This document shows positions 1-64,000 of a stretch of 64,000 bases of DNA, one piece after another (the first letter of the stretch is position 1; every line of letters begins with the position of its first letter). The notes under the pieces were generated by a model. It was not told the DNA's origin, did not search any database, and was given only the letters and a program-made list of their open reading frames with translations. Position numbers and translations under genes: made by a program. The DNA lies in contig JAJTXY010000001.1 in assembly GCA_021463865.1 (NCBI GenBank), positions 124,001-188,000 on the forward strand, given 5' to 3'. The DNA is from Anaerolineae bacterium (GTDB lineage: Bacteria; Chloroflexota; Anaerolineae; Aggregatilineales; J027).

Positions 1-2451
1 CACTGGGAAATGCAAATTGCGTTTGGCAAGTTCGTTGACAATCAGCGGCATCTGCTTGGAGGTACTCACCAGCAGGGCACTGAGACCAATGGCGTCGGCG
101 TTGTAGTCAATCGCGGCCTGAATAATCGTGTTGGCGGGGACTTGCTTACCAATGTCATGCACGGTGTAGCCATTGTTGCTGAGGATGGTACGCACCAGAT
201 TTTTGCCGATGTCATGTACGTCCCCATAGACCGTTGCCAGAACGACGGTACCTTTGGTTGATCCCTCTTTGCGTTCGAGGAAGTTTTCCAGATAGGCGAC
301 GGCTTTTTTCATCACCTCGGCGCTTTGCAGCACGAACGGCAAAATCAATTCACCGGAGCCGAATTTATCACCGACCTCTTTCATGGCAGGCAGGAGGACG
401 TTATTGAGAACTCCCACCGCGCTTTGACGAGTCAAGGATTTATCAATCAATTCTTCGACACGGTCTTTCTTGCGGTGGACAATGTGCCAATGCAGGGCTT
501 GTTCGGCGGTCATGCCTTCGGTGGGGTCGGCAACCGCGCCGGATTCGAGGGCAATCTGGTTTTCCTCGAAATATTGAATAAATTTCGGTAGGGCGTCAAT
601 GTGGCGATTAAAAATCAAATCGTTAGCGAGTTGACGCTGCTCGTCGGGAATTTCGGCATAGGGTTTGATGTGTTTGGGGTTGACAATCGCCATGTCCAAA
701 CCTGCTTGCAGGCATTGATAGAGGAACACGCTATCTAGGACAGCACGGGCGGCGGGTGAAATGCCGAAACTGACATTGCTAACGCCGAGTGAGGTCAGCA
801 CACCGGGCAGATTGGCCTTGACCTGCCGGATGCCTTCGATGGTTTCTTTGGCATCATTGCGAAGTTCCTCTTGCCCAGTAGTGACAGGGAAGGTCAACAC
901 ATCGAAAATCAAATCACCGGGTTTCATGCCATAGTCATCCACGCAAATGTCGCGGATACGGGTGGCGATTTCTAATTTGCGTTCGGCGGTGTGGGCCATG
1001 CCCGTTTCATCAATCGTCAGGGCGATTACGGCGGCCCCATGTTTCAAGGCAATCGGGACGGTGCGCTCGATTTTAGCGAGGCCGTCTTCCAAATTGATGC
1101 TGTTGATGATGCCACGTCCGGGATAAACCGCAAGGGCCGCCTCTGCCACATCCGCTTCAGTAGTGTCAATCACGAGGGGGGCAGATACCGACATCGCCAA
1201 TTTTTTGACGAGAGTACGCATCTGGTCGGCTTCGTCAGGTCGTTCCGTCAGGGCCACGCCGACGTCCAAAATGTGTGCGCCGCCTTCGACCTGATCCAAC
1301 GCGATATTCAAAATGCCATCATAGTCGTTATTGAGCAGCATTTTCTTGACGGCGCGGCTGCCTTGACTATTGACCCGTTCGCCAATCAGGGTTGGGCCGG
1401 GGTCTTGAATCAAACTGATATTCCGCATGGCCGAGGCAACCTGTGGCTCGGTGGTCACTTCGCGGTGCGGAGCATGGCGATGGGGCTGACCTTTGGTAAC
1501 GGCCTCACGCAAATGGGTAATGTGTTCGGGCGTTGTCCCGCAGCAACCGCCGACCACGCTGACGCCCCAATCCACAAATTCCGCCATCATCTCAGAGAAT
1601 GGTTCAGGCAGCATTGGATAGACCGCTTCACCATCTACGTTGATTGGCAAGCCCGCATTGGGCAACACACTAATCGGCTTGGTGCTGTTTTCGACCAGAT
1701 ATTTGATGGGGGCACGCATGTGTTCCGGCCCAGTCGAGCAGTTGAGGCCGATCACATCTACCGGCAAGCCTTCCAAAATTACCAGTGCCGCGCCGATTTC
1801 TGTACCGAGCAGCATACGTCCACTGACATCCAAAGTCACTTGAACTTGGAGGGGGATGCGCTGCCCCGATTGCTCAAAATAGCGGTTGATGCCATAGACC
1901 GCCGCCCGCACTTCCAAAATATCTTGGCTGGTTTCAATCAGCAGCACATCTGCGCCACCTTCAACCAAACCCTGTGCTTGTTCGCCAAAAATCTCGGCGA
2001 GTTGGTCATAGGTCACGGCGCTGAGGCCGGGGTCATCGGAAGAGGGCAAAAATCCGCTGGGGCCAATGCTGCCTGCCACAAAACGCGGGATGCCGGTCTC
2101 GGCTTCAAAACGATCTGCAACTTTACGTGCTATGGATGCAGCCGCACGATTGATTTCCAATACGCGGTCTTGCAGGCCGTATTCGCCGAGGGTGTGTCGA
2201 TTGGAACGGAAGGTATCGGTCTCGACGACTTCGCAGCCTGCCGCAAAATAGCTGGCGTGGATGCCTTCAATCACATCGGGCCGGGTAATGACAAGGAAGT
2301 CATTGCAGCCGTTGTATTGTTCACCACCGAAATCATCCGCCGTGAGTTTGTGGCGCTGGATTTGCGTACCCATCGCGCCGTCAAAAATCAGCACATGGTC
2401 GGCAATAGCGTCCAGATAGCGGCGGTTGGTATAGATGCGCTGTTTAGTCAT
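1..2451 (-). CDS. metH: Cobalamin-dependent methionine synthase, 3' part outside window
   Basis: Transfers a methyl group from methyl-tetrahydrofolate through cobalamin to homocysteine in the cytoplasm, giving methionine. Reading from the ATG at 2451, the homocysteine domain (about residues 1-290) begins with DGAMGT and carries the zinc cysteines in GLNCSTGP and GGCCGT. A pterin-binding domain follows (ILDVGVALTERPDE region), then the cobalamin cap and the start of the B12 domain with DVHDIGKN (DxHxxG, the His that ligates cobalt, near 200-225). The reading frame runs off the left edge, so the rest of the B12 domain and any reactivation domain are not visible. It lies behind a SAM-I riboswitch, which fits methionine control. 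The identification is very safe; only the full length is unknown. Confidence 0.97.
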   Translation of the reverse strand, partial: MTKQRIYTNRRYLDAIADHVLIFDGAMGTQIQRHKLTADDFGGEQYNGCNDFLVITRPDVIEGIHASYFAAGCEVVETDTFRSNRHTLGEYGLQDRVLEINRAAASIARKVADRFEAETGIPRFVAGSIGPSGFLPSSDDPGLSAVTYDQLAEIFGEQAQGLVEGGADVLLIETSQDILEVRAAVYGINRYFEQSGQRIPLQVQVTLDVSGRMLLGTEIGAALVILEGLPVDVIGLNCSTGPEHMRAPIKYLVENSTKPISVLPNAGLPINVDGEAVYPMLPEPFSEMMAEFVDWGVSVVGGCCGTTPEHITHLREAVTKGQPHRHAPHREVTTEPQVASAMRNISLIQDPGPTLIGERVNSQGSRAVKKMLLNNDYDGILNIALDQVEGGAHILDVGVALTERPDEADQMRTLVKKLAMSVSAPLVIDTTEADVAEAALAVYPGRGIINSINLEDGLAKIERTVPIALKHGAAVIALTIDETGMAHTAERKLEIATRIRDICVDDYGMKPGDLIFDVLTFPVTTGQEELRNDAKETIEGIRQVKANLPGVLTSLGVSNVSFGISPAARAVLDSVFLYQCLQAGLDMAIVNPKHIKPYAEIPDEQRQLANDLIFNRHIDALPKFIQYFEENQIALESGAVADPTEGMTAEQALHWHIVHRKKDRVEELIDKSLTRQSAVGVLNNVLLPAMKEVGDKFGSGELILPFVLQSAEVMKKAVAYLENFLERKEGSTKGTVVLATVYGDVHDIGKNLVRTILSNNGYTVHDIGKQVPANTIIQAAIDYNADAIGLSALLVSTSKQMPLIVNELAKRNLHFPV

Positions 2452-2496
2452 GGATTCTCCCACTACTGTTTTATGGATATGGGCAAGGGGGTGACG

Positions 2497-2534
2497 TAAA
2501 AACACCCCTCAATCAGGTACACAGGATGAGGGGC
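2497..2534 (-). terminator. Riboswitch expression-platform terminator before metH
   Basis: On the minus strand CCCCTCA (2527-2533) pairs with TGAGGGG (2505-2511) and is followed by a T-rich tract (TGTTTTTAC). The 5' arm continues as CCTCATC, which can instead pair with the 3' strand of the aptamer P1 stem (GATGAG). Terminator and anti-terminator are therefore mutually exclusive, as expected for a transcriptional OFF switch. Confidence 0.88.
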
Positions 2535-2561
2535 GCTATAAGTTGCAGACTTATGGGGCCA

Positions 2562-2669
2562 CACTCATCTTCCAGAAAATCTGCCGGAATTGGCACCTTC
2601 CTTTGCTGATGAAACAAAGGGGTTGCTGCGGGTTCACTGGGCCGGTCCCTCCCCCGCTCTGGATGAGTA
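2562..2669 (-). promoter_or_regulatory. SAM-I (S-box) riboswitch aptamer controlling metH
   Basis: On the minus strand the conserved S-box core is present in order: P1 strand ACTCATC, CCAGAG, GGAGGGACCGGCCC, CAGCAACC, GGTGCCAATTCC and closing P1 strand GATGAGT. Consensus SAM-I aptamers carry the same blocks with the same spacing. It lies about 110 bases upstream of metH and is followed by a terminator hairpin, so S-adenosylmethionine binding should switch metH off by premature termination. Confidence 0.96.
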
Positions 2670-2749
2670 TCGTTATTGTTAAGTTGTTTATCAATAACTC
2701 AGAATCGTAGCGAAATCAAGGGCAAAAGTCAAGCGGGGATTGTGCCAAA

Positions 2750-3691
2750 TCACTGTATATTAATTTCTATTGTTTGATAGCGAATGTCAAATCCATATGC
2801 TTTGACCAGTGTGTCTACGATAAGGGTTGCAACGGTATAGTAATCAACGGCTTTAGAGATAACTCGCCAATCATAGGAATAATATGAATTGGCTCGCTTC
2901 CAACCTAATGCTTCCAATTGCTGCAATTGATTCGAATTCAGGTCGATTGTTGGGATGATTCCATTTAAGATAAATTGCTCATGAGAACAGGTAAATTGGA
3001 TGCGAAGATTTCCATTAAAGCCAAATTTTACTATATAGGCTCTGGCATCTTTTGAATGCAATCGTTTCAATCCCTCAGCAACATCTGTTGTGTGATAGTT
3101 GACGATAAACGATGCATTATTCGCCATATATAAGTCATCCCAAAATGGGATTTGGCGGAACTGCCCACTTGGTCTATTTTCTCGGCCAAATTCATTGTAG
3201 AAGTAATCAACCAGATTATTTCCCATGCAAATAATGTCAGTCTGCCAAATGGAAAAAATGGGATTGTCAGATAATGGCGGTTCGGAGGAAATAAAACGGT
3301 GTCCGTAAACGGGAATTAGACGCGGTGCATCTGAAAAAACTTGTTTCACAATTTCAACAGCGTCGTCCATATTGGCTGGCATTTCTCCCCAGTTTTCGAG
3401 CCAGTAAGGGATTCTTTGTTGAGTAACATCAAAAATAATCCCGTCTAGCAAAAACTCTTGGTGCTTTTCAATCAGCTTGCCACCTTCGGCACGCCAATTC
3501 GGAAAATTTTTGTATCCACGATTGTCCTCAATGGGCAATACTCTTTGGAGCAGTGATTTTAAGTCGGGCGGGAAGTGGAAATTACCATCTCGCTCGATTT
3601 GGTTAATTTTGTCGTCAGAGAGGCCGGGTTCGAAAATAACGCCCCATGAGGCGAGTTGAGCAATAAGTGTGTCTAAGTCGGCTGGGTTCAA
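2750..3691 (-). CDS. SUKH (SMI1/KNR4)-like protein
   Basis: A 313-aa cytoplasmic protein. The N-terminal 60 residues (LSDDKINQIE, FHFPPDLKSLL) and the segment VYGHRFISSEP...SIWQTDIICMGNNLVDYF resemble the SMI1/KNR4 (SUKH) fold, many of whose members act as immunity proteins against polymorphic toxins. No catalytic motif is visible and the C-terminal 80 residues are unassigned. The start is TTG at 3691; the SD-like GAGGT seven bases upstream supports it and there is no earlier ATG. It lies 16 bases behind a small membrane-protein gene and probably shares its transcript. The region looks AT-richer than the flanking housekeeping genes, suggesting transfer. No cognate toxin is visible nearby. Confidence 0.6.
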   Translation of the reverse strand: MNPADLDTLIAQLASWGVIFEPGLSDDKINQIERDGNFHFPPDLKSLLQRVLPIEDNRGYKNFPNWRAEGGKLIEKHQEFLLDGIIFDVTQQRIPYWLENWGEMPANMDDAVEIVKQVFSDAPRLIPVYGHRFISSEPPLSDNPIFSIWQTDIICMGNNLVDYFYNEFGRENRPSGQFRQIPFWDDLYMANNASFIVNYHTTDVAEGLKRLHSKDARAYIVKFGFNGNLRIQFTCSHEQFILNGIIPTIDLNSNQLQQLEALGWKRANSYYSYDWRVISKAVDYYTVATLIVDTLVKAYGFDIRYQTIEINIQ

Positions 3692-3707
3692 AGGATATAC
3701 CTCGATT

Positions 3708-4010
3708 TTAAAACCACCTGTTTCGCTCGCGTAAATATACTTGATGCCAACTCCACCATAAGTTCATCCATATAAGAAAACCGGGCAATAAAAGACAAAG
3801 GGCTAAAGAGGTTTCAGTCAATGACCAAATCATGAATGAAATTCCTAAGAGTATGCCACCACTCAACATCAGCCGACCAAACCGAATTTCCTCTTCTCTA
3901 GTTAGACGGTATGCTCTAAATCTCCATTTCCCAGCCATGAGCCTGTTGGAATTGAAAATCACGACTGCTGTCCAAATAATTGCGAATAGAAATCCCGGTA
4001 TATCACTCAT
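3708..4010 (-). CDS. Small membrane protein of unknown function
   Basis: A 100-aa protein with an N-terminal membrane segment (about residues 6-22), a basic loop containing RLTREEEIRFGRLM, and two further hydrophobic segments (about 48-66 and 68-86). It ends in a charged tail (YLRERNRWF). I do not recognise the family. It precedes the SUKH-like gene by 16 bases, and the two could form an orphan immunity-type pair, but that is inference from position only. Confidence 0.55.
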   Translation of the reverse strand: MSDIPGFLFAIIWTAVVIFNSNRLMAGKWRFRAYRLTREEEIRFGRLMLSGGILLGISFMIWSLTETSLALCLLLPGFLIWMNLWWSWHQVYLRERNRWF

Positions 4011-4084
4011 AGGGCTATCTCGTTAACTTGCGATAGAATCACTTTGAGGAAACAAGGTCTTTGCCTTTGAATACTCTGATTTCA

Positions 4085-4420
4085 TCATGGGCGGTTTACC
4101 CGAATAAGTTGCCCATCCATCTGTAGATTATCTTCTAAAACCGCATGGATTCGGTGGGCTTGAGCCGCGAAATCCGAATCAACCGTGCAAACGATAATGC
4201 CTTTATGGGCTGAATTCTCATTGTGTAAGCGTATAAAATGTTTCCGATTGAGGGTCAACAAAACCCGCCCATGTTCAATCGCATATGCCAGCACCTTATC
4301 ATCTGGAATGGCTTGTCCGGCATTACCCGCTTCATAGGAAGTTAAGATATCATGGCCCAACTGTCGGAGTTCTTCAATTACGGGCAAGGGGAAATTTTCA
4401 TTGGCGTAGATATTTGCCAT
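4085..4420 (-). CDS. DUF5615 PIN-like toxin-type protein
   Basis: A 111-aa protein of the DUF5615 (Mut7-C-like PIN) family: an acidic residue early (YANENFP), IPDDKVLAYAIEHGRVLLTLNRKHF in the middle and a GIIVCTVDSDF strand. Members are thought to be PIN-fold ribonucleases and are usually found beside a DUF433 protein, as here. The ATG at 4420 lies two bases beyond the stop of the DUF433 gene, so the two are surely co-transcribed and probably translationally coupled. The nuclease activity is inferred from the family. Confidence 0.85.
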   Translation of the reverse strand: MANIYANENFPLPVIEELRQLGHDILTSYEAGNAGQAIPDDKVLAYAIEHGRVLLTLNRKHFIRLHNENSAHKGIIVCTVDSDFAAQAHRIHAVLEDNLQMDGQLIRVNRP

Positions 4421-4422
4421 GT

Positions 4423-4761
4423 CTAGGCTAACTCGTTTTCTTCGATCTGCTGTTCAATTTCTTGGCGATGGGCGCGGTAATAGGCCCATGCGTTAGCCAA
4501 ATCTTCGGCTCGTAACGTTGGATAACTCCGTAACAAATCTGCTTCGGTGATGCCAACCTGTCGCGCCCTGACCAATACCCAAATCGGAATTCGAGTACGT
4601 ACTATACAAGGTTCTCCGCCGGAAACGCCTTCATTGCTATCAATGCCGGGGAAGGCATCCCCTAAATCTTGTACGACCCATTGCAACACTTGTGCTTTTT
4701 CGCCGCGTGTCATACCTGCCAAAATTTGTTCAAGTCTCTCGATATTGGTCATGTGAATCAC
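4423..4761 (-). CDS. DUF433 antitoxin-type protein
   Basis: The core GVSGGEPCIVRTRIPIWVLV and the later LLRSYPTL.AEDLANAWAYYRAH.QEIE are the typical DUF433 pattern, a winged-helix-like DNA-binding fold thought to serve as antitoxin to the adjacent DUF5615 protein. The reading frame is open to 4794, but that part lies in the terminator hairpin of the next gene. I chose GTG at 4761 (112 aa) because GGAGA stands just upstream; ATG at 4752 is the alternative. The gene probably autoregulates with its partner, as such modules do, but no operator is obvious. Confidence 0.85.
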   Translation of the reverse strand: MIHMTNIERLEQILAGMTRGEKAQVLQWVVQDLGDAFPGIDSNEGVSGGEPCIVRTRIPIWVLVRARQVGITEADLLRSYPTLRAEDLANAWAYYRAHRQEIEQQIEENELA

Positions 4762-4770
4762 GGTTTCTCC

Positions 4771-4821
4771 AAAACAAAAATCACGTCCCCTCAATAGTTT
4801 ACATCGAAAGGACGTGATTTT
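4771..4821 (-). terminator. Terminator of the giant lipoprotein gene
   Basis: A perfect 12-bp inverted repeat, AAAATCACGTCC (4777-4788) with GGACGTGATTTT (4810-4821), is followed on the minus strand by TTTTTGTTTT. It lies 15 bases beyond the stop codon of the lipoprotein gene. It separates that gene from the toxin-antitoxin pair. Confidence 0.9.
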
Positions 4822-4835
4822 CAGATACTTGAGGT

Positions 4836-7800
4836 TTATTGGAAGAACGTCTGCCGCAGCGACTCGAGGATGAACAGCGCGTGGACGTTACGACGATTGA
4901 CCCCCGAAGTCAGGGCCGCATCGGTCAAGTCCATCGAGCCGAAGCCGCCGACTGAGTACACACCGTTGGTCGCATCCTGCATTGTGAGATACAGATTCCA
5001 GAGCGGTACATTCGAATCGGTGGCGATGGTCGCAATGACCTCGTTGTATTGATTGAGGACATCGAGACCAACCGAACCATCATCGGGCAGGGTCGTCAAA
5101 ATCGGGATGACGCCGCTTGTCGTCGCGGAATCTACCATCTGCTGCAAATTGGAGCGGAAGGTCTCCACATCGGTAGCAGTGGCGTCGGTTGGGGTGAAAC
5201 TGATGAACACCACACTCGGTTGTGAGAGGCGCAGTTCACAATCGAAAGGTGTTTCGCCGGGGGTGCAGATATTTGGATTAGCATAGGCTGGGTCAAACAC
5301 ATTTTCGATTGTCCAGCCTTCGCCTGCCGCCGCGCTGGTGACGTTGAAGCTGGTGGCTGAATCACCCAACACATCATGGGCTGGTTGGATGCTGTAGTGA
5401 TTGATGATATTTTGCAGGTCGGTATAGCTGCCGAGATCGTAGCTGCCGAGCGCAATATCATCCAAGAAGTCTATATCTCCCAACGACTCATCCCCCACTA
5501 CCGAAAAGACCGTATTGCGGCGACCAAGATTAAACACACCATTTTGATAGACAGGCAGGAGTTCATCATAGAGTTCGGCGACATCCGGCAGAATCGGGTA
5601 GGCGTTGATGTCAAAGCCCTGAGTAACCACCGTCGGCTCATTCACAGTGACATCAAAGAAACCTTGTACCGTGCCACCCCGTCCATCATCCACGTTGACA
5701 GTGATGGTTGCTGTACCCGCACTGTTGCAGGTGACATTGACGGTTGAGGCATCAGCGGCAAAGGCTTGGGCGATGCCATCGTTGTTGGAGGCAGCGGAGA
5801 CGGTTACAACATCGCCGTCGGGGTCGCTGACGCCAATCAAAACGGGCAGGGATTGACCGATGTCACAGAACTGTGGATCAATCGGGGCGATGGTCGGAAT
5901 TTGATTTGCCGCCACGACTTCAACGGTGAAGGTAGTCAAATTCGTGCCGCCGCGTCCATCATCCACACTGACTGAAACAGACGCGATACCGGGGCCGACG
6001 CAGACTACACTCAAATTGGTGCTGTCGAGAACCGTGACCTGCGCGACGCCTGCGTTATCGGCAAAGGCTTGGGTGGTGATGAAATCACCATCTGGGTCGA
6101 AGGTCGGTACGCCGACAGTGAGAGTATCACCGGGGGCACAGGCTTGTGGTGCGATGGCATCAAGGGTGGGGGCTTGGTTCGGAGCAGAAACCTGTACCGA
6201 GAAGGTGGTTGCATTGGTGCCGCCGCGTCCGTCATCGAGATTTAGGGTTACATTGACTGCCCCCGCATTAAGGCAGGTCACGCTGAGGGTGGCATTATCT
6301 ACGAGGTTGACCTGAACCACACCGTCCACATCCACTTGCGGGAAGATGTTTAAGATGTCGCCTTCGGGGTCGCTGGCATTGAAATTAACCGTCAGGGTGT
6401 CGCCGGGGGCGCAGGTCTGTGGGTCTATCGGGTTAATGCTCGGCGCTTGGTTGGGTGCATTGACTGTAACGGTGAGGGTGGTCGAATTCACCCCGCCGCG
6501 ACCATCATCGGCAGACAGAGTGATGGTCGCAAATCCAGCGCTATTACACGTCAAATTGAGGTTAGCAGCATCCAAGACCACCGCTTGGGCGATACTGTCG
6601 TTGTCGGAGGTGGCGGTTACGGTTAGGAAATCGCCATCAGGGTCAGTGGCGACATATGAGACGACCAACGGTTGACCGACATCGCAGGCAACAGGCGTGA
6701 GCGGTTGGATAGACGGCGGTTGATTGGGCGCAGTCACTGACACGGAGAAAGTTGTCGCATTGGTGCCGCCGCGCCCATCATCCACATTCACGGTAATGGT
6801 GGCAGTACCCGCCCCGACACAGTTGACGCTCAGGGTAGCATTGTCTAGCACACTGGGGCTGGCAATTCCGTCATTATCTGAGAATGCCGTGATATTCAGC
6901 AGGTCGCCTTCGGGGTCAATCGGATTGATGGCTACCGTGAGTGGTTGACCGACCTCGCACGTTTGAGCGGCGATAGGGTCAATCAAAGGTGCTTGATTAG
7001 CTGCCTCAACGGTCACGGTGAAATCGGTGCTGGCTGTGCCACCCCGCCCATCATCGGCGCTGACGGTAATCGTTGCTGTGCCGGGGGTGAGACACTGCAC
7101 GGCAATCGAGAAGGCATCGGCAACGTTAGCCGAAGTGATGTTGTTGTCACTGGATGCGGCAGTCGTCGTCAAGAAATCATTTTCGGGGTCAGTCGCCGTG
7201 TAATTGACGATAATCGGCTGACCCGCCTCACAGGATTGTGGGTCAATCGGGTTAATCGCAGGTGACTGGTTGGGTATGGTCACATTAACCGCGAAGGCCG
7301 TCGCATTGGTGCCCCCGCGTCCATCGTCCACATTGACCGTAATCGTTACAAAACCATCCGCCGCGCAAGTCACACTGAGGGTAGCATTGTCAGGAACGGT
7401 AACGCTTGCAATGGCGTCGTTATCGGAGAAAGCCGTCACCGTCAATGGGTCGCCGTCCGGGTCAACGGGGTTGATAGCTACCGTCAGCGGTTGACCAACT
7501 TCGCACTCCTGTGGCGCGAGGGGGTCAATGGTCGGCACTTGATTGGGGGCAGTGGCTTCAACCGTAAATGTGGTTGTCGCCGTACCACCCAAGCCGTCAT
7601 CTACCGTCACGGTAATCGTGGCAGTACCCGCATCACCGCAGACGATACTGAGGTTGTTGGCGTCAGCAAGACTGGCACTGATGGCTGGATTATCCGACGA
7701 GACATTGGTTGTTAACGGCGTGCTATCGGGATCAATGGCAAAGTAGGCGACGGTCAGGGTTTGCCCGACCTCGCAGATTTGAGCCGCGATGGGGTCAATG

Positions 7801-10800
7801 GTTGGGAGTTGATTGGGAGCGGATACGGTAACGGTGAAATCAGCGCTGGCTGTGCCGCCGCGTCCATCATCGGTGCTAACGGTAATCGTCGCCGTGCCGG
7901 GACTGAGACACTGTACCGCAATCGAGAAGGCATCCGTCACGCTGGCAATTGCAATGCCAGTATCATTGGATGAGGCGATAGTCGTCAGCAGGTCGTTGTC
8001 GGGGTCAGTCGCAGAGTAATTGACCACCAGAGGCTGATTGCCTTCGCAGGTTTGTGGGTCAATCGGCGCAATGGTCGGCGATTGATTAGCCACACTGACA
8101 TTAACCGTGAAAGCCGTCGCATTTGTGCCACCCCGCCCATCATCCACATTGAGACTGATGGTTGCAAAACCATCGCTTAGGCAGGTGACGTTTAATGTGG
8201 CATTGTCTACCACCTCAACCTGTGCCACCGCTTCGTTGTCGGAAAGGGCCGTGACAGACAGGGAGTCACTGTCGGTATCCGCAACATTGAGCGCGATGGT
8301 CAGGGTATCACCGATTTCGCAGGTCTGTGGGTCAATGGCGCTAATGCTCGGTGGCTGATTGGCGGCGGTCACGTCAACGGTGAATCCGGTGGAGGCTTCC
8401 CCCCCGCGTCCATCATTGACCGTTACGGTGATGTCAGTAGAGCCAGCGACCAAACATTCCACCCCCAGCGAGAAACTGTCAATGACACTGACGCTGGCGA
8501 TGGTCGTATCAGTAGATAGAGCCGTAGTGGTCAAAACGTCATTGTCCGGGTCGGTTGCGGTGTAATTCACCACCAATTCCTGTCCGGCTTCGCAGGTTTG
8601 GGTGTCAATGGGGTTAATGGTGGGCAGTTGATTTGGCACTTCATTGACTACGACATCAAACGTCGTTTCAACGGCGATGTCCGAAGTCACCGAAACCGTA
8701 ATGGTCGCAACGCCCACATTATTACAAGTCACCGTAAGGGCGGTTTCACCAAGCTGGACGGAGGCAATGCTGTCATCGCTAGAGAAGGCACTCAGGGCGG
8801 TGATGTCGTTGTCGGGGTCGCCGTAATTTACGCCTACATCAAAAGATGTCTCAACCAAGCAGGACTGCGGGTCAATAGGCAAAATGAAGGGCGGCTCATT
8901 CGGCGGTGTGGTCGCTGTTTCGGTGGGGGTAGGTGATGGGGTTTCGGTCTCGGTTGAGGTGGCCGAAGCCGTCGCGGTGAATTCAGTGGTGGCCGTCTCA
9001 GTGGGTGTCGCTGAGGGTGTTGCCGTAAACTCCGTCGTGGCGGTTTCAGTCAAAGTGGCTGAAGGCGTCACCGTAAATTCGGTAGTGGCCGTCTCAGTGG
9101 GTGTGGCGGATGGTGTTTCAGTTTCGGTTGAGGTGGCCGAAGGTGTTGCGGTAAATTCGGTTGTAGCGGTGGATGTGCTGGTCGGCAGCGCGTTGACCGT
9201 TACTCCAAACGCCATATTGGATTGCCCGCCGCGTGTGTCACTGATGAAAACGGTGATGGTGGCTGGCCCGGCGTTGAGACAGACCAGACTCAAGGTGCTG
9301 TCCATATTTAGCGCCACGTTCGCAACATTGGCATCGCTGGTGGTCGGCGTGATACTGACCGCATCGCCATCCGGGTCACTGATGGTTAAGGGTACAATGA
9401 CGGTTTCACCAACAGAACAAGTTTGTGGGTCTACCTGCGCAATAGTCGGATTTTGATTGGGTGTATCTACACTAACCACGAAGGAAATCGGGGTTACGCC
9501 GCCGCGCCCATCATCGGCAGTCACCGTAATAGTGGCAACCCCGGCACCCACGCAGTTGATGACCAGCGGGTTATTGCTGATGCTGGCCTGTGCCACTGCG
9601 GTATCGCTGGAGGTGGCGGTCAAGGTTAGCAAGTCGCCATCCGGGTCGGCATAAGACAATACGAGATTGAGCGTGCCTCCGACTTGGCAGGACTGTGGAT
9701 CAACGGCTGTAACTTGCGGGTATTGGTTAGCGGCGGTCACAGTAACAGCGAAGGTGCGTGCAGCTGTTCCACCCCGCCCATCATTGACAGTGATCGTGAT
9801 ATTGGCTGTACCAACACTGACGCCAGTGACGGTGACAGTGGCTTCCCCACTTTGGAAAACGGTGGCAATAGCAGCGTTATCGGTGACGGCTTCAATTCCA
9901 AGCGAGTCACTATCGGGGTCACTGAAAACCAATGGGACAGCAATCGTTTGACCTGTCTCAACTGCTTGTGACCCAATCGGTTCTAACACAGGTGCTTGAT
10001 TGGGAACAGTGGCGGGATTGACCGTCACAGAAAACGAAGCCGACGCACTGCCGCCTCGACCATCACCAATAGACACCGTGATTTTGGCATCTCCAACTGC
10101 GACACCTGTAATGTTGAGGCTGTCCACATCCACAGCGGCAACCGCGACAATCCCGGGGTCGCTGGATAACACGGAAAAGGCGATGGGGTCACCATCAGCA
10201 TCACTCAAGGACAGGTCAATTTGGCGCACTTCACCGACTTCTAACGGTTGGTCGGTAATCACACCAATCACAGGTGATTGATTCGGTGGCGGCGGGACAT
10301 TGACCGTCACGGAAAACATCGTGGTAATCGTGCCCCCGCGACTGTCGGTTACGGTCACGGTGATATTGGCGGTTCCGGCAGCAATTCCCATAATCCGTAG
10401 GGTCGTGTTGTTCACAGGTTGGGCCGTTACAAGTCCCTGATTGGTGCTGTTGGCGGTGAAAGTTGTCGGGTCATTATCGGGGTCAGAAATCGAGAGCGTA
10501 AGATCGCGGGCCTCGTTGACATTTAGCGTTTGCGCTGCGATTGCACCGATGCTAGGTTGGTTATTGGTGGGCGCAACTGGGTTGACCACGACTGAGAAAA
10601 TAATCGAATTCGATGCCTGCCGATTGTCGGTTGCTACCACTGTGACATTGGCAGTCCCGGGGTTAAGCCCGGCCAGATTGATATTGTTCCCCACGCCTTG
10701 CGTCGCCGAGACGATGTTGGGGGCCGAACTGGTCACGGTAAACGTATAGGTATCGCCGTTCGGGTCGGTGATGGTCAGCGGGAGAATCACATTGGTATTT

Positions 10801-11780
10801 TGCACCATCGTCTGATTTGGAACACCCGTAATGTTGGGTGGACTATTGGTGCTGGGAGGATTCGCTACTGTCACCAAAAAGCTGGTTTCGGCGGTCTTGC
10901 CAAAGGCGTCCACCACCCGAACGGTAATGGTCGCAATGCCGGGGGCCAGCGCGTTGAGGGTGATGGCTTGACCAACCGGAGCAACGGTTAACACAGTGGG
11001 GTTATCAGTCGAAGCATTCAGGGTAAACGTGTCATAGTCTGGGTCATATACCCCTAATGCGACAGTCGTTGAGACACCTGTCCGCAAATTGAGCGGGGCA
11101 ATTGGGCTAATGACAGGATTTCGATTTTCCGAGAAGCCTGTCCCAGTTCCGGGTTGATTTGCCCCACCGGCACCCGGCCCGGTTGTGTTGTTGCTCACTC
11201 GCAGACCCCCCACCAAAACATTGGTGATTTGGCGTCCCCCGGTGAGATACACATGGAGGCGAACTTGGTAGAGGCCGTCTGGAACGGTAGTAGTGTTCCA
11301 TGCCCCTAGCACGTTATTAATCACTGGTTGGGTGATGGCCTGCGGCGTAATAGGGTAGAACAAGCCGCCTGTGTTGGGGTCTGGGCCAAATTCCAACGCA
11401 TACTGTACAAAGTCGGGATGGCTGGCACTGCCAAAAATGCTGACATTGCCGCGAATGGCTGTGCCCACGACAGGCGACACAATTTGCATGTTTTCAGGCC
11501 ACCTTGAGGGTAAGGTGGGGGCGATGCCTCCCGTGCTTGGGAAGCCACCAAAGGGGGTTGGCGATGGCCCACTGCCTGCTATTACGAGCGGGGTGGGGGA
11601 TACAACTCCCGGCAGGGGCGTATTGATAGGGGTGACGCTTGGTAATGAGCGCACCGTTGGGCGACCACTCTCCTCATCATCACCGCCATCAGAACGGCAC
11701 GCCACAAAAACAAGCGATAACAACAGCAGCAGGGTAAGAACAGCCGTTGCCTTTTGACCAGAAAATTTGAAAGGTAGCAT
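4836..11780 (-). CDS. Giant secreted lipoprotein: 19 Ig-like repeats and SGNH-like C-terminal domain
   Basis: A 2314-aa protein starting at ATG 11780, with SD AGGAG seven bases upstream and a lipoprotein signal (LLLLLSLVFVAC). A Pro/Thr stalk and an Ig-like region come first. Nineteen cadherin/BIG-like repeats of about 90 aa follow, with consensus P.I..IDPQTC...L.V...DPD.D...IA...C..G.ATITV..DDGRGG. The first five repeats have no Cys; the other 14 carry two Cys each. A Thr/Ser/Glu-rich linker interrupts after repeat seven. The last ~260 residues look like an SGNH/GDSL hydrolase fold (VVGDESLG, SVVFISF, NVPLWNLY), though the usual GDS and catalytic His blocks are not clear-cut. It is probably a long cell-surface adhesin or enzyme display rod. 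The open frame continues to 12470, but that part runs antisense to def and is rejected. Confidence 0.88.
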   Translation of the reverse strand: MLPFKFSGQKATAVLTLLLLLSLVFVACRSDGGDDEESGRPTVRSLPSVTPINTPLPGVVSPTPLVIAGSGPSPTPFGGFPSTGGIAPTLPSRWPENMQIVSPVVGTAIRGNVSIFGSASHPDFVQYALEFGPDPNTGGLFYPITPQAITQPVINNVLGAWNTTTVPDGLYQVRLHVYLTGGRQITNVLVGGLRVSNNTTGPGAGGANQPGTGTGFSENRNPVISPIAPLNLRTGVSTTVALGVYDPDYDTFTLNASTDNPTVLTVAPVGQAITLNALAPGIATITVRVVDAFGKTAETSFLVTVANPPSTNSPPNITGVPNQTMVQNTNVILPLTITDPNGDTYTFTVTSSAPNIVSATQGVGNNINLAGLNPGTANVTVVATDNRQASNSIIFSVVVNPVAPTNNQPSIGAIAAQTLNVNEARDLTLSISDPDNDPTTFTANSTNQGLVTAQPVNNTTLRIMGIAAGTANITVTVTDSRGGTITTMFSVTVNVPPPPNQSPVIGVITDQPLEVGEVRQIDLSLSDADGDPIAFSVLSSDPGIVAVAAVDVDSLNITGVAVGDAKITVSIGDGRGGSASASFSVTVNPATVPNQAPVLEPIGSQAVETGQTIAVPLVFSDPDSDSLGIEAVTDNAAIATVFQSGEATVTVTGVSVGTANITITVNDGRGGTAARTFAVTVTAANQYPQVTAVDPQSCQVGGTLNLVLSYADPDGDLLTLTATSSDTAVAQASISNNPLVINCVGAGVATITVTADDGRGGVTPISFVVSVDTPNQNPTIAQVDPQTCSVGETVIVPLTISDPDGDAVSITPTTSDANVANVALNMDSTLSLVCLNAGPATITVFISDTRGGQSNMAFGVTVNALPTSTSTATTEFTATPSATSTETETPSATPTETATTEFTVTPSATLTETATTEFTATPSATPTETATTEFTATASATSTETETPSPTPTETATTPPNEPPFILPIDPQSCLVETSFDVGVNYGDPDNDITALSAFSSDDSIASVQLGETALTVTCNNVGVATITVSVTSDIAVETTFDVVVNEVPNQLPTINPIDTQTCEAGQELVVNYTATDPDNDVLTTTALSTDTTIASVSVIDSFSLGVECLVAGSTDITVTVNDGRGGEASTGFTVDVTAANQPPSISAIDPQTCEIGDTLTIALNVADTDSDSLSVTALSDNEAVAQVEVVDNATLNVTCLSDGFATISLNVDDGRGGTNATAFTVNVSVANQSPTIAPIDPQTCEGNQPLVVNYSATDPDNDLLTTIASSNDTGIAIASVTDAFSIAVQCLSPGTATITVSTDDGRGGTASADFTVTVSAPNQLPTIDPIAAQICEVGQTLTVAYFAIDPDSTPLTTNVSSDNPAISASLADANNLSIVCGDAGTATITVTVDDGLGGTATTTFTVEATAPNQVPTIDPLAPQECEVGQPLTVAINPVDPDGDPLTVTAFSDNDAIASVTVPDNATLSVTCAADGFVTITVNVDDGRGGTNATAFAVNVTIPNQSPAINPIDPQSCEAGQPIIVNYTATDPENDFLTTTAASSDNNITSANVADAFSIAVQCLTPGTATITVSADDGRGGTASTDFTVTVEAANQAPLIDPIAAQTCEVGQPLTVAINPIDPEGDLLNITAFSDNDGIASPSVLDNATLSVNCVGAGTATITVNVDDGRGGTNATTFSVSVTAPNQPPSIQPLTPVACDVGQPLVVSYVATDPDGDFLTVTATSDNDSIAQAVVLDAANLNLTCNSAGFATITLSADDGRGGVNSTTLTVTVNAPNQAPSINPIDPQTCAPGDTLTVNFNASDPEGDILNIFPQVDVDGVVQVNLVDNATLSVTCLNAGAVNVTLNLDDGRGGTNATTFSVQVSAPNQAPTLDAIAPQACAPGDTLTVGVPTFDPDGDFITTQAFADNAGVAQVTVLDSTNLSVVCVGPGIASVSVSVDDGRGGTNLTTFTVEVVAANQIPTIAPIDPQFCDIGQSLPVLIGVSDPDGDVVTVSAASNNDGIAQAFAADASTVNVTCNSAGTATITVNVDDGRGGTVQGFFDVTVNEPTVVTQGFDINAYPILPDVAELYDELLPVYQNGVFNLGRRNTVFSVVGDESLGDIDFLDDIALGSYDLGSYTDLQNIINHYSIQPAHDVLGDSATSFNVTSAAAGEGWTIENVFDPAYANPNICTPGETPFDCELRLSQPSVVFISFTPTDATATDVETFRSNLQQMVDSATTSGVIPILTTLPDDGSVGLDVLNQYNEVIATIATDSNVPLWNLYLTMQDATNGVYSVGGFGSMDLTDAALTSGVNRRNVHALFILESLRQTFFQ
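5650..11120 (-). repeat. Tandem ~270-bp coding repeats (Ig-like domains)
   Basis: Nineteen tandem units encode the Ig-like domains of the giant lipoprotein. Neighbouring units keep recognisable DNA similarity (recurring 'ccgccgcgtccatcatcc' on the plus strand, encoding DDGRGG), but none is identical. This is protein-coding repetition, not a CRISPR array or satellite. Confidence 0.85.
8900..9190 (-). repeat. Low-complexity Thr/Ser/Glu-rich linker repeat
   Basis: Imperfect repeats of units such as ETATTEFTATPSATPT lie between Ig-like repeats seven and eight. They are probably an extended, possibly glycosylated hinge in the surface rod. Confidence 0.85.
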
Positions 11781-11996
11781 TACAGCTCCTCCGCAAAAGT
11801 GATCGTTATCTGACGACAGGGGACATACAAAAATATGCCCTACCATGAGATTAATAAATTGCGTAAAGTCCTGCAACCCACAATTGACCACTGATATTCC
11901 GTTTACACGGGCAGGGTATTCGGCAGAGCGAAAAAACGGTAAAATAACCCCAACGCCTATCTGCAAAGAGGATAGGGTCATGGATAGAGGTGTTTC

Positions 11997-12572
11997 ATGG
12001 CAGTACGAGAGATTATCACGCCACACAACGCGATTTTGCGCAAGAAAGCGAATAAGGTCACCAATTTTGCTGACCCTAAACTCCAAACGCTGATCGAGGA
12101 TATGGTTGAAACCATGCACGACGCCGGAGGAGTGGGTTTGGCTGCCCCACAGGTTGCCATTTCTCAACGGGTGATTGTGATTCAGTTGCCAGATGATGAA
12201 GAATCCAAAGAAGAATACGGGGAAAACGCTGGGGTGCTGTTTGTGGTCATCAACCCCGAGATTGTCAAAGCATCCGAAGAAATGGTCGAAGGTGTGGAGG
12301 CCTGCCTCTCGATTCCGGGCTATTTTGGCATGGTGGATCGGCATGTCGCCATTACCGTGCAGGGCCAAGACCGTACCGGGAAAGAATTTCGGATCAAAAC
12401 CAGAGATTGGCTGGCGCGGGTCTTTCAGCATGAAATTGACCATCTCAACGGGGTTTTGTATATTGACCACGCCAAAGAGGTTTGGAAAGCATCTGAGATG
12501 GAAGAAAACGGCGAATCATCCGATGAACAGACGGTGGTTGAAACCACTGATGAAAATACCCCGCCTACCTAA
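11997..12572 (+). CDS. def: Peptide deformylase
   Basis: Removes the formyl group from the N-terminal methionine of new proteins in the cytoplasm. All three family motifs are present: GVGLAAPQ (about residues 45-52), EACLSIPG (usual EGCLS; the zinc Cys is intact and the neighbouring Gly is Ala) and QHEIDHLNG with the zinc His pair and catalytic Glu. The length of 191 aa includes an acidic C-terminal tail (about 165-191) beyond the catalytic core. It is divergent from the giant lipoprotein, with 216 bases between the starts. Confidence 0.96.
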   Translation: MAVREIITPHNAILRKKANKVTNFADPKLQTLIEDMVETMHDAGGVGLAAPQVAISQRVIVIQLPDDEESKEEYGENAGVLFVVINPEIVKASEEMVEGVEACLSIPGYFGMVDRHVAITVQGQDRTGKEFRIKTRDWLARVFQHEIDHLNGVLYIDHAKEVWKASEMEENGESSDEQTVVETTDENTPPT

Positions 12573-12585
12573 GTGGGGGTATGTT

Positions 12586-12613
12586 TTGCAGCCGGTCCTG
12601 TCAATGCTATAGT
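12586..12613 (+). promoter_or_regulatory. Sigma-70-type promoter
   Basis: TTGCAG and TATAGT are separated by 16 bases just after def. They lie 40 bases before the next gene, which also has a GGGGG ribosome-binding stretch. Confidence 0.6.
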
Positions 12614-12653
12614 GTAATATTCATCCGCGAACTCTTGGTCAAAGGGGGACGCT

Positions 12654-13574
12654 ATGCAGCGCCTGCGTGAACTTTGGATAGCATTTCGTAATTTTGCGAT
12701 CTTGTTTTCATTTATTATGAATTTTATTGTGCTGCTGGTTCTGATTTTTGTAGTCTTGTTGATCTTCCAAATTAAAAATGGCATTGCCGACCCCCTTTTA
12801 CAAGGACTGCATAGCAATTTTGTGGGTTTGGACGAGGCACGTATCCAAACGGAAATTCAGGTCAACGACGAAATTCCGATTAATTTTACATTGCCCGTCT
12901 CGGATCAAATTCCGATCAATTTCACCCTGCCTGTTTCCGACAATACCGATGTTTATCTGACCGAAGATGTCGTGATTGACAACGTTCCCGCCTATTTTGC
13001 GATTGAGGGCGGTGCAGGCAATATTTCAGGGACGGTAGATATTCGGCTGCCCGCTGAAACACGCCTGCCGATTCGTTTGTCTTTAAATGTGCCTGTTGAA
13101 CAGACCGTGCCCATCAATATCAACGTGCCCGTACAGCAGACCATCCCGGTCAGCCTGAACGTACCCGTAGATATTCCCTTGAACGAAACCCAGTTGCATG
13201 AGCCGTTTAACAACCTCCGAAACTTGTTTGAACCCTATGTCCGCGCTTTGGGGAATTTGCCGAGTAATTGGGGCGATGTGCCGGCATTTGTCGGCGATGT
13301 GATGAGTGGGAACGTCAATTTGATGGCCCCAACGGATTACACACGCAATCCATGGAAGGGCTTTGAAGATGAACAGACCGCTGAACCAAGCGCCACTGAA
13401 TCGCCAGCGCCGGATGGTACGCCTGTTGAAGGTACACCCACTGCGCCCGAAGGCACAACACCCATCACGCCAGTGGACGGGGGTACGCCTGTAACCGAAA
13501 CACCCCCCCCACCTGTCCAGCAGCAAGTGACACCCACTTTCACACCCTTTGGGGCAACACCTGTCGGGGGTTGA
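12654..13574 (+). CDS. Membrane-anchored beta-repeat protein, unknown function
   Basis: A 306-aa protein with one strong N-terminal membrane helix (about residues 15-40) and an extracytoplasmic region of about 120 residues. That region is built from near-repeats of the type IPINFTLPVSD, VPININVPVQQ and IPVSLNVPVDI, a regular hydrophobic alternation suggesting stacked beta-strands. A short helical segment follows, then a Pro/Thr/Glu-rich C-terminal tail (about 245-306). There is no catalytic motif and I do not recognise the family. The methyltransferase gene begins 25 bases downstream and may be co-transcribed. Confidence 0.65.
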   Translation: MQRLRELWIAFRNFAILFSFIMNFIVLLVLIFVVLLIFQIKNGIADPLLQGLHSNFVGLDEARIQTEIQVNDEIPINFTLPVSDQIPINFTLPVSDNTDVYLTEDVVIDNVPAYFAIEGGAGNISGTVDIRLPAETRLPIRLSLNVPVEQTVPININVPVQQTIPVSLNVPVDIPLNETQLHEPFNNLRNLFEPYVRALGNLPSNWGDVPAFVGDVMSGNVNLMAPTDYTRNPWKGFEDEQTAEPSATESPAPDGTPVEGTPTAPEGTTPITPVDGGTPVTETPPPPVQQQVTPTFTPFGATPVGG

Positions 13575-13599
13575 TTTTCACGAGAATAGGATTTTCTGT

Positions 13600-14508
13600 A
13601 TGAGTGTTTCGCCAGTTAAAACCCCGGAAGTCATGAGTTATGAAGGGTCGGGTTATAAAAAAGATTTTTGGGAGGGCAAAGGCCGCGATTATGAAGACCG
13701 GGTGGAGCGGATTGCCATTCGACGCCTAATCCCGCCAACCGGGAAACGCCTGTTAGAATTGGGGGCGGGTTTTGGACGTCTGACCGATTTATATGAAGGC
13801 TATGAGCAGGTGATTGTGTTGGATTATTCCCACTCCCTGCTGCAAGATGCCCAAGCACGACTTGGCAAAAATGATCGTTATGTGTATGTTGCGGCGAATC
13901 TCTATCAACTGCCGATTGCTGATGGCGTGTGTGATGCTGCCACGCTGATTCGGGTGATTCATCATATCTCCGATGTGCCGAGCGTATTAAAACAAATTCG
14001 ATCTGCGCTTACTCCCAACGCCGTGTTTGTTTTGGAGTATGCCAACAAACGCAATTTTAAGGCGATTTTGCGCTATTTGCTGCGCCGTCAACGCTGGAAT
14101 CCGTTTAACCGTGAGCCAGTCGAATTTGTCAAACTCAATTTCGATTTTCACCCGGCTTTTATGGCCGAGGCACTCAATGGGACGGGTTTTACAACTCAGC
14201 GGCGACTGGCAGTATCGTATTTTCGCTTAGGCGTCTTGAAGCGGCTAATTCCTACGTCGGTACTGGTAACACTCGACAAATGGCTGCAACCAACGGGTGG
14301 AATGGCGGCGTATGCTCCCAGTATTTTCACCAAAAACCTAGCGGAGGGATCATCACCTGCCGGCAATTTCGATGGCCCGTTATTTAAATGCCCTGCGTGT
14401 GGCGCTACCGATTTAGCCCATCAAGAAGATCGGCTGACGTGTGAAGTTTGTGAGGCGCAGTGGGCCATCTGTGACGGCATCTATGATTTTCGTGAACCCC
14501 TCAAATAA
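13600..14508 (+). CDS. SAM-dependent methyltransferase with Trm112-like zinc tail
   Basis: A class I methyltransferase of 302 aa. The SAM motif I is LLELGAGFGRLTDLY (about residues 48-62), followed by the acidic VIVLDYS strand and the IRVIHHI motif, as in ubiquinone/menaquinone-type methyltransferases. The last 45 residues form a four-Cys element, CPAC...CEVC, resembling Trm112p-like zinc ribbons, here fused rather than separate. The substrate is unknown. The start at 13600 (MSVSP) was chosen over an upstream in-frame start that lies inside the preceding gene. Confidence 0.82.
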   Translation: MSVSPVKTPEVMSYEGSGYKKDFWEGKGRDYEDRVERIAIRRLIPPTGKRLLELGAGFGRLTDLYEGYEQVIVLDYSHSLLQDAQARLGKNDRYVYVAANLYQLPIADGVCDAATLIRVIHHISDVPSVLKQIRSALTPNAVFVLEYANKRNFKAILRYLLRRQRWNPFNREPVEFVKLNFDFHPAFMAEALNGTGFTTQRRLAVSYFRLGVLKRLIPTSVLVTLDKWLQPTGGMAAYAPSIFTKNLAEGSSPAGNFDGPLFKCPACGATDLAHQEDRLTCEVCEAQWAICDGIYDFREPLK

Positions 14509-14516
14509 CCAAAAGA

Positions 14517-14547
14517 GGGGCGAACCTAACTCCATGTTATTCGCCCC
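14517..14547 (-). terminator. Terminator between methyltransferase and mscL
   Basis: An 8-bp perfect stem, GGGGCGAA/TTCGCCCC, has a 15-base loop. On the minus strand it is followed by TCTTTT, so it best serves mscL; it may also stop plus-strand transcription. Confidence 0.75.
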
Positions 14548-14558
14548 AAATCACACCC

Positions 14559-14996
14559 CTATTTCTCCATTTTTTCGAGGGTGGCGTTTAGCTTGTTCAG
14601 CGATTCCACCAATTTTTCCTCTGTAGTGGGGCCAGCCGGAGCCGCCACTGCTTCTTCTTTCTTCATCCGATCCATCATGGTATTAAAGCCTTTGACTATC
14701 ATAAACAGTGCTAAGGCCACAATCAAAAAGTTGATGATATAGTTGATGAAGACGCCATAATTGATGGTGGCCGCGCCTGCATCTTTGGCTTGTTGCAACG
14801 AATCATAATCCCCGTCAGAGAGGGTGATAAACAGGTTGGTGAAATCCACATCGCCTAGAATATAGCCAATGGGGGGCATGATAATGTCGTTAACTAACGA
14901 ATTGACGACGCTCCCAAAGGCCAAGCCCATGATGATACCCACTGCCAGATCAAGGACATTGCCACGCAAAATGAACTTCTTAAATTCGTTAATCAT
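14559..14996 (-). CDS. mscL: Large-conductance mechanosensitive channel
   Basis: A pentameric inner-membrane channel that opens under membrane tension to release solutes on osmotic downshock. The 145-aa protein has the family signature FKKFILRGNVLDLAVGIIMG, a first helix through VNSLVNDIIMPPIGY, a periplasmic loop, a second helix (about 82-103) and a charged cytoplasmic C-terminal helix. AGGAGA precedes the ATG. It is a single-gene unit. Confidence 0.97.
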   Translation of the reverse strand: MINEFKKFILRGNVLDLAVGIIMGLAFGSVVNSLVNDIIMPPIGYILGDVDFTNLFITLSDGDYDSLQQAKDAGAATINYGVFINYIINFLIVALALFMIVKGFNTMMDRMKKEEAVAAPAGPTTEEKLVESLNKLNATLEKMEK

Positions 14997-15170
14997 CGTT
15001 TTTCTCCTATAACCAACTTTTCCATTTAAGTGTTTATACTATAACACTCGTTGGGCAATATGGGTTGGAGTTTGATTAAGATAAACGATGGTTGATGTCG
15101 GACAAAAACTTTTGTGGCATAACGAAGTAGAGATTATGCAATGGCGAAATTATTGAAGGAGAATTTTTCG

Positions 15171-16103
15171 ATGGCACAGATTGGTATCATGATTGAAGGA
15201 CAGCATGATTTAAATTGGGCACGCTGGAAAAGATTGTTACAAGTCGCTGAAGATTTTGGTTATCAATGTGTGTTTCGGTCAGATCATTTTACCAACGCCA
15301 ATCCACCGGATTATGATTCACTGGAATTGTGGGTGTCGTTAACCTACGCCGCCACACACACCAAACGAATCGAATTTGGGCCATTGGTGACACCGGTGAC
15401 ATTTCGCCACCCCTCAATCACAGTTCGCATGGCCGCACAGGTGGATGATCTAAGTGGGGGGCGGTTGGTGTTGGGCATGGGGGCTGGTTGGCAGGAACGG
15501 GAGCATCGGCTGTTCGGGGTTCCATTTTACGATGTGCCGACCCGCTTTGAGATGCTGACGGATGCGTTGGAAATGACCCAACAACTCCTACACAGCGATA
15601 CCCCGGTGACATTTAAGGGTAAGTATTTTTCGTTGGATGAGGCGATTTTGCTGCCACGTCCGGCACGTAAAGGTGGCCCTCCCATTCTGATTGGTGGACG
15701 CGGGCCAAAACGTACCCTCCCCTTAGCGGCGAAATATGCCGATGAATGGAATGCCGTGTTTATTCCATTGGAACAATTTAAGGAACGCAACGCACTGCTC
15801 GATCAATTATTGGATGAGCGTGGCAGGACACGGCAGTCGGTCAAACGCTCGTTGATGACTCAGGTGGTGTATGAACCCACCGACGCCGAATTATCGGCCC
15901 GCCTTGCCGGAAAGCCCAGCGCAACTGAATTGATTACTGATCGTGGCCTAATTGTAGGTACAGGGTCGGCGGTGGTTGACCAAATCGGCGCGTGGGTCGA
16001 GGCGGGCATCGAACGGTTCATGCTGCAATGGATGGATTACGACAATATTGACGATTTAGAAAAAATGGCGCGGGATGTGTTGCCGCATTTTCATCGTGCT
16101 TAG
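15171..16103 (+). CDS. LLM-class F420-dependent oxidoreductase
   Basis: A luciferase-like TIM-barrel flavin/F420 oxidoreductase of 310 aa. Visible features are the N-terminal IGIMIEG strand, the SDHF segment, LVTPVTFRHPS, the diagnostic DDLSGGRLVLGMGAGWQE with EHR.FG, and GPPILIGGRGPKRTL near residue 175. The cofactor (F420 or FMN) and substrate cannot be told. The ATG at 15171 is preferred over 15141 because AAGGAG stands nine bases before it. It appears monocistronic. Confidence 0.9.
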   Translation: MAQIGIMIEGQHDLNWARWKRLLQVAEDFGYQCVFRSDHFTNANPPDYDSLELWVSLTYAATHTKRIEFGPLVTPVTFRHPSITVRMAAQVDDLSGGRLVLGMGAGWQEREHRLFGVPFYDVPTRFEMLTDALEMTQQLLHSDTPVTFKGKYFSLDEAILLPRPARKGGPPILIGGRGPKRTLPLAAKYADEWNAVFIPLEQFKERNALLDQLLDERGRTRQSVKRSLMTQVVYEPTDAELSARLAGKPSATELITDRGLIVGTGSAVVDQIGAWVEAGIERFMLQWMDYDNIDDLEKMARDVLPHFHRA

Positions 16104-16149
16104 AAATTAGAGCGTATAATGGGAGAAAAAATAGCCGAGGAGTTACGTT

Positions 16150-17805
16150 ATGACTCGCTTCATCGTGCTTATTCTTTTTCTCCCCGTAATCTTCACGCCT
16201 GCCTACGCAACGAATGCCCCCACTAACCCTAAGCTAAAACACCAGAACGCCAGCACGGTTTATTATGTACGGCCCGACGGGGGCAGCGCTGAACAATGCA
16301 CGGGTCTTGTGGATGCCGCTTATTCTGGCACGGGCACGGAACAGCCCTGCGCGTGGAATCACCCCTTTCAAGCCCTACCCCCCGCTAACACTCCCCATAT
16401 CGTAGGCGGAGACACTCTACTGATTGCAGCGGGAAGCTATGCGATGGGCTATGGCGCACCGGGCGCGGAGATGTGTGATGAGATTGGGTCATATGACTGC
16501 GTAATGCCCCCCATTCCAAGTGGCCCCTCCCCCGACCAGCCAACGCGCATTTTGGGGATAGGATGGGATGCTGAATGTCCTGCCCCGCCGGAATTATGGG
16601 GTACGGGTCGTCCGTGGTTTATCGTCAATATGACGGATACCAACAACGTCGAGTTAGCATGTCTGGATATTACCGACCACTCCGGTTGCATCGAAAATCA
16701 TACCGGTGAGTTGGGGTGTGAACGTGATGTCGCGCCGTATGGGGATTGGGCATCCTATGGCCTGTATGCCGAAGATTCTGCCAATGCACATCTGTGGAAT
16801 TTGAATATTCACGGGTTGGCCGCGGGTGGTGTCCATGCAGGACGGCTCACCGATTGGACGGTAGAGAATGTGCGGGTAGCGGGGAATGGCTCAGTCGGTT
16901 GGGATGGCGATTTGTGGGATGATAATGGCGATTCTAATTCCGGCACGCTGCTCTTTCGCCATTGGGTGGTGGAATGGAATGGCTGCGGTGAACCCTACCC
17001 GGTGGATCAACCGATTGGGTGTTGGGGACAGGAGGCAGGCGGTTATGGGGATGGCGTTGGCGAGGCAGAGACAGGCGGGGATTGGATTATTGAAGATTCC
17101 GCTTTTTTGCATAACACCTCCGACGGGCTTGACCTGCTCTATCACACGCTAGGAGGAACGATTACCCTAAATCGTGTGTGGGCGGAAGGTAACGCGGGTA
17201 ATCAAATCAAAGTGACTGGACAGACGACGATTACCAACAGCCTCTTGGTGGGTAACTGTGCTTTTTTTGAAGACCAACCGTTTACCTATTGGGTGGATCA
17301 CTGTCGGGCGCTGGGTGCTGCCCTACAAATCGTTTATACAGGCGGGGAGCAAATGAGTGTCGTCAACTCCACGATTTATGGACAGGGCGATGGTCTTATC
17401 GGCGCAGGGCCACGTGAAGGTTTTGAATGTAACGGGAACGAACGTATCGAACTGCGGAACAGTGTTGTGGTGGGTGATACCGATTATTTTGATTCGTCGG
17501 ACATCACCTTCTATTTTTATCAGGAAGGTTGTGGGGGGCTGAAACTCGATTCGGATTACAACATCGCCTATGGGGTCAAAAATTTGGACTGTGGAATTAC
17601 CAATGACTATACCGCGTCGGGCAGCCATGATATTTGTGATGACCCCCAATTAACCGGGCCGCTGGCGGGCATGGCCTATGATCTGACCCTGCTGCCGAGC
17701 AGTCCGGCTCTAGACTCGGCGGATGCTACATTGTGCCCAACCGAAGATTTGTTGGGTAATCTGCGTTCCACCGAAATGTGTGATCGGGGAGCTTACGAGC
17801 AATAG
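16150..17805 (+). CDS. Secreted right-handed beta-helix protein
   Basis: A 551-aa exported protein with a signal peptide (residues 1-20, VILFLPVIFTPAYA). The opening YYVRPDGGS...PWNHPFQAL...GDTLLIAAGSY is the usual entry to parallel beta-helix proteins. It is followed by coils rich in N/G/D (LWNLNIHGLAAGGVHAG, WIIEDSAFLHNTSDGLDLLYH, VVNSTIYGQGDG). It has many Cys residues (GCIENHTGELGC, NCAFF, GCGGL), so disulfides are likely. Such folds bind or cleave polysaccharides, but no catalytic set could be recognised. A TATAAT hexamer at 16114 and GAGGAG before the ATG support transcription and start. Confidence 0.8.
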   Translation: MTRFIVLILFLPVIFTPAYATNAPTNPKLKHQNASTVYYVRPDGGSAEQCTGLVDAAYSGTGTEQPCAWNHPFQALPPANTPHIVGGDTLLIAAGSYAMGYGAPGAEMCDEIGSYDCVMPPIPSGPSPDQPTRILGIGWDAECPAPPELWGTGRPWFIVNMTDTNNVELACLDITDHSGCIENHTGELGCERDVAPYGDWASYGLYAEDSANAHLWNLNIHGLAAGGVHAGRLTDWTVENVRVAGNGSVGWDGDLWDDNGDSNSGTLLFRHWVVEWNGCGEPYPVDQPIGCWGQEAGGYGDGVGEAETGGDWIIEDSAFLHNTSDGLDLLYHTLGGTITLNRVWAEGNAGNQIKVTGQTTITNSLLVGNCAFFEDQPFTYWVDHCRALGAALQIVYTGGEQMSVVNSTIYGQGDGLIGAGPREGFECNGNERIELRNSVVVGDTDYFDSSDITFYFYQEGCGGLKLDSDYNIAYGVKNLDCGITNDYTASGSHDICDDPQLTGPLAGMAYDLTLLPSSPALDSADATLCPTEDLLGNLRSTEMCDRGAYEQ

Positions 17806-17825
17806 GGGTACAGCTAATTTGTTAG

Positions 17826-17854
17826 AAGGATGGGTGTTTGGCCTATCCTTTTTA
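17826..17854 (+). terminator. Terminator of the beta-helix gene
   Basis: A 9-bp stem AAGGATGGG/CCTATCCTT (one G-T pair), with a 7-base loop, runs into TTTAT. It lies 20 bases after the stop codon, between convergent genes. Confidence 0.82.
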
Positions 17855-18403
17855 TGATTGACTAGCGGCCCAATCGCGGCGCAGAATGCCATAATAGACC
17901 ATATCGAAGCGCTGCCCATCCCGATAGACCGCTTCTTTTTGAGCACCCTCATAACTAAATCCCGCTTTTTCATAGGCGCGGATAGCACGGGTGTTGTTGC
18001 TGATGACATTCAGGCCGATGCGGTGTAGGCCCAATTCATTGAAGCCATAGCGCAGCAATAGCTGTAGGCCATCGCTGCCATAACCCTTGCCCCAATAATC
18101 GGGATCGCCAATACCGATGGCTAAAAAAGCCGATTGATTGGCCCACATGACCTCCAAATCCCCAGAGCCGATAAGCAAGTCGTCAGCAAGGGTGCGGAAG
18201 CGGAACAAAAATAGATTGGGGTCATCCCGCAGATTTTTTTCCCACTGCTCACTACTTTGTGCGGAAAGTGGACGCGCGGCCCCGGTATCCATCAACCGCA
18301 TATACTCATCGTTTTCTGTCCATTTTGACATAATCACATAATCGTCCGGGGTGGGGGCGGCCAGACGAACGAGTTTGCCTTTATATAATGGATGAAAAAA
18401 CAT
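17852..18403 (-). CDS. GNAT N-acetyltransferase (RimJ/RimL-like)
   Basis: A 183-aa acetyl-CoA-dependent N-acetyltransferase. The fold is recognisable from LVRLAAPTPDDYVIMSKW at the N-terminus, IGIGDPDYWGKGYGSDGLQLLLRYGF (the Q/RxxGxG/A-type CoA-binding loop appears as YWGKGYG) and LHRIGLNVISNNTRAIRAYEKAGF. The last segment is typical of RimJ/RimL relatives that acetylate protein N-termini or small amines. ATG at 18403 with AAAGGA upstream gives the start. It follows the methyltransferase gene by 11 bases, so the two are an operon. Confidence 0.9.
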   Translation of the reverse strand: MFFHPLYKGKLVRLAAPTPDDYVIMSKWTENDEYMRLMDTGAARPLSAQSSEQWEKNLRDDPNLFLFRFRTLADDLLIGSGDLEVMWANQSAFLAIGIGDPDYWGKGYGSDGLQLLLRYGFNELGLHRIGLNVISNNTRAIRAYEKAGFSYEGAQKEAVYRDGQRFDMVYYGILRRDWAASQS

Positions 18404-18414
18404 AGCCTTTTCCT

Positions 18415-20031
18415 TTATGAGACCAATAAGGCGGCGTGGGTAAACCATTCCATCGTCAAATTCAGTTGGGTTTCCAAAATTTCTTTGATTTTGTCCGTGT
18501 CTGTGACCGTTTCGTTGTTGATTTGGAAAGCAAACGACCCCTTGCCAAACAAATCTAGGAGGGCGTTCATGAGGTCAACCCGGTTATTGGTGCCATCCAA
18601 TTTCATCAGCAAAAAGTGACTGATGGCATCCAATTCCACGCGCTCGTGACGGATATTGGGGACGAGGAGCGATGAACGGGCCAGATAACGTGCCACTGGA
18701 CTGACGGTGGGATATTCACTCAGTTCAGTGGTGTAACGCGGGGCGGTCAGCGAAAAGGTGATGAGGTTGGTGCTATAGCTGTAGGCTTGTAATAAATTGG
18801 CAGCGAGAATCTGGGCTTCGCGGTTGATGCTGGCGGCATCCTCTGGCTGTGGCGCAAATTCCGACAAAATGTTGCGGGCGGCGATAAACAACGACCTAAA
18901 CGGGATAGATTGGGGCGAGACCTCGCTCAGATAGAAAAAGGCTGCTTTGGAGAGAGGATGGTCGGTGGTGAAGGTCGCGTTATCCGATGCGCCGAATTTT
19001 TCCGGCGACACCGAGGCAATATCGAGTTCATTATTGACCGGACGCGCCATTGAACTGACCCGAAAGGTTGTGACCCGTTCTAATTTGATGGTGCGCTCCA
19101 ATTCGATTTCGGCATGGCAGAGCAGGGTTTTGCGAAAATTGCGGTTACGCAGGAAATCCAAATATTGCTCGGTCTCGATAATATCCCCGGCGAATTCTTT
19201 GATGGCATCAATCACCGGGTCTTTTAGATTGTTGACCATCACGGTCGGAAATTCAGCCTCAACCAAATATTGCAGGCCATGTTGGGCGGCATGGCTGGCG
19301 AATTCATGAAAATAGAGGGCGTCATTAATTTCCGCAAGTTCATCATGGAGAATGACCGAATTGCTGCGCGAGGTGGCATGTTCCAACCGCTGTTGCAGCA
19401 TATCCGAGTAGGTATTGAGGAAAGCGGCGAATCCACTTTCGGGGATGGTGTTGTTTTCACGCAGAAACGCCATAAAGTCCCGCGCCCCTTCCGCTTTTTC
19501 AAAAGGGGTAGCGGCACTACGAGTATGATAGAGCATCATCTCCCGCACCATACGGGTCATATAACTCCCCGGATAGGTGTTATAACTGATATAGGCCACG
19601 CCATTGGGCGCAAGATTCTGTTTGCAAACCCGCATCAAGGCATCCCGGACATCGGTAGGCACCCATGAATAAACCCCATGCGCGATAATGTAATCAAATT
19701 CGCCGAGGTCGGAGGTAATTTCCAAAATGTCGCAGGCTTCAAGACGGATATTTTGCAGACCAAGCGTTTGAATGGCAGCTTGGCCTTCTTGGATTTGAAC
19801 AGGCGAGATGTCAATACCAACAAACTGCGATTCAGGGAAGGCATAGGCAAAAGGAATAATGTTCCACCCGCTGGCTGTGCCCAGTTCCAACACGCGGCAA
19901 TTTTCGGGTGAGGCAGGGTTTAGCCCAAGCAGCGTGGCAAGCGTCGCTAGGTGGTCGGGATGGGTATGGCTGTAGCCTAAATTGGGATACGGAATGGCGT
20001 CGTAACTGGCAGCGATTGTTGATTGGCTCAT
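18415..20031 (-). CDS. Methyltransferase with C-terminal methyltransferase-regulatory domain
   Basis: A 538-aa two-domain protein. Residues 1-230 form a class I SAM methyltransferase: YDAIPYPNLGYSHTHPDHLATLA, motif I VLELGTASGWNIIP, FVGIDIS and FDYIIAHGVYSWVP. These are the marks of the family that carries the PF10119 regulatory domain. Residues about 235-330 match that domain (SVILHDELAEINDALYFHEFASHAAQHGLQYLVEAEF region). The rest is a further alpha/beta region ending in a winged-helix-like segment. The substrate is unknown. The start at 20031 has a weak AAGAGAA site; a promoter stands about 75 bases upstream. Confidence 0.87.
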   Translation of the reverse strand: MSQSTIAASYDAIPYPNLGYSHTHPDHLATLATLLGLNPASPENCRVLELGTASGWNIIPFAYAFPESQFVGIDISPVQIQEGQAAIQTLGLQNIRLEACDILEITSDLGEFDYIIAHGVYSWVPTDVRDALMRVCKQNLAPNGVAYISYNTYPGSYMTRMVREMMLYHTRSAATPFEKAEGARDFMAFLRENNTIPESGFAAFLNTYSDMLQQRLEHATSRSNSVILHDELAEINDALYFHEFASHAAQHGLQYLVEAEFPTVMVNNLKDPVIDAIKEFAGDIIETEQYLDFLRNRNFRKTLLCHAEIELERTIKLERVTTFRVSSMARPVNNELDIASVSPEKFGASDNATFTTDHPLSKAAFFYLSEVSPQSIPFRSLFIAARNILSEFAPQPEDAASINREAQILAANLLQAYSYSTNLITFSLTAPRYTTELSEYPTVSPVARYLARSSLLVPNIRHERVELDAISHFLLMKLDGTNNRVDLMNALLDLFGKGSFAFQINNETVTDTDKIKEILETQLNLTMEWFTHAALLVS

Positions 20032-20105
20032 GAAATTCTCTTGGGGGACTAAAAGAATATAGTGATTGGATGGCGGGGCTTTTTTTGACCCCATCTTGTG
20101 AGAAG

Positions 20106-20134
20106 AGTCTAGCGTTTTGCGGCGCTGTTGGCAA
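20106..20134 (-). promoter_or_regulatory. Sigma-70-type promoter of the methyltransferase-GNAT operon
   Basis: Minus strand: TTGCCA and TAGACT with a 17-base spacer. The same two hexamers occur before the tRNA-Arg gene of this window. Confidence 0.65.
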
Positions 20135-20185
20135 TTAAGCGTGTATAGCATTCAATAATCCGAATGAATGGGTCAATAGAACAGT

Positions 20186-20773
20186 ATGAAGAGATTTACG
20201 ACAAATGACGTATCCGCCATCAGCCTAATGTGTTGGGTAGGCGTGGTGATGGCTGTTTTGGTGTTTTTGACGTTGGCCTATACCATCCAGTCTAAAAATG
20301 AACCAGAATGGGATACGAGCTTGATGCGGCTCGTTCATCAATACCACACCCCGCTGTTAGACACCCTCATGCAATGGATTACTCGGACAGGCAGCATCTT
20401 TGCCATTGGATTAGCTGGCGTGGTGGCGATCTGGCTTTGGCGAGCAGACTATAAGCCTCAAGCTCTCACCTTTTTGGCAGTGATGGCGGGTTTGGAAATA
20501 AGTAGCATTGTGTTGAAGCGTCTGTTTGAACGAGCACGGCCCGATGTTTTTCTGCCACTCACCACCACACATGGCTATAGTTTTCCAAGTGGGCATACGA
20601 CCAGTGCCGCCGCATTTTATGGCTTATTGGCCGTATGGTTGTGGCGGACACAACATCGTGCATGGGCGGTGCTAGCGGGGGTATGGGTGTTGGCAGTGGG
20701 GGTAAGTCGCGTCTATTTAGTCGCCCATTATCCCAGTGATGTGCTGGCGGCATTGGCGTTGGGGGTGATTTGA
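20186..20773 (+). CDS. PAP2-family membrane phosphatase
   Basis: A 195-aa integral membrane phosphatase with all three PAP2 motifs: KRLFERARPD (KxxxxxxRP), FPSGHTT (PSGH) and SRVYLVAHYPSD (SRxxxxxHxxxD). Five to six hydrophobic segments are visible. Family members dephosphorylate undecaprenyl diphosphate or phosphatidic-acid-type lipids on the outer face of the membrane. The exact substrate is not deducible. The gene stands alone, divergent from the methyltransferase. Confidence 0.92.
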   Translation: MKRFTTNDVSAISLMCWVGVVMAVLVFLTLAYTIQSKNEPEWDTSLMRLVHQYHTPLLDTLMQWITRTGSIFAIGLAGVVAIWLWRADYKPQALTFLAVMAGLEISSIVLKRLFERARPDVFLPLTTTHGYSFPSGHTTSAAAFYGLLAVWLWRTQHRAWAVLAGVWVLAVGVSRVYLVAHYPSDVLAALALGVI

Positions 20774-20929
20774 CTATTCATCATTATGCACATTTATGAT
20801 AAGTATCAGAAACGGCCCGCCTGACGACAAAATGAACTTGATCTACATAAAGAAGTGTGGAAAGTCACTTTAGGCGCTCCGGTCAGTTGGATAAAATGGG
20901 CATATCCGAATGCACTCAGGAGCCTAAAA

Positions 20930-22105
20930 ATGTCCTTCTCAAGAAGACGTTTTCTCGGCATGATGGGGGCAGGACTGCTATCAACACTTCCACTTCGCTC
21001 TCGTGCCGTTCATGCCAATTCTAAGTTGCCCCCTGTTCTAATTCATCATTTTGATCCAGCACAGACCGCTGTTAATGATGCGGTACGGTCAACCATGCTG
21101 ACTGCCACCGATATGTCTTGGTTAAAGGGTGGTCAGTCGGTGTTTGTGAAGGTCGCCAGTAATTCCTATTACGCTCCGCCCGCCGTGACTTCCCCAGCGG
21201 TCTTGAAGGGTGTGATTAATGTGTTATGGGAATATGGGGCAGGCCAAGTGTATGTCGGGGACATGAGTGGGGCGTATTTTGTGCGCCATCTGGCAACCCG
21301 CACCGATGGTTCGACACGCGGGGTCATGCAGACAAATGGCCTCTTACAAGCGGCAGAAGAAGCCGGGGCGACGGTACATTGTTTTGAGGAAGTACCTTTT
21401 GAAAGCGCCTATATTCCCGGTGTGCCTTCGGTCAGCAACCACAGTTGGGGCAATGAGTTGCAAGTTGCCGAAATCTTAGATCGGGTAGATCACATCGTCA
21501 ATCTGCCACGCCTCGGCAAACATGTGTTGGCGGGGGCAACCCTCGGATTAAAAAATGCGGTGGGCTACATTAGCGATCACAGCCGCATGGTGCTGCATCG
21601 TGACGCCGAAACCTTCCAGCAAAAAATCGCCGAAATTAACGCTATCCCTCAGCTTAAAGACAAAATGCGTCTCACCATGACTTTGGTAGATGTGGCGCTG
21701 ACGACTTTTGGCCCCGATCACGGCTATGATTTGAAGCTGGATACCCCGCTGATTGTCGCCTCCGAAGATATTGTTAATCATGACCAGATCGCCCTGCTGC
21801 TGCTGCTATGGGGACGCCAATTGACCCCCTCGTCTGAAATTGCCAATGATCCTTATTTCCAATCGGCAGATTATTACAACAAGAGTTTTGTGCAAGAGGT
21901 TTGGCAGCAATCGGCCCAAACCCTGCCTGTTTTTGAATCCCTAGAAGCGAACACCGCCATGACACACATCAATCTAGCCTATTATATTTTGCGTGGGGGA
22001 CGGCCTGCTGAAATTCGTGTGATCCCCACTGGTCTGCCGTTGGACGAACGATTGACCGCCATTTTGACCGGGCATCCTGAATTGAACATTGTGTTAGAGG
22101 GGTAG
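20930..22105 (+). CDS. DUF362 protein with Tat signal, first gene of cytochrome operon
   Basis: A 391-aa exported protein. The start SRRRFLGMMGAGLLSTLP is a twin-arginine signal, and twin-arginine substrates usually fold with a cofactor before export. The mature part matches DUF362 (FVKVASNSYYAPPAVTSPAVLKGVINVLWEYGA, then HIVNLPRLGKHVLAGATLGLKNAVGYI). No ferredoxin-type Cys cluster, seen in some DUF362 proteins, is present, so its cofactor is unknown. ATG at 20930 has CAGGAG upstream. The pentaheme cytochrome gene follows after four bases, tying it to the respiratory operon. Confidence 0.85.
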   Translation: MSFSRRRFLGMMGAGLLSTLPLRSRAVHANSKLPPVLIHHFDPAQTAVNDAVRSTMLTATDMSWLKGGQSVFVKVASNSYYAPPAVTSPAVLKGVINVLWEYGAGQVYVGDMSGAYFVRHLATRTDGSTRGVMQTNGLLQAAEEAGATVHCFEEVPFESAYIPGVPSVSNHSWGNELQVAEILDRVDHIVNLPRLGKHVLAGATLGLKNAVGYISDHSRMVLHRDAETFQQKIAEINAIPQLKDKMRLTMTLVDVALTTFGPDHGYDLKLDTPLIVASEDIVNHDQIALLLLLWGRQLTPSSEIANDPYFQSADYYNKSFVQEVWQQSAQTLPVFESLEANTAMTHINLAYYILRGGRPAEIRVIPTGLPLDERLTAILTGHPELNIVLEG

Positions 22106-22109
22106 CGCC

Positions 22110-23765
22110 GTGTTGCGTGTCAAATGGATGGCCCCCTTGTTGCTTGGTATGGGCTTGCTCATTATTGGGGTGGCGTGGGTATTTCTAAAACCCGAAAAGG
22201 TCGTGTTGACGGGCCAAGTCATGACCGAAGAGGGGCCTGCTGCGAATGCGGTGGTACGGGTACGCACCTCGGATACTTTTACCGTCACGGATGAAAATGG
22301 GCGCTTTGAATTAGAGACGAGTCCCTTTGATAAACCGATTAAGGTGACGGCGTGGTCGCTTGGGTATCTGACAGGCGAATCCGAAGTGAAACAGGCCGAT
22401 ACGCCCATTGCCATTACCTTAACTCGCTACACCACCACCGACAATCCGGATTATGCTTGGTTTTCGCATGAGGACACGACAGGTTCACTCGCCTGTTCCA
22501 ACTGTCATGTGTGTTACGACGAATGGTTAGGGGATGCTCATGCCCGATCCGCTGTGAATCCGCGAGTTTTAAGCCTCTATAATGGCACGGATTTGAACGG
22601 GACGAAAGGGGCAGCCACACTGTATGAATTTGATCGGGCAGCAGGCATTGAAATTCCCTTAGCGCCATCATTGGGACAAGATGGGGTAGGGGTGGGTTTC
22701 CGGCTCGATTATCCAGACTTAGGTGGCAATTGTGCGACCTGCCATGCCCCTGCCGCCGCTCTCAATGCCGAAAGCGCTTATCAGGTGAACATGAATACTC
22801 TTAATGGTATTGAAACCGAGGGTGTCTTCTGCGAATTTTGCCATAAAACGGGTGCCGTTACATTGAATCCCGAGACCAATACCCCCAATATCAATCTACC
22901 GGGGGTTTTGTCTATGCAGCTTTATCGCCCCCATGATGATGAACAGGTGTTTTTTGGTAATTTGGATGATGTACCCGAAGACGATACTTATCTCCCTTTG
23001 TTTGAGGAAAGTGCGTTTTGTGCCCCCTGTCATATCGGTAATTTCTGGGGAACGACGATCTATAATTCCTATGGAGAATGGTTAGCCAGCCCCTATAGTG
23101 ACCCCGAAAGCGGCAAAACCTGCCAAGACTGCCATATGCCACCTGTTGACTATGAATATTTTGTTTTTCAGGAAAGAGGCGGCCTCGCCCGTAATCCCGC
23201 AACGGTTTTCAGCCATCGAATGCCCGGTGCAGCCGACACGAACTTGCTGCAAAACACCGCCGAACTGGATGTGCAGGCTGTTTGCGAAAATGACCAACTC
23301 GCCGTAACGGTGGCAGTCACCAATACAGAGGCGGGGCATGATATTCCAACCGATAACCCTCTGCGTAATATGATCTTGGTCGTTAATGCGACCACCGCCG
23401 GTGGGCAGACATTGACCCTAAACGACGGGCCAACCATTCCCGAATGGGGCGGGGTGGGTGATCCTGAGCAGGGCTATTATGCCGGGTTGCCGGGGGTGCT
23501 ATATGCCAAAATTTTAGCAGATTTTTATACGGGCGAGATGCCTAGCCCGGCCTATTGGCGACAAACACGCATCGTGAGCGATAACCGGATTCATGCACTG
23601 GAAACTGACGAAACGCATTATCAATTTGACCTGCCCAATGGTGAGTGTGCTGCCATTGTAGATGTGCAACTCGTCTTGCGCCGGGCTTTCATTGACCTGA
23701 TGGATCAGAAAGCATGGGATACCCCCGACATGCTGATGGAACAGGTCACAGTGGAGGTACGATAA
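22110..23765 (+). CDS. Membrane-anchored pentaheme cytochrome c with carboxypeptidase-regulatory-like domain
   Basis: A 551-aa protein held by an N-terminal helix (about residues 8-25). Residues 31-106 form a carboxypeptidase-regulatory-like beta-sandwich (LTGQVMTEEGPAANAVVRV...DENGRFEL). Five CxxCH haem sites follow at residues 129 (CSNCH), 208 (CATCH), 241 (CEFCH), 304 (CAPCH) and 338 (CQDCH). The stretch CHVCYDEWLGDAHARSA resembles the cytochrome c554 type. The C-terminal 200 residues form a beta-rich domain without haem. It probably passes electrons outside the membrane; donor and acceptor are unknown. The start is GTG at 22110 behind a GAGGGG-like stretch. The next gene overlaps by one base. 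Confidence 0.88.
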   Translation: MLRVKWMAPLLLGMGLLIIGVAWVFLKPEKVVLTGQVMTEEGPAANAVVRVRTSDTFTVTDENGRFELETSPFDKPIKVTAWSLGYLTGESEVKQADTPIAITLTRYTTTDNPDYAWFSHEDTTGSLACSNCHVCYDEWLGDAHARSAVNPRVLSLYNGTDLNGTKGAATLYEFDRAAGIEIPLAPSLGQDGVGVGFRLDYPDLGGNCATCHAPAAALNAESAYQVNMNTLNGIETEGVFCEFCHKTGAVTLNPETNTPNINLPGVLSMQLYRPHDDEQVFFGNLDDVPEDDTYLPLFEESAFCAPCHIGNFWGTTIYNSYGEWLASPYSDPESGKTCQDCHMPPVDYEYFVFQERGGLARNPATVFSHRMPGAADTNLLQNTAELDVQAVCENDQLAVTVAVTNTEAGHDIPTDNPLRNMILVVNATTAGGQTLTLNDGPTIPEWGGVGDPEQGYYAGLPGVLYAKILADFYTGEMPSPAYWRQTRIVSDNRIHALETDETHYQFDLPNGECAAIVDVQLVLRRAFIDLMDQKAWDTPDMLMEQVTVEVR

Positions 23766-25612
23766 TGCAAAATCGTCTCACCCGGTTACTGGCAATCGTT
23801 ATTGTATTGGGCGTCGGCCTAATGCTGTTAGCGGCCTGTACCGATGATGCCACCCCCACCCGTCCGGTCTACCCAACCGATACCCATATTGCCACCCCTG
23901 TCCCTCTGATTCTGACCCCAATTGTCACCGAGCGCCCTTTGCCCGGTTTGCCGCCAATGCCTAATGCCCAGTCAAGCAAGATACTGGCTCAATACGGCAG
24001 CCGCTTGGTAACAGCCAACTCTGAAAGCGACAGCATTACCCTGCTCGAAGATGGGACAGTGCAAGCGGAGATTCTCGTGGGGGATGACCCACGCACCGTC
24101 GCCATTACCCCGGACGGCAAAACGGCATGGGTGACACTGCGCGGGGAAAACGCGGTGGCGATGGTAAATCTCGAAACGGCCCAGCGTGAAGCAGTCATTC
24201 CAATTGGGCACATGCCCTATGGGGTGGTGGTGGATGAGCGGCGGGCCTATATCACCTGCTTTGGTGATGGTCAGGTGGTCATCGTGGATTTGGCCTCCCA
24301 GACCATTTTGTATCAGGTCAAAGTGCCCGACTTCCCAACAGGACTGGCGCTGAGTGGGGAATGGTTGCTCGTCACCCATTTTTATACCGGGCAAGTCACC
24401 GCTCTAAATGTTCAGCGCACCCCTGTTATGATTGGTACGGTTACGGTGGATGTTGGGGGGACTATCGCGCAATCCGTCATCCTGCCACCGGATGGGACCC
24501 GGGCCTATTTGCCGATGACCCGCACCGGATTGTCGCTCATCTCGCTTCAATATATGCAAGATTGGTTTCCAATTGTTGCGATTCTTGATTTGGCGACCAT
24601 GCAGGCGGATCGGGATGGACGGTTGGCTCTGTCGAGCGTCGAAGGCAATAATATGCCATTTGATGCTGCGTTTACCGCCGATGGAAAATCCCTGCTGGTG
24701 GTTCTGGCGGGGAGCGATACGGTGCTAGTGGTGGATTCTGCTACCGGAGCAATTCAGCGGCGCATTGCAGTGGGGGCGAATCCGCGCGGGATTTTGATTC
24801 AAGGTGATCAAGCGGTTGTCGCAAACGCGCTGGATGGCACACTGTCGGTGATTGATTTGGATACCTATGCTGTGACCAACCACATCGTAGTCACCGAAAT
24901 CCCACTGCCTCCCGAAATTCTGCGGGGCGCGGTTCTTTTTAATAGCGCCGAATTGCCGGTGATGAGCGACGGGGCGGTGAGTTGTGCGACGTGTCATTTT
25001 GACGGCGGCTGCGATCAACGGACATGGATTAATTTCCGCAGCGGCCCACGCAATACACTGGCGCTGGGTGGGGCGGCTAATTTGCCTCCCTACAATTGGG
25101 CAGGCGAAATGGCGGAACTTCAGGACACCATTGAAGACCATATTCGCATGGTGATGCTGGGGGATGGTTTAGTACGCGGTGACTTCGACCCCCTGATTGA
25201 TCGCATAGATGCAGGGCGCTCGTCAGATTTGGATGCGCTGGTGGCCTACGTATCCACCTTTGAGGCTTGGCAAAGCCCCTATCGTAATCCGGATGGGACG
25301 CTGACTGAATCGGCCCAACGTGGAATGCGGATTTTTATGAGTGGTTCGCCGGGGTGTAGTTGCCATTTGCCGCCGTTGTACACCGATCAACAACAGCACG
25401 ACCTTGCCAACACTACCTTTTCATTAGAGTCATATGGGGCATTTGACACCCCATCTTTATATGGACTGTGGGCAACCGCTCCCTATTTACATGACGGGGT
25501 TGTGATGACGCTGGAAGAACTGCTGACACGCACTGACCCGGTACACAGTGTTGCCGACGACCTAACGCCGCAACAACTCATTGATCTCATCTCATTTTTG
25601 AAATCTCTGTAA
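23765..25612 (+). CDS. Lipoprotein: YVTN-type beta-propeller fused to di-haem cytochrome c (MauG/CCP-like)
   Basis: A 615-aa lipoprotein (signal ending LLAAC, Cys25). Residues about 60-370 are a seven-bladed propeller of YVTN/YncE type (TVAITPDGKTAWVTLRGENAVAMVNLET). The C-terminal part resembles di-haem cytochrome c peroxidase/MauG relatives: LFNSAELPV..GAVSCATCHFDGGC with a normal haem site at residue 407. Later comes FMSGSPGCSCHLPP, followed by FDTPSLYGLWATAPYLHDGVV. The second site is CxCH (residues 531-534), one residue short of a normal haem motif. Its start overlaps the previous stop (TAATG), so the genes are translationally coupled. Role unknown. Confidence 0.86.
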   Translation: MQNRLTRLLAIVIVLGVGLMLLAACTDDATPTRPVYPTDTHIATPVPLILTPIVTERPLPGLPPMPNAQSSKILAQYGSRLVTANSESDSITLLEDGTVQAEILVGDDPRTVAITPDGKTAWVTLRGENAVAMVNLETAQREAVIPIGHMPYGVVVDERRAYITCFGDGQVVIVDLASQTILYQVKVPDFPTGLALSGEWLLVTHFYTGQVTALNVQRTPVMIGTVTVDVGGTIAQSVILPPDGTRAYLPMTRTGLSLISLQYMQDWFPIVAILDLATMQADRDGRLALSSVEGNNMPFDAAFTADGKSLLVVLAGSDTVLVVDSATGAIQRRIAVGANPRGILIQGDQAVVANALDGTLSVIDLDTYAVTNHIVVTEIPLPPEILRGAVLFNSAELPVMSDGAVSCATCHFDGGCDQRTWINFRSGPRNTLALGGAANLPPYNWAGEMAELQDTIEDHIRMVMLGDGLVRGDFDPLIDRIDAGRSSDLDALVAYVSTFEAWQSPYRNPDGTLTESAQRGMRIFMSGSPGCSCHLPPLYTDQQQHDLANTTFSLESYGAFDTPSLYGLWATAPYLHDGVVMTLEELLTRTDPVHSVADDLTPQQLIDLISFLKSL

Positions 25613-25622
25613 GGACAGCCCT

Positions 25623-27734
25623 ATGAAACGAGCCTTACTTATTATCGTGCTACTTCTCCTCAGTGTGATGCCACTCTCCGCACAAACGGGTTCCCCGACA
25701 GGCGGACAGCCATGGGACTTACGTTATACCGAACAGCGCGGCGAATTTGTGTTTTATGACCTGCCAGCCGGGGCATCCACCACAGGCAAGCCCGTAGATA
25801 TGGGCGACTTTGATGGAAACGGCTGTGGCGACATTGCCATCACCGGGCAAAATTCCTCCCATCCGTTAGGCGAATGGCGCGGCAGTGTGGGGCACGTGCG
25901 CGTTCTTATGAATGTCTGCCAGATTGCGGGTCGGATGCCTGTTGACCAAACCATTTCGGGCCAGAATTTTTTCACCATCTTTGGGGCTTATGCGGGTGAT
26001 ATGGCGGGGACGGAGACTTACGTGGCAGATTTTAATGCTGATGGGTATGACGATTTGCTGCTGACCGCCCAAAACAATGACGGACTGAATCAAAATATGT
26101 CGAATGCGGGCGCGGCGTATGTGCTGTTTGGAAATCCCAACATAGCCTCGCGCACCGATATTGATTTGTTAAACCCACCCGCCGACGTCATCGCTTTTTA
26201 TGGGGCCTATGCCGAAGATCGTCTAGGGCTGTGGGTCGAGGGTGGCGATTTCGATGGGGATGGCTTTCATGATTTGCTGATTGGGGCGAATCAAGCAGAT
26301 GGCGTTGATAACAGCCGGAGCAACGCGGGTGAGGTGTGGGTCATTTATGGCGCGGCGGATATGGTGGGCAAGTACGGTCAATTTACGGATTTGAGTAACC
26401 CGCCAAGCGATGCGACCCGCATCATCGGTGTGGATTTCGATGATTTGCTTGGTTCGTGTGTCTGGGGAGATGATTTCGACGGTGACGGTATGGATGATAT
26501 TGTGGCGGGGGCAGGTTTATGGCGAGCCTCTAGCGGCGTCGGCGGATTATCTTTTGGCGGGGGGGATGGCCCAGCCAATACCCGTTACAACGCGGGTGAG
26601 GCTTATGTCATTTTTGGGACGCCGGGCCTCAAGGGGCAAACGATTGACTTGGCGACCCTATTGGATGAATTCGGAGCGCCAATTGATGAGCGTATCACGG
26701 TGATCTATGGGGCGAACTCAAATGACCTGATCGGCGAAGAAATTGCAGCGGGCGACATGGATGGGGATGGACGCAAAGACCTTATCCTCGGCACGCTGGT
26801 TGGCGACGGGGCGGACAACAATCTCGATGAGGCAGGCGAGGCATGGATTATCTATACCCATGATCGGTTTCGTGGCAAGATGTTTGACCTTGCCGATGTA
26901 GACCCCGCCCGTGCCGTTGTGATTTACCCCGATCAAGCCGATGGTAAAGCCGGGGACACTTTACGTGCCGGGGATTTGGATAGAGACGGCGTGGATGACT
27001 TGTTTTATGGCGCACCCGATTACGACCCGATTGGGTATTCGGGGCAGATGCGCCCTAACGCGGGATTGATGGCAGTCATTTTTGGTCAAATAGGTGGCCT
27101 CCCCAACGATAATGGACGCATTATGCTGTTTAGCCCTCCGGCGGGCCTGCGCGTGAAGTACATCATCGGGGCGGATGATAATGACATGATGCCCTACGCG
27201 ATGGCGCTGGGTGATCTGGATGGCGATGGTGTGCTTGACATTATCCCGAATGCGATGGGCGGGGATGGCTCGAATAACGATCAAATCAATGCGGGCGAAA
27301 TCTATGCCATTAGTGGGGCGGAATTTTTGTCGCCTAATCATGTCTATACAGGGGCTGGCCCAGAACCTACCCCAACCATCATCCCCACTCAACTGCCAAC
27401 CAATACGCCCGTTGAGGGTTCGCCGCTGGCGGTTTCTACAACAGGGGATTGGATGGCGGGTAAAGGCTATTATGATGAAACCTGCGCGGGGTGTCATGGC
27501 TCGCAGGGCGAAGGTATTGAGGGGTTAGGATTGCGCTTGGTGGATTCGCCGCTCATTATGTATGCCTCGGATTTGGAATTGATTATGTTCCTGCGGGTGG
27601 GCCGTCCAGCTGACCATCCCGATAACACGTTGGGGGTTTCGATGCCTCCGAGTGGGGGTCGCCCCGATTGGAGCAATGAAATTTTTATGGACATCATCGC
27701 TTATTTGCGGTATCTGCGTGATGAAGTGCAATAG
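25623..27734 (+). CDS. Secreted FG-GAP (integrin-type) propeller fused to monohaem cytochrome c
   Basis: A 703-aa exported protein with a signal peptide (1-20). Seven FG-GAP repeats bear Ca-binding D.DGDG.DD loops: DFDGNGCGDI, DFNADGYDDL, DFDGDGFHDL, DFDGDGMDDI, DMDGDGRKDL, DLDRDGVDDL and DLDGDGVLDI. This is a full seven-bladed propeller. After a TPTIIPTQ linker the C-terminal 110 residues are a class I cytochrome c: CAGCHGSQGEG (Cys621) with a likely axial Met in SMPPSGG. This fusion is unusual. The gene lies 10 bases after the previous stop and 13 before cytochrome b. Confidence 0.9.
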   Translation: MKRALLIIVLLLLSVMPLSAQTGSPTGGQPWDLRYTEQRGEFVFYDLPAGASTTGKPVDMGDFDGNGCGDIAITGQNSSHPLGEWRGSVGHVRVLMNVCQIAGRMPVDQTISGQNFFTIFGAYAGDMAGTETYVADFNADGYDDLLLTAQNNDGLNQNMSNAGAAYVLFGNPNIASRTDIDLLNPPADVIAFYGAYAEDRLGLWVEGGDFDGDGFHDLLIGANQADGVDNSRSNAGEVWVIYGAADMVGKYGQFTDLSNPPSDATRIIGVDFDDLLGSCVWGDDFDGDGMDDIVAGAGLWRASSGVGGLSFGGGDGPANTRYNAGEAYVIFGTPGLKGQTIDLATLLDEFGAPIDERITVIYGANSNDLIGEEIAAGDMDGDGRKDLILGTLVGDGADNNLDEAGEAWIIYTHDRFRGKMFDLADVDPARAVVIYPDQADGKAGDTLRAGDLDRDGVDDLFYGAPDYDPIGYSGQMRPNAGLMAVIFGQIGGLPNDNGRIMLFSPPAGLRVKYIIGADDNDMMPYAMALGDLDGDGVLDIIPNAMGGDGSNNDQINAGEIYAISGAEFLSPNHVYTGAGPEPTPTIIPTQLPTNTPVEGSPLAVSTTGDWMAGKGYYDETCAGCHGSQGEGIEGLGLRLVDSPLIMYASDLELIMFLRVGRPADHPDNTLGVSMPPSGGRPDWSNEIFMDIIAYLRYLRDEVQ

Positions 27735-27747
27735 TTAAAGAACGCAT

Positions 27748-29073
27748 ATGGCACAGTCTCAACCCAATTTTGTTCACCGAGTACGCCGCTCCATTCGCCG
27801 CCAAACCTTTTGGGGTGAAACTGATCGTGAGCGAATGCGTCTTGTCACCAGCGATTTAATTCTGCATCTGCACCCCCAGACGGTTCCGGCGGCGGCCCTG
27901 CGATGGACATATACCTTTGGATTAGGCGGCCTAGCAATTTTGCTGCTGCCTATCATGATTGTCACGGGTATTTTGTTGATGTTTTCGTATACCCCCTCAA
28001 CTGATGCCGCCTATACCAGCATCCTCAATTTGGAACAGTATATCTGGTTCGGGCAGTTGATTCGTAATCTGCATCATTGGAGTGCCAATTTGCTGCTGGT
28101 GGTGACAGTGCTGCATTTGTTGCGGGTGTTGTATACCGGGGCGTTCCATAAACCGCGTGAATTTAACTGGCAAATTGGTTTGATGTTGTTAGGGCTGGTA
28201 GTGGCCGCCAATTTTACGGGGTATCTCCTGCCGTGGGATCAGTTGGGCTATTGGGCGGTGACGGTGGTGACCAGCCTGATTGATTCCATCCCACTGATTG
28301 GCCCGGATTTACGGGTTTGGCTATTGGGCGGCGATCAAGTTAATGAAAATACGCTGCATAATTTTTATGTGCTGCATATTATGTTGATTCCACTGGGCTT
28401 ACTACTGGCTACCTCGTTTCATATTTGGCGCGTTCGCAAAGATGGCATCAGTATTCCCCGCAATTTAAACGATGACCAGATTTTTACCGAGAAACGCACC
28501 ACCATTCCGCATCTCATCAGCCGCGAATTTATTTTTGGCCTGCTGATGGTGGCTTTGCTGCTGGCATGGGCTACTTGGGTGGATGCGCCATTGGGTGCGA
28601 GTGCTAATCCAAATCAACCGCCGAATCCGACCAAAACGGCGTGGTATTTTATGGGGCTTCAGGAATTTCTGCTGCATGTTTACCCCTCCGTCGCGGGGAT
28701 CGCCATTTTGGGCCTGCTAATTATTGCCTTGCTGCTGCTGCCCTACTGGTACGACACTAGCGATTCGACAGGCATATGGTTTCGCAGCCGTCGTGCCCGA
28801 TGGATTTGTGCGGTGAGTGTGCCTGTTGGGGTGGGGATTGCGCTTACTAGCATTTTACTCACCGAAATTTCGACTAGCAGCGGGGTGATGCCTTTAGTCG
28901 CAGCGTTGCTATTGGTGGGGGGGTATTGGTGGTTACTCCGTCATCGCGGGACCGAAGCGGGCGAAATCCGTTTGGCGCTTTTTACGCTGATACTCACCAT
29001 TTTCGTGACCTTCACCGTCATCGGGATTGGTTTTCGTGGGGAAGGTATGACATTGAGAGGCCCTTGGGCATGA
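27748..29073 (+). CDS. Cytochrome b of a bc-type complex (fused b6 + subunit IV)
   Basis: Quinol-oxidising, haem-b-bearing membrane subunit of 441 aa. First haem-ligand pair: NLHHWSANLLLVVTVLH (spacing 14). Second pair: VLHIMLIPLGLLLATSFH (spacing 15, as in b6-type proteins). The Qo-site region appears as PNPTKTAWYFMGLQEFLLH in the subunit-IV-like half, so both halves are in one chain. Eight or more membrane helices are visible. The Rieske gene follows with a 4-base ATGA overlap. It is the energy-conserving core of the operon. Confidence 0.95.
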   Translation: MAQSQPNFVHRVRRSIRRQTFWGETDRERMRLVTSDLILHLHPQTVPAAALRWTYTFGLGGLAILLLPIMIVTGILLMFSYTPSTDAAYTSILNLEQYIWFGQLIRNLHHWSANLLLVVTVLHLLRVLYTGAFHKPREFNWQIGLMLLGLVVAANFTGYLLPWDQLGYWAVTVVTSLIDSIPLIGPDLRVWLLGGDQVNENTLHNFYVLHIMLIPLGLLLATSFHIWRVRKDGISIPRNLNDDQIFTEKRTTIPHLISREFIFGLLMVALLLAWATWVDAPLGASANPNQPPNPTKTAWYFMGLQEFLLHVYPSVAGIAILGLLIIALLLLPYWYDTSDSTGIWFRSRRARWICAVSVPVGVGIALTSILLTEISTSSGVMPLVAALLLVGGYWWLLRHRGTEAGEIRLALFTLILTIFVTFTVIGIGFRGEGMTLRGPWA

Positions 29074-29543
29074 AACGACGCGATTTTTTGGTGACGATCT
29101 GGCAAGGTATCGGTGTGTTAGCCACTGGCGGAATGGGTTTTATTGGGCTGCGCTATTTAGCTTCGCAGAATCGGGAATCCACTACCGGTGGCGTTGTCAC
29201 CGCCGGGTTGGTGGATAATTTTGCACCCGGTACGGTGACGCCTATCCCCGAAGGTAAATGTTATCTCGTGCGGAACTCAACCGGGGGCTTTTTGGCGCTC
29301 TATCGCCAGTGTACCCACCTGAGTTGTATTGTGATCTGGGAGGAAGGCCAATTCCGCTGCCCCTGTCATGGCTCGGTTTTTACATCAGACGGCAAGGTCA
29401 TCTCTCCCCCCGCACCCCATCCCCTAACGGCGCTTGAAGTGCAGATCGAAAATGGACAGGTGCGGATTGATACTGGCAAACAAATCAAACGTACCAAAAC
29501 GACTGCTGAAGATTTCACCTATCCCCCGGAGCAATCAGTGTGA
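29070..29543 (+). CDS. Rieske [2Fe-2S] protein
   Basis: A 157-aa iron-sulfur subunit that takes the first electron from quinol and hands it to a cytochrome c. An N-terminal MKRRDFL segment (Tat-like, with a helix that stays as membrane anchor, about 10-30) precedes the cluster motifs CTHLSC (81-86; usual CTHLGC) and CPCHGS (97-102). The PAPHPL segment that closes the fold follows. It overlaps cytochrome b by four bases and the tetrahaem cytochrome by four bases. Confidence 0.95.
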   Translation: MKRRDFLVTIWQGIGVLATGGMGFIGLRYLASQNRESTTGGVVTAGLVDNFAPGTVTPIPEGKCYLVRNSTGGFLALYRQCTHLSCIVIWEEGQFRCPCHGSVFTSDGKVISPPAPHPLTALEVQIENGQVRIDTGKQIKRTKTTAEDFTYPPEQSV

Positions 29544-30814
29544 CTCGCTCAATGAAATGGCTCGGACTGCTGGCAACTGTCGGGATTTTGGTGCTACTGG
29601 CCTTTAATATTTGGCGCGAACCGACCCGACGAACTGAAGCGCAGGCGGCGTATCGTGCCACCGCGATTGCCGAGGGGACAACGCTTTATGCCTTATACTG
29701 TGCGGAATGTCACGGCGCGGCGGGTGAGGGCCTCAATAACTATCCGTCCCTCGATCAAGCCTTTCTCCGTCAACAGGATGTCGAAGTGCTGTATAAACTC
29801 GTATCGCGTGGGCATCAAGGTACGGACATGGCGGCGTTTGGTTTGCAAGAGGGGGGACTACTCAATCGAGCACAAATTGAAAGTATCATTGCGGTGATTC
29901 AGCACGGCTCATGGGCAGAAACCTCGCAGTATGTGTTTGCCGCTGGTTTTCAGCCTGCCGCTTCAGTGGGGGATTCTACTGATTTTCAAGCTGTGTATGC
30001 CGCTGCCAATAATGACCCGAACACGACCCTAAGCACAGGGCGGACGCTTTTTGCCAGCGTGTGCGTCGAGTGTCACGGGGCCAATGGGGAAGGTACGGCG
30101 GATGCCCCTATGCTAAACAGCGTTTATGTGCAAAGCATGTCCGCCGACCAACTGTTGAGCATTATCAATTTTGGGGTATCGGGTACCAAAATGGATACCT
30201 TCCGCGAGCGATTCTCATTGGAGGAGAAAGCCGCACTCATCTACCTTTTGCAACATTGGAATGGAGCGACGGTGGTGGTTGCTCCAACTCCTACGATTGA
30301 TACCAGCGGCGTCACCGTCAGCGGGCAGGTCTTATTTGAAAAATGGTGTGCCCCCTGTCACGGAGTACGAGGTGAGGGTGGGTCTATCGCACCCCAGTTG
30401 AATGATGTGCCGCCGCTTCCCACTGAATTTATCATGACCCGTGTCCGCACAGGCAAAAATGCCATGCCGCCTTTCCCTCTGACCGATTTGCCCGACCCTG
30501 AATTAATGGTGCTGATTGAGTATGCCCAATCGAACATCTTTGGTTCGAGCCTGCCTGTGCTTACAGAGGCCGAACTAGCCAATGCTGCCACCTTGTATCA
30601 GCAGCAGTGCGCGGAATGTCATGGAATGCAGGCTGAGGGCACGGCGGAACAGGGGCCACCATTGATCAAGACGCCACCCCTCCATGCCAATTATATTGTT
30701 TATTTCACCCGTTTTGGATCGGCGAACACCCCCGGCATTCCGGCCAGTACGGTCTCTGATGCTGACTTGCAGTTGATTGTGGCGTATCTGCATAGTCTGG
30801 GTATTCACAAGTGA
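29540..30814 (+). CDS. Membrane-anchored tetrahaem cytochrome c (four class I domains)
   Basis: A 424-aa protein with an N-terminal anchor (residues 6-24) and four tandem cytochrome c domains: CAECHGAAGEG (54), CVECHGANGEG (175), CAPCHGVRGEG (270) and CAECHGMQAEG (357). Likely axial Met ligands include GTDMAAF, GTKMDTF and KNAMPPF. In the third-subunit position of a bc complex it should accept electrons from the Rieske centre and pass them along a chain of haems. The start is GTG at 29540 overlapping the Rieske stop; ATG at 29552 is possible. It is the last gene of the operon, and no terminator hairpin is evident before the convergent kinase gene. Confidence 0.92.
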   Translation: MTRSMKWLGLLATVGILVLLAFNIWREPTRRTEAQAAYRATAIAEGTTLYALYCAECHGAAGEGLNNYPSLDQAFLRQQDVEVLYKLVSRGHQGTDMAAFGLQEGGLLNRAQIESIIAVIQHGSWAETSQYVFAAGFQPAASVGDSTDFQAVYAAANNDPNTTLSTGRTLFASVCVECHGANGEGTADAPMLNSVYVQSMSADQLLSIINFGVSGTKMDTFRERFSLEEKAALIYLLQHWNGATVVVAPTPTIDTSGVTVSGQVLFEKWCAPCHGVRGEGGSIAPQLNDVPPLPTEFIMTRVRTGKNAMPPFPLTDLPDPELMVLIEYAQSNIFGSSLPVLTEAELANAATLYQQQCAECHGMQAEGTAEQGPPLIKTPPLHANYIVYFTRFGSANTPGIPASTVSDADLQLIVAYLHSLGIHK

Positions 30815-30841
30815 CGATTTAGCTGACAACGATTGAGTGAG

Positions 30842-33800
30842 CTAAGGGAGGATAGTAGCGCAGGTCGGGGGTATTGGACGACCAAAAAATTGCTGCTGCT
30901 CATGTTCGCTGAGGTTGCGATGGGCAATGCGGCACGCATCCGACATCCATGTTGTGATGCCTGTTCTCCAAAACTGAACTGCTCCCATACGATTAGCTGA
31001 AATCACCTGATGGGTTATTTCATCAAAAACGAGGCTGGTAAACCACTGATCCTCTTGTTCAAAAGGTTGCCCTAACATACTGCGTGACGCAACATCCCAC
31101 CAAATGATTCGCCCATCGCGTCCACTGGAGACAAGTTGGTCTCCATCGTCCGTAAAGGCCAAATCCGTTACCCAATTAATGTGACCTATAAGGAGTTCGG
31201 CGGAACGTGACGAAAGCGTCCAAAGGCGTATGGTGTTATCTCGACTGCCGGATGCCAGAGTGCGGCCATCTGGGCTAAAAGCTAGTGACAATACACTGTC
31301 AGTATGCCCTTCCAGCGTGGCGATAAGCTCTCTAGTATCCACGTCCCACAGTCGAATCGTTTTGTCATGGCCTGCTGTTGCTAGCATTTTGCCGTCTGGA
31401 CTGAATGCCAGCGCCAAAACACCCCCTGTGTGCCCAATCAAGCGGTCTCCAATGGGCTGACCGATTGCTACATCCCAAAATATGACTTGACCATCTTCGC
31501 TGGCTGAAACCAAAAGCTGACCATCCGGGCTAAAGGCTACTGACCACACCGGGTTTTGGGCAAGGGTGGATACCACCATGCGTTTTTGCGGTTGATAGTT
31601 GACAGTCTCCCATAGGATGATCGTCTGGTCGGCGCTGCCAGAGGCCAGCCATGCCCCATCCGGGCTAAAGGCTACACTCGTAACCGGGCCAGCGTGTTCT
31701 GTTAGTTGCGCGACCTGTTGATTTTCAGTTATATCCCAAATGCTGATGGCATCTATTCCATCATCTTGGGTAGGGCCACCTGACGCCACAGCCAGCAAAT
31801 GTGAGTTCAAGTTGATCGCAATATCATTAACCAACAAGCTGGTTTCAAATTGATCCGAGCGGAGCTTGAGTAGTACCACATCGTCGCCATCGGTAGAAAC
31901 CACAAACTGCCCATCTGGGCTAAAGCCGACACTCCACACTTCCGCTTGGGAGATTTGGATTGGGGCTGGAATGGATTGGTTGGGGGCAACCGACCAAAAC
32001 TTGACGCTTTGATCTGCGCTTGCCGACACCAATAGATTACCGGATGGGTCGAATGTTAGGCCGCGTATCCAATCGTTGTGGGCCTCTTCAAACGTGAGGA
32101 TGGGGGTCGTGTTTTCGCCATCCAAACGCCATAAAACGATAGACCCGTCCGCACCCGCTGAAGCCAGCAGTGACCCACTAGGATGGAAGGCAACCGCAAG
32201 TACCCAATTGGTATGGGCCGTAAGCGGTTCTCCAATGTCCTTCCCGGTTTTCACATCCCACAAACGAACGGTATTATCAGCGCTCCCAGAGGCTAAAATC
32301 GTTCCATCGGGGCTAAAGGCAACACTGTAAATAATGTCGGTATGGCCTGCTAGTGGCTCATCTATTGGCTGTTGGGTTGCAACATCCCACACTTGGATAA
32401 GTCCGGCTTCGCCGCCTGCTGCCAAAAACTGACCGTTAGAGCTAAAGCTGACGCTCCACACCGAGTCAATATCTGCCTCAAGTGGCAGTCCGATCATCTG
32501 ACCACTGGCAACATCCCACAGACGTACCGTATTGTCAGCGCTTCCCGAGGCTAGAACTGTCCCATCGGGGCTAAAGGCGAGGCTGTTAATCCACCCTTCA
32601 TGACCTGTCAGCAAGAATTTCTGGGTACGAATGCTGGCATCCCACAAAATCACTTGGTTATCACGCCCACCGGAGGCAATGTAGTGACCGTCGGGGCTAA
32701 AGGTGACGGTGCGAATTAAATCGGTATGCCCATGCAAATAGGCTTCAAGGCGCGGCTCAATTTGCAGAGTGCTCAATAAACTGTTCCGTGCCTCATACGT
32801 GTTGGAGACGCGCAGGGCTTCTAAACTGAGCAGCAGCGCCAAATCAATTTGATCGGCATTTGACAACGCGACGGCAGCTAATTCGCGTGATTGGGCGACA
32901 TGGGCCTGACGATTGGCACGAGCACGCTGGCGTTCAGCCTGATTCGCCCGATCTAATCCCAATCCTGCGAGAATGATGGCTAGGACGGTTAGTGTAATTA
33001 ATGCCCCTGCAATTACTCTGCGATACCACGTCAAGCGATTACTCAGGGCAATGCTCGCCGAAAGAAAGGTTTTTTCATCTGGCGATAGGTTGATGGTGGA
33101 TTTAGTCAGGGATTTGAACTGATCTAATCTTGCCCCACGTGCCAAGAATCCGGTGTCTCGATTTGCTTTTAGCCAATCTTGGGTGTTCGTGGCTAACTGC
33201 CGTTGTATCCGCATTTCATCACGACTGGTTTCGATCCATTGCTGGAGACGATCCCACTCACGAATTAAGGCTTCATGGGCAATTTCAACCGTTGGGGCGC
33301 GGGTAACAGGGTCACGGTCAAAGGTCAAAAAACGCTGCTTATAAAAAATATCCAGCACTTTTTGAATGGTTTCTTTGCGTTCAGGTGATTGTTCGGTCAA
33401 TAGATCAGCTTGGGCAATGCGGCGGCGGACTGGCTCTGAACCTTCAATGATCGAGATCAGTTGCAGAAAAATCATCTGCGCCAATGTTTTTTCTTCGGCA
33501 TTAAGTGTCAAATACAGTTCATCGGCTCGGCGCGTCAGTGTGCCTGTCAGTCCTCCCAAACGGCTATACGTATCGAGGGTCAGGATAGAGGTGTGACGGT
33601 TCTCAAATAGCTCTGTGAGGGTATATTGGAGCAAGGGCAGCGCCCCCGGCTGACGAATGACATCCGCGATGATCGTGGCGAGTAGAACGGATTCGAGGGT
33701 GACATTAGTACGCTGGGCGGGGCCGATAATGGCATATTCTAATTCTTTTGGCGAAAGTGGCAGAGCAACTTCGGTATGGGCACGAATCAGTTCCCCAAAA

Positions 33801-35290
33801 CTGGGATACAACAGCGGACGATCATAAAAATCAGCACGTAGAGTAATCAAAATATGGAGGTGGCTTTGGCTATCTTGAACCGCATTGACAATATTGGTTA
33901 GGAAATAATTTCGCTCGACCTCGCTGCTCACAGAGGTGAAGACTTCTTCAAATTGGTCAATGAAGATGACAGTCTCGCTTTGTGTTTGTTCAAAGATTGT
34001 CTGACCAATGTTTTTTAGGCTATCTAAACACTCTCGGTCGAAGTGAATATTCTCAGACTGTGTGGCGATTTGAAGCAAGCAGATTTCAAGTTCTCGAATT
34101 GGATCAGCACCCGGTGTCATCGTCAAAAAGAAGCTGTTTCGAAAAAGTGGAGCTGCTCTGTTCCTTAAGGCGGGAATCACCCCAGCCCGCACCACACTCG
34201 ATTTACCACTCCCACTGGGTCCCACCACCGCCAAAAATCGTTCGGTTTCCAAACGACCCACAATTTTGACGATGAGTGTTTCTCGGCCAAAAAAATCAGC
34301 CGCATCAACCTCTTCAAACGCGCGTAAGCCTTTGTACGGGTTTCGCACAGTTGATGCGTCTTGCTCAAACACCATGGTGCCAAGCTGTTGACTCTCGATG
34401 ACTGTCTGTTTAGCAGTTTCCCCCAGCGAGGTGGTAGCAGATGGCAGTTGGCTGACAATATTGGCGGCATTGTAGAAAGCCTCCGTTAACTCGGCTACTG
34501 ACCTAAATCGGGCGACGGCATCCTTATAAGTCGCTTGCCAAATCACCTCATTCATTTTTTCAGGAATATCGGGTCGCTGCAAGGACACTGGCGGGACATT
34601 GCCATACAGATGCCCTTGGATGAAGTCCTCGCGTGTTTTTCCGATAAAGGGTAGCACGCCAGTTAAAAGCTCATAAAGCATAATTCCCAGACTATAGATG
34701 TCGCTGAGGGATGAGGTCGGCTTTCGCGTTAATGCTTCGGGTGACATATATTCAGGTGACCCTAAAACATATTTTGCCATTTCTGGAACTTCATCAAGCA
34801 AGGACTTGGCGATGCCGAAATCAGAGAGATAGGCATTTCCCTGTTCATCTAAGAGAATATTGCCGGGTTTAATATCTTGGTGGACTACACCTTGTGAATG
34901 GGCAAATTGGAGTGCGGAGGAAATTTGGGTTAACAGGCCTGCGATGGAGGTTAAAGGAAGGCCTTTGGGGTTCAGCAGCACCAATTTAGCAAGGTTGCCC
35001 CCGCGTAAGAAGCGCATCACCAGATAGGCCCGATCAGGTTCACGCCAATAGTCATAAAGGGGCACAATGTAGGGATGCTCCAGACGAGCAACCACATGCG
35101 CTTCTACTTCAAACTGGCGGATAAAATGGGGATTGTTCGCGTATAGGGGGAGAATTACTTTAATGGCAACATCGCGCTCAATGACGGGTTGATAGGCCCT
35201 ATATACACTTCCAAACCCACCCTTACCAATCAGCCCACCTAGTACATATCCGCGTATCGTCTGCTGAGAAGATTCCTGATCGTGCATCAA
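30842..35290 (-). CDS. Ser/Thr kinase - STAND ATPase - WD40 signalling protein
   Basis: A 1482-aa protein. Residues 14-275 are a Hanks-type kinase: GKGGFGSVY, VAIK (Lys44), HQDIKPGN (137-144), DFG (157-159) and SPEYMSPE. The catalytic loop has HQD in place of HRD. Residues about 320-740 are a STAND-type NTPase (nSTAND1-like) with Walker A GPSGSGKS (357-364) and TVIFIDQFEEVF as Walker B. A membrane helix lies near 755-778. From about 850 to the end there are 14 WD40 repeats (FSPDG..LASGSADNTVRLWD), enough for two seven-bladed propellers. It is probably a sensor whose propeller controls kinase and ATPase assembly; with a single helix the propeller would be outside. It lies 12 bases after the FHA gene. 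Confidence 0.93.
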   Translation of the reverse strand: MMHDQESSQQTIRGYVLGGLIGKGGFGSVYRAYQPVIERDVAIKVILPLYANNPHFIRQFEVEAHVVARLEHPYIVPLYDYWREPDRAYLVMRFLRGGNLAKLVLLNPKGLPLTSIAGLLTQISSALQFAHSQGVVHQDIKPGNILLDEQGNAYLSDFGIAKSLLDEVPEMAKYVLGSPEYMSPEALTRKPTSSLSDIYSLGIMLYELLTGVLPFIGKTREDFIQGHLYGNVPPVSLQRPDIPEKMNEVIWQATYKDAVARFRSVAELTEAFYNAANIVSQLPSATTSLGETAKQTVIESQQLGTMVFEQDASTVRNPYKGLRAFEEVDAADFFGRETLIVKIVGRLETERFLAVVGPSGSGKSSVVRAGVIPALRNRAAPLFRNSFFLTMTPGADPIRELEICLLQIATQSENIHFDRECLDSLKNIGQTIFEQTQSETVIFIDQFEEVFTSVSSEVERNYFLTNIVNAVQDSQSHLHILITLRADFYDRPLLYPSFGELIRAHTEVALPLSPKELEYAIIGPAQRTNVTLESVLLATIIADVIRQPGALPLLQYTLTELFENRHTSILTLDTYSRLGGLTGTLTRRADELYLTLNAEEKTLAQMIFLQLISIIEGSEPVRRRIAQADLLTEQSPERKETIQKVLDIFYKQRFLTFDRDPVTRAPTVEIAHEALIREWDRLQQWIETSRDEMRIQRQLATNTQDWLKANRDTGFLARGARLDQFKSLTKSTINLSPDEKTFLSASIALSNRLTWYRRVIAGALITLTVLAIILAGLGLDRANQAERQRARANRQAHVAQSRELAAVALSNADQIDLALLLSLEALRVSNTYEARNSLLSTLQIEPRLEAYLHGHTDLIRTVTFSPDGHYIASGGRDNQVILWDASIRTQKFLLTGHEGWINSLAFSPDGTVLASGSADNTVRLWDVASGQMIGLPLEADIDSVWSVSFSSNGQFLAAGGEAGLIQVWDVATQQPIDEPLAGHTDIIYSVAFSPDGTILASGSADNTVRLWDVKTGKDIGEPLTAHTNWVLAVAFHPSGSLLASAGADGSIVLWRLDGENTTPILTFEEAHNDWIRGLTFDPSGNLLVSASADQSVKFWSVAPNQSIPAPIQISQAEVWSVGFSPDGQFVVSTDGDDVVLLKLRSDQFETSLLVNDIAINLNSHLLAVASGGPTQDDGIDAISIWDITENQQVAQLTEHAGPVTSVAFSPDGAWLASGSADQTIILWETVNYQPQKRMVVSTLAQNPVWSVAFSPDGQLLVSASEDGQVIFWDVAIGQPIGDRLIGHTGGVLALAFSPDGKMLATAGHDKTIRLWDVDTRELIATLEGHTDSVLSLAFSPDGRTLASGSRDNTIRLWTLSSRSAELLIGHINWVTDLAFTDDGDQLVSSGRDGRIIWWDVASRSMLGQPFEQEDQWFTSLVFDEITHQVISANRMGAVQFWRTGITTWMSDACRIAHRNLSEHEQQQFFGRPIPPTCATILP
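30900..32745 (-). repeat. WD40-coding tandem repeats
   Basis: Fourteen units of about 120-130 bases encode the WD40 repeats of the kinase-STAND protein. Several share near-identical stretches (plus-strand 'ccatc.gggctaaaggc'), and two units are almost identical in protein, suggesting recent duplication. Confidence 0.85.
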
Positions 35291-35302
35291 ATGGACAGTC
35301 GC

Positions 35303-36316
35303 TTATTCGGTGATGATTTCGAAAGGACTGGTCAGGATCAATTTGATTAGTGGCTCAATTTTTTCAAAAAAGGCTTTTTTCTTCTCTTCTTCTAGGTTGT
35401 TTGCTCCGAACTGCTCAAGCATAATGGAAGCCAGTTCTGTGACTACCTGATCAATATCCGCTAAACCGGACAGATCAACCATTGCTTGAGGGGGAAGTGT
35501 CTCTTCAGGCGAAACTTGGATACCTTGAAATTTCCCTGAAAGGGCCTCGCGGCGTTTGCCAATTTCCTTTCGACTAAACTCAATGGCGTTATAGGCCCCA
35601 ACTAATTTGGCTTGGATCAGGGCACGTTCTTTATCGAAGCTGACGGCTTTAATCTGCATCGAGGGGGAGGGTTGATCTTGCACAACACTGATGCAGGCTT
35701 CGATTTCTTGGATAGAGTTAAGCAGATTCAAAAGGCCATCTGAGAATAGATTGGGCGTCAACCCCATATTGAGGCCGCCGCGCGTATCTCGCATGAGCAG
35801 AGTCTGCTCAGATAGCTCTACAGACTGAAAATAGACAAACATCAGAAGTTGGCCGAGTCGAATAATATCACCACTTTTGAGGGACTGACTTTGGTGAGGG
35901 AGCAGTTTTGACTCGTTTACCCACGTGCCATTGCTGCTACCTAAATCTTGCAACGTGACTTCTGATCCTGACACTTTAATCTTGGCATGTCGGCGCGAGA
36001 CACCGGAGAGATAGCCGTAAAATGGATTTAAGTCAACATCAGGGGGAGGAAGTCCATCTTGATAGCGACCCAGCAGGATTTCTTCTTTGATCGCTAATTT
36101 AAGGGGCTGACCAAAACCGGGTACATAAATCGTGAAAACACCCGGCTGGGGTGAAAAGGGCGATGGCTCAATGGGAGATAGTGCCAAATCATCCGCAACC
36201 GCAACGGTTGTTGAAGATCGTAGCGGAGTCCCACATTTTTCACAAGCGGATGCGCTGGTAGGGTTTTGATGTTGGCAAACGGAACAAATGATAAAATCTG
36301 AGGTGTTCAAATTCAC
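35303..36316 (-). CDS. Zinc-ribbon FHA-domain protein
   Basis: A 337-aa cytoplasmic protein. Residues 10-35 carry a four-Cys zinc ribbon (CSVCQHQ...CEKCGTPL). Residues about 75-170 are an FHA domain with the phosphothreonine-binding residues in LGRYQDG, SGVSRRHAKI and LQDLGSSNGTWVN. The rest is helical and unassigned. FHA domains read phosphothreonine, so this is the likely substrate or adaptor of the kinase encoded 12 bases downstream. The gene order SH3-like protein, FHA, kinase suggests one operon. Confidence 0.9.
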   Translation of the reverse strand: MNLNTSDFIICSVCQHQNPTSASACEKCGTPLRSSTTVAVADDLALSPIEPSPFSPQPGVFTIYVPGFGQPLKLAIKEEILLGRYQDGLPPPDVDLNPFYGYLSGVSRRHAKIKVSGSEVTLQDLGSSNGTWVNESKLLPHQSQSLKSGDIIRLGQLLMFVYFQSVELSEQTLLMRDTRGGLNMGLTPNLFSDGLLNLLNSIQEIEACISVVQDQPSPSMQIKAVSFDKERALIQAKLVGAYNAIEFSRKEIGKRREALSGKFQGIQVSPEETLPPQAMVDLSGLADIDQVVTELASIMLEQFGANNLEEEKKKAFFEKIEPLIKLILTSPFEIITE

Positions 36317-36346
36317 TTCCTCTTGCTCCCTAAAAGGAAAACGGAA

Positions 36347-38035
36347 TTATTTTCTGCGGCGCACTACCATGATCAGAGACGTAAGAACTAGAGCACTCCC
36401 CACAGCCATTGGGGTTGCGGCAAAGCTCATCCCTTCTTGCTCATCTACTGCATCTTCTTGGTTGCCGTTGCCATTCCCATTATTGCCATTGTTGCCGTTT
36501 CCATTGTTCCCATTCCCGTTGTTGCTGTTATTGCCATTATCTTGGTTGTTGGTCTCGGGGGTAGGTTGGGTCGCAGTATTATTGTTGCCGTTTCCGTTGT
36601 TTCCATTCCCATTGTTGGCGTTGTTTTGATTGTTGCCGTTCCCATTATTCTGATTGCTGTTTACGGGAGGCGACTGATTGCTGTTATTGCCATTCCCGTT
36701 ATTGCCGTTGTTGCCATTGTTGGTTGCTGCGGAGTTCGACTGATTTACATTGGCAGCTTGGCTAGTGCTATTCCCATTTCCATTCCCATTATTTTGATTA
36801 TTGCCGTTATTGCCATTGTTGGGAACTGAGTCCGGTGGGTTCCCATTTGAGTTATTGGGCGGGTTTCCGTTGTTGCCGTTGTCATTATTGCCGTTATTGC
36901 CAGTGCCATGATTCCCATTGTCCCCACTGTTTTCTTTATCTTTTTTGTCTTTTTCTTCGCTGGATTCTTCAGTTTCAGCGGGTGGGGCAATCTCAATGGA
37001 TTCAGTTAGCAAGTCAGTCGGGAGAGCCTCAACATCCTCAGACTCGTAGGTGGTTGGCTCATTGGGTACATCGGCGGGTCTCATATCGGCGGTCATCGGA
37101 ATTTCGATCTTTTGGCCTGCCGGCACTTCATATACCATGCTGCCGGAACTGACTTTGGCTTTGCCCTCCAACATCGTAATTTGCATGGTTTCATTGGGTC
37201 GGGCTTGAATAAAGGCCGTCGAGCCTAGTTCAATGTTGACTTCATTGATGAGCAGGGTTACTTGGGCAACGCCTTCTGGTGTCTGAATCAACAAACCATC
37301 CGAGGGAATATCGGAGCATTCATAGTCATTTGTCCCCGATTGTAGATAAAAGGCTTGCATTGGCGTCTGGTAGGGAGTTTCGCCATCTATCACCGTCAAG
37401 GTCGCAATATCAGCCACATCTCCAACATGGCTTGCAGGTATCCAGCCTCGGACTGTGCCATCCATGGATTCTATGCGTACCCATGTACTATCACTTGTCC
37501 GACCAGTCGCCTTAAGCTGCTGGTTGGGTGTCGCAAAACCGAGAGTTTCCGCAATCGGCCACGGCTGGGCGAGTATTGGAACTTGATCTTGGCTGTCTAC
37601 TGTTATCTCAATCACCGTAATGGGGGGGACTGCATTTTCAACTTGAACATCCCCGAACAAAATGACGGTAACATTTTGGGGCTGCGACGCTGGAATATCC
37701 GCTTGTAGATAGAGTTGAGCGATTCCCCAGATGTTTTCTTGTGGATCAAACGGACTAAGCCTGAGCGACTTCAACGACGCCACTTCGACAATATCACCCG
37801 GTTCATCAAATTTGAATGGGCTAGTGTCGTTCTGCGGTTCGGCATTCACCAATAGGTTTCCGTAACATGCCCTATGGCGACCAATCCCCGTGCAAAGACG
37901 TTTAGCAGCTTCTAAGGCAGTCTGGACAGTATCAGAACAAGCGCGAGGGTCATCTTGAGCCTTGGATGAATCTTGAGTTAATGACATGAATATCGCAAGG
38001 AGAACCAATGTTGTGATGAGCTTGATGAATTTCAT
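36347..38035 (-). CDS. Secreted SH3-like protein with Asn/Gly-rich stalk and C-terminal anchor
   Basis: A 562-aa protein with a signal peptide (1-26). A Cys-containing region (ACSDTVQTALEAAKRLC) precedes a bacterial SH3-like segment (about 160-205, WVRIESMDGTVRGWIPASHV). A FecR-like beta region follows (about 245-320, IELGSTAFIQARPNETMQITMLEGKAKV, VPAGQKIEIP). An acidic/basic stretch leads into about 160 residues of Asn/Gly repeats (NGNNGNGN) and a C-terminal helix with a basic stop (VVRRRK). This is a sortase-like or type I anchor layout without LPxTG. Thirty bases separate it from the FHA gene. It may sense the outside for the kinase cluster; that is inference. Confidence 0.8.
   Translation of the reverse strand: MKFIKLITTLVLLAIFMSLTQDSSKAQDDPRACSDTVQTALEAAKRLCTGIGRHRACYGNLLVNAEPQNDTSPFKFDEPGDIVEVASLKSLRLSPFDPQENIWGIAQLYLQADIPASQPQNVTVILFGDVQVENAVPPITVIEITVDSQDQVPILAQPWPIAETLGFATPNQQLKATGRTSDSTWVRIESMDGTVRGWIPASHVGDVADIATLTVIDGETPYQTPMQAFYLQSGTNDYECSDIPSDGLLIQTPEGVAQVTLLINEVNIELGSTAFIQARPNETMQITMLEGKAKVSSGSMVYEVPAGQKIEIPMTADMRPADVPNEPTTYESEDVEALPTDLLTESIEIAPPAETEESSEEKDKKDKENSGDNGNHGTGNNGNNDNGNNGNPPNNSNGNPPDSVPNNGNNGNNQNNGNGNGNSTSQAANVNQSNSAATNNGNNGNNGNGNNSNQSPPVNSNQNNGNGNNQNNANNGNGNNGNGNNNTATQPTPETNNQDNGNNSNNGNGNNGNGNNGNNGNGNGNQEDAVDEQEGMSFAATPMAVGSALVLTSLIMVVRRRK
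36450..36930 (-). repeat. Asn/Gly-coding low-complexity repeat
   Basis: Runs of AAT/AAC and GGN codons (plus strand 'attgccgttattgcc') encode the NGN stalk. The frame is maintained throughout, interrupted by short Pro/Ser/Thr islands. Confidence 0.9.
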
Positions 38036-38156
38036 AATGCAACGCTCCTACTACCAAAACTTCGAGCTGCCTACTAATAGTTATATCACAAATTAGCTGG
38101 CTTTTCGGAAAATTTACGTTCTTTACAGACACACAAGGGTTTCCTATGGGGGTCTC

Positions 38157-38180
38157 AGATACAGATCAGACTCTGTATCT
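38157..38180. promoter_or_regulatory. Inverted repeat, possible operator
   Basis: A perfect 9-bp inverted repeat, AGATACAGA / TCTGTATCT, with a 6-base centre. It lies about 120 bases upstream of the SH3-like gene and 120 downstream of the tRNA. There is no T tract on either side, so an operator is more likely than a terminator. A second, looser repeat (TTAGGGGT at 38212, ACCCCTAA at 38248) lies beside it. No regulator can be named. Confidence 0.4.
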
Positions 38181-38300
38181 CCTCAACCAATGGACATAGA
38201 TGACCTAGGCTTAGGGGTGTTGAGGTGATTATGTATTTGGTGGTATACCCCTAAAAGTGAGAGATATTATAGCCCACGATCTATCCAGTGTCTAATGTTA

Positions 38301-38373
38301 TGCCCCCGGCGGGATTCGAACCCACGACACACAGTTTAGGAAACCGCTGCTCTGGCCTCTGAGCTACGAGGGC
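38301..38373 (-). tRNA. tRNA-Arg (anticodon CCU)
   Basis: The 73-base minus-strand cloverleaf is complete: acceptor GCCCTCG/CGGGGGC with discriminator A, D-arm GCTC/GAGC, anticodon stem GCGGT/ACTGT with loop TTCCTAA (anticodon CCT, plus-strand positions 38338-38340) and T-arm GTGGG-TTCGAAT-CCCGC. It reads the arginine codon AGG. CCA is not encoded. Confidence 0.95.
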
Positions 38374-38388
38374 ATTAATCTCAATTAC

Positions 38389-38418
38389 AGTCTAGCGAAA
38401 ATCAGTTGCGGTTGGCAA
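38389..38418 (-). promoter_or_regulatory. Promoter of tRNA-Arg
   Basis: Minus strand: TTGCCA and TAGACT with an 18-base spacer. Transcription would begin about eight bases before the tRNA. Confidence 0.75.
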
Positions 38419-38432
38419 GCCTGAAGTTTGGA

Positions 38433-39899
38433 CTAATTACTCTGACCAACCCACTCCAAAAAGACTTCATCGAGTTCTTGCTCCCATGAGGCTTCTAGCA
38501 CGCTTTGTAGGTCGGTTGGAGTGGCGATTTTATAACGATAGGTCGCAAAATAGGCGTTCAACCCTTGAATTAAAGCCTCTTGCCCATAGGTGTCCGCTAG
38601 GGATTTGAAAAACAATGGCCCTTTGGCATAGACGAATGAAAAATAAGCACCACCCTCATAATCGCTTGGTGTTAAACCAATGACCCTATCGCCATTTTCT
38701 GCGCTGAAATTCTGCCACGAGTCGGTATAACTATCAAAAAATCCCTGTTGAAAATCCGGACCGTAGACTTCACCAAAGTAGAGGGTGGTTGAATATTGGG
38801 CCAACGATTCATCCAACCAAGGATCACGGGTTTGATCATTGCCGACCAACGAATACCACCACTGATGGGCGACCTCATGAACCGTCACGATTTCAAGATA
38901 GAGGTCTTGCGTATTCCATGATTCGGATTGCACCACGACAAGCCCCGGATATTCGATGCCCCCAGCAACGGTGCGGGTTTCAACCACATCTAATTCAGCA
39001 AAAGGGTATTCCCCAAAATGGGCGTTGAAGATTCGGACGGCATCCTCAGCGAAACGAAGCGCAGTGTTTGCAGTTTCATCTCCCCCACTGAAATAATGTA
39101 CATCAATGGCGATACCATCCTGCTCCCCACTAACCGTCTCATACCGCGTGCTTGCCATCAACGCGAAATCGCGCATCAAAGGGGCGGCGTAATGATGGGT
39201 GCGGGTTTGGTCGGCATTATTCGTGCTGGCGATACGTGTACCGCTGGTAATCAATACCCATTTGGCGGGGGCAGTCAGTGTGACATCATAATTCGCAGTG
39301 GCACTATAAACCGCGTCGCCCTGTGGATGAGCCACATTGCGCCACCAGCCCACACCTGTTTCATAAACCGAGAGCAGAGGGAAAAAATTCGGCAGGGCCA
39401 AATTCCCACCCAAATAGCTGTATTGGGCATACAAAACGGTCTGTTCCGCAAACACGGTAGACGTAAAATCCATCGTGACCAGTGTTTGTTCGCTAGGGAG
39501 CAGCGGCGTTGGCAGGATGACGCTGACAATCGAAGCCGTTGAGTCGAGTTCAGGCGTCACGGTTATTCCATTGACCAAAACATTACTCACTGTCGCCTGT
39601 CCGCCATAGGAAGGGTAATTGGGGTACAAGCGAAAAACAATTTCACTCAGCGCATCAGGGGACAAGTTGGTATAGAGAACTTCCATATTTCCGGTGATAC
39701 TGGCCTGCTGATCGGTAATATCGAGGGTTGCGGTAATGGTGATCTGGGGGATGTCGGGAAGAGCGGCGATGTCGTGCTGAAATTCGGGTTGCATGGCAAG
39801 GCTCAATTGACCCCCATCTTGGGCATGGGCCGCAGGATAGGTCACCCATAATAGGCTGATTAAAACAAAGCCGACCAATATTCGAGAATAGCGCATCAT
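38433..39899 (-). CDS. Secreted M1-family metallopeptidase
   Basis: A 488-aa exported zinc peptidase with a signal peptide (about 1-26, ending AHAQ). An N-terminal beta domain typical of M1 peptidases precedes the catalytic site HEVAH with the third zinc ligand Glu 18 residues later (WLDESLAQYS). The exopeptidase motif GAMEN appears as GGIEYPG: the Glu is kept but the Asn is lost, as in many bacterial M1 relatives. AAGGA precedes the ATG. It is the third of three tandem paralogues and is separated from the second by a terminator-like hairpin. Confidence 0.92.
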   Translation of the reverse strand: MMRYSRILVGFVLISLLWVTYPAAHAQDGGQLSLAMQPEFQHDIAALPDIPQITITATLDITDQQASITGNMEVLYTNLSPDALSEIVFRLYPNYPSYGGQATVSNVLVNGITVTPELDSTASIVSVILPTPLLPSEQTLVTMDFTSTVFAEQTVLYAQYSYLGGNLALPNFFPLLSVYETGVGWWRNVAHPQGDAVYSATANYDVTLTAPAKWVLITSGTRIASTNNADQTRTHHYAAPLMRDFALMASTRYETVSGEQDGIAIDVHYFSGGDETANTALRFAEDAVRIFNAHFGEYPFAELDVVETRTVAGGIEYPGLVVVQSESWNTQDLYLEIVTVHEVAHQWWYSLVGNDQTRDPWLDESLAQYSTTLYFGEVYGPDFQQGFFDSYTDSWQNFSAENGDRVIGLTPSDYEGGAYFSFVYAKGPLFFKSLADTYGQEALIQGLNAYFATYRYKIATPTDLQSVLEASWEQELDEVFLEWVGQSN

Positions 39900-39911
39900 T
39901 CAGTCCTTTTT

Positions 39912-39947
39912 AACAACAAAGGCGAGTCCATTGATATATGACCCGCC
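39912..39947 (-). terminator. Terminator between M1 peptidase genes
   Basis: Minus strand: stem GGCGGGTC/GACTCGCC (8 pairs, one G-T), loop of 12 bases, then TTTGTTGTTA. Confidence 0.6.
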
Positions 39948-39984
39948 CTCATCTCAATTCGATTACACACGAAAAATCAGTCTA

Positions 39985-41628
39985 CTATGAACGTTCCTTG
40001 TCTACCTCGGCCTTCGCTTCAGGATCAAGGCCAGCGAAATCACCAATCCATTCATAGAAATAGGCGTCCAAATCTTCGCCAATGACTTCCTCAAAATTAC
40101 GGAGTAAATCAGCTTCGGTAGCGACCTTATAGTGCATATCCTCAAAATAGGCATGGAGGGCCTCATAGACCAACTCGCGCCCATATTCTTTTTCAAGTTC
40201 GACATAAAACAATGCCCCCTTAGTATAGGGCAGGAAGCAGTTGTTGAGATCGTCGCAGGTGTTCCAGCTAATCGTGGTCAGCGGATAATCGCCACCATTG
40301 CTACGGGCAAAATTGTAGAAATCTCGATCCCCATCAATGCTGTCATTGGCACGTTTTTCATTGTCATCATAGGCCGCACGCCAATAAACGAATTCTGAAT
40401 AGGAGGCAAGGGCCTCATCCAACCATGTTTTGGTGATGGCATTATTGCCAACCAAGCCATACCAATATTGATGAGCAATTTCGTGCGCAATGACACTTTC
40501 TAATTGTGGACTGCCATTTTCCCAAAAGTCATCGGCGATTGTCACTGCGCCGGAAAACTCAACGCCGCCAGCTTGACCACGTAGGTCAATTTCAATGATG
40601 TCGAGTTCATTATAGGGATACTCGCCGTAAACATCATTAAAGATGCTGAAAGAGCGGATACCGGATTCCATTGCCCATTCAGAGGCGCGTTCGCCACCGG
40701 GCATATACACGACATTGATGGTGATCCCATCTACTGAATCGGTCAGTTTGCCGGATTTTGGACTGGCAAAGATAAAGTTGTCGCGCATTGGGCCACTGAC
40801 AATGTGTTCCGTTACCGAACCATCGGCATTTTCTTCCGTGCCAATGTTCGTGCCGCTGATGGTGACATTGAGGCCGGGGTCGTGGCTCAACTTAATTTCA
40901 AACAGACCCGTCTCATTATAATAAGGGTCAGCGTTGGCATAGGCCCCTTTCCACCAGCCGACGCCTTCATCATAGACGCCGAAGCAGGGATACCAAACCG
41001 GGGAGGCAAAAATGTCACCCGTGTTGGCGAAAATCCCATTGCTAAACCCGCGCTCGGCGACCAGATTAAAACGCATGGTGAACTCAACCGACTCGCCCGG
41101 TTGCAAAGGTTGATCAAGTGGTACGTCCATCACGGTTTCATAAACTTCATAGGTAGGTTGAACGGCCTCCCCATTCATCGTCAAATCACTCACCTGCATC
41201 CGCCAACCCGTCAGCGGGGTGTTGGGCACAAGGCGGAACACGATGGAATTGAGCGGGAAATCATAGGTGTTGGTATAGCGTGCTCGCTGAACGCCATTAA
41301 TGACGGTGGCGATGGGGTTCATTTCAATGGTCGCCTCGATATAGTGGCGACGGCTGTTGGCAAACTGCTCCACATCGTCGGCAAATTCGGGACGCATGGC
41401 GGATTTAAAGACATCCACATTTTCCCAATCCACAAGGGCGGGTTCATTCATCGCAGCAATGGCAACCGGCGTAATAGTGGCGTGGGGACGGGCGGTGCTT
41501 GTCGGGATTTGGGTGGGTAATCCGCTTTCAGCATCACTTTTGTCGTCGCCGCACGCGCTTATAGCCATCGCTAGGAAAATAATCAAAAGTGTGAGTCCGA
41601 TTAAACGTTGGTGTAGGGTCTTGAACAC
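39985..41628 (-). CDS. M1-family metallopeptidase lipoprotein (paralogue 2)
   Basis: A 547-aa lipoprotein (signal ending AISAC) with a Thr/Pro linker and an M1 catalytic domain: HEIAH followed by Glu after 18 residues (WLDEALASYSE), with GXMEN represented by AGGVEFSG. It is closely similar over its whole length to the gene upstream (shared RRHYIEAT, NGVQRA, LVAERG.SNGIFAN, HQYWYGLVGNNA). This is clear evidence of tandem duplication. The start is GTG at 41628 with GAGGGG close by. It is presumably outside the cytoplasmic membrane; peptide substrates unknown. Confidence 0.9.
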   Translation of the reverse strand: MFKTLHQRLIGLTLLIIFLAMAISACGDDKSDAESGLPTQIPTSTARPHATITPVAIAAMNEPALVDWENVDVFKSAMRPEFADDVEQFANSRRHYIEATIEMNPIATVINGVQRARYTNTYDFPLNSIVFRLVPNTPLTGWRMQVSDLTMNGEAVQPTYEVYETVMDVPLDQPLQPGESVEFTMRFNLVAERGFSNGIFANTGDIFASPVWYPCFGVYDEGVGWWKGAYANADPYYNETGLFEIKLSHDPGLNVTISGTNIGTEENADGSVTEHIVSGPMRDNFIFASPKSGKLTDSVDGITINVVYMPGGERASEWAMESGIRSFSIFNDVYGEYPYNELDIIEIDLRGQAGGVEFSGAVTIADDFWENGSPQLESVIAHEIAHQYWYGLVGNNAITKTWLDEALASYSEFVYWRAAYDDNEKRANDSIDGDRDFYNFARSNGGDYPLTTISWNTCDDLNNCFLPYTKGALFYVELEKEYGRELVYEALHAYFEDMHYKVATEADLLRNFEEVIGEDLDAYFYEWIGDFAGLDPEAKAEVDKERS

Positions 41629-41728
41629 GTCCCCTCATCCTTCCAAACTGAGGCTGTATAAAACTAAAGAGAGACTTTAATCTTGCCCCTCAACGATACC
41701 ATATTCATCGCCTAATTGACATGGCTGG

Positions 41729-43381
41729 TCAACTGGCTTCCTCCCGATCTACAGCGGCTTTCGCTTCTGGATCAAGACCCGGGAAGTCACCAACCCACTG
41801 ATAGAAATACGCATCCAAGTCTTGACCGGATACTTGCTCAAATACCCGGAGCAGGTCAATCGTGGTGACGAGTTGATATTTCATTTCACTCACATAAGTT
41901 CGCAGGGCCTCATAGACCGCCTCGCGTCCTAACATTTCCTCTAGGCCGACATAAAACAAGGGGCCTTTGGTATAGGGCAGCAGGCAACTATTTTGCAGTG
42001 GGCATTCGACCCAGTTGATGGTACTTAGTGGGAAATCGCCGCCGTTGCTGCGGAAGAAATTATAAGCTCCCCGATCAAAGTCAATGACATCAGTGGCACG
42101 CTGTTCATCATCAGGGTAGGCTTCGCGCAGATAGACATATTCAGTGTAGGACGCCAGCGACTCATCAATCCACGTTTCATCAACCGCGTTGTTGCCGACC
42201 AAGCCATACCAGTATTGATGTCCGACCTCATGGGCCAAAGTGACTTCGAGAGAAGGGTTGCCATTTAACCAATCATCATCTGAAGCGGTAATGACCCCCG
42301 AATATTCAACTCCGGCGGCTTGACCCCGTAGATCAATTTCGATGATGTCTAATTCCGCATACGGGTAATCGCCAAAAATACGGTTTTGGATTTCGACTGA
42401 ACGCCGAGTCGCCTGTAGCACATAATCAGCGGCGCGTTCACCCTCTGGCAGATAATAGACGTTGATGGTTGTGCCATCAGCCTCACCGGAAAGTTTGCCA
42501 ACGATTGGGCTGGCGAACAAGATAATGTCGCGCATCGGGCCACTGACAATATGTTCCGTCACCGTGCCATCGGCATTCGTTTGGGTGTCAATCGTGACCC
42601 CACTCATGGCAATATTCATGTTTTCGGCGTGGGTCAGTTTGATTTCAAAAAGCCCCATCTCGTTGTAATAGGGGTCTCCTGAATACAGCCCTTTCCACCA
42701 ACCGCCCTCGGATCGGTAAACACTGAAGGCTGGATACCAGAGTGTGGTAGCAAAAATATCATTGGCATTGGCGAAAATCCCATTACTCAGGCCGCGCTCG
42801 GCCACCAAATTAAATCGCATGAAAAACTCGATGGATTGACCGGGGGCAAGGGGTTGAGCCAGAGGGACTTGCATCACCGAATCGTACAATTCAAATGTTG
42901 GGGTGACGGCCTGACCATTCGCGGTGACATCGTTGACTGACAACCGCCAACCCACCGATGGGGTATTGGGCGCAAGGCGGAACACGATTTCGTTTAAGGT
43001 ATCTGGTGAGGTATTGGCGTAATAGGCCCGTTGGACGCCGTTGACGATTGAAGCGATAGGCGAAATCTCTAGTGTAGCTTCGATGTAATGACGGCGGGTG
43101 CTGCCATATTCAACATCCCCCACATATTCAGGACGCATGGCGGCATGGAATTGATCGGTTTTGTTCCAATCTACCCTCGCAGGTTCAGGCAGCATGGCAA
43201 CCGCAACGGGGGTACTCGTAGCATGGGGTTTTGGCGTGGATGCGGGAATCTGGGTCGGCAGAGTGTCATTGGCTTCACTCGCGCTGTCACTGCACGCCGA
43301 TACCGCCAAAAGCGCAATCATCAGGCAAACAATTAGAAGCATGGGGCGTTGATGGATAAGGTTCACAGAGTCGCTCTCCAT
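41729..43381 (-). CDS. M1-family metallopeptidase lipoprotein (paralogue 1)
   Basis: A 550-aa lipoprotein (lipobox LAVSAC) with the same layout as the next gene: Thr/Pro linker, RRHYIEATLEISPIASIVNGVQRA, the GXMEN equivalent AAGVEYSG, HEVGH and Glu 18 residues on (WIDESLASYTE). All zinc ligands and the general base are present, so it should be active. The frame is open to 43459, but ATG at 43381 best aligns with the signal peptide of its paralogue. No SD is visible there, and ATG at 43393 is possible. Confidence 0.9.
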   Translation of the reverse strand: MESDSVNLIHQRPMLLIVCLMIALLAVSACSDSASEANDTLPTQIPASTPKPHATSTPVAVAMLPEPARVDWNKTDQFHAAMRPEYVGDVEYGSTRRHYIEATLEISPIASIVNGVQRAYYANTSPDTLNEIVFRLAPNTPSVGWRLSVNDVTANGQAVTPTFELYDSVMQVPLAQPLAPGQSIEFFMRFNLVAERGLSNGIFANANDIFATTLWYPAFSVYRSEGGWWKGLYSGDPYYNEMGLFEIKLTHAENMNIAMSGVTIDTQTNADGTVTEHIVSGPMRDIILFASPIVGKLSGEADGTTINVYYLPEGERAADYVLQATRRSVEIQNRIFGDYPYAELDIIEIDLRGQAAGVEYSGVITASDDDWLNGNPSLEVTLAHEVGHQYWYGLVGNNAVDETWIDESLASYTEYVYLREAYPDDEQRATDVIDFDRGAYNFFRSNGGDFPLSTINWVECPLQNSCLLPYTKGPLFYVGLEEMLGREAVYEALRTYVSEMKYQLVTTIDLLRVFEQVSGQDLDAYFYQWVGDFPGLDPEAKAAVDREEAS

Positions 43382-43501
43382 ATAATGGCTCATTTTCGAA
43401 ACGGCATTGGATGATTGCGGCTTCGCAGGAATTACTAGAGCCGAATGGAGAAGGTTCAATCGGATGAGGGCTTGTAGTGAAGTGAAAGGAACGGTATTTG
43501 A

Positions 43502-44650
43502 TTAATCGGCGTCTGGCTTTTCGGCGACTTCTTGGAAGGTCGGGAATTTCATACTAAAGGTCGTGCCAACGCCCTCTTCGCTGTCAAACCAAATTCGCCC
43601 GCCCATTGCTTCAATGTTGGCTTTGCTCAAATAGAGGCTGAGGCCATAGCCAAATTCGGCAATAATTTGCGGCTGACGGGCACGCTGGAACGGCGCAAAG
43701 ACACGATCTGTTTCTTTGGCACGGATGCCATACCCCTGATCTATCACCTCCACCTGCACATAACGATCCTGTGAGGTGGAGAAGGCGCGAATGAAAATGG
43801 GTGTTGAGGGATCGCTGTACATGATGGCGTTTTGCAGCACATCCCGCAAGATAAAGCCGAGGTAGTTGGGGGCGGCATAAATATTTAATCTATCAGGGAT
43901 GTCTACTTCCAGCCGATCTCGATAATCCTGTGGGCCTTTTTCGGGGTCATGCAGCGGTTCTTCGTTGACTTCCTCCAAAAAATCCTCAAAAAAATCAGCG
44001 AGGTTAATTTTCTTGGCCGACTTCTTGACCGCCTCGTTCAAATCACCCGTCCGCATGACCTCAAGGCGATGCAGTTGATCAATCAGGCGTTGCAGGCGGA
44101 ACATCTGCGTAGACATCAATTCGGCAAACCCGATGACCCGCTGTGAAAGCTGATCTACTGTCATGTTGGTGGTGCGTTTTTTGGTGATTTGGGTAATCAG
44201 GTCGGCATGGCCTTTGGTGCTGGTAATCGCCATACGCGCTTCAGAACGGAAAGTGTTCATCAGTTCGGTAAGCACTGTCCAGTCGGGGCGTTCGATGGTA
44301 ATCATGGTCATGATTTTGCCATCTTCGCCATAAACCGCTGAGGCCCAACACGGCATGGAAGCGCCGGAAAGCAGCATCGTAAACCGAATCGGTTCGGATT
44401 GGCGTAAGGCCCTAGAGCGGATTTCACTGGCGGTAGGGCTGTCTCCGGTGCGGCCAGCATCAATGAGCATGGCACACGCCGGCCACCCCTGAGCACGCAA
44501 AACTGGCAGATTTTTGCCAAGAATTTGGCGGGCGGCGTGGTTATCTAAAACCAGATGGCCTTCTGAGTCGAAAACAATGATGCCCTCACCCAAACTATCT
44601 ACAATGGCTCGGTAGTCGAGGTTTTTGAGAGTGGGTCTTGCGCCGCCCAT
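43502..44650 (-). CDS. PAS domain plus histidine-kinase-type ATPase, phospho-acceptor His missing
   Basis: A 382-aa soluble protein. Residues about 10-115 are a PAS domain (AIVDSLGEGIIVFDSEGHLVLDNHAARQILG). The helical pair follows, and where kinases have SHELRTPL it reads RSEARMAI, placing Ser136 where the phosphorylated His should be. The ATPase domain is intact: N box DVLQNAIMYS, G1 DQGYGI, F box FAPFQ and G2 FGYGLSLYLSKANIEAMGG. It therefore should bind ATP but cannot autophosphorylate at the usual site. No response regulator is adjacent. ATG at 44650 has GGAGG 11 bases upstream; TTG at 44671 is the alternative. Confidence 0.85.
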   Translation of the reverse strand: MGGARPTLKNLDYRAIVDSLGEGIIVFDSEGHLVLDNHAARQILGKNLPVLRAQGWPACAMLIDAGRTGDSPTASEIRSRALRQSEPIRFTMLLSGASMPCWASAVYGEDGKIMTMITIERPDWTVLTELMNTFRSEARMAITSTKGHADLITQITKKRTTNMTVDQLSQRVIGFAELMSTQMFRLQRLIDQLHRLEVMRTGDLNEAVKKSAKKINLADFFEDFLEEVNEEPLHDPEKGPQDYRDRLEVDIPDRLNIYAAPNYLGFILRDVLQNAIMYSDPSTPIFIRAFSTSQDRYVQVEVIDQGYGIRAKETDRVFAPFQRARQPQIIAEFGYGLSLYLSKANIEAMGGRIWFDSEEGVGTTFSMKFPTFQEVAEKPDAD

Positions 44651-44792
44651 GCCGATGAGAGCCTCCGCCAAAGAAAAATCAGTTAAAAAGGGGTTAAATA
44701 ATTCCCCTATGATGATACCACTTTCCCTACCATCGCGTAGAACTGCATTTCATTCGGCCTTGCCAAACTTGTTAGAGATTTGTCTGGACATC

Positions 44793-46319
44793 CTATTCGC
44801 GTGCCCGTAGATGCGGAAATAAGAGCACTTCGCGGATGGTGCTGCGATTGGTCAGCAGCATCACCAAGCGGTCAATGCCCAACCCTACACCCCCGCACGG
44901 TGGCATCCCGTAACGCATGGCTCGGAGATAATCTTCGTCTACGGGCGCGGCGTCTTCGTCTTCTTCGCTATACAAACGTCCCATCTCTAAAAAGCGTTCT
45001 TCTTGGTCAAGGGGGTCGTTCAACTCAGTGAAGGCGTTGCCGAGTTCCATACCCGCGATGTAATACTCAAAACGCTCGACATGAGTCGCGTCGCCATGCA
45101 CTTTCTTGGCAAAGGGTGAAATATCCAGCGGATAGTTTGTGACAAAGGTGGGTTGAATCAAATGCTGTTCCACTTCGCCCAACAAATGTTCGATCAGCTT
45201 ACCGCGTGTTTGACCCGGACGGAATTGCAAGCCAGATTTACGCATCTCTTGTTCCAAAGATTCAGCAGTGGGGTGTTCGACATAATCAATTTCAAGGTGC
45301 TGACGGATGATGTCGCGCACGGTAACACGCCGCCACGGGGGTGCTAAATTGATTTCATGGCCCTCAAAGTGAGTAATGGTAGACCCATTGGCTTGTTGAG
45401 CGGCATAGGCCACCAAGCGTTCGGTAATGTCCATTGCGCCAGCATAGTCAATGTAGGCCTTATAAAATTCGAGCTGGGTAAATTCGGGATTGTGCTTAAA
45501 ACTGACGCCTTCATTGCGGAAATCACGCCCGATTTCATAGACCCCGTCATAACCACCCACGAGGAGTCGCTTAAGATAGAGTTCAAAGCTAATCCGCAAA
45601 TATAAATCTTGATGAAGCTGATTATGATGGGTGGTAAAGGGTCGGGCGGCGGCCCCCCCATAAATCGGCTGCAAAATCGGGGTCTCGACCTCTAAGAAGC
45701 CTTCATTATCCAAAAAATTTTGCACAGCGCGGATAATCTTGGAGCGCTTGCGGAAGACATCACGCACGTCGGGATTGACGGCAAGGTCGGCATAACGCTG
45801 GCGGTAGCGTTCCTCCACATCGCTAAATTCGCCATAACGTTCAATCGTGCCGTCATCCAGCCGCTGTTCCTTAATGATGGGCAGGGGACTGAGTGCCTTC
45901 GACAGCAATCGCAGTTCGCTGACTTCGACGCTGACCTCACCCGCCTTTGTCCGCATCATTTTGCCAGTTGCCTGCAAAAAGTCGCCTAAATCCAAATCCT
46001 TGCGGACATGCTCAAACATGGCCTCGCCAATGGCATCAATCCGCACGAATAATTGGACGCGGCCTGTGCCATCTTCGATATGCGCGAAATAAATCTTGCC
46101 CTTTAAGTTTTGGCGCACGATCCGACCACAAACAATGACTTCAATGATTTCGGGTGATTCGGGGTTAGCAGACTCAGCACGCTCAAAAGTTTCGATGGCG
46201 GCTTGAGCGGTGTGGGTGCGCTGAACCCGCGCCGGATAGGGGTCAATGCCCGCATCACGCAGGCGTTGGAGCTTATCAAAGCGATCTTGCTCGACGTTAT
46301 TGGTGGGTTGCCACGTCAT
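44793..46319 (-). CDS. lysS: Lysyl-tRNA synthetase, class II
   Basis: Charges tRNA-Lys. A 508-aa protein with an N-terminal OB-fold anticodon-binding domain (VCGRIVRQNLKGKIYFAHIEDGTGRVQLFV). The class II core follows: motif 1 region FLEVETPILQPIYGGAAARPF, motif 2 RDFRNEGVSFKHNPEFTQLE and motif 3 GVGLGIDRLVMLLTN. GAGGG before the ATG at 46319 fixes the start. It lies behind greA, with a strong terminator between, so it probably has its own promoter or receives read-through. Confidence 0.97.
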   Translation of the reverse strand: MTWQPTNNVEQDRFDKLQRLRDAGIDPYPARVQRTHTAQAAIETFERAESANPESPEIIEVIVCGRIVRQNLKGKIYFAHIEDGTGRVQLFVRIDAIGEAMFEHVRKDLDLGDFLQATGKMMRTKAGEVSVEVSELRLLSKALSPLPIIKEQRLDDGTIERYGEFSDVEERYRQRYADLAVNPDVRDVFRKRSKIIRAVQNFLDNEGFLEVETPILQPIYGGAAARPFTTHHNQLHQDLYLRISFELYLKRLLVGGYDGVYEIGRDFRNEGVSFKHNPEFTQLEFYKAYIDYAGAMDITERLVAYAAQQANGSTITHFEGHEINLAPPWRRVTVRDIIRQHLEIDYVEHPTAESLEQEMRKSGLQFRPGQTRGKLIEHLLGEVEQHLIQPTFVTNYPLDISPFAKKVHGDATHVERFEYYIAGMELGNAFTELNDPLDQEERFLEMGRLYSEEDEDAAPVDEDYLRAMRYGMPPCGGVGLGIDRLVMLLTNRSTIREVLLFPHLRARE

Positions 46320-46353
46320 GAAAATTCCCTCATTCTGAATGACATCTGATAAT

Positions 46354-46389
46354 AAAAAACGCCCGCGTTGGTCAAAACCAGACACGGGC
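46354..46389 (-). terminator. Terminator of greA
   Basis: Minus strand: GCCCGTGTCTGG paired with CCAACGCGGGC, followed by GTTTTTT. It lies 29 bases beyond the greA stop and ahead of lysS. Confidence 0.9.
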
Positions 46390-46417
46390 ATTCGTTAGAT
46401 TTAGAAACGAGCAGCGA

Positions 46418-46891
46418 TTAGTCAATCGCTACTACTTCAAAGACGATTTCCCCGTCTGGTGCATTCACCTTCACTTTGTCGCCCACTTTTTTATTCATGA
46501 GCGCCTGTCCCAACGGGCTTTTATATGAGATTTTACCCACTTGCGGATTGGCTTCGGCAGCGCCGACCAACAGGTAAATTTCGGTTTCTTTTTGGCCTTT
46601 TTCGCGCACGGTTACTTTATCGCCCAAGCCTACAATATCTTTGCGTCCATCCTCTTGGATGACCTGCGCATTACGCAAAATGGTCTCAAGACGGATGATT
46701 TCGCCCTCCAAAAAGGCTTGATCATTCTTGGCGTCTTCGTATTCGGCGTTTTCCGCTAGTTCGCCGCCTTCTTCCATTGCCTGATGCAAACGTTGTGCAA
46801 TTTCTTGACGGCGGACGGTGCGTAGAAAATTGAGTTTTTCCTCTAACTCCTGAAGGCCCTCCAGAGTTAGATATTGAATATCGTCGGTCAT
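46418..46891 (-). CDS. greA: Transcription elongation factor GreA
   Basis: Rescues backtracked RNA polymerase by stimulating transcript cleavage through its secondary channel. The 157-aa protein, the usual length, has the coiled-coil (residues 8-75) with GELAENAEYEDAKNDQAFLEGEI, including the acidic tip, and the C-terminal FKBP-like domain (ISYKSPLGQALMNKKVGD). A good promoter lies about 155 bases upstream and a terminator follows. Confidence 0.97.
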   Translation of the reverse strand: MTDDIQYLTLEGLQELEEKLNFLRTVRRQEIAQRLHQAMEEGGELAENAEYEDAKNDQAFLEGEIIRLETILRNAQVIQEDGRKDIVGLGDKVTVREKGQKETEIYLLVGAAEANPQVGKISYKSPLGQALMNKKVGDKVKVNAPDGEIVFEVVAID

Positions 46892-47043
46892 GCGCTTATC
46901 CTCGGATCCGTCGTTAAAAATATCAACAGCGTCCTAAACCTTGCTGTTTACTTGTCTATTCAAGCCTATGAACAAAAAAGGCCCATATCGGGTCTGTTAC
47001 AAAACGTTGATTGCCGCCATTTTCCCAATGCCTTGCACGAAAC

Positions 47044-47073
47044 ATCATACCATAGAAATATTTTAAAAATCAA
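47044..47073 (-). promoter_or_regulatory. Sigma-70-type promoter of greA
   Basis: Minus strand: TTGATT and TATGAT with an 18-base AT-rich spacer. This leaves a leader of about 145 bases, which holds a short CCC-GATAT-GGG hairpin followed by CCTTTTTTG, a possible weak attenuator. Confidence 0.65.
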
Positions 47074-47080
47074 ACATTTT

Positions 47081-48073
47081 TTATGTGTTTCTGATATGCC
47101 AGTTGGGAGGGTGATTTTGCAGTCGCCAACGCCACCCCACAGGGTAGCCAATCATCTTGGCAATATCCCCCACCACACGGATGATTATTATCCAGACGAG
47201 GCTTTGTAGCTTGCCTCTTACGCTTAATCTATCCCATATACGCGGCAGACGTTGAAAGGGTTGCTTGAGATAAACTACTCCGCCCACGATGTACAGCAAT
47301 AGCAATAAGGGGTGGATAAGCGCCCCTAACGCTAGAATCAGCGGGGTCAGCACCAGATAGGTGATGTAACGGGCGGCATGACGTTTGCGCCATAAATCGG
47401 CTTTACCATCCCCTCGCGCATACAGATAATACTGCCGATAATAGCTTTTAAGCGTGGTGCGCGGTTTAAAATGAGCAATCGCGTTGGGCTGCCATGTAAA
47501 ACTGCCAATGTGTGCCTTTACTCGAAAATCAAAAATCAAATCTTCGCAGTAATCCAGCCACTCAGGATACCCCCCAATGTTTTCCCACAGTGTTTTGCGA
47601 AAGGCTACACTGCGACTGGATGGCAAAAACGTGGCGGGGTTGATGTCCTCCACCATCGGCAAAACCGCCGCACTCATCGCTATCTCAAAAGGGGAGGTGG
47701 GATTCGGGTCGCCCTCAAAAAAACCCGCGACGGCTTGGGTCGTGGGGTCTTTTTCAAACGGCGCGATAAGTAGAGCCAGCCAATCCGGTTCAAGGCGCAC
47801 CCCGGCGTCGGTGCTGGCGATAATTTCACAGGTGGATTCCGCAATGGCCCGGTTGCGCCCCTGACTGATGTTGGCCCCCGGCAGCGAAACCACTTTCAGC
47901 GGCAAACGACCTTGATAGGCGTCCAAAATATTCAGCGTATCGTCGCGGCTGCCTCCATCTACAATGACCACTTCATCGGGGACGCGGGTCTGGTTAGCAA
48001 TACTGTCCAGCCATGCTGGGGCCGATTTCGCTTCATTTAAGACGGTGGCGATAATGGCAACTCGCTCGGTCAT
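47081..48073 (-). CDS. Family 2 glycosyltransferase
   Basis: A 330-aa membrane-associated GT-A glycosyltransferase. The N-terminal domain shows VAIIATVLNEAKSAPAWLDSI, EVVIVDGGSRDDTL and IASTDAGVRLEPDW (the DxD-like metal site), then YCEDLIFDFRVK (acidic catalytic region). Two to three C-terminal hydrophobic segments (about 240-275) suggest membrane attachment. The sugar donor and acceptor are unknown. The ATG overlaps the end of the upstream membrane-protein gene by four bases. Confidence 0.9.
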   Translation of the reverse strand: MTERVAIIATVLNEAKSAPAWLDSIANQTRVPDEVVIVDGGSRDDTLNILDAYQGRLPLKVVSLPGANISQGRNRAIAESTCEIIASTDAGVRLEPDWLALLIAPFEKDPTTQAVAGFFEGDPNPTSPFEIAMSAAVLPMVEDINPATFLPSSRSVAFRKTLWENIGGYPEWLDYCEDLIFDFRVKAHIGSFTWQPNAIAHFKPRTTLKSYYRQYYLYARGDGKADLWRKRHAARYITYLVLTPLILALGALIHPLLLLLYIVGGVVYLKQPFQRLPRIWDRLSVRGKLQSLVWIIIIRVVGDIAKMIGYPVGWRWRLQNHPPNWHIRNT

Positions 48074-48615
48074 GCCTGTTCTTTCTGTTGCGGGACGCGG
48101 TGCTTAAGAGTTTGAAGCAGTTGGTCATAATCACGGTGAGATTTGCTGGAAATAGCGAAAATGGGGATCGTGCCATGCCCGGCGGCAAACCCAACGACGC
48201 GGAAGGGCCAACCCAATGCGCCTTTTTCAACTACAATCATCTGCCCTTTGGTTACAGGCCGCTTGGTGAGATTTTGCTGGCGTGCTGGTGGGGGTGGTTT
48301 CATTAAGGAGTGGTCAGTCAAGGCTGTCAATTGTTCCCATGCTACCAAGCGCGTTTTCCACAACAGCGGCTTGATTCGTACTCCCTCCTCCTGCAAGGTG
48401 ATTTGAGGATGGAGGGCAGTCAAGATAATCAGCGGAAAAATCATGCCCAACAGAAACGGGATCATCAAAATCATCAGAGGCAGGCCATAGGTGAGGCCCG
48501 CGATAAAAAGGCCAACCGTGCCAAATAAAATGCCGATCATGCCAGCAAGGGCCAGCCATCCGACCACACGCTGTAGCACAGGATGGGGATGGGGGTGATT
48601 GGAAAGAATGCTCAA
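48070..48615 (-). CDS. Membrane protein of unknown function
   Basis: A 181-aa protein with two adjacent hydrophobic hairpin segments (about residues 16-38 and 41-63) and a cytoplasmic PH-like beta-rich C-terminal half (ITLQEEGVRIKPLLWKTRLVAWEQLTALTD). It ends in a helical tail (YDQLLQTLKHRV). The start appears to be TTG at 48615, with AGGAT about nine bases upstream. Its overlap with the glycosyltransferase implies a shared operon. Family not recognised. Confidence 0.65.
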   Translation of the reverse strand: MSILSNHPHPHPVLQRVVGWLALAGMIGILFGTVGLFIAGLTYGLPLMILMIPFLLGMIFPLIILTALHPQITLQEEGVRIKPLLWKTRLVAWEQLTALTDHSLMKPPPPARQQNLTKRPVTKGQMIVVEKGALGWPFRVVGFAAGHGTIPIFAISSKSHRDYDQLLQTLKHRVPQQKEQA

Positions 48616-48670
48616 ATTAGGGTATCCTGCTTATTCAATCTTCAGGCGGCAGAATTATACGAGTAAATGC

Positions 48671-49948
48671 GTGACCTCACAACGTAAAAACAATCCCACT
48701 ATCGAAATTAGTCTGACCGACATTGCGCCGGGGGGGTATGCAGTTGGGCATTACAAGGGCCATCGTGTTCTCGTGCCCTATGCCATCCCCGGTGAACGAG
48801 TCGCGGTGCGCCTCATCAACACCAATGAACGCGAATGGCTGGCGGAGGGGGTGCAATTAATTGAAGCCTCGGCAGACCGTATCAAACCCCGCTGTCCGCA
48901 TTTTGGGCCGGGGCGGTGTGGCGGTTGTCAATGGCAGCATATGACCTATCAAGCCCAAATTGCCCTCAAGACCGATATTGTCATTGACCAGCTAAACCGT
49001 TTTAGTGGTTTGGATGACCCCCCGGTGCAATTTGCGATTGCCTGCCCTGCCCAGTGGGGCTATTCATCACAAGCGACTTTTTTCCCTACGAAAGACGATC
49101 AATTGGGTTTTCGCGCCACTGACCCGCGCCAAATCACCCCCATTGAGGAATGTCATGTCGTCTTGCCCGAACTGATGCAGTTATTGGATGAACTTGACCT
49201 CGACCTCGAAAATTTGCGTGAGGTGCGGTTGAATCTTAGTGAAGACCATCAGCATCTGTTGGTGTTGCGCAGCAAAGACGACACGCCCCCCGAATTGGAA
49301 ATTACTCTGCCTGTGTCTGTCAATTTCCTGTTGAGTGATAACGAGCCGTTTAATATGGTCGGCTCCACCCATGTGGTGCATCAGGTGGGAGGACGCTGGT
49401 TTCGCGTGACAGCCGGGGTCTCATTCCGCTCGAATGTACCTCAAATGGAAACAATGGCGAAGGTCATTCTCGATTATTTGGGACTGCAAGGCGGTGAAAG
49501 TGTTTTGGATTTGTACGGTGGGGTTGGGATTTTTTCGGCGATGGTTTCCGATAAAGCTGATTTTGTGACCTATGTGGACAGCTATCCTCCCGCCGCGACG
49601 GACGCCGAAGACAACCTTGCCGATCTTGAAAATGTGGACATCATCGAGGGCAGTGTCGAATCGTTTTTAGGCGAACTGCTGGAAAATGGACAAACCTACG
49701 ACGCGGTGATTCTTGACCCGCCGCACACTGGTTTAACTGACGATGCCATTGAAGGAGTCGGTGATCTAAAATTTACCCGTCTGGTGTATGTCAGCCAAGA
49801 CCCAGTGACGTTGGCGCGGGATGTGAAAATCCTCACCCGCAAATATGGCTATCAATTGATTGACGTACAGCCGATTGATTTTGCGCCACAGACCGCCAAT
49901 ATCCAGTGTGTGGCCTTGTTAGAACATCCTGAAAGTAGAGACGCATGA
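48671..49948 (+). CDS. TrmA/RlmD-family protein lacking catalytic Cys and Glu
   Basis: A 425-aa relative of 23S rRNA/tRNA m5U methyltransferases. It has an N-terminal TRAM domain (LTDIAPGGYAVGHYKGHRVLVPYAIPGE), an iron-sulfur motif CPHFGPGRCGGC with a later ECHV Cys, and a SAM fold with LDLYGGVGIFS and LDPPHTGL. The active site is altered. The usual YVSCNP is YVSQDP (Gln376 in place of the nucleophilic Cys). The usual PQTxHxE is PQTANIQ (Gln412 for the general base). The FQVN uridine-binding segment reads FRSN. It probably cannot form 5-methyluridine by the known mechanism. The start is taken as GTG 48671; an ATG at 48608 is possible but overlaps the divergent gene. Confidence 0.87.
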   Translation: MTSQRKNNPTIEISLTDIAPGGYAVGHYKGHRVLVPYAIPGERVAVRLINTNEREWLAEGVQLIEASADRIKPRCPHFGPGRCGGCQWQHMTYQAQIALKTDIVIDQLNRFSGLDDPPVQFAIACPAQWGYSSQATFFPTKDDQLGFRATDPRQITPIEECHVVLPELMQLLDELDLDLENLREVRLNLSEDHQHLLVLRSKDDTPPELEITLPVSVNFLLSDNEPFNMVGSTHVVHQVGGRWFRVTAGVSFRSNVPQMETMAKVILDYLGLQGGESVLDLYGGVGIFSAMVSDKADFVTYVDSYPPAATDAEDNLADLENVDIIEGSVESFLGELLENGQTYDAVILDPPHTGLTDDAIEGVGDLKFTRLVYVSQDPVTLARDVKILTRKYGYQLIDVQPIDFAPQTANIQCVALLEHPESRDA

Positions 49949-50781
49949 CCCCAACACAAACACTTAATCTTGTAGATGCCCTGCAAAAAACCATCCCGAT
50001 TGCGGAAGAAGCCGGGGCGCTGCTGCGTGAACATTTTGCCCGCCCACGTAGGGCACTCAACAAAAGCTCGGTGATTGATCTGGTCACAGAAGCTGATAAA
50101 CAAAGTGAAGCCTTGATTGTCAACAAACTGCGTGAATTTTTCCCGACTCATCAAATTGTGGGGGAGGAAGGTGGCGCGTATACTCATGAAGGCACTAACG
50201 GCGATTATCGCTGGTTTGTGGATCCCCTCGATGGCACAACCAATTTTGCACACGGCCTGCCTATTTTCTCGGTCTCGATGGCGCTGACGGGGCCAGAGGG
50301 TCGCACGATTCTAGCGGTTGTGTATGACCCCACCCGGCGGGAAACATTCGCAGCCGCAAAGGGACATGGGGCGACCTTAAATGGTGAACCTCTGCAAGTC
50401 TCGGCGACAGAAAGCCTCGGCGCGTCATTGGTGATTAGCGGCTTCCCCTATGACAAATGGACAACCGACGAAAATAATGTGGACAATTGGGGCAACTTTG
50501 TGGTGCGGACACAAGGCGAACGGCGGCTTGGCTCGGCGGCATTGGATTTATGTTATGTCGCGGCGGGGCGGGCCGATGGCTATTGGGAAGGCAAACTGCA
50601 CCAATGGGATATGATGGCGGGGGTGCTGCTGGTTTTGGAGGCGGGCGGACGAGTGACCGATAATCAGGGGGGCACGGATTTTTATGGTGTCAAACGGCCT
50701 TTCGTTGTCGCCACCAATGGTCTCATCCATGACCAGATGTTAGATGTGATTCGATTGGGCAAAGATGCACCACGTCCGTAA
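49945..50781 (+). CDS. suhB: Inositol monophosphatase family protein
   Basis: A 278-aa Mg-dependent sugar/inositol phosphatase. Metal-site motifs are complete: VTEADKQSE, VGEEGG, the diagnostic DPLDGTTNFAHGLP and WDMMAGVLLVLEAGG. It may act on inositol-1-phosphate or a related substrate; the suhB name rests on family resemblance only. It overlaps the upstream methyltransferase-like gene by four bases, so the two are co-translated. Confidence 0.92.
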   Translation: MTPTQTLNLVDALQKTIPIAEEAGALLREHFARPRRALNKSSVIDLVTEADKQSEALIVNKLREFFPTHQIVGEEGGAYTHEGTNGDYRWFVDPLDGTTNFAHGLPIFSVSMALTGPEGRTILAVVYDPTRRETFAAAKGHGATLNGEPLQVSATESLGASLVISGFPYDKWTTDENNVDNWGNFVVRTQGERRLGSAALDLCYVAAGRADGYWEGKLHQWDMMAGVLLVLEAGGRVTDNQGGTDFYGVKRPFVVATNGLIHDQMLDVIRLGKDAPRP

Positions 50782-50837
50782 AATTACGCAGGCGATAAGG
50801 CAATTTTTTTGGCCCTGCCATTCAATATAGCTTTATT

Positions 50838-51284
50838 GTGGCGGAGTCGCCGGAAAATTGCCTGCGGAAAATTCAAAGCGGGTTGCCGCTGAAATCCAAA
50901 GAAATCTACTCACGGTATGGTTTGGAGCAAAATCAGTTCTTCAGGATTACTACCGACAAGCACGGCGACCCACAATTTGAATTGCTTGTCAGAATTGATC
51001 CAATGATGGTTCGGCAAATGGTGATTAAGGGGCGATTTTCGTCGCTAGACTCGCAAAGAACCCTTGTGTTTGGGGAAATACGCTCATGGGCTTTAGGCTT
51101 TCTAACCTTCATGATGATTGCCAGTGTCATATTTTTGATTGCGGCCTTATCCACTAATGCAGAGCCAAAAGCTGTACTCTGTGGATTAATCAATACCCCC
51201 TTTATCTTTTACATCAATTTTGAGCGACGTAAAGCTGCTACATTGTTCCTCGTTGATACCCTCAAACAAGCCTTAGAATCCTAA
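50838..51284 (+). CDS. Small membrane protein, unknown function
   Basis: A 148-aa protein with a polar N-terminal half (about 1-80), two membrane helices (about 86-106 and 109-125) and a basic C-terminal end. The GTG start at 50838 is uncertain: there is no clear SD, and an ATG near 51003 would give a shorter form. No family recognised. Confidence 0.45.
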   Translation: MAESPENCLRKIQSGLPLKSKEIYSRYGLEQNQFFRITTDKHGDPQFELLVRIDPMMVRQMVIKGRFSSLDSQRTLVFGEIRSWALGFLTFMMIASVIFLIAALSTNAEPKAVLCGLINTPFIFYINFERRKAATLFLVDTLKQALES

Positions 51285-51288
51285 ATCC

Positions 51289-51882
51289 TTATGGTTTGGC
51301 TTCCCCGACGGGCAGAATGGGCTGCACGGGCTGGAAACTCAAGATTAAATCGAGCACTTCTTCGGATGTCGTGCCGACTCTAAAAAGATTGCGGTTATTG
51401 GCGCGGATAAACCCCTCGGTGACACACTGGTCAACAAACGCGATGAGGGCGTCATAATAGCCTGCCATATTGAACAACACGATGGGCTTGGGATGAATCC
51501 CCAACTGTGACCATGTGACAATCTCAAAAAATTCATCGAATGTGCCATAGCCCCCCGGCAGCGCGACAAACGCATCCGCCCGGTCAGCCATCAATGCCTT
51601 CCGTTCGTGCATGGAATCCACCACAATAGATTCGGTTAATCCCGTGTGGCGGCGCTCGACGGTGTTCAGCGAATGGGGAATAATTCCGACGACCTGTCCG
51701 CCATTTTCCAAAACAGTATTGGCGATAATGCCCATTAAGCCAATCATGCCCCCGCCATACACTAAGCCAATCCCCCGCGATGCCATCAGCTTGCCGAGTG
51801 CCACCGCATTTTCGGCATAGGCCGGATTTGTCCCCACATTTGAACCACAATACACACAGATATTTTTAACCGGATGAGCCAT
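51289..51882 (-). CDS. LOG family protein (cytokinin phosphoribohydrolase-like)
   Basis: A 197-aa Rossmann-fold enzyme of the TIGR00730/LOG family, which splits ribose-5-phosphate from nucleoside monophosphates. The signatures are ICVYCGSNVG, LVYGGGMIGLMG, ERK (HERKALMA) and the diagnostic PGGYGTFDEFFEI. GGGAGG seven bases before ATG 51882 fixes the start; the longer open frame upstream overlaps the divergent sigma gene. A TATAAT hexamer lies in the divergent intergenic region. Confidence 0.93.
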   Translation of the reverse strand: MAHPVKNICVYCGSNVGTNPAYAENAVALGKLMASRGIGLVYGGGMIGLMGIIANTVLENGGQVVGIIPHSLNTVERRHTGLTESIVVDSMHERKALMADRADAFVALPGGYGTFDEFFEIVTWSQLGIHPKPIVLFNMAGYYDALIAFVDQCVTEGFIRANNRNLFRVGTTSEEVLDLILSFQPVQPILPVGEAKP

Positions 51883-52040
51883 TCCGATGCCTCCCAATGA
51901 CGAGATGGATAGGCGTTTATTATACACCTGTTCGATAATTGGGGCGGATGATTTAACCGACTTTTTGCTTACGATGCAGTATTTTGGAGTCGGGCCCGTT
52001 TTAAGCAATAGAACAGTCAACCTTGCGGGGCAACTTCTAG

Positions 52041-52607
52041 GTGGATGCAGAACACGAACGGCGTTTAATTGAGCAAGCCCAACAGAATACCGATCCGGCA
52101 GCGATACAGGCCTTGTATCGGCAGTATCTCCCGCGTGTGTTTGCCTATGTCGCCTATCGCGTCGGACGAAAACAGGATGCTGAGGACGTGGTGTCAGAAA
52201 TTTTTCTGCGAGCGATTGAGCATCTGGACAGCTTTGAATATCGTGGGGAGGGGTCATTTGCGGCGTGGTTATTCAAAATTGCCCATACCCAAGTCGCTAA
52301 TTTTCACCGCACCCATGATACGCAGTTGCCCGTGTCGTTGGATGACTTGCCCGATATTCAGTCGAATGCCCTTTTGCCGGATAGTGTCTTGATTCAAAAA
52401 GAACTTTTTGCCCGATTGCACCACTTGATTACGACCCTTGCCCCACGCCGCCAAGAGGTGATTACGTTGAAATTTTTTGGCGACCTGCGAAATCAAGAAA
52501 TCGCTGAATTGTTGGGCTTGGATGAGCGCACCATCGCCTCACATTTAAGTCGGGGGTTGGAAGATTTGCAGCGGAGATTTGAGGAAGAGAAGGCCAACCA
52601 TGAATAA
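52041..52607 (+). CDS. ECF-type RNA polymerase sigma factor
   Basis: A 188-aa sigma-70-family factor with only regions 2 and 4. Region 2 shows LYRQYLPRVFAYVAYRVGRKQDAEDVVSEIFLRAIE. Region 4 shows LITTLAPRRQEVITLKFFGDLRNQEIAELLGLDERTIASHLSRGLEDL. The start is GTG at 52041. The next gene starts eight bases inside its end, the usual coupling of an ECF factor to its membrane regulator. Confidence 0.93.
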   Translation: MDAEHERRLIEQAQQNTDPAAIQALYRQYLPRVFAYVAYRVGRKQDAEDVVSEIFLRAIEHLDSFEYRGEGSFAAWLFKIAHTQVANFHRTHDTQLPVSLDDLPDIQSNALLPDSVLIQKELFARLHHLITTLAPRRQEVITLKFFGDLRNQEIAELLGLDERTIASHLSRGLEDLQRRFEEEKANHE

Positions 52608-54312
52608 ACATCAACCGGAAGCAGGCCACGACATCGAAAAATTACTCACGGAGATAACGCCCCAAGCCGATGCCCATTTTCAGGAAAAATTGGAGCGGCA
52701 AGTTTTGGCGGCGTATCTACAAAAAAAGGAGGGAGATAAGGTGAAAGCGAATGGTCATTTGGTCACGTATGCGGATTTTGTGCCTAAGATAGGGGTGAAT
52801 AATCGTCAGCGCCGATGGTCTATTTCGTTGGCGGCGACATTGCTGATGGTAGCCTTTGTTGGACTGATGCTGATGTCTATTGAGGGCAAACCTCAAGGAG
52901 GATTTTCGGGGGCATCTCGCATTAATGCCGTAACACCTACTCCAAGCCCGATAGCAACTGCTCCTATTGTGGTTGCTAGCCAAGATTTAAAGGGAAACCA
53001 GATTATTAGGTTTTCCGATGTAAAGATTCAAGACTATCCAGTAGATCAAGTCCCCGATGGTGCATTCTCTGATGTCAATGAAGTCATAGGAGCACAATTA
53101 TTGAGCAATGTACTTGTAGGGCGACCTATCCTAGAAAGTGCCATTTCTGCTGAACGGGTATTTAGTGTCCTCGACAACGAATCCCCCTTTGGCTATTTGG
53201 GTGACCCAGTGGTCGTTGCTTATCTAAGAGGCTCACTAACGGTCCCTGTGAGAGCGTCCCCTGATTCCGATTCAGAAATTTTGGGTCAGATGGAACAGGG
53301 TACGGGATATGTGGTCATAAATCGCAATGAAGACTGGTATCAAATTCTATTTACGGCCTCAGAGCGAGGTTGGGTGCTACAAAATTTCGTAGTTACACAA
53401 GGCAATATAGCTTCCGTACCGCAAATCTCAGTACCGGTGAATGTTGACCCACTGCCAATGGATGGGTTTTCATTCGTGGTGGTGGTGGTAAGGGATTTAC
53501 AGCGAGGCACTCTAATTACACCCGATATGGTAGAGGTTCAACAATGGCGTTCCGGAACAGTACCCCTTACCTCATTTACTCAAATGGAAGATTTGATTGG
53601 GGCGATAACCAGAATAGCCATTCCCAACGAATCGCCTATTTTGGAATCACAGGTGTTTCTACCCGATGAGTTGGCGGCGATGGGGCTATCATTCGAGGTA
53701 TATATCGGACTGAAGCCAGTCGTGATGACGACCCAAGCCATCCAGCGCGGGACGATGATTACGGAAGAGATGTTGACGACTGTATATTGGCCTAGTGAGC
53801 TTGTCACTGCCGAGATGGTTGATAATCCCGAAGCCATAGTTCGGCAGACGCTTGTGACCGATTTACGGCCCTATTCCCCCATCTTGACCCAATATTTGGA
53901 AAATGGGGCTGGGACAGAAATTGAGGCTGGGCGTGTTGGTATCGCTGTTCCTATGCCCGATGATCGCTTCTTCTATGGCTTTCAGGTTGGCGATATGGTT
54001 AGTATAACGGCAAGTTTCTTCTACGTAGATGCCGATGAAATCAATACAGGCCTGATAACTCCTGTTCCCGATTTGCCAGAAGGGATTGTTGTGCCAAACG
54101 ATGCTATGGGAACTCCTCGATTGAGCGTTCAGGAGGTTATTCCTGATGCAAAAATCATCGGTTTAAATGCAATGACGGCACCGGACGACAGCACTATGCA
54201 AGCTATGGTCTTAGCCGTGACTTCTCAACAGGCGGTAGTCCTAACTTGGCTACTGGATGCCCAAATTCCGCTACAGTACCGGATCGTGATACCTGTGTCC
54301 AAAGGCGATTAG
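52600..54312 (+). CDS. Membrane protein with three SAF domains and an SH3-like domain, putative anti-sigma regulator
   Basis: A 570-aa protein. Residues 1-72 are charged and cytoplasmic, helical in the way of anti-sigma N-termini (DIEKLLTEITPQADAHFQEKLERQVL); no zinc HxxxCxxC motif is present. One membrane helix (73-93) and a TPTPSP linker follow. Outside are SAF domain 1 (122-183), a bacterial SH3-like domain (212-266), SAF 2 (291-352), SAF 3 (371-432) and an RcpC/CpaB-like beta domain (443-565, GRVGIAVPMPDDRF..GFQVGDMVSI). SAF repeats of this kind occur in CpaB/FlgA-type pilus and flagellar assembly proteins. Overlap with the sigma gene points to control of that factor; the function is inference. 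A strong terminator follows. Confidence 0.82.
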   Translation: MNKHQPEAGHDIEKLLTEITPQADAHFQEKLERQVLAAYLQKKEGDKVKANGHLVTYADFVPKIGVNNRQRRWSISLAATLLMVAFVGLMLMSIEGKPQGGFSGASRINAVTPTPSPIATAPIVVASQDLKGNQIIRFSDVKIQDYPVDQVPDGAFSDVNEVIGAQLLSNVLVGRPILESAISAERVFSVLDNESPFGYLGDPVVVAYLRGSLTVPVRASPDSDSEILGQMEQGTGYVVINRNEDWYQILFTASERGWVLQNFVVTQGNIASVPQISVPVNVDPLPMDGFSFVVVVVRDLQRGTLITPDMVEVQQWRSGTVPLTSFTQMEDLIGAITRIAIPNESPILESQVFLPDELAAMGLSFEVYIGLKPVVMTTQAIQRGTMITEEMLTTVYWPSELVTAEMVDNPEAIVRQTLVTDLRPYSPILTQYLENGAGTEIEAGRVGIAVPMPDDRFFYGFQVGDMVSITASFFYVDADEINTGLITPVPDLPEGIVVPNDAMGTPRLSVQEVIPDAKIIGLNAMTAPDDSTMQAMVLAVTSQQAVVLTWLLDAQIPLQYRIVIPVSKGD

Positions 54313-54327
54313 CGTAGATTCAGGGAA

Positions 54328-54369
54328 AAGGCTCGTGACTTAAGTGTTGTCTACGGGCCTTCCTTTTTC
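54328..54369 (+). terminator. Terminator of the sigma/SAF operon
   Basis: Stem AAGGCTCGT/ACGGGCCTT (9 pairs, one G-T), 16-base loop, then CCTTTTTCG. It lies 15 bases after the stop codon. Confidence 0.88.
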
Positions 54370-54413
54370 GACAAGAATTTTTGGTGGTTATACGGTATGC
54401 ACCAACAACCTGC

Positions 54414-54443
54414 TTGACACATCCCCCCGAAAAACCCTATACT
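54414..54443 (+). promoter_or_regulatory. Strong sigma-70-type promoter
   Basis: TTGACA and TATACT with an 18-base spacer, the closest match to consensus seen in the window. It lies about 250 bases before the LysE-type gene, implying a long leader or a small transcript in between. Confidence 0.75.
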
Positions 54444-54691
54444 GGCTTTTTGTAATCACACCCCTATATTTGATTGGTATTGGGTCAGCATGTTTCTGGA
54501 TAACCGCCTCTTCATCCAGAATAGCCAAAACCAAGCCGGCTGGAAAAGCCGGAAATAACTTCACGTCATATGGTGAGCCACGCTCATCCGACAAAACCCA
54601 CATCTAACTCAACCCATCGTACCGCGAAATCAGTCTCAAAAACTGGTTCATTAAGTTTTGGACACTTTATACACTTTAGAAGAGGCCTATC
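54444..54691 (+). other. Leader region before the LysE-type gene; possible 22-aa ORF
   Basis: No recognisable gene lies here. An ATG at 54490 opens a 22-codon frame to 54558 (MFLDNRLF...KSRK), with no good SD. Its end overlaps a short hairpin GCCGGC...GCCGG (54535-54552). It could be a leader peptide or a small RNA under the promoter at 54414, or nothing. Rfam-type matches are not evident by eye. Confidence 0.25.
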
Positions 54692-55309
54692 ATGGATATT
54701 GGACTCCTGTTTAAGGGGATGCTCATTGGATTTTCAATCGCCGCACCCGTCGGGCCGATTGGGGTGCTGTGTATTCGGCGCACTTTGATGGATGGACGGG
54801 TGGCGGGTTTAATTTCGGGCTTAGGGGCTGCTACCGCCGATATGTTTTATGGCGGCATGGCGGCGTTCGGGGTCACGTTTATCGCCAATTTGCTGATTGA
54901 CCGCATTGACCTGATTCAACTCGTCGGGGGCAGCTTTTTGCTCTATCTGGGTATCAAAACCATTCGTTCGCGGCCTGCGACGGAAGAGGCCAAGATTGAA
55001 TCGCGTAATTTGTGGACGGCCTATGGTTCGACCTTTATATATACCTTGACCAATCCCATGACCATCCTCTCATTTGCCGGAATTTTCGCCGGGGTGGGGC
55101 TGGCCGAAGATCATCCTGAATTTGGCGCGGCGTTGATTTTGGTCATTGGGGTGTTTTTGGGATCGGCAAGTTGGTGGTTTATTTTGAGCGGTGGGGTAGG
55201 AGCATTACGAGCTAAATTTAACCCCAACTGGCTGCTGTGGGTCAATCGCGCTTCTGGTGTTATCATCGCTGCGTTTGGCTTGCTGCAATTATGGCGAATT
55301 ATCAGCTAA
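54692..55309 (+). CDS. LysE/RhtB-family amino-acid exporter
   Basis: A 205-aa inner-membrane exporter with six predicted helices. The N-terminal signature GFSIAAPVGPIGVLCIRRTLMDGRVAGLISGLGAA(T)AD is characteristic of the family, as are GGSFLLYLGIKTIRSRP and the TNPMTILSFAGIFAG helix. The substrate cannot be told. The start is ATG 54692 with AGAAGAGG upstream; the leader is about 250 bases if the promoter at 54414 is used. It converges on the aminotransferase gene. Confidence 0.93.
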   Translation: MDIGLLFKGMLIGFSIAAPVGPIGVLCIRRTLMDGRVAGLISGLGAATADMFYGGMAAFGVTFIANLLIDRIDLIQLVGGSFLLYLGIKTIRSRPATEEAKIESRNLWTAYGSTFIYTLTNPMTILSFAGIFAGVGLAEDHPEFGAALILVIGVFLGSASWWFILSGGVGALRAKFNPNWLLWVNRASGVIIAAFGLLQLWRIIS

Positions 55310-55328
55310 GGACTGCCAATAACTGGGC

Positions 55329-55363
55329 GGGGTGGGTCAAATTGACCTGCCCCTGTCTTGTTT
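55329..55363 (+). terminator. Terminator between convergent genes
   Basis: A 10-bp stem GGGGTGGGTC/GACCTGCCCC (two G-T pairs), 5-base loop, followed on the plus strand by TGTCTTGTTT. It serves the exporter gene best and may act in both directions. Confidence 0.75.
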
Positions 55364-56186
55364 AAATCGGTTCGAGGTGATTTTCTTCCCACGCAAGATA
55401 GGCTGTCCGCAGTTGGAGTGTCAGTGGGCCGGGTTTGCCAGCGCCGATGATATGCTCATCAATTTGCACGACAGGCACAATGCCCCGGCTGGCACTGGTG
55501 ACAAAGGCTTCGCTGATGGCAGGGATTTCACTCGTTTTGACGGGACGCAGTTCAATCGGCAGGATATTAGGCGCGACTTCCAACACGATCTTGCGCGAGA
55601 TACCCCCCAAGACCCCTTCGCCTGCCGTATAGAGTTTGCCATTCAAGATGGCATAAAAATTGGTGCTAAATCCTTCCAACAATTCGCCCTCATCATTGAC
55701 TATAATCCCTTGAAAGGCGTTGGCAGGGATGCTGGCGCTGGCGGCTTCACGCTGGGCCACCCAATCATTCGTTTTGGCAGCGGGGTTATGCCGAGCGATA
55801 GGCACAGTGGCGACCATCACACCCTTTTCATACATGGTTGGCGACCACCCTCCGAAGGGTTCAATTGTCAAAATCAGGTGATCGGGTTGATGGCGGGGGA
55901 CGGTCACACGAAAACGGGCGTTTTCATAACCCGCCTCATCCAACATGCTGCGAAGGGCGGCACGTAAGGTAGCACGATTAAGTTGCAGCGGGATATTTTC
56001 AAGACGGGCTGATTCTTCCATACGATCAAGGTGAGAATCGAGCAGAAGGGCATAATTTTTGCGATAGGTGCGGGTGATGGTGTAGATGCCATCTGGTTCG
56101 TGATGAGCCGCGCCTGCCAGCGAATCCGCCGTATAATCACCATCCCGCAGGCCGTCGGGCGTTAAAATTTTAATCAGGGTGGGCAT
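55362..56186 (-). CDS. Class IV PLP aminotransferase (IlvE/PabC-like)
   Basis: A 274-aa fold-type IV enzyme of the branched-chain aminotransferase/aminodeoxychorismate lyase family. Landmarks are LDSHLDRMEESARL, HNPAAKTNDW (the Lys binding PLP), NDEGELLEGFSTNFYAI (conserved Glu and Asn) and EGVLGGISRKIVLE with the phosphate-binding region TSASRGIVPVV. The substrate is not decided by sequence. It is the last gene of the minus-strand operon, 15 bases after the glycosidase-like gene. Confidence 0.9.
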   Translation of the reverse strand: MPTLIKILTPDGLRDGDYTADSLAGAAHHEPDGIYTITRTYRKNYALLLDSHLDRMEESARLENIPLQLNRATLRAALRSMLDEAGYENARFRVTVPRHQPDHLILTIEPFGGWSPTMYEKGVMVATVPIARHNPAAKTNDWVAQREAASASIPANAFQGIIVNDEGELLEGFSTNFYAILNGKLYTAGEGVLGGISRKIVLEVAPNILPIELRPVKTSEIPAISEAFVTSASRGIVPVVQIDEHIIGAGKPGPLTLQLRTAYLAWEENHLEPI

Positions 56187-56201
56187 AGATAATATCCTCA
56201 G

Positions 56202-56999
56202 TTAATACGGATAGACCGCTAGTATCACAGGCAGGTCGCTGACCGATGGAATCAGCAGAGGGTCTTGGCCGGGGCGGGCCAGCATCATTGCGGTGGAACG
56301 TCCGCCATCCAAATTGAAGGCCACATTAATATCAAGCCCGCTGTCCAGCAGCCATACCTGTAAATCGTTGAGGCTGATTGTACCGAATAATCCGGTGGAC
56401 ATCAGCAAAATGCGTCCCTGTATATCTTGGGCAATGACTGTGCGACGTGAGGGTGTATCAAAGCCATCCCCGCTTGGCGCACGTACCCCACCCGCTTTAA
56501 TTAGCATCGGAAATCCCTGTACGGCTTGCTGCAATAATTCGCCTTGATACGGTTCTTCTGCCAGCGAGCGCAGCCGAATGATTCCACTGGCATCTATCTG
56601 GAACATGCCCCCAAAATCGAGCAGCGAAAAGCCATATTGACTGCCGTCCGCGGCCACCAAGCCAATCGCCTGATCGTTTTCATCGAAAAAATTGCCATTC
56701 ACAAAAACCGCCGCGCCTGCCAATTCACTCCGCCATTGCGAAAAACTGCGGGGGTCGCCTGCGGAATAATGCACCCGAAAAAAAACTTGAGCGGGGTCAA
56801 TTCGCACGATGGTCAACTCAAACTGATTTTTATAGGACATGGTTCGATATTCCACACCGGGAAAGGTTGCTGTCCATGAGGCGGGCACGGGTGTATTGGT
56901 TACAGATGGCGATGATGTTTCCTGCGGTGTGGAAGAAAGGGAACAGGCGGTGACAATAATCATCCACAACAATGTGAGTAGAACTGCGATTGACTTCAA
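56202..56999 (-). CDS. Phosphodiester glycosidase family (NAGPA-like) lipoprotein
   Basis: A lipoprotein (signal ending IIVTAC) with the PF09992 fold: VFVNGNFFDENDQAIGLVAADG, QGFPMLIKAGG, SRRTVIAQDIQGRILLMST and the diagnostic NLDGGRSTAMML. The family includes the enzyme uncovering mannose-6-phosphate and bacterial phosphodiester glycosidases acting outside the cell. I prefer TTG at 56999 (AGGTG upstream; residue 2 Lys starts the signal). A GTG at 57041 would add 14 residues unlike a signal peptide. Confidence 0.85.
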   Translation of the reverse strand: MKSIAVLLTLLWMIIVTACSLSSTPQETSSPSVTNTPVPASWTATFPGVEYRTMSYKNQFELTIVRIDPAQVFFRVHYSAGDPRSFSQWRSELAGAAVFVNGNFFDENDQAIGLVAADGSQYGFSLLDFGGMFQIDASGIIRLRSLAEEPYQGELLQQAVQGFPMLIKAGGVRAPSGDGFDTPSRRTVIAQDIQGRILLMSTGLFGTISLNDLQVWLLDSGLDINVAFNLDGGRSTAMMLARPGQDPLLIPSVSDLPVILAVYPY

Positions 57000-57061
57000 A
57001 TGAACACCTATTGAACAATGGGGCAGGTCGGCGTGACCCACCCCATAAATAGACGATAGAC

Positions 57062-60000
57062 TTATTCGTCCCCACTGCGTTTCTTCTTGAGTAGTTGCGA
57101 AGCCAAATGTTCCCCGCTGGCTTTGGCTGGTGTCGGCTGTGGTTTAGTCGGTTGCGGCTTCGGCTGTGGCGGGGCGGCTTTGGTCGGAGTAGACGCAGTA
57201 GCTTTCGGCACAGTGGATACAACAGGTGGTGTCGCAGCGGTAGGGGCTTGACCTGATGCTGTGGTTGGTGGCGTAGCGGCTTTACGTTTGGCAAGGGCAC
57301 TGGCGGTGGCCGCTGGCGATGGGACAACTGGCGCTCCAACAGGTGGACGTTCTTTGCGCTCTTCAGTCGCTGGTTGTTGCTCCTTGTCATCCTGTGTCGA
57401 AACACGGCGTTTGGCTTGCTTGAGGCCGACCATCACCCCAGCGGTTTCGGTTTCTTGATAGGCCCGTTGATTTATGCCAAAACGCTGCCGTAGTCCTTCG
57501 CGTGCCCGTTCCACATCGCTGCGATTGATGACCAAACGTCGTACCGCAATATCACCAATCAGGAGGAATGCGGCTGCTCCCAAGAAAAACGGCCACAGCG
57601 GACGGGCTGCCTCTTCGTGGTCAAGGTTATGCAAAAAGGCGGCGGCAGGACTTCCGGCCAGCGATATACCATTGGAAATTTTCTCCAAAAAGAGTTCATC
57701 CGGTTCGGCCAGACTGTATTCGGGCGAATAACTGAGCACCCAACCTGTACTTTGCGAAACCGTCGCCTCGATGGGTGCGCCTTCACGGGTCGAACCCGCC
57801 ACCGTCAGAATATATGTCCCTTCAGTGTTCGGGGTAAAGACGGCTTCATATCGCCCCGGTGCGACCTGCTGCAATTCGGTGTTGATGGTAGTGCGATCCG
57901 GCGTGACGATATTGGCATCTAGTTCAAGGTCATTCAGATAATTACCTAGATCATCACGGGCATCTACCACTAAAACGGCCTGTTCGCCACGCTGCTCAAC
58001 ATAGGCTTCGAGTTGGCTGTTGGTGCCTTCGGTGATTGTCCACCGCACTACCTGATTCCAAAAGCGCGTATATTGCTCCCAGTTCACCCAATCCCGTCCC
58101 CAACGGGCGGTTGCATCCGAGGTAAAGGCCACCGAACGACCTAAGCCATACTGCCATTGAGCCAATAACGGGTCTTCTTCTGGCCCGCGCAGCACCACCG
58201 TCGCCGTGTCTTTTTCAGTCGTGGCGATATACCCCTGTAACTGGGGCGTGCTCGTAATGCCATCCATAATCGGGCTGCGGGCGGTCAAGGTGGGGAAGAA
58301 TGGATCTTCAAAAATATACGAGCGGGTTGCCAAAACCGTCTCAGCAGCAAAGATCGCCGGGATGTTTTCAATCGTGGTCGTCACGTGGAAATTACCACCC
58401 CCACGCGGCGGTAGGCGCTCCAACCAGCGGGCGTAATCCGTTCCCACGGCAATCACAGAGGTGGTGATGTCGTAATTATCGAACATGCGCCCAACCAATT
58501 CCGTAATGCCGATCTCGCTCGCCCCCCCATCGGTCAGCAAAATGATATGTTTTAGGGTAGAAGGGTCATCCGGCAAAATACGGCTGGCGGCAGTCAACCC
58601 CCCAAAAATATCCGTACCCCCACCGGGGCGCAATCGTCCCACTTCATCCGCCATGACTTGACGGTGCGCAACATCCCCCATTTCTTGAAGATCCAGCACC
58701 CAAAAGGCTTGGCTGTCGAATGAAACCACCCCAGCCCGGTCATAGTCATTTAAAAAATTGAACGAGCGAATAATGGCTTCTTTGGCAAGTTCAAGATTCG
58801 ACACCCCGCTTGGCCCTGCGATCTCCATTGAGCCGGAACGGTCAATCACAAACAACATGGTCAACTGGGGTATACGGGTCTGGTCACGAATCCGCATATC
58901 AACAGGCAGCACTTCTTCAAGTGGGGTTTCAAAATACCCGCCGACACCATAGCTGTTGGGGCCACCAATGACCACCAAGCCACCGCCCAAATCCCGCACA
59001 TAAATTTTGAGCAGTTCCATCTGGTCGGGCAGCAGCGAAGTCGCCGAGACATTTGCCATCACAATGCTGCTGTACTGGCTCAAGGCGGCCAAGCCCATTG
59101 GGAGGTCGTCGGGGGTGATAGTGTCAATCTCAAAACCCGTCCCAACGAGGGCAGGCTGCAAATATTGAAGTTCGGCGGGGTCACTGGCGACTAACAAAAT
59201 GCGCGGTTGTCCGGTGATACGGGTAAAAGCCGAAAGTTCATTATTTTTGTAGAAGCCGTCCACGCTTAATGGTTCAATTTGCACGCGAAAATCTACGAAA
59301 CCTGTACGGGGGGATTGAATTGGGCCAATCGAGTAGCGTTTTGTCCCCGCTTCCAAGTCCACTTCAGTATTATAGATGACCACCCCACCTGAAAGCACAC
59401 GCAGTTCGGCGCGAGTATCGGTCTCACTTTCAATCGTCACGATCAAATCAAAGGGTTCATCTTGGCTGACCTGTGATGGGGCACGTACATTGCTGACCAG
59501 AATTTCTGGCGCACGCTGACGGGCAAATGCTACATAATCAATTTGGATACCTGTCGCCTCAGCCAACTGCGCGGCTTGTTCGGCATCACCAACGGTTTCA
59601 ATCCCGTCACTCAAAATCACCATACGTTTGGCGGTGTCGGCGGGGAAGAGGGCAATTCCCAAACGAATGGCTTCTGCAAGATCGGTATTGAGGGTGACAG
59701 TGGTGGGCAGGCTACCGGGTTGGGGCGATAAATTGACCAACTCATCCATTGGGTGTTCGACTTGGGCATTCGCACCGAACAGCACCACCGCTGCTTGATC
59801 GTGTTGATTCATCTCCGCAAGCGAATCACGCACAAAATCGAGGGCGGATTTTTGGGCGGCGGCGTCCATACTATCGGACACATCTACCAAAAACACCACC
59901 GCCAATTTATCAGCGGCGCGGCGGATTTCAACGCCAGCCATGCCCAAAACGATCAGCAACACCAGCAGTATCCGTATCCCCAATGCAAGGGTATCCCGGC

Positions 60001-60091
60001 GGCGGCGATAGGCAAGACGAGGCCAACCGATGCGGATGAAGATGGGGATGAGCAGCAGCAAAAAAAGGGCGCTCGGATTTGTAATACTCAT
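57062..60091 (-). CDS. BatA-like protein with two VWA domains and a glutamine-amidotransferase-like domain
   Basis: A 1009-aa membrane protein. Two N-terminal helices (about 8-24 and 36-56) lead to the first VWA domain with MIDAS DVSDSMD (about 70-200). A beta domain, a GATase-like segment (about 300-400, ILLVASDPAELQYL, GGGLVVIGGPNSYGVGG), a second VWA domain with DRSGSM (about 410-575), further beta domains, a helix near 862-880 and an Ala/Pro/Lys-rich tail (920-1009) follow. Both MIDAS motifs look intact, so metal-dependent ligand binding is expected. It is co-oriented with the next VWA gene, 33 bases away; partners unknown. Confidence 0.88.
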   Translation of the reverse strand: MSITNPSALFLLLLIPIFIRIGWPRLAYRRRRDTLALGIRILLVLLIVLGMAGVEIRRAADKLAVVFLVDVSDSMDAAAQKSALDFVRDSLAEMNQHDQAAVVLFGANAQVEHPMDELVNLSPQPGSLPTTVTLNTDLAEAIRLGIALFPADTAKRMVILSDGIETVGDAEQAAQLAEATGIQIDYVAFARQRAPEILVSNVRAPSQVSQDEPFDLIVTIESETDTRAELRVLSGGVVIYNTEVDLEAGTKRYSIGPIQSPRTGFVDFRVQIEPLSVDGFYKNNELSAFTRITGQPRILLVASDPAELQYLQPALVGTGFEIDTITPDDLPMGLAALSQYSSIVMANVSATSLLPDQMELLKIYVRDLGGGLVVIGGPNSYGVGGYFETPLEEVLPVDMRIRDQTRIPQLTMLFVIDRSGSMEIAGPSGVSNLELAKEAIIRSFNFLNDYDRAGVVSFDSQAFWVLDLQEMGDVAHRQVMADEVGRLRPGGGTDIFGGLTAASRILPDDPSTLKHIILLTDGGASEIGITELVGRMFDNYDITTSVIAVGTDYARWLERLPPRGGGNFHVTTTIENIPAIFAAETVLATRSYIFEDPFFPTLTARSPIMDGITSTPQLQGYIATTEKDTATVVLRGPEEDPLLAQWQYGLGRSVAFTSDATARWGRDWVNWEQYTRFWNQVVRWTITEGTNSQLEAYVEQRGEQAVLVVDARDDLGNYLNDLELDANIVTPDRTTINTELQQVAPGRYEAVFTPNTEGTYILTVAGSTREGAPIEATVSQSTGWVLSYSPEYSLAEPDELFLEKISNGISLAGSPAAAFLHNLDHEEAARPLWPFFLGAAAFLLIGDIAVRRLVINRSDVERAREGLRQRFGINQRAYQETETAGVMVGLKQAKRRVSTQDDKEQQPATEERKERPPVGAPVVPSPAATASALAKRKAATPPTTASGQAPTAATPPVVSTVPKATASTPTKAAPPQPKPQPTKPQPTPAKASGEHLASQLLKKKRSGDE

Positions 60092-60124
60092 CGCGTTTTA
60101 CCGTTCTTACCAATACGTACTATG

Positions 60125-62128
60125 TTAACGGGTCCGGCCTGCCCAAATTTTCCAACGTGGGCGTGGAGCAGGTTTTGGTTTTGCACTAAACGATTGCCCA
60201 ATCAGTATCTTGGGTTTGCGGCTCAAGTTTCTATGATAATACCACCATTCGATACCCAAAATGAGTAGCCCCACACTGGCGATAATCATCCATAATTCAC
60301 GCCGACCCTTTTCTTCGGAAGTTGTGCTGGTGATACGGGTTTCGCCCTCAGCCGTGACAATGGTGAGTTCATCACGCGGGGCGATGGCACTTTCCGAGGG
60401 GTCGAATAGGTTAATGGCAAAGGCATCGCGCTGCGCTACATCCTCCCCTAATTTGACCTCGACTTTATATAATCCAGTCTGGCTAGTATCAGCATAAATC
60501 ACTTGGGCGGAATTGGTCAGTTCGAGTGTTGTTTTTTCGCCGTCGGGCCGTTCCACCACAATCGCGTCGGCTTCGACTGTCGGACGAATGGTGATGGGTG
60601 AACCGGGGGGTAGGCTGTCGCCAGCCGTGTTGATGGCCCGTTGAGGCCGATACCATTCCGATAAATTAGAGGCCAAAATGGGCCACGCCAATTGCAGGGG
60701 CAGGTCGGAATCTTGCAGCGCAAAGGTCAAAACCGCAACCTGCTGGCCTTCAAATTCACCCGCCAACAACAGCGGTGCTCCCTCGGCGGTTTGGATTAGT
60801 ACATTCGCCCAATCTGCCCGTTCAATCGTGCGAAATTTGCGGATATTGACGGTGCGAAAATCTACAAAGCGGGTAATGGGGTTGTCCGCATCGGTCAATC
60901 CACCCGACGCCGGATCAATCTCGCTGGCGGAACTTTCACCTGTGACATCAAATAGTGGGCCGCTGGTCGGAGGGTCTATGATGAGTAGATCACCTTTAGG
61001 CAGGTCTTCATCGGGTAGCCAGCCATCCAGAATCGTGAGGTCATAATCCCCCGCTGGCAGGCCTTGATCGGGGGTCACGGTGGTGAGTTCGATACCGGAG
61101 ATCAGCGAATAAATTTGATCAAGGAATCGGTTGCCCTCTGTCACCAATAATGCTTTGCCCGTGCCACCGGGACTAAACACCGCATACCCCACGTTGTCGC
61201 TCTCAACATAATCCGCCACACCGGAATTGGTTGGACGGCTGACGGAGGCTTTGACACGGGTAAAATTCGCAGGCAGATCATCCATATTGACATCAATGCT
61301 GCTTTGCGCAGGCACAGTGTAGCGCAGGGCGTTAAATAATTCGTCGTCCAGATCAACCGCGAAAATCACTTCCACATCGCTGCTACCATAGTTGCTTATT
61401 TCGGCAAATAGCTGTGGTGGACTATCGGGGAGCGCCCGCACAGAAAGGGCCGTCAGCGCAAAATTATCGTCTTCGCGCCCAACCTTTTCATAAATAACCC
61501 TGCCGGGAATTTCAGGCAAATTGGGGGGCAGGCCGCCGTCACTCAGGACAACCACGCGCAAATTATCTACTCCGCGTCCCCCAGCCGCCGCCAATGTTAG
61601 GGCGCTTTGCCAATCGGCGCTGACTGTACTGGGTTCAGCATCTCGAATGGCGCGGCGGAGTACACTCCGGTCACGCGAGGCGGCGGCGAGGACTTCGGGC
61701 ACTTCGCTCACCCGGATGACGGTCATGGTATCCTCACTGCCCAATGTATTTACCGTATCGAGCGCAATATCTTGGGCGACCTCGAAGCGTGTTTTGCCAC
61801 CATCCATGTCAGTAGCGGTCATGCTGGCGGAGGCGTCGAGGAGCAGCACAATCCGTCCGGTAGTCAGGGTATCCACTTCGGCAAACGGACGAGCCAGCGC
61901 CAAGACCAATGCTGCCAAAATCAGCAATTGCAGCAGCATCAGTAGATTGGGCCGCAATTTCTGCCAAGGGGCATTCGCTTCGCGGTCACGAATCAACTGC
62001 TGCCACAAAAACGTACTCGAGATGGGCATATCGGTACGCCTTAGCCGCAGCATATAGAGCAAAAAGATGGGGATGGCGAGGGCGCTTAATCCCAACAATG
62101 CGGGTGTGATAAAACCTAGACCACTCAA
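60125..62128 (-). CDS. BatA/VWA-domain membrane protein
   Basis: A 667-aa protein with the BatA N-terminus (GFITPALLGLSALAIPIFLLYMLRLRR, then LLMLLQLLILAALVLALARPF). A VWA domain follows with DASASM (about residues 90-255), then beta-rich and GATase-like regions (DYDLTILDGWLPDE) and a C-terminal membrane helix (about 620-637) with a basic tail. Proteins of this type accompany MoxR-type AAA chaperones; no moxR gene is in this window. Its start lies 10 bases from the upstream gene's stop, so it is part of the same operon. Confidence 0.88.
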   Translation of the reverse strand: MSGLGFITPALLGLSALAIPIFLLYMLRLRRTDMPISSTFLWQQLIRDREANAPWQKLRPNLLMLLQLLILAALVLALARPFAEVDTLTTGRIVLLLDASASMTATDMDGGKTRFEVAQDIALDTVNTLGSEDTMTVIRVSEVPEVLAAASRDRSVLRRAIRDAEPSTVSADWQSALTLAAAGGRGVDNLRVVVLSDGGLPPNLPEIPGRVIYEKVGREDDNFALTALSVRALPDSPPQLFAEISNYGSSDVEVIFAVDLDDELFNALRYTVPAQSSIDVNMDDLPANFTRVKASVSRPTNSGVADYVESDNVGYAVFSPGGTGKALLVTEGNRFLDQIYSLISGIELTTVTPDQGLPAGDYDLTILDGWLPDEDLPKGDLLIIDPPTSGPLFDVTGESSASEIDPASGGLTDADNPITRFVDFRTVNIRKFRTIERADWANVLIQTAEGAPLLLAGEFEGQQVAVLTFALQDSDLPLQLAWPILASNLSEWYRPQRAINTAGDSLPPGSPITIRPTVEADAIVVERPDGEKTTLELTNSAQVIYADTSQTGLYKVEVKLGEDVAQRDAFAINLFDPSESAIAPRDELTIVTAEGETRITSTTSEEKGRRELWMIIASVGLLILGIEWWYYHRNLSRKPKILIGQSFSAKPKPAPRPRWKIWAGRTR

Positions 62129-62138
62129 TTTTTACGCC

Positions 62139-64000
62139 TCATTCCCTAACAATCGTAATTTCCAATGGCAGTTGGGTGAAATTTTGACCATCTTCTAAGG
62201 GCACACGCTCAAATGTCACTGGGTCATATAAACCCACGATGAAATAGGCTAACCCACTGTAATTCTCTACATACTCATCTACTCGGAAGTTCAGGCTATG
62301 GTTGTCTGTGATGTACTCGCCTGTCACCCATCCAGTAGTGGGTCGTAAAAATCCGGCGGGTTCACTGTCACTTTGGGCCAATAACACCCCGTTGGGATCA
62401 AGTAATTGAACAAACACCGTATAGGGTTTATCCGTTGCCTGTGTCGCTTGCCAAATTAAGCTAATCTGCGGTAGGACATCAGCGGAAAACTCGTTTTGCG
62501 GCACGGTTATGCCTACCAGTGTGCCGATAGTGGGAAATTCGACTTGGACAGGGGTCGAAAAAGACGGCGGCTCAAAGGTATGCACCAGTTTGATCACCTC
62601 AAAAGACCGCCAGTAGCTATCTTCAACCCACAAGTAGGCTTGCCCATTGGGCGCATCCGACGGGATTTCAAAACGATGCCACGACAGATACCCATACGGT
62701 GCAAGGGTGTGCAGTTCCCATACAATAGGGCTGTACATGCCAGTCTCCATACCACGCAGATAGATGTTGACCATCCCATCCGCATTTGGGGTGATGTCCG
62801 GGCCGTAGATTCGTACCGTTACATCTAGCGGAACACTGCCATCGAGAACGCCAGTAGTATTATTCGTCTCAACTAGGCTTCCCGTCGTATCCTCGTCAAA
62901 AGGCTGACCGGGTAAGGGGAGCCTCTCATCAAAACGATAGGCTTTTCCAATTGGCCCCCCCTCCGCCGATAGCAAATCAATGCCCGATGGCTGACCCAGA
63001 CTATAAACCGTCATCTCCAATGGGTATTCAATGGGTGGCGCACCCTCTGGCAGATAAAGCAAATTGTAGGCCATACCCTTGTCAGAACGTCCCCATTCGG
63101 AGGTGGGGGTTTGGTCGCGGCGAGTAATCGGGGCGTCATGATAGGCAATGACCGCATCAAGGGGGTTCAAGATCGAAACTGCCGTTTTCAAATCTTCGTT
63201 GGTCGTAGTGGATAATTGCCATGCCGTTTCGACACACACGACCCCATTGGATGAAGCCATCCAACGAGCGCCTTGCATGACTACTTCCTGATAACGCGGA
63301 TTGGCCTCTAGGGGTTGGAAATCCGAAAACCTATCGAATTGATAGCCGATAGTCTCTAGCCCGAAATACGTTTGGGGTGGGGTGACAGCCGAACTAGACG
63401 CGCTCAACAAGCATGGATACATCCCGCGCACATCGGCAGGCAGTTGAAACCACGTCAAAAATTCAACATGGTGGTCTGTGGCTATGGGCTGTAAGCGGCG
63501 CATCACCGCATCGGCGTCCGAATACAATGGAACATTGACAAACTGCGCCCCTATCCCCAATTTTTCGGCGTAATAATCTTGTAGGGCGGGTTCGCGCTTA
63601 AAAGGAATCAGGATAACCGCATCATCCGGCAGGGTCGCATAATAACGGGCCAGTGCTTCGAAATCGTCATGTTGATAGGTGCGGTTGTCGGCGATTTTGT
63701 TTAAATTCACCGAGGTCAGGCTGATCGCTCCGGTAATGAGAACAGCGTAACCCACCAGTGTGGCCTTGTGGTCAGATTTTGCCAAAGCCGTCATGCCTGC
63801 CACCATAATCAGCAGAGCCGCCGGAACAGCCGCCACATAATAGCGCGGGTGAAAATCAATATGCGCTCGTAAAATCAAGGCGGTGCTGAATAACGGCACA
63901 AGGACGGCCTGTGAAATCAAAAGCCATGTGCGATAGGTGCGCTGCAAAATCGCCCCCGTGATGCCTAGCCCAATAGCCACTAACCCCGCGAGGTCAAGCC
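62139..64000 (-). CDS. Membrane protein, glycosyltransferase-39-like C-terminal part; 5' end outside window
   Basis: The frame is open to the right edge, so the start is missing. The visible 620 residues begin with two to four membrane helices containing HIDFHPRYYVAAVPAALLIMVAG, a pattern typical of the last helices of GT39/ArnT-like glycosyltransferases. A soluble alpha/beta region (DDAVILIPFKREPALQDYYAEKLG) and a beta-sandwich C-terminus of about 280 residues follow. The substrate is unknown. It is the first visible gene of the VWA operon. Confidence 0.7.
   Translation of the reverse strand, partial: LDLAGLVAIGLGITGAILQRTYRTWLLISQAVLVPLFSTALILRAHIDFHPRYYVAAVPAALLIMVAGMTALAKSDHKATLVGYAVLITGAISLTSVNLNKIADNRTYQHDDFEALARYYATLPDDAVILIPFKREPALQDYYAEKLGIGAQFVNVPLYSDADAVMRRLQPIATDHHVEFLTWFQLPADVRGMYPCLLSASSSAVTPPQTYFGLETIGYQFDRFSDFQPLEANPRYQEVVMQGARWMASSNGVVCVETAWQLSTTTNEDLKTAVSILNPLDAVIAYHDAPITRRDQTPTSEWGRSDKGMAYNLLYLPEGAPPIEYPLEMTVYSLGQPSGIDLLSAEGGPIGKAYRFDERLPLPGQPFDEDTTGSLVETNNTTGVLDGSVPLDVTVRIYGPDITPNADGMVNIYLRGMETGMYSPIVWELHTLAPYGYLSWHRFEIPSDAPNGQAYLWVEDSYWRSFEVIKLVHTFEPPSFSTPVQVEFPTIGTLVGITVPQNEFSADVLPQISLIWQATQATDKPYTVFVQLLDPNGVLLAQSDSEPAGFLRPTTGWVTGEYITDNHSLNFRVDEYVENYSGLAYFIVGLYDPVTFERVPLEDGQNFTQLPLEITIVRE

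Follow-up and report, generated by a model that had tools for sequence, protein, structure and literature searches.

Results

A two-module locus in Anaerolineae

A bc-type complex with a specialised tetrahaem c subunit is joined, in an Anaerolineae genome and in several of its relatives, to a module of haem-bearing propeller proteins, and sequence comparison indicates that this join is conserved and does not result from chance. The genes (Table 1) were found in what we call the window, a stretch of 64,000 nucleotides (contig JAJTXY010000001.1, positions 124,001 to 188,000). Seven of them, all on the plus strand, occupy positions 20930-30814 and encode, in this order, a DUF362 protein, a pentahaem cytochrome, a YVTN-dihaem protein, an FG-GAP-c protein, cytochrome b, a Rieske protein and a tetrahaem cytochrome. 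The tight packing noticed in the preliminary description was borne out: going from 5´ to 3´, the genes are separated by a gap of 4, an overlap of 1, gaps of 10 and 13 and two overlaps of 4 nt, and Pfam recognises DUF362, FG-GAP, cytochrome b, Rieske and four cytochrome c domains. Judged by sequence, chance is far from sufficient to account for this layout: other genera have a matching set of genes, with identities of about 50-70%.

Table 1. Features of the seven-gene locus, with positions in the window
Feature	Position	Strand	Evidence and remarks
DUF362 protein, twin-arginine motif, variable accessory	20930..22105	+	PF04015, 109.9 bits; 391 aa
Pentahaem cytochrome	22110..23765	+	five CXXCH; N-terminal anchor, carboxypeptidase-regulatory-like domain, C-terminal beta-sandwich
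YVTN propeller with CcP/MauG/hydrazine-synthase-gamma-like dihaem domain, candidate catalytic subunit	23765..25612	+	NF052342; 5c2v chains B, C
Contracted second haem motif SPGCSCH (C-x-C-H for C-x-x-C-H)	25346..25366	+	both Cys and the His invariant in alignment
Propeller of FG-GAP (integrin-like) repeats, monohaem cytochrome c at the C-terminus	25623..27734	+	PF01839, 101.9 bits; CXXCH at aa 621
Cytochrome b, a single chain of 441 aa comprising the N- and C-terminal parts	27748..29073	+	PF00033, 163 bits; PF00032
Rieske iron-sulfur protein, CTHLSC...CPCHGS	29070..29543	+	PF00355, 40.4 bits, over cut-off
Tetrahaem c subunit with an N-terminal anchor, the form that marks the linked system	29540..30814	+	four CXXCH

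The number of c-type haem motifs, given earlier as about 11, needs a qualification. Eleven canonical CXXCH motifs were indeed counted (five in the pentahaem protein, one in the YVTN protein, one in FG-GAP-c and four in the tetrahaem subunit), but the YVTN protein carries just one of them, together with a contracted C-S-C-H at its second site. The flanks of the locus are ordinary, a PAP2 phosphatase upstream (Pfam) and a minus-strand kinase/WD40 protein downstream (read from its translation). None of the seven genes gave a Pfam match to an NrfD-like membrane subunit, the mark of alternative complex III.

Members of Anaerolineae are menaquinone users with a single membrane. The genome harbouring the window (4.9 Mb, 97% complete) contains one haem-copper oxidase locus and, elsewhere, a second bc complex with Ccm-type maturation genes, the latter read from translations. 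Three molybdopterin hits correspond to a formate dehydrogenase, a protein resembling formate dehydrogenase or assimilatory nitrate reductase, and an enzyme of NuoG type. In these searches, which covered haem-copper oxidases and molybdopterin enzymes, the one terminal acceptor to appear was oxygen, and others are possible.

The bc trio

The last three genes had been taken for a core of the quinol:cytochrome c reductase type, and their motifs agree with that assignment. Both His pairs of cytochrome b, 14 and 15 apart (LHHW...LH and LHNFYVLH...FH), are aligned in all linked proteins, a Rieske protein follows, and the adjacent c subunit has four CXXCH. Cytochrome b and the c subunit match solved subunits of bc1/b6f complexes, and the tetrahaem protein matches QcrC. 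The trio resembles known bc complexes (bc1/b6f and actinobacterial QcrABC) in cytochrome b with two His pairs, the Rieske protein and an anchored multihaem c, and differs from them in its tetrahaem c, in TAWY standing for PEWY and in the linkage to propeller cytochromes. The acidic PEWY/PDWY form of the Qo motif, which is typical although not obligatory in every lineage, is absent here. An acid is lacking at this place throughout the clade (xAWY/xPWY), as well as in the other bc complex of the same genome (TAPWY); the acid-less motif was also seen in locus L090.

Phylogenetic analysis placed all tetrahaem proteins in one branch (SH-aLRT 98), while every other homologue has at most three motifs. 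The linked b subunits lie within a branch of 11 rows, likewise with SH-aLRT 98, which also holds three unlinked ones.

Conservation of the join between the modules

We divided the locus into module A (cytochrome b, Rieske and multihaem c) and module B (DUF362, pentahaem c, YVTN-dihaem lipoprotein and FG-GAP-c). Module A is widespread and its c subunit is normally trihaem: automatic calls in 20 loci of the class gave 18 trihaem proteins, one dihaem match and one single-haem match, and the order b-Rieske-c is kept in the class loci compared. In most relatives the trio and the upstream four genes lie apart. Module B was found without module A in complete form at five loci (L023, L071, L101, L117 and L178) and in partial form at L021. 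In the single-contig genome G342, which possesses the upstream four genes, a search at E <= 1e-80 gave no member of this cytochrome b clade, so that dependence between the modules is one-way at most and electrons of module B can come from elsewhere.

The tetrahaem form is present in nine of 154 genomes of the order (Aggregatilineales-like, Anaerolineae); these nine carriers belong to four genera in two families and show two gene orders. All nine carriers have cytochrome b and a haem-bearing FG-GAP gene on the same contig, contig ends being reached in two of the nine loci. YVTN orthologues occur in 18 of the 154 genomes, and their co-occurrence with the tetrahaem form gives a Fisher p of 5.7e-8 when genomes are counted and of 0.004 when genera are counted, the genomes being related by ancestry and hence not independent.

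All seven genes are colinear in five genomes of one genus, that of the window. In G334 (L177), FG-GAP, b, Rieske and tetrahaem genes are colinear and FG-GAP is cut by the contig end. In G325, one contig (L194) carries DUF362, pentahaem and YVTN genes and ends in FG-GAP at residue 223; another (L193) resumes at residue 275 and continues with b, Rieske and tetrahaem genes. Because FG-GAP is split over two contigs, the seven-gene order is inferred there. G317 and G322 (L099 and L097) show the other arrangement, with the b-Rieske pair divergent and the tetrahaem gene after FG-GAP. In at least three tetrahaem carriers (G002, G317 and G334), a trihaem trio of the standard kind is present as well, at another place in the genome.

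A search of the neighbourhood across Chloroflexota had been proposed as a check on whether the trio alone is conserved, the upstream four genes being unrelated to it. Such a picture did not emerge, for the coupling extends beyond the genus in two gene orders. The idea of one coupled seven-gene system stands in this respect, but it has to be loosened in another: the system is modular, and DUF362 or the pentahaem gene is sometimes missing.

The YVTN-dihaem protein and its contracted motif

The preliminary description of this protein as a YVTN propeller/di-haem lipoprotein holds in part. A lipobox-like LAAC is visible by eye at the N-terminus, the YVTN part was modelled as a propeller of about 27 strands, and the first haem site is a CXXCH at aa 407 (C407-H411), invariant in the alignment along with W445. 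The term di-haem is uncertain because the second motif is CxCH. The structure model of the dihaem domain is poor, with pLDDT mostly below 50, too low to use. Of 22 proteins compared, 15 have C-x-C-H at the second site, namely that of the window and 14 relatives from several genera, whose contracted form is, by the tree, compatible with one origin; the homologues at L097 and L099 have CXXCH. A search of the open-licence literature gave no account of a natural haem motif of the CxCH kind, which does not prove its absence.

Among solved structures, this protein is best matched by a YVTN surface-layer propeller and by the beta and gamma subunits of hydrazine synthase (5c2v chains B and C). The NCBIfam model for the beta-gamma fusion, NF052342, gave 99.6 bits, far below its cut-off of 1250. 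In CcP-type enzymes, the second haem site feeds the catalytic haem. Dihaem CcP, MauG and MbnH have in common with the YVTN protein the first CXXCH, the conserved Trp and a C-terminal PYxH(D/N)G stretch; the window protein differs by its N-terminal propeller and by the contracted second motif, which replaces CXXCH at that place.

A seven-bladed YVTN propeller and a two-haem CcP-like domain likewise make up the beta-gamma part of hydrazine synthase and the homologues of it that occur outside anammox bacteria. These homologues adjoin FG-GAP genes and have Trp replacing His144 (PMC12758564). Compared to hydrazine synthase gamma, the window protein also has Trp (W445) in place of His144 and no equivalent of Cys165, which forms the third covalent haem bond; compared to beta-gamma as a whole, it differs in the CxCH at the second site and in the linkage of its gene to the bc trio. 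The HZS-alpha profile PF18582 gave zero matches in the window genome, and the control genomes also gave zero.

The FG-GAP-c protein

Calcium-type motifs recur in the FG-GAP protein every 73-93 residues or so; six were found by pattern and a seventh, DDFDGDG, by eye. Two seven-bladed propellers with haem domains had been expected in the locus, and this count is consistent with seven blades in FG-GAP-c. In a scan of GTDB r220, strong homologues of FG-GAP-c were confined to Chloroflexota, those named (L093-L117) all being Chloroflexota MAGs, several of them labelled Aggregatilineales or Anaerolineae. The next-best matches were generic FG-GAP proteins of other phyla with about 25-35% identity. Judging by isolate names, the relatives presumably come from reactor, groundwater and marine sources. 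Close FG-GAP homologues devoid of the C-terminal haem domain occur in other gene contexts (L110, L111 and L116).

DUF362 and the pentahaem cytochrome

Putative export of the DUF362 protein by the Tat pathway, proposed earlier, agrees with a twin-arginine motif (SRRRFL) recognised by eye. An alternative GTG start is possible at 20855. Searches for solved relatives and for PHROG matches of this protein returned none. The gene is missing from the divergent locus L099, and L195 contains DUF362 paired with a haem-bearing FG-GAP gene, with neither YVTN nor pentahaem genes.

The predicted structure of the pentahaem protein (pLDDT 86) has as its nearest solved fold 5ze8, pentahaem cytochrome c552 (Foldseek E 6.9e-16). 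The two were superimposed over 336 residues with VIA (Z 23.4, rmsd 3.2), with 24% identity over the aligned region; other VIA matches mainly concern the N-terminal and beta-sandwich domains. Profile search matched the protein to 5ze8 (E 7.3e-11) and to MccSep (9wt9), with no family-wide curated cut-off to apply, and a search of open-licence papers on MccSep yielded nothing relevant. A pentahaem family around ExtKL has been described, and for cytochromes of the ExtKL type a part in the conduction of cable bacteria is under discussion (PMC11976967). With Thermochromatium c552 (5ze8), Geobacter ExtKL and the PHC of cable bacteria, the window protein has five CXXCH in common, and its fold is that of 5ze8; it differs from all of them by an extra N-terminal carboxypeptidase-regulatory-like domain.

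The pentahaem gene is present in 46 of 249 genomes of the class and is missing from L097. At four loci (L026, L080, L081 and L084) it lies inside an ABC-transporter operon of the peptide type, with the permease genes on one side and the ATPase genes on the other. Near the pentahaem genes of L028, L082 and L085 lies a gene for a protein of about 1000-1300 aa, c23, with no NCBIfam match and in Pfam at most a carboxypeptidase-regulatory-like domain. It was tried as an equivalent of HZS-alpha and gave no match.

Discussion

The preferred reading of the locus, to which we assign a probability of roughly 45%, is a specialised bc-type menaquinol:cytochrome c oxidoreductase dedicated to a surface redox module and feeding a dihaem reductase that possibly reduces peroxide. 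Menaquinol would be oxidised at the outer Qo site, and electrons would pass through the Rieske protein to tetrahaem c, then to the FG-GAP-linked monohaem, serving docking and relay, and finally to the dihaem YVTN lipoprotein. The latter would be a terminal reductase of CcP/MauG type acting at its first haem, its likely substrate being peroxide or another small oxidised compound. The pentahaem protein could be an additional relay or a second reductase. We infer both the direction of electrons and the substrate from this arrangement. Several points count against a dedicated reductase: module B also exists without module A, the second site is a non-standard CxCH and may hold no haem, the model of the dihaem domain is poor, and the Qo motif lacks its acid, though this is common to the clade and to the other bc complex of the genome. 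A fuller claim, that a dedicated bc complex supplies an undescribed, quinol-driven respiratory reductase at the surface whose propeller-borne dihaem enzyme binds its second haem on a naturally contracted CxCH, we consider doubtful.

Other explanations have to be weighed against the dedicated reductase. The flow might be reversed, the dihaem/pentahaem propeller module oxidising an external compound and passing electrons by way of tetrahaem c to a haem-copper oxidase, with the bc complex merely sharing the c subunit. MauG-type dihaem proteins can serve as oxidases, the genome has a haem-copper oxidase locus and module B is found without the trio; yet such a pathway needs no dedicated b/Rieske pair, the linked b subunits lie in a distinct branch and the cluster contains no known substrate oxidase, so we regard it as unlikely. 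A similarly low chance is given to extracellular electron transfer or metalloid reduction in the manner of Geobacter ExtKL-OPQS, surface propellers taking the place of an outer-membrane conduit. The extHIJKLMNOPQS cluster of Geobacter brings together pentahaem, Rieske, cytochrome b and four-haem c proteins (PMC5877670), a make-up close to that of our locus; among NCBIfam models the b subunit scores best against ExtP, the pentahaem protein shows weak matches to MccSep and to the ExtKL model, and the conduction discussed for its ExtKL-type relatives in cable bacteria would fit. Nevertheless, all NCBIfam equivalog cut-offs are missed (ExtP 264.8/290, ExtKL 52.6/250 and ExtS 29.6/100 bits), ExtM/ExtN-like genes with 10-12 haems and a porin are absent from the cluster, and the number of haems is modest. 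Unlike the Geobacter cluster, the window locus has no porin, rhodanese or 10/12-haem cytochromes, carries two propeller cytochromes instead, and has its b parts fused in one chain. We also considered similarity to ExtP as a specific trait of the linked system and rejected it, because unlinked trihaem trios score equally.

Two further explanations appear far less probable. In most relatives the modules are separate, which would suit an ordinary bc trio standing beside an unrelated surface-protein operon through history alone; this reading is disfavoured, to the point of being very improbable, by the association of tetrahaem forms with FG-GAP and cytochrome b in nine of nine cases, across four genera and two gene orders, and by a haem number of the c subunit that has changed along with linkage. 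The dihaem domain could also be degenerate, CxCH binding no haem, with propellers used for docking, sensing or adhesion and the haems purely structural or a relay. The lack of a described natural c-type CxCH in the open-licence literature speaks for this, whereas CxCH has retained its His and its two Cys in 15 proteins belonging to several genera, unlike a decaying site, and neither W445 nor the first haem site varies; we hold it to be highly unlikely.

The accessory set was at first not recognised as anything known. Its parts are recognisable, having relatives in hydrazine synthase beta-gamma and CcP, in pentahaem cytochromes and in the association with FG-GAP genes, and their union with a tetrahaem bc complex dedicated to them seems to be undescribed in the open-licence literature. 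The electron outlet itself is probably an undescribed one, in a group of uncultured Chloroflexota. If the dedicated reductase is real, these bacteria would possess, besides oxygen, a further outlet for electrons, one that goes unnoticed in current annotation, and a bc complex would have become specialised for one partner set. Hydrazine-synthase-like dihaem propellers and their FG-GAP neighbours would then be extended to a respiratory context, and the contracted CxCH offers a natural test of the minimum length of a c-type haem motif.
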